A stretch of DNA of 64,000 nt from Isoetes taiwanensis (taxonomy: Eukaryota; Streptophyta; Lycopodiopsida; Isoetales; Isoetaceae), in NCBI GenBank assembly GCA_021234155.1, contig JAJEKV010000146.1, forward strand, positions 620,001 to 684,000. Direction: 5' to 3'. The translations under genes and the position numbers were made by a program. Of this stretch, positions 1-64,000 are shown piece after piece (within the stretch, counting starts at the first letter, position 1; the number at the start of each line of letters is the position of its first letter). The notes under the pieces were generated by a model that was given only the letters and a program-made list of their open reading frames with translations, had not been told where the DNA came from and ran no database searches.

Positions 1-930
1 TAAGTATCTTTCTAGAGGAGATCCTTCTCAATCTCTGCCACCTCTGCCAATTCAACCCGAAGATCAATGCCTCAAATTGCTATTACAGTAGGGACCGTTC
101 ACGTTGTTTCTCTTCATTATTGTTAAAAATTAAAAAAATAAAATAAAAAACAATTCCATTATTCATTTCATTGGATATGTGCATGTTGGAAAAAGCGGGA
201 TTTCTCTCATTGCTGCAATGATTCATTAAAAAATCATGCCCTCAAACATATCTTACACAAGCTTCACTTGGTAATCCAACTGAGACAGCAACAATATCAC
301 AGTGAATAGTTGAACACGCTAGTTGCAGCATATTAAACAAAGTGCCATGTTGATCAAAGCTTCAATTTTTTTTGTTGTTGGTTGATTGAGACAACAACAT
401 CATAGTGCATGATCGGACACGCTACTTGCAGCATACTAAACAAAGTACCATGCTGATCAGAGCGGCCAATAAGATAGGGGTTGAATGTTTGTTATGTTCT
501 ATACATTTGATGGACTATAGGGCATCTTTGAGAAGTTGAATATATAGAGATGTGGGACCATTGTAGATATATTTATTTTATTCCTTTTTATTACAAATCA
601 TCTAAAGTCTAGTTTTATTATGGATTTGACTCCATGGTTAATACACTTTATTATTTATCCTTTCTACCCATGGCATATTAACCCCGTTGTTAGGATGAGC
701 TCTACTATATAGTTGGATGCAATTAAATTGATGTTGTTTAAGTTTTTGTTAAATGATATAGGCTATCAAGAATATGAACATAGGTTTTTCTATATCCATT
801 TCATTCCTTCTAGATGTATACCACTTAAACCTGCTCATATAATAGATCCACTCCATACTTGCTTCTCTTGTGATTGATTTCAGCTCTCTAGGGTTTTGAT
901 CAACTCGGGTCAAATTGCACATGTGATCCA
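1..930. other. AT-rich stretch without recognisable gene
   Basis: No reading frame here has recognisable protein similarity or coding character. The only structure seen is a ~60-bp direct repeat: 301-360 and 404-463 share the segment from ACACGCTA through CAAAGT to CATG(T/C)TGATCA, about 103 bp apart and slightly diverged. The stretch is probably old intergenic or transposon sequence upstream of the Gypsy element. Confidence 0.5.
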
Positions 931-934
931 CATT

Positions 935-1052
935 AGAATCTTGTGCTAATAAAAAGTACATTATGACCCAAGTATCTAAGTTGAGGCACATTGGTATCAT
1001 GTCCAAATAAAAAGCGCACGGTGACCCGAGTATCTGAGTTGTGTGGATCATT
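935..1052. repeat. Imperfect ~60-bp tandem duplication
   Basis: Two adjacent diverged copies share the blocks AATAAAAAG, GACCC(A/G)AGTATCT(A/G)AGTTG and a final CA(C/T)ATT-like end. No function is apparent. The repeat lies at the start of a region that may belong to the long terminal repeat or leader of the Gypsy element beginning further right. Confidence 0.4.
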
Positions 1053-1329
1053 TATACAAAAGCCACATAGTAAATCGTCTGAAAGCTTCGGATTCATTTC
1101 TGTTAGTCTCGTGCCCCAAAACACAGGACTATTTCTAAGGTACAGAAAAGAGCCAAAGGGCAAAGGTCAAGCATCCATGTCAGCAGCTAAAGCCACGTCA
1201 ACCAAGAAGAAGAGACCACGAGAGTCCACGACAGAGGGAATCCACAGCCCGCCAGTTTTCAGTGCCACTCATTATGGCAATAATGATTCCACGAGTCATG
1301 GTAGAGATCATGGGATTTGGTAACAAAAA

Positions 1330-1600
1330 ATTCAGAAATGGCAGACTTTGCTATTTTGGGCAGTGGCCATTGTACTATATATACCAGAAGATTAGACTTA
1401 GATCTTTAGACAAGTTCAAGCATTTTTGTTGCCTCAACTCCTTTCGAATCTCTTCATATATTCTTATTGATCTTTCAAGATCCTTATTTTCATATCTGTG
1501 TTGCATTGTTTTCTTTCTCTCTCTCTCTCACTCTTGTCCGACATTGCAAAATCCGCGTGACATTTCTTTTTTGTTGAGGAGTTGTTTGTAGGACACAAGG
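1330..1600 (+). promoter_or_regulatory. Possible LTR-type promoter with TATA box
   Basis: A clear TATATATA box at 1,376-1,383 is followed by a pyrimidine-rich stretch (CT repeats near 1,515-1,535), as in the U3-R part of a plant LTR. It lies about 640 bp upstream of the Gypsy gag start at 2,013, in the right place and orientation for a 5' LTR. No matching 3' LTR could be recognised downstream, so the LTR identity is an inference from position and composition only. Confidence 0.3.
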
Positions 1601-1620
1601 GTTCTCACAGAGGACTATCC

Positions 1621-1941
1621 GGGCATAAGCATGCTACACCCTATCAAAAAAAGTACCATTTAGGAACCATAAAACTACCTAAAAAAGTACCCAACACTGG
1701 GTACTGGGTACTTTTATAATATCTCAATAACTACAAATGTTAAATTGGATGCATTCATTTTGGCCTCCAATAGTATTATCTCTATCTTAACCTTGAACAT
1801 TGATATGCTTTTGACATTTTATATTGAACTTTTGAATTAGTTTTGACCAAAAGAACAAGAAAATAGTACCCAATCCAAAAGTACCTAGTGCAGGTACTTT
1901 GGCAGGTTCCAAAAATGGCAGGGTGTAGCATGCATATGCCC
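1621..1941. mobile_element. MITE with ~26-bp terminal inverted repeats
   Basis: The left end (GGGCATAAGCATGCTACACC at 1,621) matches the reverse complement of the right end (1,916-1,941) with few mismatches, giving inverted repeats of about 26 bp around a 321-bp element. ATCC lies directly on both sides (1,617-1,620 and 1,942-1,945) and may be a short target duplication. The interior is AT-rich, non-coding and contains repeated GTACC/GGTAC motifs. It sits in the leader of the Gypsy element, just upstream of gag. The superfamily is not decided: the 4-bp duplication is too short to be diagnostic. Confidence 0.65.
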
Positions 1942-2012
1942 ATCCCCAAACTCTCCGGAATTCGGACCCTAAACATTGTCGCTGATTGCTGGGTCCTAGT
2001 CCTTTTTCTCCA

Positions 2013-3258
2013 ATGTCTTTTCAGACTTTCACTCAGGAAGAGCTACTTAGCCAAACTGCCGCCCGACTCACCCGTCAGTAACGGCGCAACGCTGTCTGTG
2101 ACTCCTACCATGGTGATTATGATATTGAAGGTGGTCGTCCACGGTCTCGTGCTCATTCAGCCCCACCCATCCCGTGGACCTCTTCACGTCCAGGGTCACC
2201 CAACCATTGTCACAATTGCTCTCAACTCCATTCGCCTCGTCCAACCCCTGTTCATCACACTCACACCATATTTTTAGACCCCTGAAAGCACTTATCTCCA
2301 CATTCTTCCCATGTCAACTCCTGCACCTTCTCAACCAATTCTCGTAGACCTCTTCATGTCCAGGGTCACCCAACCATTGTCACAATTGCTCTCAACCCCA
2401 TTCGCCTCGTCCAACCCCTGTTCATCACACTCCACCATATTTTTAGACCCCTGAAAGCACTTATGTCCATATTCCTCCCATGTCAACTTCTGCACCTTCT
2501 CAACCAACTTTACCACAACATGGGATGGCATATTCTGAAGTCTCTTTTAGTCCCACTAATGTCAATGAATTCGAATCATCACCAACTCTTCAGCTTCCGG
2601 TCAATGTTTGCAACATTTGGGATCTTACGCTTGATCAAGACGGATGCCCTGTAAATCCCATCTCTGTCAGTAAGACAGCCACGACGGTGGCCCCTCCTGG
2701 GTTTTCAATGATGCCCCCTACTGCTGTCATAGGGAGGCCTTCCAACTCTCATGCTCTATGGCAATCTCAGGTCTCCATACCACCTCCAGTGTATGTTTCT
2801 CCACCTGCGGTACCTTTCGTTTTTTCTTCAGGCTTAAATTTAATGCTCCTGGACCAGTATCTGATCTTTGGCAACACTAAAGGCACAGCCATCGTAGATC
2901 AAAGTGCTCAAGGGAGTTTGAGGCCCTTATGGTCCTTAATGGTCATTCTCAACCGCAGATCAAGTTTCACATTTTTTCTACCACGCTGCGTGGCTCTCCA
3001 CACCAATGGCTCATGGCTAACAAAAGCCATCGGAAGCAAAATTGGGAAGACATGAAAACTACTTTTCTTGCTCACTATGGATCTCTAGATGATGATCAAC
3101 AACTGCTAAAACAGTTGAATGAACTTCAACAAACTTCAACAATAGGCTACGGAATCTGCCCAGGATTTTGCAGACCGTCTGCTAATTCTTGTGGGTAAAC
3201 TCAAAGAATACCCCACGCAAAGTCAAATCTTAGTCTGGTTTCTTCAAGGTCTTCCTCT
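2013..3258 (+). pseudogene. Ty3/Gypsy gag, 5' half (interrupted)
   Basis: The gag frame opens with ATG at 2,013 (MSFQTFTQEELLSQTAARLT) and meets a stop after about 21 codons, so it is dead. Further right a proline/serine-rich stretch leads into a typical Gypsy gag core around 2,920-3,258, with FHIFSTTLRGSPHQW and NWEDMKTTFLAHYG. This part packages RNA in the virus-like particle. A Copia element splits the gene after 3,258. Removing the Copia and one target duplicate restores the continuous frame across the junction (WFLQGLP, then LAIRLMTEYLCPK at 8,407). The frame wanders through several shifts, so this is an old copy. Confidence 0.85.
2174..2513 (+). repeat. 170-bp tandem duplication inside gag
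   Basis: The segment starting GTGGACCTCTTCACGTCCAG (2,174) recurs 170 bp later (2,344) with only scattered mismatches, running through the CTCAACCAA ends near 2,337 and 2,507. Because 170 is not a multiple of three, the duplication itself shifts the gag frame. It is local replication slippage or unequal crossover in the proline-rich part of gag. Confidence 0.8.
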
Positions 3259-3719
3259 TGTTAAATGATGTCATGTTATTTGGGAGACCTATGAGAAGCA
3301 GTGGCAGTAGGTCAAAGTCAAAGTCAAAGTCAAAGTCAAAGTCAAAGTGGCGGGCACCCCCTACCCGGGTGTTGCTGGGCTCGCTAGAAACACACAGACA
3401 CCCCCTGCCCGCCACTTAGGGTTTGCGTTGACCAGTCAAAGTCAAAGTCAACTAGGGCCGAATTTTAAGGAAGGCAAGTCTATCTACTCCTGATTTTTAG
3501 GCAAGTTGAAGAACTTTCTATATGAAGGGGATGAACAATTTGACAAGTGGATGCACCCGGATTAGAAGGTAAATATGGAGATAAATACTGGAGTAAGGCA
3601 TAGACAAGGGGCCTTGCAGGTCGAAATATGAAGCAGGAGATTGTTTAAGCGCCTGATTGATCTTGTTGTCAGTGTATTGAGTATCAGTTTATTGAATACA
3701 TTATTTTCAAATTCTAACA
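3259..3719 (+). repeat. Left LTR of Copia element
   Basis: 461 bp, beginning TGTTAAATG and ending TTCTAACA. It contains six tandem GTCAAA units, then an inverted repeat (GTGGCGGGC at 3,347 and its complement near 3,408-3,416) and three more GTCAA motifs. It is identical to the right LTR except for one base. Confidence 0.95.
3311..3346 (-). promoter_or_regulatory. Array of W-box-like motifs in LTR
   Basis: Six tandem GTCAAA units read on the minus strand as (TTTGAC)6, giving repeated TTGACT, the core bound by plant WRKY factors. A TTGACC and three further copies lie at about 3,430-3,451. The same array is in the right LTR at 7,998-8,033. That this makes the LTR stress- or defence-responsive is an inference from motif content. 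Confidence 0.5.
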
Positions 3720-3720
3720 G

Positions 3721-3732
3721 TGGTATCAGAGC
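3721..3732 (+). other. Primer-binding site (Met-tRNA)
   Basis: TGGTATCAGAGC starts one base after the left LTR and matches the 3' end complement of initiator Met-tRNA, the usual primer for plant Copia reverse transcription. Confidence 0.9.
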
Positions 3733-3733
3733 C

Positions 3734-4703
3734 ATGTCAAGCAGGTTTGGAGCAGGGTTGTTGAACTCTATTGCAGTGTATGAAGGGGGACCAGGCTTTC
3801 AGATTTGGAAGGAACAAATCAAAAATGTTCTTGAAAATGAAGGGCTCTGGGAATTAGTTCAAGGAACTAGTTCAAGTGGGGATGCAGTCTCTGTGGCTGC
3901 AAGAAGAAGTTCTACCTCTGGAAAGTCTGGTGAAACTTCTGAAGAGTCTGGTGAAGTAGACTCAAGTAAAAGTGGTAAGGATGAAGGTGTTAAACTTCGT
4001 GAAGCATATGGTATTTTGACCAGCAAAGTTGGGGCTTCAATTTTGCTGAAGATAAGGGGAAAGTCCCCTAGTGATATTTGGAAGTTCCTGCTCAAAAACT
4101 ATGAGGAAAAAACGTCATCTCAGATTGATGTTCTTGATAAAGCACTTAGGATGCTAAGGGTAAAAGAAGGTGATGACTTACCAAAGTTTTTCTCTAAGTT
4201 TGATAACATCGTGGCAGACTTAGAAGGTCTTTGGGGTATTCTTGGTGAACGCAAAAAATTATGCGCATGTGGCAAGAGCAGTTGAGGGGAACAAGCAGTT
4301 GTCAACTCTTATTAGGAATGTGGCCAAAACCAGAGAGAAGCTATAGAAGAAATGATTGAACGAGTTTGAACAAAATAAGGTATTGTATGATGATGACATT
4401 GAAGATAATGTTGAAGTGTTGTATGCAGGTAAGGGCAAAGCAAAGTTTTCAGGAAAAAGTGCTAAAGATAAGAGTGAAATAGGTCCTTGTTTTCATTGCA
4501 AAGCAAAAGGGCATTTAAAGATAAGTTGTCCTAAATTGAAAGAGGTTGAGTGCTTTAACTGTGGAGGCAGAGGTCACCGCAAAACAAGTGCTCAAGCAAA
4601 CAAAATGAATAGAGGCAGACCAAGTAGAGGAAGAAATTATTCTAGAGGTCGAGGAAGAAATCCCGATACACAAAGGTGCAGTAAATTTGGTGCAAGATAT
4701 TGA
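3734..4703 (+). pseudogene. Copia gag remnant with zinc knuckle
   Basis: The ATG at 3,734 opens MSSRFGAGLL...VYEGGPGFQIW, a Copia gag start. The middle carries the UBN2/gag core (SDIWKFLLKNYEEK). A frameshift near 4,255 and a TAG near 4,346 break it before the nucleocapsid part, which has one intact CX2CX4HX4C knuckle (CFHCKAKGHLKISC). A second knuckle (CFNCGGRGHRKTSA) has lost its last cysteine. The product would assemble particles and bind RNA, but this copy cannot make it whole. Confidence 0.85.
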
Positions 4704-4739
4704 AGAAGAATCAAGTGAAGAGGATGAAGATCTTTGAGG

Positions 4740-6022
4740 TAAGTAATTATGACATTTTGGTTGTTTCAAAAGAAAAATCTAATAATGATGATGAAATGTT
4801 AATATTAGATAGTGGAGCGAAAAACTGTGACCGGCCAAAAAGCCAAATTATTCAAGGAGGAAAAAGAAGGAAGGATTAAGCATATCAAGTTAGGAAATGG
4901 GAAGTTGCAAGATGTTCAATGCGGGAATGTTAGAATTGTTTGACCTTCAAGGGAAAGCGATAAACTTGAAGGATGTTTTGTGTGTACCTTCACTAGTCGA
5001 AATTTAATTTACATTTGTACGCTTAGTAGACATGGATTACACCTTTGTTTTTTGACAAGTATCAATGTAAAGTGCTTTTGAATAATGAGATCAAATTTCT
5101 TGGAAGAAGATTTGGTAATTTGTTTGCATTGGATAGTGGTTGTTTGCCCAGTGTTAATTCTGTTATGATTCGGATATGGACACTTGGCATCGGGGTTATG
5201 TCATGTTAATCATAGCACCATAGATACTATGATTAAACAAAAATAATCAAAGCAAAAATGAAGTTGATGAGCCAAGAATTGCCTAGGTTGCATGCTAGGA
5301 AAACATGCAAGATTGCCTTTTAAAAGGGCAAAGAGAAAACCAAAGGGGTGTTGGAGCTAGTGCATACAGATCTGCGTGGCCCTCTTAATGTTAGAGGAAT
5401 ATCGGGGGAAAAGGTATTTCATTACCTTTATTGATGACTTTAGTAGAAAGACAACATGCATGTGTCTTAGAACTAAAGATCAAGCCTTTGAGGCTTATAA
5501 AATGTTTCTTGCGAAGTGGAATTAGAAACAGGAAAAAAGGTGAAATGTATTCGATCTGACCGTGGTGGAGAGTTCATGTCATCTGAGTTTATCAAGTTTT
5601 GCAAGGTAAGGGGAATAAAGAGACAGTTTACATGTAGTTTTTCTCCACAAACTAATGGCATTCTTTGAAAGGAAAAATAGGACAATTTTAAATCTTTGTC
5701 GAGCTATGATAAAACACACAGGGGCTACCCAATTATTTGTGGGAGGAAGTCGTCTTAACAGCGATGAAAGTTCAGAATATGTTACCAAATAGAGCTGTCG
5801 GTGGAATGATCCCGGATGAGCTATGGTCGGGGAGTTAAACCAAACTATGAGACACTGAGAGTTTTTGGTTGTCTAAGCTTTGTTCATGTACCAAAGCAAC
5901 AAAGGTTAAAGTTAGATGATCGAGCAAGAATAGCCTTTCTTGTAGGATATGATCAAGAATCCAAGGCATACCGATTATTTGATCCACAAAGGAAAAAAGA
6001 TTTTGATCAATTAGAGATGTGA
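4740..6022 (+). pseudogene. Copia protease-integrase remnant
   Basis: Short out-of-phase pieces carry Copia features in order: LDSGAKN-like protease text near 4,808, an HRRL/HxxC-type zinc-binding stretch around 5,180-5,330, the integrase core near 5,370-5,600 (TDLRGPLNV, FIDDFSRKT, IRSDRGGEF) and a C-terminal domain at 5,816-6,022 (RVFGCLSFVHVPKQQRLKLD, FLVGYDQESKAYRLF). Frameshifts separate nearly every block, so no product is expected. Confidence 0.75.
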
Positions 6023-6479
6023 CGTTTGACGAATCTCAATCTTATAAAACATAAAGTTTTTTCTGTTAATCCTAAAGAAAAGGAAGTTCGAGAAATTGAA
6101 TACTTAACTTTATTGATGATGATGATAAGCGGGATGCCAACAAACTCTCCTCTCAACAAGTTGGTGCCGAAGACGCTTGAGATAGTGTGGCGGATACTAT
6201 AGAAAAAGGAGGTAACACAAACCAAAAGGTCGGTAGAAGAACTGCAGCTCAGATCTTGCAACAAGAGGCTAATGTTGATCATGAAAGATTTGGAAGAGAT
6301 AACACAGGTAGAAGTAGGAGAATACAAAGTGAAGCAGCAGGTGTAAACCTTATTGAAATCCTTGCCTTCTTTGGATCTTTGAAGTACCAAAATCTTATAG
6401 AGAAGCTATAAGTGTAGTTGATGCAAAAAAATGGAAAAATTGCCATGAATGATGAATTTGGATGCATTTAAGAGAACGA

Positions 6480-7493
6480 GGGGACGTATGAGCTTGTAAA
6501 CTTACCTGAAGGTAGACATGCAGTGGGGTGTAAATGGATATTTAAAATCAAGCGAGGAGTACAACCTCACTCAATTAAGTATAAAGCTCGATTAGTAGCA
6601 CAGGGATATACACAGAAGAAGGGAATTGACTATGAGGAAACTTTTTCCCCTATAGTAAAAATGACAAGTATCAGGATGTTGTTAGCAGTAGCAAATGCAA
6701 AGAATTTTGAGGTACATCATATGGATATCTCTACTGCTTTCTTGAATGCTGACTTGGAGGAGGATATCTTTATGATGCAACCTCCTGGCTTTGAGCAAGG
6801 GAAAGATAAAGTGTGGAAACTTAAAAAGGCTGTATATGGGCTGAGACAGTCACCAAGACAATGGTATATTTGCATGGACTCATATTTAAGGGAACAAGGT
6901 TTTATAAAACTAAAGGATGATGGAAATATTTATTTATTTAAGGATGGGAATGAAGTATGCTATATTGCATTATATGTGGATGACAATGTGATGGTTAGTA
7001 GCAATCTTGATGTGCTACAAAAATGCAAAAGACATTCTCAAGAATCGATTTAAAAATGACGGACTTGGGCGAACTTAAAAAGTTTTTAGGAATTGAAGTC
7101 TTGAGAGAGATAGAGACAAACAGGTTCTTACTTTGACACAAGGTGAGAATATTGCAGGCATGCTCAAAAGATTCAATATGGAAGATTGTAAGGTGGTAAA
7201 AACTCCCATGGTTCCAGGTAACAAACTAACCTTGAATTTGAATGATGACAGGTCAGAAATGGAAAACATTCCATATCAAGAGTTAGTTGGTCGCTTACTA
7301 TATTTATCTAGTCGCACAAGACCCGATATTTCATTTTCAAATCAATATTCTAAGTAGATCTTGTCATAACTTTGGAAAGGAGCACCTTTGGCAGCAGACT
7401 AAGAGGGTTCTAAGATATTTGAAAGGAACTGTAGATTATAGGATACAATTTAATTACGATAACATGGAGTTGCTATCATCTTGTGATTGATTG
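6480..7493 (+). pseudogene. Copia reverse transcriptase remnant
   Basis: The best preserved block is 6,523-7,053 with the Copia RT signatures KARLVAQGYTQKKGIDYEET, EVHHMDISTAFLNADLEEDI, KLKKAVYGLRQSPRQWY and the catalytic YVDD at about 6,973-6,984. A frameshift near 7,020 moves the continuation (TDLGELKKFLGIEV) to another frame, and a further shift precedes the TRPDISF block at about 7,317. The protein would copy element RNA into DNA. The conserved catalytic box shows decay is recent or mild in this part. Confidence 0.85.
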
Positions 7494-7497
7494 GGGT

Positions 7498-7932
7498 GGA
7501 GACCACGATGAAAGAAAATCAACTTGTGAATTATTTGCATGCTAGGAGGAGGGCCCATCTCATGGAAATGCAGGAAACAAAAGGCAATAAGATTTGTCAT
7601 ATCCGAGAATATATCATTTTGCAACCCTTTGCGCTAAGGAAATAGTATGGAGTGAAAGGTTGCTACAAGAAATAGGTATAGAGCAAAGAAAACCTTTGAA
7701 ATTGCTTTCTGACAGTCTCAGTTGCATAGGAATGACGAAAAATCCAATACAACATGAAAGGACCAAGCATATCGAGCTGGAGATGCATTTCATAAGGGAT
7801 TTAGTGAAGAAAAGAATCATTGAACTGCAATATGTTCAAACTGAAATGCAGTTGGCAGATATTTTGACAAAGGCTTTGACAGAGTTAAAATTTAGTAGAC
7901 TGAGACATATGATCAGTTGCAAGGAAAAATAA
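7498..7932 (+). pseudogene. Copia RNase H remnant
   Basis: A frame from 7,594 to 7,932 holds the typical end of Copia pol: KEIVWSERLLQEIGIE, the NPIQHERTKHIELEMHFIRD motif and VQTEMQLADILTKAL. Upstream residues of the domain are in other frames. The polypurine tract GAAGGGAAAG follows at 7,936-7,945, directly before the right LTR. Confidence 0.85.
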
Positions 7933-7945
7933 CATGAAGGGAAAG

Positions 7946-8406
7946 TGTTAAATGATGTCATGTTATTTGGGAGACCTATGAGAAGCAGTGGCAGTAGGTC
8001 AAAGTCAAAGTCAAAGTCAAAGTCAAAGTCAAAGTGGCGGGCACCCCCTACCCGGGTGTTGCTGGGCTCGCTAGAAACACACAGACACCCCCTGCCCGCC
8101 ACTTAGGGTTTGCGTTGACCAGTCAAAGTCAAAGTCAACTAGGGCCGAATTTTAAGGAAGGCAAGTCTATCTACTCCTGATTTTTAGGCAAGTTGAAGAA
8201 CTTTCTATATGAAGGGGATGAACAATTTGACAAGTGGATGCACCCGGATTAGAAGGTAAATATGGAGATAAATACTGGAGTAAGGCATAGACAAGGGGTC
8301 TTGCAGGTCGAAATATGAAGCAGGAGATTGTTTAAGCGCCTGATTGATCTTGTTGTCAGTGTATTGAGTATCAGTTTATTGAATACATTATTTTCAAATT
8401 CTAACA
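7946..8406 (+). repeat. Right LTR of Copia element
   Basis: 461 bp, TGTTAAATG...TTCTAACA, the same length as the left LTR with a single difference at 8,299 (T for C). It is followed by the CCTCT target duplicate and the resumed Gypsy gag frame. Confidence 0.95.
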
Positions 8407-9436
8407 CCTCTAGCAATTCGCCTCATGACTGAATACTTGTGTCCTAAATCCTTGACCCTAAGCCATTGAATTAGTAAATCATTCTATCAATGTCTCTTTC
8501 CGAGAAGTTCCCCTTGGGGATCTTTCCTTCATGCCCTCCATGGTTGTTCCTCACAATTCGGTAACTCCTCAGCCTCAATAGTGCAGTCAAATCTGGTATC
8601 ATCTCTGTAAATGTCAGGGCCACCTAGGGAACGAATGTAATTCCACAAATGGACCTCCTCATTGCAAAAGATACAATATGTACAATCATACTACGGGGGA
8701 ATATACACGTGCTAACCCTATGCCCTTCCAACAGAAAATGGTCTTTCAAGTACAAACTACTACACCACAACAACAGCCGCAACGTGGACAGTCTTCACGC
8801 CAACCATTTGACCCCGCTAAAGCTCAATGCTATCATTGTCATGAATGGGGCCACACCACTACCATATGCCCTCAGGGTAAACAAGGTCCCCGACACACAC
8901 CGAAGAAACCTCCATGAGCACCTCAGCCACAACAACAACGAGCCCCTACCCCTTCTCAAGCCACTTTGGATCAACAAGCTCAAGGGGAAATTTATCAGGC
9001 CTTGAATCCTGCGGTTCAACATTCCAACTGGGTTGGATTGGTTTCCCGTCAAACTCAAGGTACTTGCCCTTACCTCCTTACACCTTAGGACATCAGGTCT
9101 GCGTATGCGATGGATACCAATCCTGCCGATGCTGCTTCTAAATCTGTCCATTTCGCGCCCGATCTTGATCACCTGATGCCGAAGGTTATGCCTAAACTCC
9201 GGCAAAGTATTCTTCACCTTATGCAAGTAGCAGAAGGTCGAATCTCAGCCAATGTCCATGCAACTACTTGTTCTCAAGCAAAGGGAGTTGAGCCTTCTAT
9301 GTCCATGCCCCCACCATGCAAGCATACAGATCCCAATATAGCTGCAGAAGTTGAACACTTGAAAGAGATAGCTGCCTCCTTACTGCAAGGACGGCCCTCC
9401 GTGGACACCCCAATGCATCCACCAGTATCCCTTTAG
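8407..9436 (+). pseudogene. Ty3/Gypsy gag, 3' half with zinc knuckle
   Basis: The frame resumes at the empty-site junction (LAIRLMTEYLCPK) and reaches a nucleocapsid zinc knuckle, CYHCHEWGHTTTIC (8,828-8,869, CX2CX4HX4C), preceded by a Gln-rich stretch (TTPQQQPQRGQ). Later text around 9,110-9,430 belongs to the gag-protease linker and is in shifted frames. It is the other half of the gene starting at 2,013. Confidence 0.8.
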
Positions 9437-9589
9437 AACTACAAGAGGAACTGGCAAAAATCAAAATTTCCCGCAGTTTGTCCACCATTCTCAAACTTTG
9501 TCTTGCCCTCAGTGAACAATTGCCATTGCCTACAGTTCTTGTTGGAGCTGTGGAGACTTCGACACCTACGGTCCATGCCACAGTAGGTG

Positions 9590-10030
9590 CTCAACAAGTC
9601 AATCATGTACAAATTGATGGAGGCAGTGCGGTAAACCTCAAGATAAACTAAGACATCAATTGGGTATTAAACAACTTCATCGTGCGCCCTATGCCCTATG
9701 ATATCAAGCTTGCTAATGGCCATACTACATGCCCACAAGACATCACGCCTCAGCTTACTATCAATAAGTTTTTTTCTTGAATTCGGTGTCTGGTGAGCAG
9801 GCGAAAGACCCTGGTCATTACTCGTTGGTCACCCCTTTCTGCGCCAAGTTAAGAGCATCCATTACTGGGTTACTGATCAACTGGTCATCACAGATGGTAG
9901 TCTCATTGCTACCATAGATCTTGAAACTGGTCAACTTATTGCTGTTCAAACTGATCAACTGGTCATCACAGATGGTAGTCTCACTGCCACCATAGATCTT
10001 GAAACTGGTCAACTTATTGTTGTTGAATAG
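9590..10030 (+). pseudogene. Gypsy retropepsin remnant with internal duplication
   Basis: QVNHVQIDGGSAVNL (about 9,597-9,642) is the aspartic protease active-site region, although the usual DSG/DTG is written DGG, as in several plant Gypsy families. RPMPYDIKLANG and GHPFLRQVKSIHYWV follow in shifted frames. A 78-bp tandem duplication (9,873-9,950 and 9,951-10,028) repeats 26 codons of the region after the core in frame (DQLVITDGSL...). Confidence 0.75.
9873..10028 (+). repeat. 78-bp in-frame tandem duplication
   Basis: Two adjacent 78-bp copies starting CTGATCAACTGGTCATCACA differ at only a few positions. The length equals 26 codons, so the frame is kept. Confidence 0.9.
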
Positions 10031-10139
10031 ACAAAATCTTCACTCTCCGATAGTGATTCAGAGGATATTCAAAACACATATCACGTTCAAACTCCTGCAC
10101 CTGAACTTCCCCTCTCTGCATATTCTGAATATGCCATGG

Positions 10140-10842
10140 AGCGACATGACTCTGGATCAAGATTAAGCGATTTCCACTCTGCTCGATCCATACTTAGCGC
10201 CTTATAATCAAGTCTACGTTTGCATGGACTACAGAAAATTAAATCAGGCTACGGATCGGGATCATTTTCTATTATCTTTCACGAATCGTGTTCTGGAAGA
10301 AGTGGCTAGTATGGATGACTTCTCATAGTATAATCAGATATCTATTGGCTCTGAAGATCAACTCAAAACCATGTTCACCATACCGTGGGCCATTTTTGCT
10401 TACAAAGTCATCCCCTTTGGTCTTTCCAATTCGCCCTCCACTCTTTCAACGCATCATGCTTTCCAGTTTTCCAAGATTTCATGAAGAAAAATGCCTTTCT
10501 TCAAGTCTTTCAAGATGACTTCTCTGCTTACAGTATGGAAGTTGATCACCTTTTCAAATTGGAGCTTGTCTTTCACGAATGTGATGAATCTGGCATCAGC
10601 CTCAATCCTAAAAAATGCACTTTCTATGTCACTTCAGGTGTCCTTCCCGATCATGTGATGAGCAAGCAAGGCATCATCACTGGTCCTGCAAAGTTCAGTT
10701 GTGTTTTGCAGACAAAACCTCCAGCCAACATCAAGGAGACTCGGTCTTTCCTAGGTAAGATAAATTATTATGTTATCTTTATTACTGACCTAGCAGAAAG
10801 AGTGGACCCCATCAATAAACTCACTAAAGTCGTATTTAATTA
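10140..10842 (+). pseudogene. Gypsy reverse transcriptase, 5' part
   Basis: Gypsy RT blocks are recognisable in several frames: VYVCMDYRKLNQAT near 10,210, SMDDFS-YNQISIGSEDQLK near 10,310, the PFGLSNSPST region near 10,415, and FQDDFSAY (the catalytic DD box) near 10,500-10,530, followed by NPKKCTFY and TRSFLGKINYY. The frame stops being Gypsy at about 10,842, where a DNA element is inserted. RNase H continues at 14,880 on the far side. Confidence 0.85.
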
Positions 10843-11370
10843 AAGTGGGACTCATTCCATTCCCATTTTTTTTCGGAACCCTGTTAATTTACATGAAAAA
10901 GAGCACCCCGACCCGAAAACTATCCTTAATTCGATTTTTTGTCTAGAACTCTGCATCGAAGCTTTCCTCCAGTTTTCCCTGATTAGCGAGTCGAGAACAA
11001 GAACAATGCAACTGAAACAAAGGAAATTCATTAAAGATTGAAATCAAAGTTCTAGATTGAAACCAAAGTTTACAATGGTTGAAGATACCATGATGGTGGT
11101 GACACAAATATTACATCATCTTCGCACCACGGACCACCCATCGGGAACAACATACGAGCAAAGGTGCGAGGCGTTCCAAGCCACAAGAGCAACTTGAAGA
11201 GAATAGAAATCTGAACACGCTAGCCTGACATGGCTCCCGATCATGTCCTTTCTGTTCGCGATTTGTACTGGGAAAGGCAAAATCAAGTTAGTGCAAGTGA
11301 TGCTACAGACAATACAAATAAGAAAACAACCAGTTCTAAGGGCCATTTCTGAAGAATGTAGGTATGAGGC

Positions 11371-12070
11371 CTTTCTCGACTCGCGAGTCGAGAAAGGCCC
11401 CTCTGATGTAGCTTAGAGCCCAAAAAAACAAAAAAACAAGGAAAAAAAAATTCCTTCTTTTTTTAAGTAGGCAAAAAAAAAAAAATTTTTTGAGGGCCTT
11501 TCTCGACTCGCGAGTCGAGAAAGACCCTCAAGGCCCCACTAATGGCCTTTCTCGACTCGCGAGTCGAGAAACGTAGCTCAGAGCAAAAAATTTTTTTTTT
11601 TTCTTTTTTAACTAGGAAAAAAAAAGTTTTTTTTTCAAGAAAATTTTTTTTAAGGGCCTTTCTCGACTCGTGGGTCGAGAAAAGCATCTGAGAGTAAAAA
11701 AACGCAGTTTTGGGGGGTTGAGAAAGGAAGCTCAAAGTGAAAAACAGAGTTCTGAGGTCGAGAAACGCAGTCCTGAGGACCTTTCTCGACTCGCATGAAG
11801 TCGAAAGGGCAGCTCAAAGCGAAAAACGCAGGTTTTAGGGGTTAGAAGGCCTTTCTCGACTCGCGAGTCGAGAAAGGCAGCTCAAAACGAAAAACGCAGG
11901 TTTTAGGGGTTAGAAGGCCTTTCTCGACTCGCGAGTCGAGAAAGGCAGCTCAAAGCGAAAAACGCAGGTTTTAGGGGTCAAAAGACCTTTCTCGACTCGC
12001 GAGTCGAGAAAGGCAGCTCAAAGCAAAAAAACACAGGTTTGAGGGTCTTTCTCAACTCGCGAGTCGAGAA
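11371..12070. repeat. Array of nine TCGACTCG/CGAGTCGA palindromes
   Basis: The arm CTTTCTCGACTCG is followed at once by its reverse complement, giving perfect 26-bp palindromes (32 bp at the first copy). Near-perfect copies start at about 11,371, 11,498, 11,547, 11,851, 11,918, 11,986 and 12,047, and degenerate ones near 11,658 and 11,781. The last four are in a ~67-bp tandem unit with AGGCAGCTCAAA and AAAACGCAGG spacers. Each copy could fold into a hairpin or cruciform. Confidence 0.9.
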
Positions 12071-13381
12071 AGGCAGTTCTAAGGCCCTTCAAAGTAAAAA
12101 ATATAGGTCTGGGTGGAAAACATAGTTCTAAGGCCCTTCAAAATAAAAAAACGCAGGTCTAAGGCCCTTCAAGATGAAAAACACAAGTCTAAGGCCATTT
12201 GGAGTGAAAAACACAACAAGTCCGAGAAGGTCGAAAATGAATAACCTTCAAACATCATATCATATTACTATACCTTTGTTCACATGTGATCAAACATACA
12301 ACAAATGTGGCGAACCTACTTGCCTACTTGTCTCCCTTTTTTAATATGTCAATGTTTATCTATAGCTTTATTCAAAGATAGCTTTCTAAAATGAAACAGT
12401 ATATACTATGTATTTTCTAATAAGACAATATCCTATACTATGTATTTTTCAATAAACACAATATCCTATGTATTTTCTATGAAAAAATACCCTCCCCATA
12501 AATTTCCTATGTATTTTCCAGTAATGCCTAATGCACATGTAAATAGCAACATATGCATGCACCTATAATACACATTATAACTTAAAAATAATTTACCCTT
12601 ATAACTAATAATAATGCACCATATAAATATACTTACCCTTATAACTAATAATAATGCACCATATAAATATTATGCCCACGTGACTTATTTTCAAGACTCA
12701 CTTTACTCTACTCTACAGGGACTTATTTTCAAGACTCTTATACCCCTTTTTTTCCCCCAATATTTGAATTTTGAAATTTGGTACACACCTTTGTGCCGCT
12801 TGGATGCTTTTTGTACCACCGGCAGATGCAACCAAGAATTCGTCGAGAATCCATCGGAAGGAGAACGAGAGAGCGTGTAAGGATTTCTTCAATATCTCAC
12901 CGATTTTTCTCAACAATCTTTGGTAAGGATTTCGTCAATATCTCACCGATTTCGGATAGAAGCCACGGGGCATAAAATATTCAAGAAGAATGAAGGATCC
13001 GGTTGAAAAGCAGGGGACTCTGTAAAATGATTTACGTGAGTTAGCATGTGGCAATGCGCAAACACAGGAGCCCTTTTTGATTATTTGAGTAATAACACTA
13101 AGACGAAAAATACTGGCCGAGCGAGTCGTTCTGACATCGAATTTTGTAACAAGAAGTGTCGGGAATGAGCGGATATGGCTATATAAGCACCCTTGCCGCT
13201 AAAGCAACTCACCATGACTATGGCCACGCATTTCCCAAAGGCAAGCTTGTGTCTGCTCTCGTTTTCTTGCAAAACCTCCTTTTCTTGCAATACCTCCTTT
13301 TCTTGGCATCCCGTTATTTTGGACCATGGCGGCAGATAGGAGATAAGGGAGGCGGCCGGAGCGAATCGCCGAGCTTTTGGG

Positions 13382-13560
13382 GTTCGATGGAGCTTCCCCT
13401 TGCAAAGAGGTCTGTAAAAATTTAAGCTAAAGATACATTTGAGCATCTCCGGTTTTTGCGACTTCTCAGACAAGGATATAGAGTTCGATGGAGATTCCCC
13501 CGCAAAGACCTCTAAAAATCGGGCAAAAGATGCCTTTGAGCACTCGATTCTTGGAGCCTT
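13382..13560 (+). repeat. ~100-bp diverged direct repeat
   Basis: GTTCGATGGAG(C/A)TTCCCC followed by GCAAAGA...TCT and a TTTGAGCA block occurs at about 13,384 and again at about 13,482. It lies between the palindrome array and the fasciclin fragment and may be part of the captured DNA. Confidence 0.5.
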
Positions 13561-13604
13561 TCACGATTCTTGGAGCCTTTCAGATTCGCGGAGCGTGAAG
13601 AACA

Positions 13605-14221
13605 TCATCCCTTTGCATAAACCGCAAGGGGGTTGATCGGCGTAGTCGATTTCACCACGGCTTTGTTCACCCCTGTTTTTGACTCAACCCCCTGGCCGCT
13701 CGAAACATTGAGCACGTATTTGTCCGGGCTTCCGGCCTCTGCGATGCCACCGGCCGAAACCGGAACGCCCGGATCCTTGAGAGCTCCAATGGTGTAGTAC
13801 GTTGGCACGCGGTGGTAATCGCCAGCGAGAGCAATCTTCTGCGACGGAGTTAGAGCCTTCATCGCGCCCGTGAAGGCGGGAAGGCCGCATCCGATGGTGC
13901 AAAAATGGTTATTGCATCCAGCGTCTTTAGTGCCTTGTCTACTCCGGTTGATTGCAGCAAAGATAACAGAGTGTTGAAATTACCAGCCTTCTGTAGCGAT
14001 GCCGTTACGTTTTCCATGCTCGCCGCTGCGCCTTGCGGGGTGTTGAGACCCTCCGGAATGAGCACATGATCAACCTCCAAATAGCTTATCGTGTATGGAA
14101 ACTGCGTGATATTCTTCACCACGCTAGTGTTGAAATCGACCGATGGGAGTAAAAGCAGAGGTCGAGGGAGTTTGGAAACTTCGACCATGGCTTCTGATAT
14201 AAATACACCCAAACGGGTCAA
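13605..14221 (-). pseudogene. Fasciclin-like arabinogalactan gene fragment
   Basis: Read on the minus strand, the N-terminal part (14,221 to about 13,860) has the end of one FAS1 domain (NITQFPYTISYLEVDHVLIP) and the start of a second (NVTASLQKAGNFNTLLSLLQ, then AITIFAPSDAAF, the H1-like box). A single-base frameshift near 13,868-13,880 moves the rest to another frame, which continues the same domain (MKALTPSQKIAL, PTYYTIGALKD, KYVLNVSSG) to PINPLAVYAKG at 13,605. The YxVDKVLLP end is lost. Fasciclin-like proteins are secreted, GPI-anchored wall glycoproteins used in adhesion. No signal peptide or GPI signal is present here, so this is a captured middle piece of a FLA gene inside the transposon. 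Confidence 0.85.
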
Positions 14222-14292
14222 AGGTTTATTCTATGCCATGGGATAATGAAGATTTTGGGAGCACAGAAGGGAGGAATCCTCAATCCTGCCCA

Positions 14293-14314
14293 TTCTCGCC
14301 TCGTGAGGCGAGAA
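14293..14314. repeat. Single TTCTCGCCTC palindrome
   Basis: TTCTCGCCTC and its reverse complement GAGGCGAGAA are separated by two bases. It resembles the 11.4-12.1 kb palindromes (TTCTCGACTC) and lies about as far from the right end of the element as the first palindrome lies from the left end. Confidence 0.7.
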
Positions 14315-14329
14315 AAAACTCACCTATTT

Positions 14330-14690
14330 AATTAATTATTTAACTAATTAATTATTTATTGTTTAATTAATTAATTAATTATATTATTTAAGTTATCTAC
14401 TTAATCTTTTTAGTTTTTCGAATAGTTGTTTGCCCCTCCTCCTCTTCTCCATGCCTGCCCCTCCCCTTTGCCCTTCCCCCTCCTCCCCTTTCCCAAGAGA
14501 CCCTGCTCCTCCCCCTCCCCTTTGCCCTTCCCCCTCCTCCCTTCCCCTCCCCTCCCCATTTGCTCGGCCCTCCCCTTTGCCCTTTGCCTTTCCCCTTTGC
14601 TCCTTTGCCTTTCCCTCCCTCCCTCCCTGTCTCCCCTTCCTTCCTACTCTTCTTTCTCCACCACCCCCCTTCATTTTCTCGGATTGTCGT
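14330..14690. repeat. AT tract then C/T-rich low-complexity tract
   Basis: 14,325-14,385 is built from TTAATTAA/TTTAATTA units. 14,428-14,670 is almost wholly CCCCTCC/CCTTTGCC repeats on the plus strand. Open frames across it are low-complexity artefacts. Confidence 0.8.
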
Positions 14691-14879
14691 GTGTAAATAT
14701 TATTCTTATGTTATCAAGGAAAAATCTAATAATGATTCAATGGCAACTTACTTTTTTTTTGCATGAGTCCCATTTTCAGTCTGAGTCCCAAATTTCGAGA
14801 TTTGTCCCACTTTAATTAAATGCGACTTACTAGGGATGAGGCAAAATGGGTATGGAAACCCCGTGCGAACATGGCTTTT

Positions 14880-15345
14880 CAATAATTAAAAGTTTTACTC
14901 ACTCGGGCTCTGGTTTTGGTACCTCCTCAGTGGGACAAACCTTTCCATGTTCATGTGGACATTTCCGCCTTTGTGATTGGTGCTATTCTCTCTCAGGAAT
15001 ATGGACCTCATATGGATAAGCCCATTTGTTTTGCTAGTCGGAAGCTCAACCCTGCAGAAAGGAATTATTCTGCCACATAGCGTGAAGCTCTTGGTCTTAT
15101 CTTTTATGTTCAATGTTTCCACCGCTATCTCTGGGGTACGTTCTTTGTTGATCATCAGGCTCTTCTTTACTTCATCAACAAAACCACGCCCACAAGCTAT
15201 ATTGTACGTTGGGTTCTCATCCTCCAAGAATTTGCTCCTTTTGAGACCATATATAAGCAAGGAAAGTCTCACACTGTTCCAGACTACCTCTCTCGCATTC
15301 ATACAGAGGACCCATCCTCATGTATTGCTGATACCTTCCTAGATG
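14880..15345 (+). pseudogene. Gypsy RNase H remnant
   Basis: VPPQWDKPFHVHVDISAFVI, GAILSQEYGPHMDKPICFAS, RKLNPAERNYSAT and FFVDHQALLYFINKTT follow the usual Gypsy RNase H order, across at least one frameshift and a TAG. It continues the RT cut at 10,842 by the inserted DNA element, and SHTVPDYLSRIH leads into the integrase. Confidence 0.85.
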
Positions 15346-15399
15346 CCCAACTTTTTTTGGTTACCGCCACGCCTCACTGGTTCCATGATTACCAGCAGT

Positions 15400-16617
15400 A
15401 TCTATTAACAGGAGCGCTTCCCCCATGGACCCCACGCTTTTTCCAAAACGCCAACGTCTTCAACACCAACAGTTCCTTCGTGATGCTCGTGATTATACTA
15501 TGGTTTTACATCACTTGTACAAACAAGGTAAAGATATGATTCTTCGACGATGTGTTCTTCCCCACGAAATTTCATGCATCGTCCAACAAGCTCATGAGGG
15601 CCTGAGGAGTGGACATTTCAGTGGTGATAACACGGAATGAAAAATCCTCATGGCAGGCTATTTTTGGCCCACGCACTTCAAGGATGCTCATGCTCATACA
15701 CGCAATTGTGATGTCTGTCAATGCCTGGGGAGACCCACGACTCGTGATGCCTTACCACTTACTCCAGTTGCCACGCCACTTCCCTTCAGTAAAGGGGGAA
15801 TGGATTTTATCGGTCCCGTGAATCCTCTAGCTATATACAACGAGCAAGCTACATTCTCGTCTTCACGGATTATGCTACTAAGTGGGCACCAACACGTCCA
15901 AGATTCTCTACCGCACATCATCACTCGCTTTGGATGTCCTATAGAAATTGTCAGTGATCGTGGTGTTCATTTTGTGCACCAATTATCTTCATATCCATCA
16001 CCGGAAAAGTACACTGTACTATCCAAAAGGAAATGGTCTTGCGGAAAGTACCAACAAAACTCTCATCGCTATCCTGAAAAAAACCTGTGATGCTTCCAAA
16101 AAAGATTGGCACGAAAGACTACCGACAGTCTTATGGGCATACAACACTACATACAATTTTGCTACGAGGCAAACTCCTTTCAAACTTGTCTATGGTCAAG
16201 AAGCTTTGATGTCTTTCGAATATATCCTCCCAACACTCAAATTCTAGTTGGCTACTGCACATAATCCTCCAGCTTCTCTTAAAGAGCGCATTTATCAACC
16301 TCAATAGCTGGATGAAGTTCGCTGAAATGCTTATCTCCGCGTGCTGGCCGGACATCAACTAAAGAAATCATGGTATGACCAGAAAATCAAAACAAAAGAG
16401 TTCAACGAAGGTGATTTGGTCCTACTTTATGATTCCACGTATAAAAAAACTCAAATTTCATTGGTTAGAACCTTATGAAATTACACAAGTAGTTGATCTG
16501 GGAGTATTTCAACTGGCGGAGTTGGATGGCACTTCTCTTCTATCCTTAGTTAATGGGTTTCATCTCAAACCCTTCTACGAGACAGATAATGCCACGGTTC
16601 TATTGCGACAACAATAG
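15400..16617 (+). pseudogene. Gypsy integrase remnant
   Basis: The zinc-binding HHCC domain is near 15,505-15,725 (LHHLYKQGKDMILRRC, AHEGLRSGHF, RNCDVCQ), with a TGA in its middle. The DDE core follows: GGMDFIGPVNPL near 15,800, EIVSDRGVHFVHQL near 15,945, then in another frame STLYYPKGNGLAESTNKTLI (16,010 on) and WHERLPTVLWAYNTTY. The C-terminal part (FHWLEPYEITQVVDLGVFQL) ends at the TAG at 16,615-16,617. It would insert element DNA into the genome, but multiple frameshifts inactivate it. Confidence 0.85.
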
Positions 16618-16964
16618 AACTGACATTCCTTGGATGGGGACGCTCTATCGTGCATGTCCTATTTATTCCGCCTTCTTCCCCATTTTCAGTCATCGGCGTT
16701 CTCTTGAGCTCCTTTCCATTCTACTCATTTCTGGCTCCACAAGTTTCCCGCCCCCCTTTCCCTCTATCATGTCTAAGCTTGTTAGGTCATATTTATGTCC
16801 GATTTTCTAGTTTCTCATTGTTGAAGCTGCCCCATTTCCTATTGGCCAGTTGGCCATTTCTATGCTGTCTATTTTCCTATACTTCTCAGGTCGCCCTCCA
16901 GCACCCGATGTCCTCCATGGTTTCTTTCTATCTTTTTGGAAAGTGCACATATGATTATTTCTCA

Positions 16965-17205
16965 TTTTTCTCGGCGTAGACTGTAGTCTCCGAGGCTTAT
17001 TTTATCATTTCATTCTTTCTTGGTGTGACACTGTAGCCTCCGAGACGTTTATTTTTCATTTTCTCTCGGCGTGGCAATGTAGCCTCCGAGGTAGCACAAA
17101 TCGGATGTTTTCCCCACGATGGTCATTCCGTGGATGGTTTCCGATTGGTCAGCTATTGTTCTTCTTTCTGCATGGCCCTGGAGCCTCTGAGCCTTATTAT
17201 TCTTT
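16965..17205 (+). repeat. Degenerate ~60-bp tandem repeat with short stems
   Basis: Four units share CTCGGCGT(A/G)G..TGTAG(T/C)CTCCGAG, an inverted CTCGG/CCGAG stem around a GTAG loop, separated by T-rich spacers (near 16,966, 17,010, 17,068 and 17,170). The array lies in the 3' untranslated part of the Gypsy element. Confidence 0.6.
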
Positions 17206-18650
17206 TGATACTATATTGTATTGATGCGCAGGGCGTCTAACTCTCTGACGGGTCTTTTTTCTTTTTTCAGCCTTGACTTTGCAGGTTACTTTTGGGAGTA
17301 ACTTGGGTGTCATAATGCGAGGGGTCGCATTTTATCCTTGGTGAGCATCACCATCCACTTATCAAAAAATTCTTGGCTGACGCATTTTTAGAGAGCAATG
17401 GCGATCATTTCTCATTAGGGTTTTCCTCGAAAACCCGGAAGGGCGGGTTTTTTCTTCCCGATGAGGAGTTGTCGCCAGTCTTCTCACCTTTGCTTAGCCT
17501 ATGCAGCGGATGATTTATTTGTCTTGTACTATTTTTTTGTCGTCGTGCTCTCAATGATTGTCTAGTGTCGTAGCTTTTTTCAAGCTTCTCAAAAACTTCT
17601 ACCCCTAGGACGGGGAACCAATCCTAGGAATCCTAATTTATCCACAAACACAAACATAGAATTGGAGCCAACATAATTATATTGAAAAGTAGTAGATTGC
17701 ATACAAAATTGAGGATTTTTCCTCTATATTATTGCACTACCTACTATCTGGACCATCTATATTCAGGATTGGCCACAGTGCAGACCCTTAGGATTTGATA
17801 CCCCAGTCTGTGATGCCAATGTAGATGGATCACCACATCCATATAGTCAAAATCAGGGTTGGGCATTTCTGCCAAGCCCGTCAGCCAGCCATCCATGGGA
17901 ATCCCATGTTTTTTCAGCTTCTATATATCCAGATGATTCATGCAGCATCCATTGAGGCAATTGTTGGGCATAGTGCTCACGAAGTCCATGGCGCTCTCCT
18001 GCTGATCTTTGTCAATTGGTCTTCGTGGACAATAAAGACTCTATTCTATTATATTCAATTCTTTCGCCTCCACCCATTCTTATATAGGCCACCGGCTTGC
18101 CGCTCTGCCAAGATGGCATCCTAGCTGGCATTCCACATATCCCATCCTTACCCATCACAGATTTTTCATAAAAAAAATCCTCTCAGAATTTACCGTACCA
18201 TGCCGTAAATATTATCCCCTTCCATTATTGCACTAATGGGATGTATAACATTACACTCTACCATTATCGATTTGCCGTTCTTAATTATGCAACTGTCCCT
18301 CACGATGATGTCCCATCATACCTATTTCTTCTCTTGTGCCTTCTTGGAGACACAACCAAATTTTTGCTCCAATTCATGTTCCCACGATGTTGCCACCTAT
18401 CTCCTTCAACGGCTCTGATTCCTAAGCAACAACTTCATATAAATAGCACCATGAACCTCCATAACTCTATTCTTTGTAAGTTCTCCGACTTCCTCATCTC
18501 CTTTAGCGCCTCACCCTTTTCATCGACGACTATAGCTGTCTCTTCACAATTCAGCACTCTGCACACCACCACACCAATGGAGGCCTCGATAAGTTTTACT
18601 GCCTCTCTTCCGGTTCCAGCCTCTGTTCCCTTGGATGTGGAATGACAGAA
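17206..18650. other. Gypsy 3' end, candidate LTR start, no gene
   Basis: TTTGGGAGTAACTTGGG followed by TGTCATAATGCGAG at about 17,308 resembles a polypurine tract and an LTR start, but no second copy was found to prove it. A hairpin (AAAACCCGGAAGGGCGGGTTTT) is at about 17,431. TATATAGG-like and ATAAATAG motifs occur near 18,080 and 18,437. No reading frame with recognisable similarity was found. Confidence 0.35.
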
Positions 18651-18660
18651 GTTTCGAATC

Positions 18661-19532
18661 ATGTTTTTCTATGTCCAAGAATTGCAGAAATCTGGACCTA
18701 GACCTCACAACTCAACTTGCTGGATTATCTGGAAACATAGGAATTTGGTTGCCATTGAAATGAAAACTTTAAACTTGCACTGGATCAAAGCTAAACTTCT
18801 AACTCTCATACAATACACGGCAACTGCCCATAAAACTCTTAAAAGGGCTAAGTATGATAAAGCCTGGAATCGAATAGGGAGATTTCAGGGCCTATATCAC
18901 TTTTTTGTTCTGATTCTAACTGATGTTAATGGTGTAGTATACAGATCATCAGAGGAGGATGCAGAAAGTAGGAGCCCCACCTAGAGGCTCAGAACACTTG
19001 GTGGTAGTGGAGGAGATGACTAAGGCTACGGTTGCTGAAAACTGCATCCTGCTCAAACAGGAAGTTATTCATGCCAGGGCAATTAAGAAACTTTTGGATA
19101 AACATGCTGTTTGGAGACACAATGACCTTAAACCACTGTTCCAAGCATTATTCCACCACTGGCAGCAAAGAAGGGAAGCTCAGTTCTCATGATGATGGAC
19201 TTCACTTCCTTCAGTGTCTATGAGTTGGATGATATGCTCAACATACTGGGTAATTCGAGTGTATCTAACTTATCTTTGCAAGACCTCATTGAAGCAAATA
19301 GCTAGGCCTCTTGGATTACACTAAATTGGCTGATTTTGAACATTCCTCATGCTGACTCATGTACTCAGAAGTCGGCATTTTCCACATGACTATTTTTGGG
19401 ATATATTAAGGTCATGTTGTACATCCCCTTTCATGGGTGAGCTACTTTTTGTTATTAATAGGCCTCCCCTGGAGTCCTATTATATTTCTATGTATCTTTT
19501 CTAATTATGAATATAAAACCCACCTAAAAAAA
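18661..19532 (+). mobile_element. LINE 3'-end fragment with A-tail
   Basis: The text WIIWKHRN near 18,721 resembles the WLIWKRRR motif found near the end of plant L1 ORF2 proteins. The sequence ends with GGCCTCCCCTGGAGTCC, ATGAATATAAAA and a 12-A tail at about 19,528, as in plant L1 3' ends. The coding part has several stops. The target duplication was not recognised, so the left end is approximate. Confidence 0.45.
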
Positions 19533-19544
19533 AAAAATCGCGTT

Positions 19545-21080
19545 ATTTGCGGTTTAGAGGCGGAACTTGGATTATTTTTTTTGTCCCGGGAACTTCCGGT
19601 CCCAATCACGGGAACTCCGACAATTTGTTGCCAATCTAGTCAGTACTCCTGCGGGTTCTCAAACCTTAGTGGATAGAACTCCAATTTTTCTCACTTTGGC
19701 ACTGATCATCAAGGTCTTTCTCCCGATTGGGTTCCGCGGACTTTAAAAATTTCTTCCTTCCTTCCTTCCTTGTCAGCACACCAAATTCCTTGGGATGATT
19801 GGATTTGCAAGGCTTTGATGTCTCCCTCTATGTGGATTTCTCGTACTCTGCTATTTCAACAAAGCCCACGACCTTTGCAAAGAACCGTGAGTCTTTTGTC
19901 AAGTTTTTGTAGAGAAAGTTCTTTGGCCATTCTATCAAAAATACCCACATCAACAAATATTTTTTCAACACTACTGTAGCTAATATTCATCCTGATAAGT
20001 CGATTGATTGGCCCCAACTCTTGATGCAGCGCATGTTTGAAGAATTAGATCGTTTGTGGAAAGCTCCGGGCTCTAGCCCTGACTCTGCAATGGGTGCACA
20101 ATTTCAGCCAAAGTCCCCCAGTTCCCAGCACTGTATCCACTTACAGAAACACATCCATGTCACGGGCATCCACTAAGGTTCCCTCCAAGATAACAACCAT
20201 TCGAGTCAGCAGCAGAACATCAACCTTCAAGAAGAAGCTCGCAGTCCTTCTTCACGAAGGAAATTTCCCATCACCATCTCCTCCTCACACCATTCTGCCA
20301 AGTCTACTCCCTCCGATCCTCATCAGCAGTCACGGGTTTTCATCCCGCAAGAAGTCCATTATCAGCCTCCACAACCTTCTTGGCAAGATCTCTATGAGTA
20401 TGAGCAGCAAGTCAATGACTGTATTCTGCAGTTACAGGAATCCCAAGATAAACTAATGAATGGTATCAAAGACCATCTGGATTCTTCGGATGTTCTCCAA
20501 AAGGAAGTCCAAGATCTCATCACTCAAAAAAGGCATCTTGAGGAGCAGCTTCAAGAGAAATACAGCAACCTTCTGGCCACCCATGAAGAATTAAAAGAGG
20601 GCTCAGGAGGCCATAACTCAATTGGAGGCAATCCATGCCCCATTATAGATTCGGGTACACACCCTCCAAGACCAGCTCATCTCCTTCAAGATATTTTGGC
20701 ACTTTATCATAGCCTTCAAAAAGAATTCAAAACTCAAAAAAGTGTCATCGCGCAACAATAGCTACATATTACGGAGTTGGAAAGCTTAGTCACGACTGCC
20801 CAAATTCAGATCAAATCCTTGGAAACCCAATTGCAAAATTCTATCAAGCAGATTATCATAGACGATACAAAACTTGCCAGTCTCCAACTTCAACTATCTT
20901 CCATGGGTGCCTCTCCCTCTCATAGCACTCACACTCATCGAAAGCTTAAAGAACTCAAGCGCATGGTGGATGAGAAGTCCGATCAAATCCAGGATTTGAA
21001 ACACCAGCTTCAGCAAGCGGAACTATGGAAGATGCCTACGCCAACACTGAAAGATACTCTGTTCTTACCGAGTATATAAG
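19545..21080 (+). pseudogene. Unrecognised remnant with long coiled coil
   Basis: Frames with many stops run from about 19,550. From 20,340 a single protein can be followed: SWQDLYEYEQQVNDCILQLQ, then heptad-rich text (DSSDVLQKEVQDLITQKRHL, EEQLQEKYSNLLATHEEL) and, after one stop at 20,759, another coil (LVTTAQIQIKSLETQLQNSI, LKELKRMVDEKSDQIQDLKH). Before the coil, near 19,985-20,060, is DKSIDWPQLLMQRMFEELDR. I do not recognise the family. A structural or accessory ORF of a plant LTR element is likely from context, but a host coiled-coil pseudogene is possible. Confidence 0.45.
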
Positions 21081-22030
21081 CATAGATTACCCTCTTTCCA
21101 TGGAATATTTTGATTATATTAAATCATGGTGGCATTTTTTTTCTTATCCGATGGCTCAGTGCATCGGGCTTAGTCGAAGCAGTTATTACAGTTAAATCTC
21201 CTGAACTAATAGAAACTATGTCAAATTTTGTTGAAATTGGGAGTGAATTGGTCAAGTTTTAGTGACTCCAGTCTGGGAGACTCTCTCCACGCAAATAATC
21301 CGATTAGCCCAAAATCTTGCTTAAATGTGTTAGATCAACGAGATTAAGTTAGTAGATCACCTAGAACTATATGTTAGTATCTTATATCAACCAAATAGTC
21401 AAAATTCGACTAAAATCAATTCACCTAGGTCACTCGGTGCCTGAAGGCCTTTCTGCATTCTCGGAGAGCCCCTCTCCGCCAAATAATCTGGTTCGCCCTA
21501 ATTTTACCCAAAATTGTCCAAAAATTGCCCAATAAGCCATCCCAATATATTTCTTACCTTGTTTTAGCTAGACTAGCCATTCAAATTAGTCAGAATGGTC
21601 CATTATATCTTTCAGGACCTAGATTCTCTAACAGGTAGATCTGGCAACCTAAGCAGCCCTAGTCTATATAAAGGAACCCCATTTGACATTTTTCCTCACC
21701 AAAACTTGTGCTTTCCCTGCTCAGGTGATTTATTCAACCTTCTTATCATCTTTCAGAACCATTTTCTAATCTAGTCTGCTCTAATGGCCCCTACCAACTT
21801 CATCGAATGATACAACACCACCAACTTGTAACCAAGTTGTAATAACTTAAATGGTTTGAATTACCAATGTATTGTTATACGAGTTCAAAATTGTATAACT
21901 ATGATATAATCAATAGAAATAATAGTGTAACCTTATCATTCTGTTTTATCTTGATTTCTTTTATATTTGAAATAAATCAACATAGAGGTAACACACTAAC
22001 ATATAACTTTGATTGATAAGCATGTGTGAT
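21081..22030. other. Possible LTR promoter region, no gene
   Basis: TATATAAA at 21,665-21,672 followed by ACTTGTGCTTTCCC suggests a promoter, perhaps in the LTR of the Gypsy element whose gag starts to the right. Two similar blocks (GGAGA(C/G)(T/C)CTCTCC followed by AAATAATC(C/T)G) occur near 21,278 and 21,464. Nothing else is recognisable. Confidence 0.35.
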
Positions 22031-22049
22031 TAATACTTGCAGCTAGAAA

Positions 22050-22854
22050 CTTTGGTTTGGCCTCATAGGTCCATCAGAGCCAAGGCCGACAATGTAAGTG
22101 ATAACCAAGATTGTTTGACATGGAACTTGGTGAAGAAGAAGATATGTCTGTGGAAGCTATCAACAGGCAGCTGGTACAAATGCGTAACCAGATGTTGCAG
22201 CTTGTGCAATGGGCCACCCCACTCATAAGAGCTTAGGAGTGTGGGCCAATGCCCCTCCACCACAACCTCTCTAGGAGGCAGAACATGGGGACCAACCGGA
22301 ACAGGAGGCAGCATTAGTGGCACGTAGGGACTGAAAAAGGAAGAAAAGAAACAGGAGGAGCCCTAGTCCTTTGAGCTTCAGTCCAAGTAGTGCCCCAGAC
22401 AGAGGATCAGACAGCAATCTAGAGAGTGAATCGGATATCTCTTGTGGCAGGCACAAGGACCGCAAAGCAGAGGTCTATCAGAAGAAGATAAATAGTGCCA
22501 ATGTCTGAAAAACTCGTAAGCTGGGACAGTTTTTAGGGAAGGGCATGCCAGGCATGGAGGCCGAAGCATGATTAGATGGACGAATTTGGGAATTCATATG
22601 GGATGAAGCACATATATGGTGGAAGGGTTACGCAAAGTCAAGAGAAACAATTGCAGGTTTAAGAACTTCAGTAAAGCTTTTCGCAAGCACTAGTTCTACG
22701 ATCCCATACAAGCAGGTAAATATAACAATTCTACCACCTTGAACAAGGGAACTTGTCACTAGCTAAGTACACGGAAAAATTTGAGGCTAGACTGAATATG
22801 CCACGGATAATGGAAAGGCAAGCAGTAGATGGGTACATTGAAGGCTTGAACAAC
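22050..22854 (+). pseudogene. Second Gypsy gag, 5' part
   Basis: Decayed text (DMSVEAINRQLVQMRNQMLQ near 22,140) leads into gag core words: KLGQFLGKGMPGMEAE, WEFIWDEAHIWWKG and LAKYTEKFEARLNMPRIMER. Several stops are present. The frame ends at EGLNN (22,854), where a DNA element is inserted, and continues in frame at 23,441 (HIKRLIRAINPRIVGDAEDK). Confidence 0.75.
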
Positions 22855-23431
22855 TAGGGATAGGTTCAATACGCTGTATGTTTTATATGGAATACGTATG
22901 AATTGTATGATACGGCACATATTTGCCGTATAAAACGTAAAAAATATGACAAAAAAAATTCCGGCGTCGGAAGATTTTTCGCGTACGCGAAAACATCTAA
23001 TTCGCGTACGCGAAAGTTTTTTCGCATACGCGGGAAAAAACAATTTCGCGTACGTTGTTTTCACTGTTTCGCATACGCAAAAGTTTTTTCGCGTACGCGA
23101 AACAATGAAATTCGCGTACACGAAATTTTTTTTTTTCGCGTACGAATTTGAAATTTGAATTTCGCGTACGCGAAATCCTATAAACCGCGTACGCGCGAAA
23201 CTTTTTTCGCATACGCGAGACAGTAAAAGCGGGTAGCCCTTTTTTTTTCGCGCACGCGGTTTTTACTGTTTCGCGTACGCGAAACCTTAACAGAAGGTTT
23301 CGCGTACGCAAAAAAAATTTTTTCCGGCCGGCGACTAAAAAATACGTAAAATACGTTTCTTTCAAAAAAGATGTATTTTTTAACTTTATACGTCAAGAAT
23401 TTAGATTTCGTACGTACAGAACCTATCCCTG
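22855..23431. mobile_element. 577-bp Mutator-like non-autonomous element
   Basis: TTGAACAAC flanks both sides exactly (22,846-22,854; 23,432-23,440), the 9-bp duplication typical of Mutator-like elements. The ends are short inverted repeats (AGGGATAGGTTC at the left, GAACCTATCCCT at the right). Removing the element and one duplicate restores the gag frame. The interior has no gene. It is mostly an array of TTTCGCGTACGCGAAA palindromes with poly-A/T spacers, flanked by AT-rich TACGTA-containing arms. Confidence 0.9.
22974..23310. repeat. Array of TTTCGCGTACGCGAAA palindromes
   Basis: About a dozen full or half copies of TTTCGCG(T/C)(A/G)CGCGAAA, a perfect 16-bp palindrome, occur in ~330 bp. 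Spacers are short A/T runs. Open frames over it encode only the repeat (FRVRE/FAYAK-type peptides) and are not genes. Confidence 0.9.
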
Positions 23432-24441
23432 TTGAACAACCATATCAAAAGGCTTATCCGAGCCATTAATCCGAGGATAGTAGGGGACGCAGAGGACAAA
23501 GCATTGAGTTTAGTGGAGGCAAAACACAGCGAAAAAACAGTCTTTTTACAATAAGGGAAAAGCAACGGGTTCCTACACCCCAAATCAGATAGCTACCGCA
23601 CCAGCAGGCCAGCAGTCATAGGATAAAGAAGACAAGAAAGCCTTATTCAGAAAACAACAAATACTAGGGTCCTCAGCAGGAAGATCAGTAAAGCATTTCT
23701 CGGACAGTATCCATAAGGAAAAGAGAGAAGAATGTATCAAAAAGAAGTTATGCTTCACATGCTTCCAGCTGGGACACCACATTCACGACGGCCCATTCGT
23801 CATGCAAGCAGCTTTGGCAGAACTCGAAGGATGGAAATCATCCATGGAGCTAGACAATGACGAGGAGGAAGAGGAGGCCAGGGACTTCATTGAAGGTGAG
23901 TATAAAATTTGTGTTGCATTTGAAATGAATAGTGTGGGAAGTCACACAACGGTCATAGCAGCAGAGGGAATCATAGATAACAAGCCGTATGTAGTCCTTA
24001 TAGACACAGGCAGCTCCCACAACTTCGCTTCGCCCATGTTGGTAGCATTATTGAAGTATAAGACTCTTAAGTCAAAGATAAGGCCGATTAGTATGGCAAG
24101 TGGGGCAATTCACCATACTAAAGGAGGAAGAGTCAATATCAACATGGCCTAAGCATGGGTGTAAAGGTTATGAATGACCTTATAGTTGGCGTGGAGTTCT
24201 TGAAGCCAGCAAAGGCAATGATAGACTGCGATAAGCATGAGATCTTGATCATGGCACCCAACAACAATTGTTTTGTGGTCAAAGGTAAGGGAATCCCCTC
24301 TATAATGCAGTGCATGTCTTTAAGGAAGTCGTATAGATGCATCTCAAACGATGAAGTTGAGTACATCGTTAGGCAAGAGGGCGTTGAGCCAGACCGTAAG
24401 CATAAATGGGAGGAGGTAAGCTTAGGGCAGTTTCTAAGCTA
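23432..24441 (+). pseudogene. Second Gypsy gag 3' part and retropepsin
   Basis: After the inserted element, gag resumes (HIKRLIRAINPRIVGDAEDK) and reaches a degraded zinc knuckle, CFTCFQLGHHIHDG, near 23,754. The ORF 23,802-24,152 holds an acidic stretch and the aspartic protease motif VLIDTGSSHNF near 23,995. A stop at 24,150 precedes a continuing block, DLIVGVEFLKPAKAMIDCDK, followed by APNNNCFVVKGKGIPS. RT, RNase H and integrase are missing: the element is cut at about 24,441. Confidence 0.8.
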
Positions 24442-24770
24442 ATTAAGGAGTTTTATGGAGTTCCAGATGAAACTCCATAGTTCAAAGTGAACTATGGCAT
24501 TTTATTCTATATCTTGAAAAATGTGATAATCCACGATCGATAGCATAAACTCATAAATGCCCAAAACAATTATATCAAAACCACCACATTGTCTACGTCC
24601 TTAAAGCACAAAAGCGGTCCTGCCATAGCCGAAGGAAGCACAAAAAAGATAACAACTGTGGAAACTATATTCTCGCATTATACTTAGGCTTGCTGTCTCA
24701 AACAAATTTTGCATCATTGCATACAATTCTTTTTTGCCTCAATGTTTCAACTTAATAAAAACTAGTTATG

Positions 24771-24790
24771 GTGCCCGGCGTTGCCGGGCT
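24771..24790. repeat. Short GCCCGGC/GCCGGGC hairpin
   Basis: GCCCGGCGTTGCCGGGC after an AATAAAAACTAGTTATGG lead resembles the hairpin next to the ends of plant Helitrons. A related, degraded version (GCCCGACGTTGTCAGG) is at about 38,477. The Helitron reading is inference from the motif alone. Confidence 0.4.
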
Positions 24791-24839
24791 TTAGTCGCAA
24801 TTTGAAGAGATGTTTGTTTCATAAGAAACAATGTGGCTT

Positions 24840-25090
24840 CTGTGGTTGATTTGGAAAAGACGGAGAGCGAAGATCTTTCAGAATGCAGTGCTTAGTCCTT
24901 TTCGGTTAGTTTCGATCTTGAGGCATAAGTTGTGGCATGCTTACCAAGTCTCAAGCTTGTCTGGCACAGTTAAGCGGGAAATTTGGTCGACATTCCTACA
25001 GATTGTGAATCATGATGGCACTTCATTTCTTAGCCACCACACTTATCATTGTACTTGATCGCATTCTAGTGGTTTAATATATTCCTATTT

Positions 25091-25124
<34 letters not shown>
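24840..25124 (+). mobile_element. 5'-truncated LINE with poly-A tail
   Basis: The text LWLIWKRRRAKIFQNAVLSP is the end of a plant L1 ORF2 protein. The fragment ends in 33 A residues (25,092-25,124). GTGGCTT lies directly before it (24,833-24,839) and directly after the tail (25,125-25,131), a 7-bp target duplication. It is therefore a complete but extremely short, 5'-truncated insertion of about 285 bp, dead on arrival. Confidence 0.85.
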
Positions 25125-25126
<2 letters not shown>

Positions 25127-25131
25127 GGCTT

Positions 25132-28100
25132 GGAGGGGGCAAGGGTATATAGAGCAAGCCTTTGAGATTCATTGATGAAGATAAGAAATTATTTGCATAT
25201 GAAGTTATGGATTTGATCTTAAATGTTGACCTATAGAAATTTATAGTGTGTCATCTTTGTATATGTGATACTCCTAATAAATTGATTTTATGATGACGCA
25301 TTGGTAGGCTTTAGGAACCTATAGAAAGTTTTGTTGCAATATGAAAGCAACAATGTTATAGTTGAAGAAGTGTATGTCCCTTTTTGGTTCGGAGGGAGGT
25401 AGTGATCTTAGCATTACTCATTATTTTATTTTGATGAAGTCTTGATGGTTGTGAATAAATTGAGTCTCTAATGTTTGAACTACGTAATGTCATGGAATGT
25501 AATGGGAAAAGATACTTAGCTTTATTTCATGGGAATATGGATGACTGTGCATGGCTTACCAATTCATTCTGTTGGAATATGGGAGACTATTGTGCATGCC
25601 GTACAATGACGCATAAGTATTGAACTTATTGGATTATTAAATTAGACAATGCTAATAATGAAACTTTAATACAAATAGTAATGGTGCGGGCTTAGCAACT
25701 ATTTGTTAGGAAATATGGAATGTCTTGTAGAAAAGGGAAAATAAAGGTCATCACATAATTCAAAATTTCAAAGGCTAAAATACAATTGTGAAACACGTCC
25801 TATGTTCATAAATTTGGAAAAGTGGAATTATATGGATATGTAGGAATTTTTTCGGAATGTTATTGATTTTTAATAATTCCATTTTGTAAAGATTGAATGT
25901 AATAGTGGACCCTAACTTTTTGTATTTTTTTTTTTTTTATTATCAAATTTAAACACCTTTCGGAGATGACAGATAATTTAGAACTTATTCTTTTCTAATC
26001 TACCCATTTGGCTTAAAAACTGCCGCCTACGTGGAAATTGAGAAAAGATCTTAGACGATGACAAAGGAGTTACCACACCACAAACCTGTGGACAATATCC
26101 AAATTGCTGTGGGATAGATAGATGTCCACCAACCCATTTTGGCATCCTCAGTTCTAATGGATTAAATAGAATGAAGGTAGGACAATATACAGACCATGGT
26201 TTCTGCATGCATGCTTCAACTGCAGCGAACGATGTCCGACTGTCAATAACCATAGAACCTAATACACTTACACATGGAAGGTAAGGAAACTTAAATTGAG
26301 GAAATTTCAACTTGAACTATGAGCTTAATGCTTTAGAATAAGGAATGCTGAACATAAATCAGTGGTTTCACTTCAGAATAAGAAATGCTCAACATTTTTC
26401 AGAACTTCAACTAAAACCATGGGCTCAATGCTTCAGATTAAGAAATGTTGAATACAATATTTGGAACGATGAACACAAACTATCATTTTTAGGCTAAACC
26501 ATGTCTTATTTCTTGTTAGTGAGGCCTACAAAGTATCGACAAATTATACCTCAACTTACAAAAGTATTCGCATGAACAAAATGGAACTTGAGATTGGGAT
26601 CATTCTTACTTGACGCATCTCTTAGCAATCGATCTTAAATTCATATATCTGATATTCAACTATCAAATATGAGAAAATCAAGGAAGAGGCAACTTACAGA
26701 ACGTCATCATCATCTATGTGCTGCTGCAACATGCCCACCATCTTTTCTAGAAATATCATCAAAATTAATGAGTATGCATATGTCTTTTGCGGAAACGATC
26801 CTGTTGCACCAAGTTTGATATTTCACGTCATTTTGTAACACTGAACTATAGTCCACTATGCTTACATCCAGTTCGTGTTTTCTCGATATTGTTCAATGAA
26901 TGTGGCATGGAAACAATACTGTACGACAACAATATTATGAACTGACTGCAGCATAAAGAAGAAATTATATTTGAACCAAGAACCAAAAGCTAAGGACAAA
27001 TTTCCATAGGATACAATGTTGAATGTGAATCCTTTGAGAATATTATCTATAGAAGCATATGCTACTAATTTATAAATTCGAACCTGCAGCATACCTTTTG
27101 ACACCTTAAATTGGAAACTAAAATCTTGCAGCAGATGGTCGCTCCACACTCTTGAAACAACCAACTTTGTGCATCCTTGTCATTATGGTAAACTATATTC
27201 AAAATTGCTAGGGATCAGTCATCCATGTAGAAAGAGGACCATATATCTCGTTTTAGAGCCCTGTTAAAACTTGATCAACAAAAAGAACAGCTTCGCAAAT
27301 AACAATGAGCATTATGAATCCAGTTCCATGCAAGCTTCGTGTGGCTCTTCTTGTCCCTACAATCTGGATTCAATGCTTACAAAATAGCATTTCAAAAGCT
27401 CTGAATCAGATAAAAGCTTACTTAGATAACTTGTATGGATACATGGAGAAAACTTGCACATTTTTTTCTTGTTTACGTTTACATAAGAAAGTGGCATGCT
27501 TAGATTAGGTAAGACTATCCTTATTTAGAAGGATCTCCCAACTTTGATCTGTGCCAATTGATACCAGAGATGTGGCATCGGTCTCCACAATCCTCTCCCT
27601 ATGTATGTTCAATTCTGGGTCGATCTTTTCAGCCTTTAGTAGAATAAAATCATAGGGTGAATGAGCCTTAGAAATAAATGTGAAGAACTTTCTGCTCAAA
27701 AAAGCACTCACATCATTTTTATGGTCTGTTTAACACATGTTCTATAGCTTCTTGCATCTTAAAACATGCCATGGGTATTTCCTTATCATATTTGCTTCAA
27801 AAGGAATCACGCTCAAAGTAGATAGCCATATAATAGGCCAGCTGCTCAAAGGTAAAGCTACATTTTCCTTTTAGTAGACTCACCATCTATTGTATGTGAA
27901 CTCCATCATCCAACACTCATTGCAGATTGCAGCTTGATAATTCTAGAGACCAACTGTCTCAAGACAATACATGAATTTAGAATAACAGGCATAATCGTTA
28001 CGAAAAATCCAAGGTAGCAATAATCTGATAAACATAAAGGAAGTTGGCAAGCAAATAATCTAATGTACATGCATCGCATTAAGGTCTAGCAACTCCTAAA

Positions 28101-28200
28101 AGTAACAGAACGACGTCTAATGCCTGCTACCAATTTCAATAAGATACAGAAATGGCAGAATCTACTAAATGATTATAGAAAGCATATCAAATAGGTGCAA
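25132..28200. other. AT-rich stretch without recognisable gene
   Basis: No protein or RNA gene can be supported. A minus-strand open frame at 25,978-26,310 (110 codons, with VSVLGSMVIDSRTSFAAVEA) and another at 27,505-27,711 have no recognised domain. Repeated words (GAATAAG(G/A)AATGCT(G/C)AACAT near 26,335 and 26,378) indicate old repeats. Conserved but unrecognised exons cannot be excluded. Confidence 0.4.
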
Positions 28201-28840
28201 ACAGGGAAACAATTTAAGATGACAGACAATTCGATAATTGACAATAAGCTAGAGTAACCTGCAATTGTAGTTAGTGCCATGTGCATGCTTCACATTATGC
28301 GATAACCAAATCTAAGATGCAGAACCAAAAGGACCTTGTGGCTGCAATTAGTGCCATGTGGAAGTTTCACATAATGCAACAACCAAATCTCAGATGCAAC
28401 CAAATGATCACGTAAAAGGAGCTGATAAAAAGATGCAGAACCTCTCTAAAATTGGCAGCTTCTCATGTTTCTTATTTGAAGTATCACCTTTTCCTCGGTA
28501 TCCAATGAATGATTTGCTCGATGCAAATGAGGAAACAATTTAAGTTGCCTTGATAATTGGCAATAAGTTATAGTAACCCAGAATTGTAATGAGTGCCCTG
28601 TGCATGTTTCACATTATGCAACAACCAAATCTAAGATGCAGCACCAAAAGAAAATTGTGACTGCAATTAGTGCCCTGTGAAAGTTTCACATAATGCAACA
28701 ATCAAATCTAAGATGCAAGGCCAACAGATGAAGTAAAGGAGTTGATAAAAAGATGCAGAACCTCTCTCAAATTGGCAGCTTTTCATGTTTGTTATTCAAG
28801 TATCACCCTGCTCCTCAGTGCCCAATGAATGATTTGCTCA
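28200..28840. repeat. ~320-bp tandem duplication
   Basis: The block from GGAAACAATTTAAG and GATAATTG(A/G)CAATAAG through CACATTATGC, CTAAGATGCAG and GATAAAAAGATGCAGAACCT to CCAATGAATGATTTGCTC occurs twice, about 320 bp apart (from 28,205 and 28,531). Each copy itself contains two related halves with CACAT(A/T)ATGC and AACCAAATCT. Divergence is modest. Confidence 0.85.
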
Positions 28841-31800
28841 AACTCACATGGATGACATTGAAGTCCCAATCCTTTGCACTGCAAATCATTGCAGATGGTA
28901 AGAATCTCTTTGAAAGAAGATGATAATACAACAGAAGATAAGAGCTGCTGATTTAACTCAAAACTAAGAATCTAAACTGCAAAGTTCAGAACAGAGCTTC
29001 CTAGCTCCCAAAGTTCCAACCTAAATTTCTGCTAAAATTCTGAATATAAATGTGCAGATAATGCACAAAAGCTCTCTGGAACTTTGCAACTTAAAAATCA
29101 AGATAAGATATTGAAGCTAAGGGCTGCTAGGTTGTGCCTGATGTTAATCATGGGGCAGAATTCCAGAATTCCAGTCATGCAAACATCAGCTCTGTAAGCG
29201 AGGCAGTGAACCGAAATTGATTTGCTAGAACCGAATCTATGGATTCTGGAAATCAAATGTGGCTCATTATAATAGTGATGTTCAAGTTTATGTCTAGTAA
29301 TAGAGAATAAACCCACATGCAACCAAATTTGATGGCAAACTAAGGCCTTTGCATAAAGCCCTTTTCCGTATTTCAAATCACGCAACATATTTCTAATCAA
29401 TCAAACCCCTACAATGAGCCAAAGGAGCTCATAAACATTCCCCATCTAAGGATTCAAACTCTGAAGTAAACTTATAGAGAACCTAATACTCAGTTCAGCC
29501 TTACCAATCACACTGGAACGCAATTTCCCTTGTAGAACTCTTTGCAACCTAGTTAGAACCTTAAATATAACCCAATTTTCCTAGTAAAATCCTGCCTCAT
29601 GCAGATTTATAATGCAGCATAGCAAAATTAGCACATATTCGATGCCTTGCCATGTATCCCTTTTCCTCTATTTATGCATGCAGATCAAATTTATAGCTTT
29701 GTTTTCAGATTACGGAGGAAAGACGTGTGTAAAGAATCTGATTCTAACCTTATCTAATCATCAAATAGGATCTTAGGAATCTGCATGTTGCCCAACTGAA
29801 ATACGAATGGGAAATACGAATGGGAAAATAAACTGCCTTGTGAACTAAGTGGAGCAAGAAATTGCAAGAAACTACACCTTTTGAGTACCCGATCCATGTT
29901 GTTTCTTCATCTATAGAAACTTCTTCATATCTTAGTAGGATTAGTATTTCTGGAGCCACGTCTCGTGTTTCTGTGAACAAAATTTAAAGGAAAGAAAGCG
30001 AAAACCGGAACTAAGAATCATAGGTAAATAGCAATGCCTTTGTATCAGAACAAATAACCCAAACACAAACGTGCATATCTGGAGCAATCGATTGGCTTAC
30101 TCCTTCTTGACAGTTTGGTTTTGTCTTAACCTAGAAACAATAAGCAAATCAAAACGAAACTTGACAATCAACGCTTTCAACTCACGATTGTCGATACCCT
30201 GTTATTATCGGCGTGCTCCATCTTAAAGCTTCTCCAAGGTTTTGTGGGTTGTAAATCTCTCGGAAGATATCTGGGATATGCAAACGAAGGCGGATCCATT
30301 GGTTTCCGAATGCTAATATAATATGCACATTCGTTTGCATACCCACAGCCATCTGCATCTGCTGGAAAGATTCGTGGCATGCATGCCCGCAGATGCAAAA
30401 ATTGAAACCTAGAAAAATTCTTTGTCTGAAAAAAAATCCCGATTTTTGGAATTCCGGAAACTTTTATCGGCTACCAAAACCCCACAAACCTTAGAAAAAT
30501 TAGCTTAAAAAAAAATCCAAAAACATTTTCTGCCAAACCGGAAAATCCCAAATTAACAAGATTGATTTTGCCTCAATGTTAGCTAAACTGATTCATTCTT
30601 CCTCTTTTTTATATCTCATTCATTGTCTTCCTTGCTTCACTACTCTATTACATTGGATTCTCTTCTTCTATCTTCATTTACCCATTAACCTTCAACCACC
30701 TAGCCTTTTGTCCTAAGCCTGCCCTTCTGCTAGTTTAGTCAATGATTGGAATACTATGTTAATTGCACCCCATGTCTGTGGCCATGAGTAGTGTTGTATG
30801 CTAAGGCCATCAACCATAATTTTGCTCCTCCGTCTTGGCTTACCACAACATCTACTACATGAGGAGATCTTGTAGATTAGAGCTTTTATTAACGAACTTC
30901 AAAGGGCATGATGTGATTTTTTTTTAATATGTTACGATCAGGATGCTTCTTCTGGCACTGCAATGGCCATGCAAACCTTAGATCCAACTGTTTTTTCCTA
31001 CAAATATTTTTTGCTTCAAGTCATTTTTTCTTTGAGGGACTGAAAAGAAAACAATGATTACATATGTTTAGATGGGTTAGGAGAGAGAAACATGCAGCAA
31101 TGACAAGACAACCAATGCTGTTTTGTAAACTGAATCTTCATAAACCTAACACTGCAACCCACTAGATGAAGGCAATTGTAGATTTTTTGATAAATGTTAT
31201 AACATATTCCAAGACAAACATCTTGCCTTATTTTCTTTTCTATATATATGATTAGTAGGGAAAAAAAAGGAATTTTTCCGGCCAAAAAATCCAAAAATAA
31301 ATATTTCAGGCAAGAAAAATTCCAAATATAACATTTGGAACTGGAAACTTTGTTAATATCTGAGGATGCCATGTTAGCTCAAGCTCACATCTGAGAAAGG
31401 CAAGCCCATTACTGCATTTAAATCCTTCCAACTGGGCGGACCAAGCACCCTGTGGCTCGACTTGAAGAACCTAATTTGGTCTATCCTGCACAAGCTAAGC
31501 GGCCTAATTATGGGTAGGTGCATACCAAGGCTTTAGGACCTTAGCTCCAAGCTATCCTTCAAATCCGCTCCTCTTCTGTTTAATCTGGCAAAATGCTCTT
31601 TCCATTTGAAGTTCTTAATTGTTTAGAATAGCGCCAATTCTGGCACGAATTCATGCCCTGAATTCATTTCTTTTTGCAGTGCAAACCGACTCGCCCATTT
31701 TGTCTATAAATTCAAATTTGTTTGATTGTTCTAGATTTGTCCGATTTGCATGATGTGGTGGATTAGTTGCAGTAAATTCATCAATGAATCATGAGTGATG

Positions 31801-32235
31801 GATCTCTGCCAAGCTTCCTCTGCAAACATTCATTTTGTTTGCATATTTGAATTGCTGCCATGCATAGACTCCTGAATTGTTTGCTCACCAATATCCCTAG
31901 ATTGAATACAAAGTCGGTCTGGCCCTGCCCTTGTGCCGATTTCCACCACCATGATTCGCGGCTTTAAAAAACCATAATCTTGTTTCCAAATGCAGAGAAA
32001 CTTCTCCATACACCATGGTGCATATCATCGAGATAAAAGTTGGGCAAAACAGCCCGACCCAGAGCTTCGATCTCAAAAGCAACAACTGGGGATAAAATTA
32101 GCTGCATCACACCTCTGATTAAACCTCTAATTTCAAAAGCAACCAGCATTCGAAGATGGAGACCCAGTCGAAGCTGATTGTGGAGGAATTAGCGAGGTTT
32201 CCAGATTACCGATCACATGTAGAGCATGCTAATGG
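28841..32235. other. AT-rich stretch without recognisable gene
   Basis: A few minus-strand segments look like possible exons with splice consensus, for instance about 29,970-29,878 (VAPEILILLRYEEVSIDEET, bounded by TTGTTCACAG and GTGTAG). They do not assemble into a protein I recognise. The rest is AT-rich with no structure noted. Confidence 0.35.
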
Positions 32236-32752
32236 CATGTGAAGTGCAATGAATTGTGGACATTTAAGATATATGACTACGTGAGAATGAGTGCGCAAGA
32301 ACCAGGGCCTAAAAATCCAATTTTCATTCATGGAAAAGCTGGAACAGGAAAGGCATTTCTTTTGAATGCCATATATCTTCTTATTAAGGGCTGGCGCCAA
32401 ATTATATTGCCTTGTGCAACCAAAGCATCATTAACAGCATTATAACCTGTTGAAAGATATGCAGAGTCATCGTTTCAAATTCCTACAACCGATGACAATA
32501 CTCCTGTACAGTCAGCAATGGATGTAAACCCAAATGAAGCTATGCTCCTCAGAAACTCACAAGCTATCATTTGGGATGAATATCCTAAAAACAACAAAGT
32601 GATGATCAGATCTGCAATAATAAGTATCCGTTTGGAGGAAAATGTTTTATAGCGTGTGGGCACTGGGGACTTTGAACAAGTGTCACCTTTGGGCAACAAC
32701 AAATGTTTGTTTCTATTTCTACGTAATCAACACTGCCTAAATTACATCAAAC

Positions 32753-33405
32753 ATGGCCGGTTTGGCGGAGCGGCGCCGCCCCCCTTTCCTCTCTGTTTTC
32801 TCAAAGCAGGCAGCGATGGGCTCCCCTTCCCTCTGTTTTTTCTATGCAGGTGCCGCTCCCCTTCCCTCTGTTTTTTCTATGCGGCGGCGATGGGCTTCGA
32901 TCGGCTTCACGCCCTCTTTTTTTCTATGCACCCGGCTTAGAGTGGTGCACAGTTATGGTGGTAGGGATCTTCATGCGACTCTCTTCCGATTTGCTTCAAC
33001 TGCCGGATCTAGCTATGGTTGTGATGGAAGAAATAAGCTACGACTTCTAAACAGAAGAAAAATGGTTCTTGATTAAGGAACAAATTTGTGCAGAGTTTTC
33101 TTCCTTGCTTGTAAAGTTTTCTTGCTTTTGCTTGTATAAGAACCTTGAATCTTCAAATCTTGTATAAAAACCAATGAATCCACGAAAGCGAGCCGATTCA
33201 TCATTGAATCCATCATAAACCCAAGAAGCAGAGCAAACGGACGGAAATTTAAACCTAGTGTTGTTTACGTCCAGTAATCTACTGGGGGGGGGGGGGCATT
33301 CCGCCCTCGCGGAGGCCTCTCAGCGGCGCCACCGGTGAGGCGGTAGTGCGGGCCGCTGAGAGGCCCTGCGAGGGCGGAATGCCCCCCCTCCCGTAGATTA
33401 CGTAG
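32753..33405. mobile_element. Insertion inside helicase remnant
   Basis: Between the helicase text ending NYIKH and resuming NASVDD lies about 650 bp unrelated to the helicase. It starts with GC-rich sequence and contains repeated CTCCCCTTCCCTCTGTTTT..CTATGC units (32,821-32,884). It ends with the long hairpin at 33,274-33,401. It may be one insertion or two. Confidence 0.5.
33274..33401. repeat. 128-bp foldback hairpin
   Basis: GTAATCTAC at the left end pairs with GTAGATTAC at the right end. Inside, a G-run and GCATTCCGCCCTCGC pair with GCGAGGGCGGAATGC and a C-run, and CCTCTCAGCGGC pairs with GCCGCTGAGAGG around a short loop. Only two or three mismatches occur in roughly 50-bp arms. It has the shape of a foldback MITE. 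No target duplication was identified. Confidence 0.85.
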
Positions 33406-34895
33406 TACATAATGCAAGTGTTGATGACTTCAACAAATTCTTCTAACGGGAATATAAGTTCTGGTTTCGTACGCCGAAGATACTAACCTCATACACTTTG
33501 TTGATCCCATAGGACAGGGAGACCTGCCCACTAACATTCCATTAACGTTATTCAAGACAACTACTAAGCTCGAAGATGCTATCAGCTTATTATACGGCAA
33601 ATATATTCTTGCAGCACCCGAAAAGTGTGAAAAGAGAGCATTCCTATCCCCCAAAAACACCATGGTTGATGCGTTCAACAACATAATTTTAGAAATGCTT
33701 TTAGGAATAGCCAAACTATATTTTAGCATTGATAGATTTACGGAAAACGATCAAACCATAGAAGATCACCCAATGGCTACAACCAACTTTCTTAACGGTT
33801 ATAAACACCCATCACTCCCACAACACATCCTTCACCTTAAACCCAACACAATATGCCATTTCACAAAGACACTTGATAAAGACAGAGGGCTCGTAAAAAA
33901 TGCCAAAGTAATGGTATGTTCAACACACAATAGATTTGTCACCGTCAAACTTCTTACCAGAGAACCACAACATAAAGGAAACATCCACCCATCTCTCGAG
34001 TCGATTTCTTCTACCTACTTGACAAATGGCTTTGGACAATTTACAAACGCCAACTTCTACTACGCCTTGCCTATAACAACATTCAATAGTTGTTTAGGAC
34101 TAACTCTTGACAAAATAGTCCTCGACTTATGAATCAAAGTTTTCGCACATGGCCAACTATATACAACACTCACACGAGTCCGAACAAGAGACGACGTATT
34201 GATTCTACTTGACGACGCCAACCAAGAAAGCACTACAATAAACATCGCCATGCCGGCGATGCAGACGGAATACCGATCCCACGGGCTCGATATTCCTTCT
34301 GCACCGCATGTTAAAGGATATCTCTGGGTTCAATTCCCAGAAACATACACAGTGCTGGCTCCGCCGGCGCCAAATTCTTGTATATATATATCAAGACATA
34401 TTCTATTGGAAGATTCACCTTTGATCAACGTGAGAATATTTTTGCCTTCAAAAGAACTTGGTCTAAAGATAACATGAAAACTCCTTATTCAAACACAAAG
34501 ACTACAACTATAAGCTTAACAGTCAGCCAGCGTCAAGTATATCTAACTTCCTTGATTATTTTTCTGAGGTTTTCGTTGAATTAGATTCCTGTTTAGTGTT
34601 TGTAAAAGCGCAATTATTGGCTTATAGGTCAAATGTTTCGAATGCTGACTATCAATCCCATTCCAAACTGTTGAATGCGAGAATCTAAGACAGATCACTT
34701 GCCTGAATTGTTAGCTGCCAGCAACCTGGCTTTAATTGTTTTCACAGAAGTTTAAATACACTTTGTACAATAATAACATCCCTGTACAGAAAATATACAA
34801 AGTAAAAGTACAGCTATATACATGAGAGAAAACTATACATGTTGGTTGGTCGCAAGCTGAAGTTTATGCCTGAAGAAAATGCAGATATTAGCAAG

Positions 34896-36923
34896 TCAAA
34901 TCACCATGAAATAAACTAATACAGTTATTACCTGCTGCCCACGTGCTTTCTTGGAACGTAATCTACTTAGCTGGTCACGAATGCGTGCTAAAAAATTGTA
35001 AAAAATAATTACTTGGCATTTGGCACAGAATGACTATTCAATAACAAAGTCCCCAAAGGAATGCAGAAGATGTTACGCATTATCATGTCATTCACTTACA
35101 AGTCTAGCTTGACTGCTGAATATATCATGTTGCTTCTAGTTCTAATGCCCAAACATTTTTAAACTTTTACCTGCATCATTATAACGCTCTTCAACAGCTG
35201 CCACTATCATACTCCGAACCAGAACAAACTCCTCGGCTGCAGGATCGAAGTCTGAAGCCGGCCTGCAAACCATAGGCAATTCATATTAAATAAGTCTTTG
35301 AAAACCTTAAGTTAGTTCCCAAACTTTCCATGCACAAGAGAAGACGGCAGTGGCAAACCTGTCCATCTCTACATTTGGTGATCTTAACATGAGAGCTGAT
35401 AACTTTGCGGGATCACTGACAATTTTAACTCCATCCCCGAGAGCAAGTTCTTTATGGACTTGGATCGGAACCTAAAGACAAAAGCCATGGTTAAGACATC
35501 TTCATAACCTGTGAAAACTGTTTAGCAGACGAAAGAGATAATCTTAATAATTATCACCTTGCATCTAACTGCCAAGTTAATGCCATCCGATGGCCGGAGA
35601 TCTATGCTGCGGATTTCTCGATCCTCGCCAGAGGTCTGCCAATCATAGATGATTGATACTAAATGTCTTTAACAGAAAGATATAATTAATCTAAATAGTG
35701 AACGAGTGTAACCTTCGACAAATATAAACGTGCAAAATAGGCTTCATGAACTCTCTTTGTAACACGCACCATTGTTGCCTTAAAACATCAAAAGTTAGGT
35801 TCGTCAGAATCCAATCCAATAATTATTTAACTAAACGTTACATAAGAAGGCCCACAATACGGTACCTTGTAACCCATCAATTCAATCATGTCCTTCATAA
35901 TATGATATACAGTAGGCCTAGACTGCATATTGTACAGAAGACATACCATCAGCTGAATTAACACGAGCAGAAAAGCATAATCTCATAAATATTATTAAGT
36001 TCAAGATGCTTCCTGCCTGGGACCCATATTGCAATAATAAAAATTACCTAATTTATAAACTGTACAATCTAATATATGGAGGACAAAACTGAAATACTGA
36101 TAAGCAAAAAATGAAACTGTTTTGTACTCACAACTTGAACATTGCGCAGCGCTTCCATGAGCATTGTGCGTGGTAATTCTACTGCTCACGCAACATAATT
36201 TAGCATTTTTAAAGAGATCAAAGCTTTAACAATGAGAATCATACTTACAGACAATTATTGGTAATAAGAGATTGCTATCATCCTGCATCTTCAATACAAT
36301 AGCAGGCTGTGGAGAATACTCTGGAAGATGAGTCGTCGCTGCATTGTTATGTACACATTTAATATAGCGCCCATCTCTCATCTTGATCAAAAACCCTTCT
36401 AGCCCGCTTTTAACTTCAACTGCAAAGCAAATTCCAGATTAGAGCTCAAGATCTAACTGGAAGATGACTAAAGCTGCAATTTATACCTAACTAGTGAAGG
36501 GGATGTTGTAACTAGATAATTAAGGCTGCAACTTACAGTCCAGACTACAATGTAAAGGAAGGACCCACAATCTACCCAAGAGGAATGAGTATGTAACTAT
36601 GTTGACAACGTACCTGCTTCCAGGACTGTCGAATCTATGTAATCTTCATCATTTTCACTGAAATCATCGGTTACATTGCCATCACCACCAGAAAAGATAT
36701 TGCATCTTACAGACCTGACATCTGTATTTAGCAAAGGAACATGGGTAGAAGATGGGTTTCTGATAAATCCCTTATAAAGCCGAGAAGCCAGCGCTTTGTT
36801 CCTCATGGAACCGTTGGCGCCCCCCAATGGGAACATAGCCAGTGACAGTGTAAGTTCTTGGTGGTTCATATATATTGCAGATGATGTGGCTATATTTACA
36901 ATTGGTCTGTAAGCCACCGCCAT
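34896..36923 (-). CDS. Bifunctional nuclease (BBD family)
   Basis: An intact nine-exon host gene. Exons (minus): 36,923-36,614; 36,419-36,249; 36,181-36,132; 35,922-35,866; 35,778-35,713; 35,635-35,558; 35,471-35,359; 35,262-35,171; 34,987 to the end. All junctions are GT-AG and phases agree, giving about 331 residues up to the last CAG. The BFN/DUF151 domain begins at AVEVKSGLEGFLIKMRDGR and includes CVHNNAATTHLPEYSPQPAI, LPIIVLELPRTMLMEALRNV, HEAYFARLYLSK and IDLRPSDGINLAVRCK. A UVR-like motif (VEERYNDAARIRDQLSRLRS) ends the protein. The family is named for Arabidopsis and rice proteins with DNase/RNase activity in basal defence. The first ~100 residues are variable and could hold a targeting signal. 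The end is ambiguous: reading on gives a TGA at 34,896, while splicing of a 61-bp intron would add only Ala and stop at 34,864. Confidence 0.93.
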
Positions 36924-37290
36924 AATGCTATGTTTTTCTGTACAAATGAAATTCTGGTGCCTGGGCAGGGGGCTTTCCCTTATATAACAAACCTTAGAAA
37001 ACAAGAAAAGACGGAATTGGGGCGAAGAACATGTAGTGAGTTTGAAGCTAAAATGTAGAAAAGAAGATAGGTTTCTTACCAGAAAGCCCACGATTTTGAA
37101 TATGTACAGTTGGGTGGGTAAGGAAAAGATGAAATCCGGCGAAATAATGAGGTGAGGCAGAGCCGATTCCCGCAGGGATCGACTCAAGCCGAGGAGGAAC
37201 AACAACCAAGTATACAGGGGATAACACTGTGCATCGTTTTCCCGCAATTATTCTAGGTTCTAAGAATCTAATCCCGTTCTATATACGCCA
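36924..37290 (-). promoter_or_regulatory. 5' leader and TATA box of BBD gene
   Basis: On the minus strand a TATATAG-type box lies at about 37,280-37,285, some 360 bp upstream of the chosen ATG at 36,923. The frame is open upstream to an ATG at 37,247, but that extension (a hydrophobic stretch with no family similarity) is interrupted by a good intron signal (GGTAAGAAACC near 37,078 and a CTAAGG acceptor region near 36,990). A spliced 5' untranslated leader is the better reading. Confidence 0.55.
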
Positions 37291-40200
37291 CGTTACAACT
37301 AGCATCAATCATACCCTTGTATTTTACCTTTTGACCTTTTCCTGTATTTTTCAATCTTTCACCTAAATGCCAGGTAATTAAAAGTTCTAGTCATTAGGCC
37401 AATCCAGCCCTGCCGGGTGGCAGATTTTTTTCCCTGAATATTCACCACAAAAAAAATTTCGAACATGATTCGCTGTTTCCTTTTCACGCGATATTTCTGG
37501 TGTTTTATCTAGAGTCCCTGCATTTCTCTCCACCCGAATCTGAGCAATTTTACCCTCCAAGAATTTTAGTTATCTAACCACTCAGATTTCAAGAATGTTT
37601 TTTCACTAGAAATTCTGGTGTGTCAGCGTTTCCACACCAAAATTTTAGGGTGAAAAAACAATGTTGTATACGTAAAGATGAGGTTGAAGAGATTCTATTT
37701 CAATCAATGATATGGTACCATGTGGCACACATTTCATCCAAGTTGCCTAGTGGATTTTCTCGTGTGTTGATAGCGTTTGATGTTTTGAGAGCAGAATCCT
37801 TCTATCTCGTCTTCACACAGATCCATATGTGGCATCATCTTATTCTCTTTGAAGCATGATTAGTCCTCCTTTTCTTTATCTACTATTTATGGCTCATATT
37901 TTAAGATTGTTTTGCAGCAAGGTTCGAAATTTTATGAAAATTTAGGTAAACCAAAATCTGTTTAGGTTTGAGATAAACAAGACATCTCAAATTTCAGCAA
38001 GACGTGTCCAATCCAAGACAAAAATAGTAGGACAAAGTCCAATTGCCTTAAAAGAAATTCCACAAAGATAATGAGATCTTATACATAAAAACGCAATGTT
38101 TTTTATTAAATAGAAACTTTCACAAACATTTCATGCAAGATGATCCTTCATAGCATTGTATATTTAAAAAGAAAAGGTAATCTAACTTTTATGATTAATA
38201 TTTGGAAGGTGAATATCTATATTTATATTTAAGATAAATTATATTAAATAAAATATGCATACTAAAAAAATCCTTCTCCCCTTGAAAGGAGTAAGACAAA
38301 ATCCTACTCTTCAAAAATTAGTAGGACAAAGCCCAATTCGTTTTTGTAGGACAGCATGTCCTACTATTATTCTTCATCAAGGGCCAACAGATTTTTTAAA
38401 TTAGAAACACTTGCTTGAATCAATGGTGCAAAATATCTTATGTTATTTTGTATTAATACAGATCAGTAACGTGTGCCCGACGTTGTCAGGAGTAAGTACA
38501 AACATACCATAACGAAAAGAGTGCTCAAATCCCCTGGCAAATCCCCCATTGAGGAACCCGAGGACTCATGAGCAATGGATTATTTTCTTTGCAATGGGAA
38601 ATTTTTGAACAAAAGAGTATATCTTACAGGGGAATATTAGTAAAAACAAGGGATTTGTGAACAGAAAGGATATATCTTAATGAGGGGAATTAGTAGCCAT
38701 GGGGAAAAATTAGTAAAAACTGGGGATTCTTGAAAAAAAAAAAGGTCTAATCCTAACTGGGAAAATCAGTAAAAATAGGAGATTAGAAATGCAATGGGGT
38801 ATTTTTTAAAAAAAAGGATTGGGTCAAAAGGGAATTTACAAATGAACTGGTGCATTTCCATCGGGAAGTGAAGTAAAAAGGAGGGGGTATTCGAATTTGC
38901 AAATGAAATAGGGAGAACTATTAGTAGTTAGTATAAAAGGGAAAATTCCGTCCACGTTATTTCCCCCCTTCTTTTCTGTTATGCGGCGATGGCGAAACAC
39001 CGGCAACATGGCGATGGCAATTTCGAGTTTTGTTGTAGTGCTCGAGCTTTCTTCTTGTCTTTTAGGTTTGCAATGAAGCCGTTGATGCTTCTTGCAGTTT
39101 TTTGTTTACGTTTCTCTGTTGTTCTTCATGATTCCTTATGATCTTTGGTTTTCATGTCAGGTTTCAGCCATTAGCTCGTTAAATATTGATAAATTTGGTA
39201 GATCTGTTTTATCTGTGGAAGTTCTTACTCGCATCCTTTTTTTTAATATTTTTGCAGTGTTGCAGGGCCTAGATCTCCAATTTTTGTGAAGTTTTTCAAG
39301 GCAAATCACTATTCTTAACTATTGTATACATAACAGCTCGGTAAATGCTTGTTGATGCATTCAACACACAGAGATTGATTCCCATTCTGCCATTGTATTG
39401 TTGTTTTTGCAAAATTTAGTGATAAGCTTCAACATTGTTATTTCTCAAGACCTCCATTATTTTGTTATTCATTCTCTAAAAACCTTTGAAAAGCTGAGGC
39501 TAATATTGCTGCAGCACAGCGGACAGGTAAGACCACTTCCGTCGAATTTGTTAGTCACAGAAGGTAAAGATCGACGGTATTTTGTATGTTCCTTGTTCTT
39601 TTGTTCTGTTTCTGATCTCGTATTTTTTTTATCTTTTGTTTTTCTTTTGATCCTGCTATGGCCAAGCAGGTAAGCCCACGTCTGGGCAAGAAGAAGCTTA
39701 TGGCATCATTTGAGCTTTTTTTCGTGATAAACTTGTGTTTCACAAGTGTAACTCATGCAAGAATCGGCAATGAGAAAGGAAATGATAGTTCGCCACGACT
39801 ACACTTGCTTTTGACCTGTTTTAAATCCCCTGCAAGAAACTCCAGCATGAATTGAACCATCTGGAGATGATCGATCTGGTATGGAGTGCAGCATCGTGCC
39901 TTCCTCCGCTGAAGATCAATCTCAAAATTTGCTTTTATGCTAGGTTCCCAGTCCACCAAGAACTCTCTAGGGCCAATGTTTAATCAAGCTATCAATGCCA
40001 TAGCCAGAAATCTCGGCTCTGAAATTCCTGTTCTGCTCTGTTCGCACAAATTCTTTTGAAGCCCTGTTCTTCTATATTTGCATTGTTTTTTGTTAGATCT
40101 GATGGAAGTGCTTTAGCACTTGAATGCGTGTGTTTGCAAAAATTCTGTTTTGCTAGTTCTGATGGACGTGCTTTAGCACTCAATGTAACTTTTCTTTATG

Positions 40201-40795
40201 GCAATGAAAGAATTGTTTCAATGTAACTTTTCAGTAACTGTAAGTTATTAGTTTCTTGATTATCAGGGCTCTGGTGGTGCTGTTTAGAATGTTTGCACAA
40301 GCAAATTATTATCAGCAAGATTAATGCTAAGATTAGAATGTTTGCACAAGCAAATTATTATTAGCAAGATTAATGCTAAGATTAGAATGTTTGCACAAGA
40401 ATAACCAGCAAATTAAAAACGAGGAAAGGGGGGATTATGGCCAAATATAACAAAGTATTAAAGGGGGGATTATAGCCAAATATAACAAGGTATTATTTAT
40501 TAACGAGGGACAGGGTGACTATGGCTAAATTATAACAAGGTATTATCTTAAACAAGGGAAAGAGGGATTATGGCCAAATCATAACAGGGTATTATCTTGT
40601 AAATGAGGAAGTGGGGGATTATGGCCAAATACCCCCATTCTGAAAACTCAGTTTATCCCCCGTTGTTCTACAAAAAATGGGGATTTTATAGGTATTTTTG
40701 GTGGGTATTTTCTGGAGCACATTTTTCGTTGTGTACGTTAATGTGAAGCATTTGTTTGGATTGAACATGTGATGCTAGGCAGAATGAACAATTTT
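37291..40795. other. Intergenic repeats, no recognisable gene
   Basis: AT-rich sequence. 38,560-38,900 consists of degenerate units with GGGGAA(T)ATTAGTAAAAA and GG(A/G)ATT. 40,279-40,400 has 2.5 tandem copies of a ~55-bp unit (GAATGTTTGCACAAGCAAAT). 40,425-40,640 has four units of GGGGGATTATGGCCAAAT(A)TAACAAGGTATTA. A Helitron-like hairpin remnant is at about 38,477. Short open frames at 39,092-39,289 and 39,398-39,673 are hydrophobic and unrecognised. Confidence 0.5.
40279..40640. repeat. Two short tandem arrays
   Basis: The first array (40,279-40,400) repeats a ~55-bp unit beginning AGAATGTTTGCACAAGCAAA. The second (40,425-40,640) repeats AGG(A/G)GGGATTATGGCCAAAT followed by ATAACA(A/G)GGTATTAT about every 55-60 bp. 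Confidence 0.75.
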
Positions 40796-40799
40796 TATC

Positions 40800-41105
40800 T
40801 TCCATGGAATGGTGAGCTCTATCTTCGCGAAGTGGTTTGGGAAAGTGCTGGACAGCAGATTGAAAAGGTGGGCAGAAACAGGAAACTTGAGGGCACAAGG
40901 ACAGGCAGGCTTCAAGCCTGAACACTCAACCACGGATCATCTGGTAACACTTCGGGTGCTAATAGAGCAGAACAGAGCTCAGGGGAAGAAAATAGTATGC
41001 TGCTTTGTGGACTTTAGAAAGGCATTTGACACAGTCCCGAGGGAAAAGCTTCTACAAAGACTGATAGATATGCAGGCACCGAGAGACATGGAGGTGGAAG
41101 GCTAA
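40800..41105 (+). pseudogene. LINE reverse transcriptase fragment
   Basis: The frame VSSIFAKWFGKVLDSRLKRW, GQAGFKPEHSTTDHLVTLRV and CCFVDFRKAFDTVPREKLLQ covers the N-terminal RT blocks of a non-LTR element. FVDFRKAFDTV is the first catalytic-aspartate block. The YADD block and everything downstream are missing: the frame ends at a stop at 41,103-41,105. The clade is not assigned; the type is common in non-seed-plant genomes. Confidence 0.85.
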
Positions 41106-41575
41106 CTTCTCAGGGTAAGATCTGTTGGTCATACTGGCAAACTATATCAATGTAGTAAGGGGTCCTAGTCAGGGTTGCATGAAGGTCGAAGAGATGATCA
41201 AACACATGGAAGGCCTCTTCAGCAGGGAAATCACGAATATGGTTGGCACTGTCGTACCATTGAACAAAGTTGGTGGGCGCCATTGAGCAGAGATGGATGT
41301 AGAAGATGGCTTGGAAGAACTGATAAGAGCCTGGAAAATCGCCTAAGATGGTGAGAGCAATTTTTGGTAAAGGGAAAATGGCAAATGATGTCCCCTTTTT
41401 ATAGACTAAGATTGCCTCGGCTTCCGTGCACAAGGGTTCTTGGAAGAACAGACCTTTGTTCTAAGGCTATGGATCTCCAAATGAGGTACCATGAAGTGCA
41501 AATCTAAGCAAAACAAGTCAAGAAATACTACATGGCAGTTTGTTGGGTCAAATTTCGGCAATCCTGGTCAAACTT
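41106..41575. other. No recognisable gene
   Basis: A minus-strand open frame (41,110-41,433, 107 codons) has no recognised domain. Nothing else is visible. It separates the LINE fragment from the hairpin units. Confidence 0.4.
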
Positions 41576-41579
41576 CGTC

Positions 41580-42062
41580 GACTCGAGTCACTTCATGCGA
41601 AAGGGGACTGCGTCGTGAACGCAGAGGCGTTTGACGCGGAGTGACCCAGGTCGGTCGATTTCTAAGAAAACTAAACTTCTCTAAGGGTTGTAAGATGCTA
41701 ATTTGCCTAATTGGATCAATTCTAAACTAACTAGAAACTTATCTCATGCTGATTGGACATCTAAAAGTGCAATTTCAAGTGACTCGGGTCACTTCGCGCG
41801 GAAGGGGCCTGCGTCACGAACGCAAGGGCGTTTGGCGCGGAGTGACCCGAATGGGCCGATTTTAGCTATTTTTGGATATTTTGGGCAAAAATTAAGTGCT
41901 AAACTAGGTTTCTAGACAAATTCTAAGCATTCTAACATCTGTTTGCACGAAAATCAGATCAAATTTTTCCCCAAATCGAGTGACTCGGGTCACTTCGCGC
42001 GAAAGGGGTCTATGTCGCGAACGCATAGGCGTTTGGCGCGGAGTGACTCAGGTGGGCCGATT
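41580..42062. repeat. Three ~80-bp hairpin units, ~201-bp period
   Basis: Units begin near 41,580, 41,781 and 41,982. Each has an outer stem (GGGTCACTTCGCGC pairing with GCGCGGAGTGACCC, one or two mismatches) and an inner stem (TGCGT..ACGCA) around CACGA. The first unit is the most degraded. About 120 bp of AT-rich sequence, which also repeats loosely (GGGCCGATTTT.., CAAATTCTAAGC), separates them. They lie directly downstream of the histone-like gene in its direction of transcription. Confidence 0.85.
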
Positions 42063-42281
42063 TTGAGCCAATTTTTTATTTCTATGCCAAAATTTTATGC
42101 TAATTAAACAATTATGAGCATTCTAATTATGATACAAAAGATTCTACTATCATTTAATTTATACAAGAATACTTTTATAGCAAGGAAGAGATTAATTTAC
42201 AGAGAAATTTTCTTCTATAGCTATGGATTAAAATGTACAGAGAAAACTCATATTTATATAATTTTACAAATTTGGAGCTCT

Positions 42282-43415
42282 TCACGGCTTCTCTTTGCAA
42301 ATCCTCCTCGCCAAGTGGAGGTCTTTGGGCATGACTGTCACCCACTTGGCGTGGATTGCGCAGAGGTTGCCTTCTTCAAAAAGTTGGATGAGCTCCGCCT
42401 CTGCTACCTCCTGCAGGGCTCGGACCATCAAGGGTGTCACCCTATAGTTGGTCCGAAAGTCCTGCATGATCTCCCAGAGGAGCCGCTCGAACAGCGCCTT
42501 CCTGATAAGGAGATTAGTGCATTGGAAGTGCCTAATCTCCCTAAAGACACGGACGTGCCTTGGAATTAGGTCCATGATGGACCTTCTTCGGTGGCTCCGG
42601 CCATGTTGGCGGTGGCTTGGGCTGGTTCTTTGGCCACCCGCCTTTAACGTACTTCTGTACATTTTGCTTGCAGTACCAATCATTGTACCTCTTCCATCGG
42701 CGAAGGTACTCTTGGTACACCTTCTTTTGTCGCTGGAATTCACGGTCCTGTTTGAGCGTGAATTCCCGCTCGCCCGCCTTCTGCTTCTTCACAACCTTGG
42801 GTGGCTTGGGCCACTTGGGGTATGGTGGGCGGGCGTTGGGGTCTGATGGTTCCCCTGTGTCTTGCTCGGGCTCCTCCTGCTCGTCCCCCGATTCCTCGCT
42901 CTCCTCTTCCTCTTCCTCTTCCTCTGCCTCCTTGTCGGTAGGATCCCGACGAGGTTCCTCAATATGGACCGTCCCCCTTGGGTGGTCCTGGTCCCTCTTG
43001 GACCGCTTCTCCCTCCATCTCGCCTCCTTCTCCCTCTCCCTCTTCTTCCTCTGGGCCCTCTCCTCAGGCCATTCCGCAACCTTCTCCTTGCTCTTCCTCT
43101 TCTTGGAAAGGCCAGCCTCCTGCTCCTGCTGCTGCTGCTGCTGCTCTTCCTGCTGCTCCTACTCCTCCTGGTGCTCCTGCTCCTCCTGATCGGACGACTG
43201 GCCGAAGTGGACGGTCTCGTCCGTCCACTGTGTCTCCACCGAGGAGCTGCTCTGGCCCTCCTCTCGTGGTAGGTGTCGGTGGAACTCGACGACTCCTCCT
43301 CCCTCCCGGGCTTGAGGTGCTCCGGGATCTTCTTGCCAGGACCTGCTGCTGCTGCTGCTATGGAGGGTGTGCGCCTGGGGCTAAACTTCCTAGCTATGCA
43401 TTTGGTGCGCGCCAT
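42282..43415 (-). CDS. Histone H3-like protein with long charged insert
   Basis: The ATG at 43,415 opens [18 protein letters not shown]: after Met this is the H3 tail tip ARTKxxARK, with R2, T3, K4, A7, R8 and K9 kept and Q5, T6 and S10 replaced by C, I and F. In the same frame near the end, 42,570-42,285 is a full H3 histone fold: [15 protein letters not shown], then [49 protein letters not shown] and RRI. Loop 1 has the canonical H3 length, so it is not CENH3-like. In between are ~240 codons. The start frame reads Arg/Ser-rich text with one TGA (42,789-42,791). Codon use (AAG, GAG, GC-rich third bases) instead favours a second frame encoding Gln/Glu/Lys-rich text and [19 protein letters not shown], with a TAG at 43,159-43,161. 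So the gene is either frame-broken (two compensating shifts) or spliced; a possible acceptor, GTGTCTTTAG, lies at the fold boundary. It lies inside an LTR element. Confidence 0.75.
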
Positions 43416-43948
43416 ATCTTACGGTCAGGAAAACTGATTAAGTTAAGCTGGGTATCAAGGAAGAGAGGTTTAGGCAATGTTAGGGAGAAATGGGTGGCAA
43501 GAAAATATTTGAAAAGGAAAGATGCTCTAGGGAATATTCTCTCACATTAATAGCCCTATTAATTAGTCCCCCTTATTAATTATCCCAGTATACATATTTA
43601 TTCGTATATGGTTAATGTTGTATTATACTATGAATAATGGCTTGAAGTCCTAATTATGAATTTGCGCCATTTCTCACCCGGGTCTCGGATCGGGATGATT
43701 CTTCGACCCATTTTGGGTGAAATCTGATACATAATTTTCACTTCAATTTTACTAGAATATTAATTTGACGCATTCTTTTTCCCCCATCTAACACTTAGCC
43801 TATTTTTATGGACCCACTACCTAGAAGAAAATTTTCCCCCTATTTTCGAGGTTCCATAGTGGAAATTTTCATTCCACACCCTATTAGGCCTGTTAGACTA
43901 CTTACTAGGGATATGATCAGTGCTAGTTCTTGGTCAACCAAGAACATC
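43416..43948 (-). other. Leader between PBS and H3-like ORF
   Basis: About 530 bp, AT-rich, with no open frame of note, between the primer-binding site and the ATG at 43,415. In a standard element gag would begin here or slightly further on. Confidence 0.5.
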
Positions 43949-43960
43949 GCTCTGATACCA
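43949..43960 (-). other. Primer-binding site (Met-tRNA), minus strand
   Basis: On the minus strand TGGTATCAGAGC follows the LTR end by one base, matching the initiator Met-tRNA complement. Confidence 0.9.
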
Positions 43961-43961
43961 T

Positions 43962-45567
43962 TGTGACGCTCCCTACAAAATATACGGCGCCCGGCCGTAC
44001 ACTTCGCAGGAAATCCCCCATTCGGTCTTCCGACTGCACAGGGCCTCCATCTATCCCGCACTCCAGGGTACCCCTAGTGCGGGAAGGGGACACGAAGGTG
44101 TCTTGCGCGCCCTTCCCCTATGGGCTCCTATCATAACGGAAGCATAAACAACGTCAGAACTAGCAGTAACAATACATCGAACTACCTCGAAGGGTAGCAC
44201 ATCCATACATCCATAGATACAATAGAGATATACACATGTCGTAAAATATGGGAGCTCCTACCCAAGGCTTGGACTCATGGGGAAGTGGACTGACAGCTAG
44301 GCTTCACGATAGAGCAGACCGAGTCATAATAATGGCGGGGCTGGCTTGAGACAATGGCTAGGGTTGACCACTCCATCCGCCCCTCCTGTGCATACTTTGC
44401 AGATGGGCTAGATCAGGCTCTGGCATGACTCTAGCCTTCCAGATATGCAATCTCATGGTATCACCCATCGAGACTACTCCAGGTTACATCTCCCCGGTCC
44501 GTCGAGGCAGGAAGGGTTGCATCTCCCCTTCCCGGGGTCTAGAGGTTCTACGGGCGGCTAGAGAATCGTGGCGACACACGATTCTTCCCCGACTTAACCC
44601 CCCAAAATAAGAGCCAGGCCGTCACCTGCAGCTCTTGAGGGGCAGGGCAACACCATTGCCCCAGGAGGTGTCGGACCCATGCCCGACCCACACGAAGTGA
44701 CCGGCCATAAGCCTAGTCCACTCTCAGTAGCCACGCTCAGCAGGGACCCTCCCTCCGCATCTCCTCTAGCCCCGTTGTGTAGTGCTGAGTCACATCATAG
44801 CCCCCGAAGCCCGGTGGGTTCCTATGCACATGCCACAATATAATAGGAACTAAAGGGTCTAACTAGGAGCATCACTAAGTAAGGCTACTAGGTCTCTACC
44901 CCCCTTCCCAATACAAGAGAAGTAAACATGATCAACCATCATCACATAACTGCATAATCATGATAATCATCATAATAACATCTAACCTAATCATACATAT
45001 CTAACTTACAGTTAGGGTTCCTTGATTAGGGTTCAATATGTTGAATAAGGGTTCTAGGATGGCTCTACTCTAGATACTAAATACTAACTCATCTGGAGTG
45101 CTAACTTCCAGATGAACTGCTAAGAGCACCACTCCAAATACCTGCTCTCGAAGCGCTCCCTCCTATTCCTGGCGTCTCCATGATCCTCGAAGTGGTCGAA
45201 GTAGCGCTCACTCCAAGATCGTGCACGCACTCTGGGGGTTGTTGCACTAGGCTATGCCACAGCAAACGACGCTCGAAACGGAGTTTCGAGTGCGAAGAAG
45301 GTTCCCAAGGTGTTTGGGCCAGGAAAAAGAGGTCTAGGGTTAGGGTTTAGGTTAATATAGGTTAGGGTCCAGATGGGATGATACGTGGCTCCACGTGGCT
45401 CCAATGGAACATGGCCATGTGGCGGTTGCCCAATAGAATAAAGCCATGTGGACAATGGGCCTTATCCTAAGGTTATCTAAGTTATATACTTAACTTAAAG
45501 TAGACTTGTATAGAGACGGACAGGGAAATATATGTATTTATAGCGTATATTTTCCTGGAACGTCACA
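43962..45567 (-). repeat. 1,606-bp LTR, minus orientation
   Basis: On the minus strand the LTR begins TGTGACGTTCCAGG at 45,567 and ends AGCGTCACA at 43,962, so both ends carry the inverted TGTGACG/CGTCACA. A Met-tRNA primer site follows one base later. A TATA-like TATAAATACATATA lies about 20-40 bp from its 5' end. It is inserted in a Copia RT fragment (45,575-45,735). No partner LTR is present in the window, so the element is truncated or extends through a rearranged 3' end. Confidence 0.8.
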
Positions 45568-45574
45568 TTGAGCC

Positions 45575-45745
45575 TGCTACATATAAATCTCTTCATCTAG
45601 ATTAGCATTCATGAAGGTAGTGTTAACATCCATATGATGAATTTCAAGGTCAAACGCATTTGCAAATGCAAGAAGAATTTGTAAACTAGTTAATTTCACA
45701 ATTGGAGAGAATGTTTTTACATAATCTACACCCTTTCCTAGAGGG
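45575..45745 (-). pseudogene. Copia reverse transcriptase fragment
   Basis: The minus strand reads GKGVDYVKTFSPIVKLTSLQ, LLAFANAFDLEIHHMDVNTT and FMNANLDEEIYM: the Copia RT block containing the first catalytic Asp. It is cut on one side by the 1.6-kb LTR and on the other at about 45,745. It is only the insertion target. Confidence 0.9.
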
Positions 45746-46026
45746 GTCTGATCCATCCCTATGCGACATCTTTGATCACATCATGTGGACACTACCCTGT
45801 GGTGTGCCAGAGGTAACTGCTGAGGACGTCCGGGCAGAAGGCATGGCAACAGTGCTTGATGTTGATTCAGAATGGTTCCGAATTAGAATGTCATTTTTAG
45901 GCCATTGTAAGGCCCCATTGTAACTTATGATCCATTTGAAACATGCAAATGAATTGAATTAAACCATTGAAGCAAAGGAGATAAATGGACCATTAAAAAT
46001 TACCTTGTACATTGTACAAAAAAAAT

Positions 46027-46525
46027 AATCCCGTCCGCCTGCTGGTGATCCCGGAGGTGGGGATCACCAAACGTGATAACCATCGTCCGGGATCACCAGC
46101 AGCGGACGGGATTAAATTGATAACCCTAGAACCATTGTACCTTTGGGGAAAAAAAATTAAAAAATAATCCCGTCCGCCTGCTGGTGATCCCGGAGGTGGG
46201 GATCACCACACGTGATCCCATCCTCCGGGATCGCTAAAGCAGCGGACGGATTAAATTGATAACCCTAGAACCATTGTACCTTGGGGAAAAAAAAATTAAA
46301 AATAATCCGTTCGCTGCTTGGTGATCCAGGAGGTGGGGATCACCACACGTGATCCCATCCTCCGGATCGCCCAGAAAGGAGCGGGATTAAATTGATAACC
46401 CTAGAACCATTGTACCTTGGGGAAAAAAAAAATTAAAAATAATCCGTCGTTGTTTGGTGATCCCGGAGGTGGGGATCACAACACGTGATCCCATCCTCCG
46501 GGATCACCAGCAGGCGGACGGGATT
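46027..46525. repeat. Four hairpin units of a 138-bp tandem repeat
   Basis: Units at 46,027-46,113, 46,166-46,252, 46,304-46,388 and 46,441-46,525 each begin AATCC(CGTCCGC), contain GGTGATCCCGGAGGTGGGGA, and close with the complements CCGGGATCACC and GCGGACGGGATT, so the whole 87-bp unit folds back on itself. A constant linker (AAATTGATAACCCTAGAACC then an A-rich run) separates them. The period is 137-139 bp. Confidence 0.95.
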
Positions 46526-46699
46526 AAAATGATAACCTTGGAACCATTGTACCTTGGGGAAAACATTTACCATTACATAACATTTACCATTTACCATTAC
46601 CTTAGAACATTTAAACATTACATTTAGTGATATGCATTGAAAGATTGAGAAATAAAAGTCATGTCCTAATTCTAAGAGTCATGTTTCAGGTCCCGAAAT

Positions 46700-49400
46700 T
46701 TGGGAATCATGGTGCCTTGCATGAAGCCTCCATCTGAAGTTCCTTCCAACTCTTCCTTGCTTTCTTCACCTTATGTTTTCCAAGTTCTATAACAGGCTTC
46801 AGCCGTGACAAGCTAGTACCACAATTCACCTCCAAGGTAAGTTCAGGTAGACTTGATATATTAGTGCTCGTGCCAACTATGTCATCCATCTTCTCAAGTC
46901 TAAAGTCAAGCTGCCTCATGAGAGAATCAGTTGCAACTAAAATGTTGGGATCTTTTTGAGCCCTAGACATCACTCTAGCAATTACCGCCTCCAAGGAGGC
47001 CTGAGTCTTGTTCAAGTCCACTTGACTGCTTGTTTGCAAGGGAGACTCTTCCCCTAGGCGTACTACCTCAAGCACCTCCGATCCCTGGTCTCCACAACTC
47101 TCTTTCACGGCCAGATTGCTTGTGTGGTCCATGCCCCACCTATTGTCCCATATTGGGAACCCAACACCTGTAAGAGATCTTGATCCCTGTAATTGCCAAG
47201 CATTTGCATAACTTTCACCTGATGCTTACATAGATTACCCTTGGCTCCCCAAGGGCAATCTTCTTGTGTGCTCCAGCAACAAAGTACGGGCCCTGTCCAA
47301 GAGTGCGCTCGGGTTTGCACTTCAGCCTCGCCCTCCTCGAAGTTGGTAATTGTGACTTGTTCGTCGGCAATTCTCGGCGCCTCTAATTAAGACTCTACTA
47401 TTTGTTCCCTCGTGAGGTGTTCACTACAAATCCATGTTCCTTCATAGACCTAGAACATAGCTATATATCAATCATTTGCAAGGTAAATTTGCAAGGTAAA
47501 TAGTGATATGTAAATGTTACCTCATATAAGCCATGTGTGTCTCCACAGAGCAACCAGTCAATTCTCCTGCCTCGAAGTGCACGTTTACATATGCCTAGGC
47601 GCAACTTAAGGGCAGCATGCCATGCCTCTATGGCAGCATTGGTCTCTTGATTGGAGTGCATGTACATTCTTGTAGCCAATACCCATTCACAAATGTTCTT
47701 AGTCCACTCCTTACTCATGTAGGCCGACAATTTAGGGTATTGAGGATACTTCCTCACCAACTCTTCCAATCTCTTGATAGCCTCTTTCCTAACAGCTTTC
47801 CTGTACTCATGACCATACTCATTGTCCCCTACAGGACCCTCTGTCTTGTACATTATATTCCCTAGCTCCTTGAACATTTCATTTCTATGCACCTTACTCC
47901 TTACATTTTTGCTTAGCCACTTAATCCAGGCTCTTCTCACATGCCAAATGCATATTTGCACAGGCACGTTTGGGAAAACCTACAAGTGTTAGTGTTAGAA
48001 AGTATGCAACAAAGTATAACTTGGGGAAAAATTGCCAGGCATCACTTACATTTTTTACCGCCTTGATTTCAGCATCAGCATCGTCAGTTATGATGCAAGA
48101 AGGTGCCAGTCCGGATCATCATGACATAATGAATCCTTTAGTGCTTTCAACCACTTAGTTATAGCCCTACTTTTTTGAGAATTGGTTATGACATATGCCA
48201 ATGGCATGCCATTGCAATGGTCATCGAAGGCAATGAGTGTAAAAAGATAGTACCTGCATAATTGAAACCAATAGCTGTCATTGCATCTTGAATTTTAAAC
48301 CAATAGATGTCATTGCATGATTGAAACCAGTTGCTATAGCCATTTTAAATGGACTATGGAAAAGATCTAGAATGGAAATGAACTCTTAGAGTGTATCTCT
48401 TGTCATTAGTTTTGAAGGTTGCATCCATGCAAATGGCCCTATTCTTTCCAAACTTCAGCATTGCCTCTCTTTGGATTGGAGTCATCACTCCCAATTGGAA
48501 CGTGTCACCATGTTCATACAAGAACACTGACTCTAGATGTCTAGTGGGAAGGTCTTCATGTAGCTTCCAAGTGTTTCTAACAACACTCTTCTCAATGTTG
48601 TAAACATCCCGGATCTTCAGCATGTCATCCCTACACAAACTATCCTTGCCATGCACATCTACTTTAAATCTCCACCTCTCCTCGTGCATGTTCATAACAC
48701 TTCGTGGGGTGTGCCAATGCACGAGCTTTTCTCTAACCCATTCCCTCAATTCCTGTGAGATCCACGGTGCTAGCTTGAATCGATACTTTTCTACGCCAAC
48801 AAATTTACCATGGCAAGGCTCACCTTGGAGATTTCTATGCTCAAACCCATAATAAGTAACTTGAGAGCATTCTGGGAGAAGGTAGAGTTGCCTAATGGTA
48901 AAATGGCATTGGCAGCCCCTACGCACACTCTCACCCCTCTCAACTCTTTTCCTGCGTGTGCCAGGTTGACGTGGTCCATCAGCAACCACGTGAGTGTTCA
49001 AAGTCTTGTCCTGGGGACCATATGTGCACCAGTACCTAGTGCATGTACATCTAAGAATTAAATATACTTCTGCTACAATGTTTTCTACTACAGAAACAAC
49101 AACAACAACAGTAAACTAGAGGATAGGGTTTTTTAAATACATACCTTTTCATAGTCAAATAAGAATCCCTGGTTGGCCTCTTTAGCACCCTCTCGGGATT
49201 GGAACTCCTTAAGTAGAAGCTGCACGGTGCCACACAATTTCTTTGCTCTCCAAGAATGAAGTCTTCAACCCGGTTTGTTGGGAGGTAGCAGGTCCACACA
49301 AGCATTTCTCCACCTCCCACGCACATGGTGCTCTTTCCGAAACCCGGTGTAGGTTGTTTGGGTCGAAAAATGCCATTAGGGGTGACTCCACATGTATTTC
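46700..49400 (-). pseudogene. MULE transposase gene with SWIM zinc finger
   Basis: A spliced minus-strand gene. An N-terminal segment around 49,326-49,145 (MCVGGGEMLVWTCY...) has a good donor after YLTMKR. The main exon runs from 49,050 to about 48,362 (RYWCTYGPQDKTLNTHV, GCQCHFTI, KSVVRNTWKLHEDLP) and ends with the first catalytic Asp in ICMDATFKTND. The next (about 48,250-48,045) has FTLIAFDDHCNGMPLAYVIT and, after a one-base frameshift near 48,105, the second Asp (IITDDADAEIKAV). Then VPVQICIWHVRRAWIKWLSK (from about 47,980) leads to the third acidic residue in TNAAIEAWHAALK. A SWIM finger (CPWGAKGNLCKHQVKV) is near 47,240, then a C-terminal tail to 46,707. It cuts and inserts element DNA in the nucleus. 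One clear frameshift makes this copy probably inactive. Confidence 0.85.
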
Positions 49401-49590
49401 AAAGACGTTGGGAATGGCGAGAAAGGGAGCTCGGATATCGTTTCTTACCTCCTAAAAATAATCTTAAGCGGATAAATACTGCGGCTATCTTCTCCTCCGA
49501 CCCCCAAACATCCATAGCTGCAAGGGGCCGCTTCGAACATCCGTCTGTGCATATGCAGCAGCGCAGAGAAATTCTGGAAGACAAATGTGG

Positions 49591-50340
49591 GATCCCGGAG
49601 GGTGGTTTCTGACGTCCCAGGTGTCCAGATCGGGATGGTTGGTCCGTGCATGGGCTGACATGTTCAAAACCGCCGCGACGATCATTCCACGCCATTGCCA
49701 CCGCCGATTTTCATGCAAATCGCACGTGGGGATCCCGGAGGAAGGAATCACGACCGGAGGTGCTGATCCCGGAGGCGGGGATAACGAGGCGGATATCGGA
49801 TCGCCGATATCGGCCCCACGGTGGTGATCCCGGAGGCCGGGATAACGCGGCCGATATCGGTCCGCCGATGTCGGCCTTCGGTGGGTGATCCCGGAGGAAG
49901 GAATCACGACCGGGCGGCAGTCGGCGGATCCCGAGGCCGGGATTTCCCGTCCCCGATGTCCGGCCGATGTCGGGCCATGGTGGTGATCCCGAGGCCGGAT
50001 CGTGGCGATATCTCGGGTAGCCGATATCGGCCACGCGATGGCGATCCCGGAGGAGGGGATCACACCCACGGCTGATATCGGGGCGCGGTTATCGGCCAGG
50101 GCATGGGGATCCCGGAGGGCGGGTTCACGCGTTGGTGATTCCGGAGGGCGGGATCAGGTGTTAGTGATACCGGAGGCGGGGAACACCACGGATGGCCCGG
50201 ATGTGCCGCGTGGGCGGACGGCCCAGATTTATGCAGGACCCCTCACGTGTGTCAGTACGGTGAAACGGGGTCCTGAAACGGATTCCGTCGAGCCCTGGCG
50301 GTGATACCGGAGACGGTTTTTTTTACCTCCGGATCCCCGA
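49591..50340. repeat. Array of GATCCCGGAGG motifs, 5' flank of MULE
   Basis: At least ten copies of GAT(C/A/T)CCGGAGG, most followed by a GGGGATCAC- or GGGAT-type half, start near 49,591, 49,731, 49,765, 49,826, 49,887, 50,044, 50,107, 50,138, 50,167 and 50,303. Interspersed CCGATATCGG and CCGGCCGATGTCGG palindromes are specific to this side. The motif is the same as in the hairpins at 46.0-46.5 kb. Overlapping open frames here are repeat artefacts. Confidence 0.9.
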
Positions 50341-50484
50341 AACCAGGGTAAGACTATCCTGAGCCACATGTGACCTCTAAAAAAAGGAAAACGTTCGTGT
50401 TAATAATTAGGGAAGAATCCCTTGTTGCCGGCTACATGTGACTGGACCCTTACGGCGGGTTCTAAATTCGAACACTGGAGCTGA

Positions 50485-53400
50485 ATGGCACTGCTATCTT
50501 TCGCGCCTTCTCCAATACCATCAAACTTGGCGAGACATCGAACCCAAAATTATGCGCGCCTCAAGCCCAGTTGCTGCTGCAATTGTGGCAGAAGGAAGCT
50601 AATTGGGCTCATTGGATCTACCTTTGCTGGTGGCTTTGGGGGTGTATCCGGCCAAGCAGTTCCTCTGAAGAAGCCGGAGTACTTGGTAAGCTATAACATT
50701 TCCATGCTCTCGAAGGACAAGAATTGTTCAGAATATCTTTCAAGCATGCCCAAATTCAGTTTGCTGATGTTGAACTAGGAAGACCTTTTGATCATCCCAT
50801 ACGGCACTTTTTTCCTGAGCATTAAGACAACTTAAACACAAGTTACCAGATATTTGTGTAAATTATTCTCACCAGCAAGTAATATGGATTTGAAAGCAAC
50901 TGTGGTGAACTAGGAATGCATCCTCAATTACTTGAAAACTTCCTAGTTTATTTGCCTCGTTCTGTTCTCCATTTCGATCAAATGAACATCTTTGGTTGAT
51001 TTCAAGTTAGTGGAGAAGTCCAGTTTCATGTTTAGACTTTCTGCACGCCAAAATGATTAAATTTCAAGTGCTCTTGCATTTTTGCTTGGGAATATTAACT
51101 TTTACATAGGATGGTTTTTACATAGGATGTTTTGAATGCTGTGCATCCATCAAGACCTGGTTGGTACGAGGAGCTATATGCACAAGCCCTGGTTCAAGGA
51201 ATGCGTTCTTACGAGAACCAGGTGATCTCTCTCATTGTTGAAATCCTGTGTATATATTTTTTCCTCGTTGCACGTCTTTCTGTAGTTAAAACCTACTCAG
51301 TTATGCTAATACTTCTGATATACATCGAAGATCACATGATATGGAACCTTTTAACTAATTGGGCCAGGTTTAAGTCTTTTCTTGAGTGTATAAACCAGGT
51401 GATCTCTCTCATTACTGAAATCCTGTTTATATATTTTTTCCTCGTTGCATGTCTTTCTGTAGTTAAAACCTACTCAGTTCTGCTCATACTTCTGATATAC
51501 ATCGAAGATCACATGATAAAAAACCTTCTAACTAGTCTGGCAATGGAGTTATGCCGCTTCAATAACTGTAGGTATAGTTAATTTCTGGTATATGTGGACC
51601 AGGTTTAAGTCTTTTCTTGAGTGTATATAAACCCTGAAAGAATTTTCTTCGTTACTAGTGGCATGCATGTCTTATCCTGAGACTGAGTTTTTGAAGTAGG
51701 GATATGGTATTCTGGAAGTTTATGGGAACGTTGTACACGTAAAACTTGTAATCATCTCTGCTAAATTGCATTTGCTCACACCTACAGATGGGATTCGTGA
51801 TGTAATTGCTCGGCCTCTCTTGCCATACATTGCGGGATAGATAAAAGCTCCCTAGGTCATGTCAAACCAACTAATTTCTTAGAGGGGTAAAGTGATGGTG
51901 AACTGGAGTCATATTGCAAGTAGATTAGCAGTGCAGAATATTCGTTAGTATAACGGATGATAATCTGAATTTTACTCAGCAGGAAGTTAATCAGCTTATA
52001 CGCCATGACTTGGAGTGTCCTTATGTTTCAAATACATGGGTAAATCCTGTCAAAGATCTACCTGCTAAAAAGAAATTCTATAAGGGTAACTTCCTAAATA
52101 TATCAGCAGATGGTTTCATCGTAAGGCCTGGATATTTGGATATTGATCTGCCGAATAAAGTGAGATACTCTATGGGGCAGTTTAGAGTGTCATCTCACCA
52201 CTAAGGTTGGGAGGGCGGAAAAATTTGTCGTGAAGATCGGAAATGCCCAATATGCGATCTAAACATGGTTGAGTCAGAACAACATTTTATTTTTACCTGC
52301 CCAACCTACTACATCATTAGAGGCAGATATCATTGTCTTTTTAGAGACCCCACATCTCTACGACAGCTGGTAGAATATTACGATCAGAAATGTGTATCTC
52401 ACTTTGTATATGAACTATCCCTAGAAAGAAGAAATATTCTGAAACAAAGGAATCCAACGGGTCTGAAGCAAACAGAAATAACTAATATCTTTTCATCTGA
52501 GTTAAACGATGATAAGATGATATTGGACGTATCACAGAAGAGGAAGTATCCTGACCCTAAAGTGACTTTGGCACTGTTTAAGAAGATAAAACGATCAGCA
52601 GTCATGAACCATAAAAGGTCTTTCCAGAAGAGGCCGAGCATCAAGCATCAAAGCAAACCAAGAGAGGGTATTATGAATTACTTTGCAGCACACAGGAACG
52701 AATGGGCTATCAGCATCAAACCCTACCTGAGCAGATTCTTAGATTTTCATGTTAACTTAATATTTTGTTTGTATATTTTAAATAACAGGAGGGTTTTCCT
52801 CTTGGGGGTCTTGAATTCTGTATGTGTTATGGTCTCATAGACCCTTCGGGTCTTACGTAGACGTTAATAATTCCTTTTTCCTTCTTTCCTTCTTTCCTTC
52901 CTTCTTTGACAATAGCAGCATTTTCCTCGGGATCAATCAATTTTCTATTATGATATCAGAAATTGCTTAGGAGAATCAAGGAAAGGACAAAACGAGATCA
53001 AGCGTTGCCCTCGGGATCAATCAATTTCTATTATGATATCAGAAATTGCTTAGGAGAATCAAGAAAAGGACAAAATGAGATCAAGCGTTGCACACTGTTA
53101 ATCTAACATGCATGTTTGCTTATATTTGACTACTTTGATAACGTGTACCTTGCTAGTGATATTATCTCCTCTGAAATAGTAGAAAACAGAAAGAGGAGTA
53201 GATTAAGAGGAGTGGCATGCCTAGCTGCTCTTAGAACAGTAATAGCATTGGCAACCATGAAGGGATGACACACATAAGCTAAGAATGGTTTAAAGCATTT
53301 TTTTGTAGTAAAGATGTGTCTAATCCATTCTTTTCAGATAATGAATTTTAAAATGCTCATATTTTTGTTGCAGTCGCACAGGCTGACAACCTCATTGTTT

Positions 53401-55184
53401 AAAAAAGATGGCAGAGTATAAGATTCGACTCTTTAATCAGCTAGATCATGATGCTCAAACAATTTTAGAGCTAGGTATTGGTACTGGGGCAAACCTCAAA
53501 TACTACTATAATAGCAGACCTGGGATCAAGATAATTGGAGTTGACCCTAACACCCATATGGAAAAATACTGTAGAGCAGCAGCAGCTGCATCTGGCATCC
53601 CTGAGGCAAACTTCAAATTTGTCCATGCGGTAAGAAATTAATTAGTAGGTGTCTTAGTTGGCAGCTAATTTTTTCTTGTCTTCACCATGCAGGTGGGTGA
53701 GAGCTTACCAGTAGCTAGTTCAAGTGTGGATGCTGTAGTTGGGACACTGGTTATGTGTTCAGTGAAAGATATCGGGACTACATTACATGGTATGCCCATA
53801 CAAAGTGAACCCCTTCCTAACTAAAGAGGTCACTAAATTCATTTGACATCTTACTATTCTTGCAAGCACTATACTAAGTAGTGTAACTTCTGCTGCTAGT
53901 GCTAAATGGGCTAACAGCAGTGTCCCTAACAACATGGCATGCAAGCCATGTTCTTATGATTCTGAAGATATACCAATCTGCTGATGCTTCTTGAATTTTT
54001 GACACTTAGGTTCCTCCATTCTTTATAAGAGTTCAAATAATGTGAGGAGGGCTCTTAGAATTTCAAGCTCCCTCGACATAAAGTGATGTGAATGATGCCA
54101 TGTGTCCAAACAGAGAAGGTCCATGTAACATAGACTAAGTGTCAAAAATAGAGAGCAGAGGGTGGTCAGAGAGATGCATGTATATTCAAATACCTTCCAT
54201 TTTTAGAGTGAAGAATTTTGAGACACTTCCCTATTTCTAGATCTCATATCATCAATAAATGTTAGGAAACAGCAAATTTTGTCTTCGACCACAAAAAGCA
54301 GACATCAACCGTTTGTTGCTACTGAAACCTAAGCTAATTGGCCATTTTCTTTATGCTTTTGATATGCATTTCGTTACTGATCAAATTGATCAGGGCAAAG
54401 CTCATTTGGATCAACATGATTAACAACTATCTAGACAATTTATGTGTACATTATTGCGCACTCTTTCTATAGCGTGAGATCTTTCATGCACTGCGTGCTC
54501 TATCCCCATAACTAACAGAGGGCTCTATGCCAGAAACTAGAAATGTCAATTTCAAAGGCAACTGAATATTAGTATTGAGTATTCTTGCCTAACAGAAAGG
54601 ATCCTCCTTTAGCATTCCCTGATCTAGCGACCTCTCTTGCAACTAAATTTCCAGACTCCTTCCCTCTCCTGGGCTTGGTCATTAGCACCACCATAATCTT
54701 TCATCGAAGATGGGCAAGGCTGGGATTGCCATTTTCGTCTGGATTGGCTCCTACTTCGTTCACAGGATGGCAATTTTCTAATCTTCCTGTAGATGCTGAA
54801 TTTTGCATATGAAACGAAATGCTGAGATATAGAGATTTCTATTGCAGAAATACAAAGAGTCTTGAAGCCCAAAGGGACCTTCTTCTTCATTGAACATGTC
54901 GCTGCAAAAGGTTTTACACTGCTCTTTTCTTTTTGCCTCTATACCTCTATAAGTTATGCCTAACGTTGATCCCTGGGGCTTTAAATGTAGAAGGATCTGC
55001 ATTGAGATTCTGGCAAGATTTACTAGACCCTGTCCAACAACTTGTTTCCGACGGGTGCCATTTGACACGAGATACTTTGACATATATAAACAATGCTGGA
55101 TTTTTAGATCTTGATGTTCTTGAAGTCAACGTTGAAGGAGTTTCTTTGTTATCTCCTCACATCATTGGGTCCGCCCAGGTTTAG
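50485..55184 (+). CDS. SAM-dependent methyltransferase (METTL7-like)
   Basis: An intact six-exon host gene: 50,485-50,685; 51,126-51,221; 53,408-53,629; 53,693-53,789; 54,848-54,910; 54,991-55,184. Junctions are GT-AG and phases agree, giving 290 residues. The first ~60 residues (MALLSFAPSPIPSNLA..., Ser/Arg-rich with a Cys pair) look like an organelle-targeting presequence. HPSRPGWYEELYAQAL precedes the class I Rossmann fold. Motif I is ILELGIGTGANLKYY, followed by the acidic ribose-binding IIGVDPN; SVDAVVGTLVMCSVKD and VLKPKGTFFFIEHVAA are later core strands, and DPVQQLVSDGCHLTRDT is diagnostic of the METTL7/UbiE-like plant group. The substrate is unknown. Exon 3 starts at 53,408 by comparison with the family; its acceptor (TTTAAAAAAG) is weak. 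Intron 2 (2.2 kb) holds a tandem duplication and LINE debris. A MULE array ends 150 bp upstream. Confidence 0.92.
51216..51560 (+). repeat. 177-bp tandem duplication copying a splice donor
   Basis: From AACCAGGTGATCTCTCTCAT (51,216) the sequence repeats 177 bp later (51,393), through TTTTTTCCTCGTTGCA and GATATACATCGAAGATCACA, with scattered differences. The first copy starts at the last bases of exon 2, so the donor CAG/GTGATC is present twice (51,221/51,222 and 51,398/51,399). A third partial piece (CCAGGTTTAAGTCTTTTCTT) follows at 51,598. Confidence 0.9.
51970..52860 (+). pseudogene. LINE C-terminal fragment in intron 2
   Basis: Frames from about 52,010 read the post-RT part of a non-LTR element: a stretch with GFIVRPGYLDIDLPNKVRYS, then after a stop the zinc-finger-like KCPICDLNMVESEQHFIFTC and PTYYIIRGRYHCLF, the usual end of these proteins. 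The last codons (NNRRVFLLGVLNSVCVMVS) run into CCTTCGGGTCTTACGTAGAC, a common 3' end. No long A-tail is visible. Confidence 0.75.
52926..53092 (+). repeat. 83-bp tandem duplication
   Basis: CCTCGGGATCAATCAATTTT through AAGGACAAAA(C/T)GAGATCAAGCGTTG occurs twice in direct succession with two or three differences. A TTCC/TTTC microsatellite (52,873-52,907) lies just before it. Confidence 0.9.
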
Positions 55185-55715
55185 TGTGATGCAAAAATAT
55201 GTTCTGACAAGGTTGAGAAATAACCAATTTATTTTGGTGCTTGCTCATCATGCCAGTCTTGATGACTGGTGATGTGATAACCTTGATCAAGGGTCTATTG
55301 TTAATATATGGTCTCTGCATACGCTCCTCTATCCATCGTTAAAAGGCAATAAAAGCTGAAACAATCTAGATACCAGACACACAGATGCAAACGCAAGGAA
55401 GAAGCAAGAACCAGATACCACGTATATGGGTGCATCCCCTTATATTGATCATACAATCTTCACGTAGATGCATCATTAATGCCTAACTAACTTCTGCTAC
55501 TAACAGCTATCTTCCATTATAAGCAGAATTAAAGTTGTTAGTTCAACGTGCCGCCTTTTCTGTTATAATTTGAAATCTACTCCTAAAGTACTTCTATGTA
55601 CAATAAACTTCTCCTTGATTAGAAGTTTAGTTCACTACTTTCTCCCGTGTGAAATGATGATGAATGGAGATTTGATCTTCAATGATGCACTAGATTTTCA
55701 GTCAAAGCTATGCTG
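55185..55715. other. 3' flank of methyltransferase, no gene
   Basis: Untranslated or intergenic sequence. No further exon or element was recognised. Confidence 0.5.
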
Positions 55716-55719
55716 CTCC

Positions 55720-56945
55720 CGCTGTCACAGAAGAATACGACGGTGGGATCTCTTTGTATGCAGTGAAGCAGATGTAGCCATGTATTCTGCCTCACACGAG
55801 GACAAAGCCACAGAGGGTTGCTTGGTACTTGTCCAGGTTATAGCTCCCCCATGTAGCATGATGCAGAAACTTGTAGTAGACATTCTAGAGTCCTGATCTC
55901 TCGTCCAGTTTGCATCTACAAATGTGACCAATTTGATAGCGGGAGCATTTGAATTTGGCCCATATCTGATGCCCATGAATTCGACTCCGAAATCTGCCAA
56001 GTTCTTATAACTTAGCATGCAGCAGGGAAAAGGCAGAACTCTCCACCCAACCGTAGAATCCTTGAATTCACCCTCGAGCAGAGAGAGCGAGTAAGAAGAT
56101 AACGAGACCCAGCATGTCTCCATTGAATGCCTTCTTTCATATTTATATGTTGCACTCTCCCTTTAGACCTTTTCCCTCTGGCCTTAATTGGCTGCCTTTT
56201 GGTCAAAGGCAACTTATAAGAACTAGCGTATGATTGGGGTCATGACTCCCAATGCATACGATCTGCCTATCCAAAGCACAGTGCACACTGCTTAGTATTA
56301 GCCTGACTAATACCTCTTGGGGCCCTAGGCTCCTCCCAAGGCTAATACCTCTTGGGGCCCTAGGCTCCTCCCAAGGCTGAGCTTCATGCTCTAATATGTC
56401 TACACAGATCTTGGTCTCTTGGTCTGTTACTTAACCAGATTCTAACTCAGAATCGTAACAATATTCCTATCAAGTACCTCACAATTCTTTTTACTGCCTT
56501 CCAATGCTCCATGCCTGGGTTATACATGAAGCAACTTACCATTCCAACTTACCATTCCAACAACTTGAGCAATATCAGGTCAGGTACTGACCATGATATG
56601 CATGAGACAGCCTACAACATTTCTACAAGGAACCTGGGCCATTTCAAGCCGCTCTAGTGTTTTTGGCTCCATGTCAGAACTAAGTTTGCAGTTCACAGCG
56701 GCTTGAGTATCCTTTGGCAGACTGGAACTCATGCCAAACCTCTTAGAAACTTCGGAGATGGCTTGTTCTTGATTTATGAGCAATGTGCATTTTTGTTTGT
56801 CCCTTGTAATTTTTAATCCCCAGCATTTCCGAATCTCGCCTAAATCAGTCATTCTGAACTCTGCATGTAAGGCTTGCTTAATGTCATGAATACCTTGTAT
56901 TCCTATGCTCACAATGATTAAATCATCCACATAGACTATCTATTG
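55720..56945 (-). pseudogene. Copia RT-RNase H fragment, split
   Basis: On the minus strand YVDDLIIVSIGIQGIHDIKQ (from about 56,940), EFRMTDLGEIRKCWGLKI and CRNVVGCLMHIMVST are Copia RT. They continue through SKKNCEVLDRN near 56,470. The frame resumes at about 56,010 with ADFGVEFMGIRYGPNSNAPA, VTFVDANWTRDQDSRMSTTS and SVALSSCEAEYMA (RNase H). A ~445-bp insertion separates the halves. The family differs from the 57-61 kb copies. Several frameshifts are present. Confidence 0.85.
56015..56461 (-). mobile_element. Possible solo LTR inside the Copia fragment
   Basis: The insert begins TGTTACGATTCTGAG on the minus strand (56,461) and ends CCCTGCTGCA near 56,015, with a TATAAATATG-like box inside, as an LTR would. 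A 37-bp segment (AATACCTCTTGGGGCCCTAG...) is tandemly duplicated at 56,309-56,382. No clean target duplication was identified. Confidence 0.4.
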
Positions 56946-57033
56946 CCAATTTCTGATCTGCCCATTTCCAGGAGACATTCCATTCTGTGTTACACCGAGA
57001 GAACCCCAAACTTCGCAATTATTTGAATCCCTT

Positions 57034-57176
57034 CTTAAGTAAACAGATTACGGAGAATAGGTAGATGATTTTGTATTGATCAAAATGGATACATATATGC
57101 ATCACAGGGTTGCGACTCTTCCTACACTTATGACACCTGGACTACAACCAGACTGACACGTCAGTATATTGTAACA
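57034..57176 (-). repeat. 3' LTR (143 bp) of minus Copia
   Basis: On the minus strand it runs TGTTACAATATACTGACG to GTTTACTTAAG, closely matching the other LTR copies at 61,153-61,299 and 62,807-62,951. It contains TATATGTATCCA in the middle. Confidence 0.85.
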
Positions 57177-57393
57177 CTCCCCCATCAGGCTGGTTTCTTC
57201 CACTTTTGCTCCCATATCAAAATGTTAATCTTCTCTCGATCAAGCTAAAATTTGTCTCGTCCTTGTGACTTCATTAACATGTCAGCTAGCATGTCTTCAT
57301 TAGAACAGTGTAGCAGCTCTATAAGACCTTGTTGAATTTGATCACGAATGAAATGATATCGTGTCTCAATGTGTCTTATTCGTCCATGATATT

Positions 57394-58045
57394 TTATTGA
57401 ATAGGCTTATGCAACTGCACTTCGATTCTCACAGAAAATAATAGTTGGTTGTGTTTGTTTTTGTACATTCCATTCAACAATTTACGCAACCATATAAGTT
57501 CTTGAGTAGCCATACTAGCTGCAACATACTCAAATTCTGTACTTGATAAGGCTACTATGGGCTGTCGCTTGCTTTGCCATGATATTATATTACTTCCCAT
57601 CATAAATAGAAATTTTAAAGTTGATCGTCTTGTATCCAGGTCCCAACCCAGTCCTCATCAGTAAATCCAATCAACTTGAAGTGTTGTATATCATGTTTCT
57701 TATAAACTAAGGCATATTCTTTAGTTTCTTTTATATACCTCATGATACGCTTTACGGCTGTCCAATGTTGATGTCCAGGATTTTCCATGAATTGACTAAC
57801 CACGCTAACTGCATAATATATATCAGGTCTTGTAGACACTGCCAAATATGTCAAACTTCCCTGCAATAAGGTACATTCTTCATATATTCTTGTTCTTCTT
57901 CAGTCTTAGGTGCCATATCCAAAGTGAGTCTTGCATTTTGATCCATAGGAGGAGTTGATGGATTACTATCTTTTATTTCAAACTTTTGAAGAACAACTTC
58001 AATATATATGGATTGAGATAATCTCATAAGTCCTTGTCTTCTCTC
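57394..58045 (-). pseudogene. Copia RT 3' end and RNase H
   Basis: The minus strand reads SQSIYIEVVLQKFEIKDS (from about 58,022), QNARLTLDMAPKTEEEQEYM, LTYLAVSTRPDIYYAVSVVS, the RNase H core [15 protein letters not shown], then [20 protein letters not shown]. The RT part containing the catalytic YVDD is missing: the preceding block ends at about 58,048. The same region is present in plus orientation at 61,760-62,766. Confidence 0.85.
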
Positions 58046-58047
58046 TC

Positions 58048-58821
58048 TTAAAATATGAATGCCAAAGCCACTTTGTGCTTACCACTACGCGCCTGAGGTA
58101 ATGGAACAAGCTCCCAAGTTTGGTTCTTCATAAGAGACTTATATTCTTCGTCCATAGCTTGATTCCATTCTTGTGCATAAGGACTAGTCAAGGCTTCTTG
58201 AACATTGAGGGATTCTTGAACATGAGTGGGGGCAGCAACCGAGAGTCCTCTAGCATGCTTATGGGATCGGAAACTAGAAGGTTGGGCTTCAATAGCTTTT
58301 TGACTAAGATAGCTCACACGTCCAGATCGAGTTACTCCACGACGAGGCTTCACACTTCCATTCGAAGTAGGCGTGATTGTGATTGTTCTGGAAGGTCTTC
58401 TAATACTTGCACAAGTACTTGGATGTTGGATGACCTGTCCAAGATCTTCAATATCAGTAATATCAAGAGAAGAGATGGCTGTCTCATCACTCGATAGAGT
58501 GGAAGATGAGGTTGAGGCTGTTGGGGCAACTATCAGATCTTCATTTTGAAAGTCAGAACACCAGTCATCCAATAAATCAATATCAAGAAATTGTTTTCCC
58601 ATGATTGTTGTACTTGCTCCCTCATAAAATAAATGCTCATTAAAGGCAACATCACGGCTAATGATCAAAGTATTGGTTGCGAGAGAAAACAACCAATAAG
58701 CCTTGGATTCGCTAGAATATCCCACATGAACGAACTTCTCACTTTTCATGTCGAGCTTCTTTCTCTTAGCATCTAGGATTTGTGCATAGGCAATGCAACT
58801 AGATATGCGCAAATGACTCAT
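58048..58821 (-). pseudogene. Copia integrase C-terminal and RT N-terminal region
   Basis: A 257-codon open frame, the longest in the element: SEKFVHVGYSSESKAYWLFS is the integrase C-terminal motif, followed by a Ser/Thr-rich linker and the start of RT (EALTSPYAQEWNQAMDEEYK, NQTWELVPLPQARSGKHKV). At 58,048 the frame runs directly into the end of RT, so the RT catalytic core has been deleted. Confidence 0.85.
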
Positions 58822-59520
58822 AGAAGGTTGCCAGCCAGTCCAACCTTAATAAGGGGTTTGACCACGCAAGGGACTTGTGGGAAGTCGATTGCGCAAATAG
58901 GCAAATAGGCAACAGTCATTATAGCTTCGCCCCAAAATTTAGGTTGGTAGACCAACATGGTTGAGGTTGAGCATGGTTCTAGCAGTTTCTAATAAGATCC
59001 GATTCATTCTCTCAGGGACTCCATTCTGCTGAGGGGTATAAGAGACGATCAATTGATGATGAATACACAAGTCCCTACAATAAGTCTTAAACTCATTAGA
59101 AACATATTCTCCACCATTATCACTGCGCAGCATCCGGATATGGCGGCCAGTTTTCGTTCCCCTTGAGCCTGAAATTCCCGGAATGTATCAAAGACTGCGA
59201 TAATCTAACAGTGATAAATCTGAAAAAATCGTCAATGACGGTCGGCATATATTTCTTATTTCCAGTGGACATCATTTACATGGGCCCGCATACATCAGAA
59301 TGAATCAATTCCAGCACATGCTCCGCTCTTGTGCCTCCTCCTACTGGAATAGGTTGTCTTTGCTATTTGCCCATAACACAAGCCTCACAAAACTCCAAAT
59401 TAGTATCATCCAAATAAGGGAGATCATCAACCATATGTTCTCGTACTAGAGTATGTAAGGCTTGAGGATGGGGATGTCCAAACCGCTCATGCCAAAGTCT
59501 CAAGGTGGATGCCTCCTAGG
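58822..59520 (-). pseudogene. Copia integrase core remnant
   Basis: MLRSDNGGEYVSNEFKTYCR, QQNGVPERMNRILLETARTM and neighbouring frames (EFCEACVMGK-like text near 59,390) give the DDE integrase core and GPRE-type zinc region, spread over several frames. Confidence 0.8.
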
Positions 59521-60042
59521 CTCTAGGGGGTTGTTGTGTGCAAGCATCCAGCTGATATAAACTATCCATACGAGTGCCATTTGCCAGAATCTCACTTAAC
59601 TCATCATAAATCATGCATTTGTTATGTGTAAACAAGGCTTGCATGCCCGCATCTGCAATCGTGTCGACGGATAGTAGGGTATGGGTCAACCCAGGGCAAT
59701 AGTGCACATTATGAATAACACAGACATATCCTCCCAACTGTACCATTATAGTCCCTTTTCCCTCAACTCTATGGGTAGAGTTATCCCCAACATATACTTA
59801 GTATCAACATACGGCTCTAGGGTGTCAAAGAGTTCCCGGAAGGGGGTCATATGGAGAGAGGCATCTGAATCCAACCAAATATATTTATTTGAATGTTGAG
59901 TAGAATTCAAATTGGTGGATGTACCTAACCATAAACAATTTCGCTCCATGTTGACTAAACAATTTCGCTCCATGTTGACTATCTCGATTGGGGCCTGAGC
60001 GGTACAAATTTCCATCATCTCGAAATCTTGAAGATTGAGCAC
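59520..60042 (-). pseudogene. Copia protease remnant
   Basis: YIWLDSDASLHMTPFRELFD is the aspartic protease site; the family motif LDSGAS is LDSDAS here, which would remove the catalytic glycine context. After a stop, VQLGGYVCVIHNVHYCPGLT continues the domain (59,746 on). Confidence 0.75.
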
Positions 60043-60450
60043 CGCAAAAATTTCTGGAAGGAGGATCTAGAATATTGTTGGATGGTCGCATTCTACACTC
60101 TTGTGCATGATGTCCGGGTTTGCCACAGTTAAAACATGACCCCCTTCTTCCCCTAAGTGAGCTTGAAGTGGCTTTTTTGTTCATGAATGGAGGGCTGCTG
60201 GAGAATTGAGGGCGTCGATAATTGGGATCGTGGAATTCTTTGCAATGCCTTCCCCCTTAAGCTTCCTTACTTCTTCTAAGAGGGCCTGGGAATATTTTAA
60301 TGCTTTGACTAGGGCCTCCCAATTCTTCTTTGCTATAACTGATAAATCAATTAAATGAACATATTCTTCCCCAAGAGCCAACCCAATGGTGGTTACAGCT
60401 TTGTGATTCTTTTGGGTCCATTCTATCAATTTTGTGGGTCATTGGGCTTT
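60043..60450 (-). pseudogene. Copia gag remnant with zinc knuckle
   Basis: MIEWTQKNHKAVTTIGLALG and KKNWEALVKALKYSQALLEE are gag core words with an internal deletion compared with the plus copy at 63,769. The knuckle CFNCGKPGHHAQEC (about 60,093-60,135) keeps all CCHC residues. Confidence 0.85.
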
Positions 60451-61152
60451 GCTTCTATGCCGTCTAATACCGGCTAGGTTGCTTTTCGCATGAAAATTAA
60501 TTGTAATTTCAAAGCCCATATATGGTAATTTCCCCATCTAAAATTTTCTAGGAATTTCTCGAGAAATTTTTCTACCCCGGGATGATTTGTGGCCATGTTT
60601 AAGTTGTAGATTGGGCAAATGCGTCTCTCTGCCCTGATATTTGTCAGGAGTTTATAAGGTAATTGCTCCTATCTGCCTTTATATCTTTTCAAACAAAAGG
60701 GTGGATATGGTGCAAAGGATTTGGCAAAGAAGCAGATATGGCGGATATGGCACAAAACAAAGGATTTGGCGACGAAAACGAGGATGGTGCAGAACAGACG
60801 ATTATACATACGAGTTTTTGGATCAGGGTTTTGCGGGCTGCGACGGATTTGGCGTTTGAGGGACATCGAAATTTGCAATCAGATTTTTGTGGGCAGCAGG
60901 ATTATTACAGCGACCAATTTTAGTTTTGTAAAAAGATTAATCTTTGAAACACACTAACCCTTTGTTTGCTACTCCAAAATTTTCTGATTTGCTTGGCACT
61001 TCTGGATGTAGAGGATGAAGGAGCGCTCTCCAATCTGCGCTGAAAGAGACGTTGATTCACTCTTTTTAAGGCAAATTTTGCCTTGATTTTGGTCCTCCAA
61101 ATCTATTTTTTTTGCTTCCTTACTTGCCATTAGAACGAGGCTTTGATACCAT
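60451..61152 (-). other. Leader of minus Copia with PBS
   Basis: Non-coding leader between the primer-binding site (61,151-61,139, minus) and gag. It is inverted relative to 62,965-63,768. GATTTGGC(A/G)(A/C)(A/G)GAAGCAGATATGGCG-type repeats are visible at 60,717-60,780. Short open frames here are not genes. Confidence 0.7.
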
Positions 61153-61299
61153 TTTAAGTAAACAGATTATAGAGAATAGGTAGGTGATTTTGTATTGATC
61201 AAAATGGATACATATATGCATCATAGGGATGCGACTCTTCCTACAGTTATGACATGTGGACTATTGACAACCAGACTGACATATTAGCATATTATAACA
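61153..61299 (-). repeat. Shared LTR (147 bp) of minus Copia array
   Basis: On the minus strand it starts TGTTATAATATGC and ends GTTTACTTAAA, one base before the primer-binding site. Its upstream neighbour (61,300 on) is the polypurine end of another copy, as expected for an LTR shared by tandem copies. Confidence 0.85.
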
Positions 61300-61760
61300 C
61301 TCCCCTATCAGGCTGGTTTCTTCCACTTTTGCTCCCATATCAGAATATTAATCTTCTCTTGATCAAGTTGAAATTTGTCTCGTCTAAGTGACTTCGTTAA
61401 CATGGTGATCATTGCCTTATTGCGACTCTAGCCCGATGACTTCTAGCCCGACGATCATTGCCGTATTGCGACTCCAAGTGACTTCTAGACTGGTGATTGT
61501 TGCCTTATTGCGACTCTTCCTACAGTTATGACACATGGGCTATTGAGAATTAGACTGACACGTCAACATATTATAACACTTCCCTAACAGGCTAGTTTCT
61601 TCCACTTTTGCTTCCATATCAAAATGTTAAATCTTCTCTCGATCGAGCTGAAATTTTCCTCATCCAAGTGAATTCGTTAACATGTCAGCTAGCATATCTT
61701 CATTAGAACAGTGCAGCAGCTCCATAAGACCTTGTTGAATTTGATCACGAATGAAATTAA
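61300..61760 (-). pseudogene. 3' ends of sister Copia copies with partial LTR
   Basis: 61,300-61,405 is the 3' end of a copy (polypurine GGGGAG and RNase H tail). 61,405-61,510 has repeated GATCATTGCC(T/G)TATTGCGACTC units. 61,510-61,578 is a partial LTR, followed by another internal 3' end to 61,760 (TTCATTCGTGATCAAATTCA on the minus strand). The stack reads internal, LTR part, internal, LTR. Confidence 0.7.
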
Positions 61761-62806
61761 GCTGATTCTAATGTGTGTCACCTCGCTCTTGATAATTCCT
61801 TTGTTTATTTCACTCTCTATGTGGATGTTTGTATCTTAATTTCCAATGCTATGAGCCCTGTGAATCAAGTTAAGGCGCAATTATCCTCTGAGTTCAATAT
61901 GAAGGACATGAAGAAGATATCATACTTCATATTTCAAGAGAGAGAAGACAAGGACTTATGAGATTATCTATATATTGAAGAAGTTATTTAAAGGTTTGAA
62001 ATGCAAGATAGTAATTCATCAACAACTTCTATGGAGCAAAATGCAAGACTCACTTTAGATATGGCACCTAAGACTGAAGAAGAACAAGAATATATGAAGA
62101 ATGTACATCGCCATGCAGTGGGAAGTTTGACATATTTGGCAGTGTCTACAAGACCTGATATATATTATGCAGTTAGCGTGGTTAGTCAATTCATGGAAAA
62201 TCCTGGACATCAATATTGGACAGCCGTAAAGCGTATCATGAGGTATATAAAAGAAACTAAAGAATATGCCTTCGTTTATAAGAAACATGATATACAACAC
62301 TTCAAGTTGGTTGGATTTACTGATGCGGATTGGGTTGGGGACCTGGATACAAGACGCAACTTCAGAATTTCTATTTATGATGAGAAGTAATATTATAATA
62401 CCATGGCAAAACAAGAGACATCCCATAGTAGCCTTATCAAGTATAGAATTTGAGTATGTTGCAGCTAATATGGCTACTCAAGAACTTATATGGTTGCGTA
62501 CATTGTTGAATGGAATGTTACAAGAACAAACACAACCAACTATTATTTTATGTGAGAATCGAAGTGCAGTTGTATTAGCCTATTCAACAAAATATCATGA
62601 ACGAACAAGACACATTGAGACACGATATCATTTCATTCGCGATCAAATTCAACAAGGTCTTATGGAGCTGCTACACTGTTCTAATGAAGATATGCTAGCT
62701 GACATGTTAATGAAGTCACTTGGCGAGACAAATTTCAGCTTGATCAAGAGAAGATTAACATTCTGATATGGGAGCAAAAGTGGAAGAAACCAGCCTGATG
62801 GGGGGG
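61760..62806 (+). pseudogene. Copia RT-RNase H, plus copy
   Basis: FVYFTLYVDVCILISNAMSP is the RT catalytic box with YVDV in place of YVDD. QNARLTLDMAPKTEEEQEYM, TRPDIYYAVSVVSQFMENPG, GFTDADWVGDLDTR and QPTIILCENRSAVVLAYSTK follow, ending in ADMLMKSLGETNFSLIKRR near 62,757 and a G-rich tract at 62,798-62,806. It is the same family as the minus element, in opposite orientation. Confidence 0.85.
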
Positions 62807-62951
62807 TGATACGATATCCTGATGTGTCAGTCTGGTTGTCAATAGTCCACATGTCATAAGTAGGAAGAGTCGCATCCCTATGATGCATATATATATCCAT
62901 TTTGATCAATATCAAATCACCTACCTATTCTCCGTAATCTGTTTATTTAAG
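62807..62951 (+). repeat. LTR (145 bp) of plus Copia array
   Basis: It runs from TGATACGATATCC after the polypurine tract to GTTTATTTAAG, with a perfect primer-binding site one base later. Both sides are internal element sequence (3' end on the left, 5' leader on the right), so this single LTR is shared by two copies. Confidence 0.85.
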
Positions 62952-62952
62952 A

Positions 62953-62964
62953 TGGTATCAGAGC
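62953..62964 (+). other. Primer-binding site (Met-tRNA)
   Basis: TGGTATCAGAGC, one base after the LTR. Confidence 0.9.
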
Positions 62965-63768
62965 CTCGTTCTAATGGCAAGTAAGGAAGCAAAGAAGCAG
63001 ATTTGGAGGACCAAAATCAAGGCAAAACTTGCCTTGAGGAGAGTGAATTAACGCATCTTTCAGCGTAGATTGGAGAGCGCTCCTTCATCCTCTATATCCA
63101 GAAGTAGCAAGCAAATCAGAAAATTTCGGAGTAGCAAACAGAGGGTTAATGTGTTTCAAAGATTAATTTTTTCACAAAACTAAAATTTGTCGCTGTAATA
63201 ATCATGCTGCCCACAAAAATCCAATACAAATTTCGTTGCCCCCAAAGCCAAAATTCGTCGCAGTCCGCAAAATCCTGATCCAAAAACTCTTCTATATAAT
63301 CCTCCATTCTGCACCATCCTCATTTTCGTCGCCAAATTCTTTGATCTGCGCCATATCCGCCGTATTTGCTTCTTTGCCAATCCTCTGCACCATATCCGCC
63401 CTTCTGTTTCGATCCTTCTGTTTCGCCCTTTTCACATTGTTTCATCCCCCCTTTTTTTTTGTCGACACTTGCCTTCTTTGTTCAATTTCCTTTAATAACA
63501 ATTTTTTTATATCCCCAAATATTCCTTAAAAAAGATATAAAGGCAGATAGGAGCAATTGCCTTATAAATTCCTGACAAATATCAGGGCAAAGAGAAGCAT
63601 TTGCCCAATTTGCAACTTAAACATGGCCACATATCATGTGGGGTAAAAAACATATCATGTGGGGGGGAATTACCATACGTGGGCTTTGAAATTACAATTA
63701 ATACTCATGCGCGAAGCAACCTGGCCGGTAGTAGACGGCACAGAAGCAAAGCCCAATGACCCATAAAA
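62965..63768 (+). other. Leader of plus Copia copy
   Basis: Non-coding leader, the inverted counterpart of 60,451-61,138 with about one mismatch in ten. It includes T- and C-rich stretches near 63,440-63,510. No gene. Confidence 0.7.
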
Positions 63769-64000
63769 ATTGATAGAATGGACTCGGAAGGATCTCAAAG
63801 TTGTAAGCACCATTGGGTTGACTCTTGGGGAAGAATATGATCATTTAATTAATTTATCAGTTACAACAAAGGAGAATTGGGAGGCCTTAGTCAAAGCATT
63901 TGGCGGTTCTGGGAAAACTTGTGAACTCTCATTAAAACAACAATTCTTTGACTTAAAAATAAATTCTAGTAAGTCCATAGCAGAGTACCTAAGCAAGATT
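63769..64000 (+). pseudogene. Copia gag, 5' part, runs off window
   Basis: KLIEWTRKDLKVVSTIGLTL, NWEALVKAFGGSGKTCELSL and KQQFFDLKINSSKSIAEYLS match the gag of the minus copy but without its internal deletion. The frame is open to the end of the window. An in-frame TAA lies just before it (63,766), so the true start is lost or further upstream in another frame. Confidence 0.8.

What the first reader, a model, noticed from the sequence alone, without database searches (positions are those of the whole stretch)
42282..43415. H3-like protein with ARTK/ARK tail tip, long charged insert and H3 fold
Seen directly: one frame carries an H3 N-terminal tip (R2, T3, K4, R8 and K9 equivalents kept; S10 replaced by Phe) and, ~280 codons later, a complete H3 histone fold with canonical loop 1. 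Known H3 variants have ~40-residue tails. Here ~240 codons of Glu/Lys/Gln-rich (or, in the other frame, Arg/Ser-rich) sequence lie between tip and fold. Loss of S10 would remove the phospho-switch next to K9 (inference). Whether it is a live giant-tail H3, a spliced H3 or a broken copy is open.
Basis: partly seen in the sequence, partly recalled or inferred. Interest (0 to 1): 0.92.

Follow-up and report, generated by a model that had tools for sequence, protein, structure and literature searches.

The report
Histone H3 gene carried by retrotransposons
The odd long-tailed histone H3 in this stretch is a worn-out copy of a gene carried by a large family of jumping genes in a quillwort-like plant genome; thousands of H3 folds lie in that genome, and the copies checked show the histone part kept by natural selection, which suggests the jumping genes use their own histone.

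Summary
Confirmed: window 43415-42282 (- strand) has an H3 tip ([11 protein letters not shown]) and, about 290 codons later, an H3 fold (Pfam Histone 75.4 bits). This copy is broken: tip and fold share one frame, the Glu/Lys/Gln-rich insert lies in another, with a stop. It is not a lone host gene: it sits behind the LTR and primer site of a Ty3/gypsy element cut off near 41.1 kb. The genome (size of Isoetes taiwanensis) holds 2,164 exact NLCAIHAKR cores and 1,272 exact MARTKxxARK starts, but 17 canonical ARKxTGGKAP tails. One element each of types A, B and D reads LTR-PBS-H3-ORF2-gag-pol-LTR, with an integrase chromodomain above cut-off in B and D. Relatives join tip, tail and fold in one frame in 28 of 42 copies picked for long frames. 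Fold pN/pS is 0.01-0.09. So H3 is a selected gene of chromovirus-type retrotransposons. Its role is inferred: probably it enters chromatin and shows an ARTK...ARK tip that helps targeting or blunts silencing. Six paper searches listed no retroelement-encoded core histone.

The parts
43962..45567 (-). 5' LTR of the element that holds the H3 gene (TGTGACGTTCC ... GCGTCACA)
   Evidence: Start motif at 45567 and LTR end beside the PBS; window 43138-45497 aligns 87% with L009; blast alignments with L009, L011 and L012 stop at 45497, so the last 70 bases rest on the motif and on the same LTR start in L010 and L011. No second copy of this LTR in the window.
43949..43960 (-). Primer binding site TGGTATCAGAGC (initiator-Met tRNA type; the tRNA assignment is recalled)
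   Evidence: Exact string one base inside the LTR end; same order LTR-PBS in L004, L005 and L013.
42282..43415 (-). C-type giant-tail H3 gene, broken copy
   Evidence: tblastn against intact relative L013:4816-5949 (-): tip and fold in frame -2, insert in frame -1, one stop in the insert.
43386..43415 (-). H3 tip [10 protein letters not shown], followed by F
42559..43275 (-). Glu/Lys/Gln-rich tail and W/Y-rich segment, in the other frame
   Evidence: 68% identity to L013 C-type over 241 columns, E 1.8e-119
42285..42548 (-). H3 histone fold
   Evidence: PF00125 75.4 bits; 57.3% identical to a canonical H3 of the same genome over 89 positions
41092..41316 (-). Start of the element's second ORF (ORF2), with a stop in it, cut off here
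   Evidence: tblastn with D-type ORF2: 32% over 75 columns, E 3.3e-10; DNA match to L010
40788..41105 (+). LINE-like reverse transcriptase fragment (my reading of FRKAFDTVPREKLLQRL) where the H3 element ends
   Evidence: ORF; no gag-pol match next to the H3 gene, no 3' LTR in the window

Best explanation
Shown: the window holds a decayed, truncated copy of a Ty3/gypsy LTR retrotransposon that carries a histone H3 gene as its first ORF, between primer site and gag. Relatives with one open frame (types C and D) encode an H3 with the tip MARTKQTARK (or MARTKQTYRK), a charged tail of about 270-330 residues and a C-terminal H3 fold; then come an unknown ORF2, gag, protease, RT, RNase H and an integrase ending in a chromodomain (whole order seen in D; A and B alike but without the tip). 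The fold is under strong purifying selection, which implies use by the element. Inferred: the protein is made from the element's RNA, pairs with host H4, enters nucleosomes at target chromatin or on the new DNA copy, and holds an ARTK...ARK tip out on a long stalk. The tip, which K4/K9 methylases and readers could recognise but which lacks the S10 switch, is then bound by the element's own chromodomain or by host factors, guiding integration or weakening silencing. Identity about 0.95; that it acts in chromatin about 0.6; the chromodomain-tip link about 0.25.
For: Copy number: 2,164 exact NLCAIHAKR places, control 0; 1,272 exact MARTKxxARK starts, control 0; 17 canonical ARKxTGGKAP tails, control 0. 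Structure: both LTRs found in place for one A (91.1%), one B (96.7%) and one D (96.9%) element; PBS beside the LTR; 5-bp target duplications GTGGC (B) and CTAGC (D), read; D: gag 64.6, RT 111.4, RNase H, integrase and in-frame Chromo 40.9 bits; A: gag 59.5, RT and integrase parts; B: RT 134.5, RNase H, Chromo 35.2 bits. Fixed order: 35 of 90 listed ORF2 places have a listed H3 fold upstream on the same strand, 32 of them at 170-327 bases, 0 in another arrangement; 20 of 86 listed D-type gags have a listed D-type H3 upstream, 19 of them at 2.46-2.93 kb, 0 in another arrangement. Selection: fold pN/pS A 0.010, B 0.048, C 0.094, D 0.085; D tip pN 0.000 at pS 0.513 in 17 copies that had passed a tip filter, tail pN/pS about 0.3. 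R83, K115, V117, C110, H113, D123 kept in all A-D copies compared.
Against: No RNA or protein data could be used. The window copy itself cannot make the protein. None of the 8 A and B copies read has an ARTK tip, so the tip is not needed by the whole group. 55 of 90 ORF2 and 66 of 86 gag places had no listed H3 nearby; the lists are capped, so relatives without H3 are neither shown nor excluded. The chromodomain is type II by my reading (cage positions equivalent to Y24 and Y48 lost, W45 kept), and the partner of that type is unknown (PMC6317226, PMC3350952; passages), so binding to K9me is not implied. In A the chromodomain stretch scores only 20.2 bits, under the cut-off; in B it is out of frame with the integrase. 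The AF2 model of a C-type protein has low confidence (pLDDT 55.1). C and D have V for F84; D has P at 63 and A at 109, so nucleosome entry is not certain. Copies for the selection and joining counts were picked for long frames.
Confidence: 0.8

Rival explanations
1. The element H3 is a soluble or chromatin-bound decoy: its ARTK...ARK tip occupies K4/K9 writers and readers of the host and so blunts silencing, without guiding integration.
For: The tip keeps the residues around K4 and K9 and drops the rest of the canonical tail; residue 10 is never Ser in 36 tips; D tip pN 0.000 in 17 tip-filtered copies. A parasite histone that alters host expression by its N-terminal tail is known: CpBV-H4 (PMC5423620, start of abstract in a search listing).
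Against: A decoy does not need a fold as constrained as this one with conserved H3-H3 and H4 contacts. The A and B copies read lack the tip.
Confidence: 0.25
2. The H3 acts in the particle, as a nucleoprotein that compacts the element's RNA or DNA copy, alone or with host H4.
For: In every listed pair it is encoded before ORF2 or gag; the tabulated DNA-contact positions are kept or conservatively changed in A and B.
Against: The tail is mixed acidic and basic rather than simply basic; gag already has a CCHC motif (read; below cut-off in Pfam); a conserved MARTKQTARK tip is unexplained.
Confidence: 0.15
3. A passenger: a host H3 gene was caught once and spread with the element without use.
For: LTR elements do pick up host domains (PMC9289625, passages).
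Against: Within-family fold pN/pS 0.010-0.094 at pS 0.25-0.51; four diverged families keep it upstream of ORF2 or gag.
Confidence: 0.03
4. A multi-copy host H3 variant family that merely sits among repeats.
For: One-frame ORFs that begin with MARTKQTARK.
Against: LTR, PBS, TSD, ORF2, gag and pol in fixed order and distance.
Confidence: 0.02

Closest known systems
Plant chromoviruses (Ty3/gypsy with integrase chromodomain)
   Same: LTR TGT...ACA, tRNA primer site, gag, RT, RNase H, integrase, Chromo domain
   Different: About 13 kb, with two ORFs before gag, the first an H3 with a giant tail; the passages I read of two plant surveys name no histone domain (PMC6317226, PMC9289625)
Gypsy elements with captured domains (AlkB-type 2-ODD ORF of Phalaenopsis, PMC9289625, passages)
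   Same: Extra ORF with a host-type domain, kept over rounds of replication
   Different: There an RNA demethylase; here a core histone
Viral histones (bracovirus H4, single H3s of large DNA viruses, Marseillevirus doublets; PMC9145170, passages)
   Same: Parasite-encoded core histone, some with extended, changed tails
   Different: Those belong to DNA viruses; the review's main text holds 0 occurrences of retrotransposon and of retrovirus
CENH3 (centromeric H3)
   Same: Long variable tail; in plants an MARTK start (recalled); C and D share H53, F54, nearly always A65 and T85, and mostly L119 with my recalled Arabidopsis HTR12
   Different: No longer loop 1; W84 is V (HTR12 recalled); the tree does not place HTR12 with C or D

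Membership tests
Histone H3 | H3-type histone fold above the curated cut-off | tested here: met
   PF00125: window 75.4 bits; A 142.6, B 144.1, C 91.0, D 93.3; cut-off 26.4; best PDB match of the D-type protein is H3.3
Histone H3 | H3-H3 and DNA-contact residues (list recalled) | tested here: met
   C110, H113, D123, R83, K115, V117 in all 50 A-D copies compared; not kept: F84 in C and D, R63 and L109 in D
Histone H3 | Incorporation into nucleosomes | not testable with these tools
   needs protein work
Canonical H3 (H3.1/H3.3) | Short tail ARTKQTARKSTGGKAPRK... | tested here: not met
   Residue 10 never S in 36 tips and no canonical tail after it; 17 canonical-type tails in the genome
CENH3 | Longer loop 1 with W84 (feature recalled from plant CENH3) | tested here: not met
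   alignment and sites
CENH3 | Groups with CENH3 in a tree | tested here: inconclusive
   one recalled, long-branched CENH3; host CENH3 not found with two patterns
Chromovirus LTR retrotransposon (the element family) | Two LTRs with PBS and 5-bp TSD | tested here: met
   B and D; A has LTRs and PBS, TSD not established; no 3' LTR found for C in the flanks fetched
Chromovirus LTR retrotransposon (the element family) | gag-PR-RT-RH-IN with chromodomain | tested here: met
   D element, chromodomain in frame (protease matches stay under the Pfam cut-offs); B chromodomain above cut-off but in another frame than its integrase; A chromodomain stretch under cut-off
Chromovirus LTR retrotransposon (the window copy) | gag-pol and 3' LTR | tested here: not met
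   truncated near 41.1 kb
Viral histones | Encoded by a DNA virus | tested here: not met
   carried by an LTR retroelement; one scan of viral contigs with the D-type protein found nothing

The most novel reading that the evidence does not exclude
A self-addressing retrotransposon: the element writes its own chromatin address. Its giant-tail H3 is laid down in nucleosomes and the chromodomain of its own integrase, of the type whose partner is unknown, reads the element's own ARTK...ARK tip or tail rather than host H3K9me, so that integration follows the element's histone.
Probability: 0.2. Interest if true: 0.96.

Novelty: new variant of a known kind. Interest (0 to 1): 0.88.

Why it matters
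Histones are among the most guarded host genes. A retrotransposon lineage that carries a core histone and keeps it under selection, in a genome with over two thousand exact H3 cores, widens what counts as a transposon gene and points to a mobile element acting on chromatin itself. It also gives a concrete candidate partner for plant type II chromodomains, whose binding partner is stated to be unknown (PMC6317226, PMC3350952; passages). And it warns annotators: the Isoetes taiwanensis repeat library was cleaned of repeats resembling plant proteins (PMC8566536, passage), a filter that could drop H3-bearing elements (inference).

Tried and rejected
ORF2 as a second histone (H2A-like): rejected. 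No Pfam match above cut-off, best PDB sequence match E 0.47, the AF2 model shows beta-hairpin plus helix units and no histone fold (pLDDT 55.7), Foldseek best E 2.4. ORF2 remains unknown.

CENH3 origin of C and D: shared residues with a recalled CENH3, but no support in the tree and no host CENH3 found; the first pattern's 23 hits were no more than its backward control's 28. Left open. Of the three places fetched from that search, two (L068, L070) show a more diverged H3-like family E and one (L069) a broken D-like copy.

Viral contigs: one scan with the D-type protein found nothing. Plant genomes other than G000 are not searchable here, so spread in other lycophytes is untested.

Copy counts by protein, DNA or family search score only the best candidates; I use exact patterns for numbers. 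That all 1,272 tips belong to such elements was not checked; it rests on the copies fetched.

Full report
What was seen. On the minus strand, window 43415-42282, the tip [11 protein letters not shown] and an H3 fold lie in one frame about 290 codons apart. The fold matches Pfam Histone with 75.4 bits, cut-off 26.4. The sequence between them is coding in a different frame: against a relative with one open frame, L013:4816-5949 (-), the Glu/Lys/Gln-rich frame aligns from 43275 to 42559 at 68% identity, E 1.8e-119, with one stop inside. So the window copy has two frame changes and a stop: a broken gene.

What genome. G000 has 1,658,258,908 bases in 1,110 contigs. Isoetes taiwanensis is published at 1658.30 Mb in 204 scaffolds and 909 contigs (PMC8566536, passages). 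I take it as that species or a very near one; the genome itself is unnamed.

How many. A Pfam search gave 8,705 first-look candidates, 150 scored: 15 match from position 2 of the model, as canonical H3 does, and 135 from later positions, in open frames of 108-494 aa. Exact patterns give firm numbers: NLCAIHAKR 1,090 + 1,074 = 2,164 places, control 0; ATG with MARTKxxARK 633 + 639 = 1,272, control 0; canonical ARKxTGGKAP 12 + 5 = 17, control 0. At least 1,255 of the 1,272 tips therefore lack a canonical tail of that form. That they all lie in elements was not checked one by one.

What carries them. Eight copies with long frames fall into families A (L001-L004) and B (L005-L008); six copies like the window form family C; beside one of them lies a family D copy. 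For one A, one B and one D element both LTRs were found in place by comparing separate pieces: 91.1%, 96.7% and 96.9% identity. PBS TGGTATCAGAGC lies next to the 5' LTR. The D element (C908:3083553-3096960) reads LTR, PBS, H3 of 417 aa from its Met (449-aa frame), ORF2 of 511 aa from its Met (532-aa frame), gag-protease, RT, RNase H-integrase-chromodomain, LTR. Its flanks give the 5-bp duplication CTAGC, B gives GTGGC (read). A has gag (59.5 bits), RT and integrase parts, and a chromodomain stretch under the cut-off (20.2 against 25.1 bits); B has RT, RNase H, an integrase zinc domain and Chromo at 35.2 bits, in another frame than the integrase. For C only the 5' half with gag and RT/integrase parts was seen (L009, L010); no 3' LTR was found in the flanks fetched.

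The window copy in that frame. LTR 45567-43962, PBS 43960-43949, H3 43415-42282, start of ORF2 41316-41092 with a stop in it. Blast alignments of the LTR with L009, L011 and L012 stop at 45497; the start at 45567 rests on the TGTGACGTTCC motif. Then a LINE-like fragment begins and no gag-pol follows. A gypsy gag-pol piece at 22.4-24.4 kb on the plus strand belongs to another element.

Fixed order. Of 90 listed B-type ORF2 places, 35 have one of the 150 listed H3 folds upstream on the same strand within 6 kb, 32 of them at 170-327 bases; 0 in any other arrangement within 8 kb. Of 86 listed D-type gags, 20 have one of 94 listed D-type H3 places upstream, 19 at 2,457-2,932 bases; 0 in any other arrangement within 12 kb. 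The other 55 and 66 places had no listed H3 nearby. Both lists are capped (7,250 and 22,894 candidates), so the shares are lower bounds, and relatives without H3 are neither shown nor excluded.

Tip, tail and fold in one protein. Of 42 C and D copies with a fold frame (22 C, 20 D), 28 (11 C, 17 D) join the tip in frame with the fold; the tip Met is the first Met of the frame in 22 of 28. These copies were picked for long frames, and the D copies for a match over most of the protein. The tip was found in 19 of 21 D places and 15 of 22 C loci (counted). In 36 tips residues 5-6 are QT in 32; residues 7-9 ARK in 29 and YRK in 7; residue 10 is P 23, Y 9, T 3, F 1; there are 31 distinct codon spellings among the 36 (the filter fixed or limited the first five letters and residues 8-9). 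The eight A and B copies lack the tip and have another N-terminal part.

Selection. By a Nei-Gojobori count on codons 46-133: pN/pS A 0.010 (4 copies), B 0.048 (4), C 0.094 (22), D 0.085 (20); median dN/dS 0.007, 0.027, 0.048, 0.054. The window copy against L009 gives 0.20. By region, D (17 copies): tip 0.000, tail 0.321, W/Y segment 0.140, fold 0.111; C (11): 0.261, 0.295, 0.200, 0.111. The D tip value rests on copies that passed the tip filter. Many codon spellings of one peptide are what a used protein gives.

The fold. Mean identity to a canonical H3 of the same genome: A 0.886, B 0.85, C 0.642, D 0.558; window 0.573. A and B keep the DNA and H3-H3 positions tabulated, apart from K64R in B, F for Y at 41 in 3 of 4 B, K at 42 in A (also in one canonical copy) and T107A in both. 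C and D keep R69 (D 19 of 20), R72 (C 19 of 22), R83, K115, R116 (C 20 of 22), V117, C110, H113, D123; both have V-T for F84-Q85 (T in 21 of 22 C); D has P63 and A109. A tree puts A and B beside canonical H3 and C and D each as a firm group (99/99), with the deeper order unsure. One capture or several cannot be told.

ORF2. Conserved among families (24-86% to the B copy), no known relative. My early thought that it was H2A-like was wrong.

How it may work. The histone is the first gene of the element, is selected, has contacts to pair with H4, and in C and D shows a tip with K4 and K9 but not S10. The same element has a chromodomain. In D it reads ELILDKAFKKTRRSEFLQYLVKWKHLPVEDATW; by my alignment to recalled HP1 the cage positions Y24 and Y48 are I and L and W45 is kept, i.e. 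type II, whose partner is unknown according to PMC6317226 and PMC3350952 (passages). The most likely reading is a protein that enters chromatin and serves targeting or protection from silencing. Whether the two parts of one element meet is a guess, but a testable one.

What is known. Chromoviruses, captured domains in gypsy elements (PMC9289625, passages) and histones of DNA viruses (PMC9145170, passages; CpBV-H4, PMC5423620, listing only) are known. Six paper searches listed no retroelement-encoded core histone (I saw titles and starts of abstracts of 20 of 83, 20 of 23, 15 of 68, 4 of 4, 0 of 0 and 2 of 2 papers). The library lacks preprints and most subscription journals, so this is not proof of absence. 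The Isoetes genome paper has 0 occurrences of 'histone' in its main text.

Limits. No transcripts, no second plant genome, no protein data. The score reflects a firm and surprising structure with an open mechanism.

Noticed in passing
L014 1-7332 (G000 C1047:8836500-8846000): C-type H3 units of about 2.44 kb in tandem, 93.8-94.7% alike; tips at C217:120970, 126779 and 132560 are also spaced by about 5.8 kb. Arrays of element-derived H3 genes may exist.
   Followed up: no
L068, L070 (C974:19171950-19172750, C941:656250-657100): A more diverged H3-like family (E), with FQ(R/W)STNFLIP and a similar W/Y segment, broken in the copies read.
   Followed up: partly
L061 8197-9729 (-), L005 2906-4234 (-), L004 2779-4284 (-), L010 5634-6953 (+): ORF2, about 440-510 aa, found after the H3 gene, conserved across families, with repeated beta-hairpin plus helix units in the model and no known relative.
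   Followed up: partly
window 45568-45700 (-): The H3 element seems to lie inside a Ty1/copia-type reverse transcriptase stretch (my reading of ...FMNANLDEEIYM, sequence).
   Followed up: no
window 22407-24406 (+): Gypsy gag-pol fragment, 32-42% like the H3 elements' gag-pol; PBS-like strings also at 3721 and 62953.
   Followed up: no
window 48354-49115 (-): 253-aa open frame; its end (AICMDATFKTN) resembles a MULE-type transposase to my eye.
   Followed up: no
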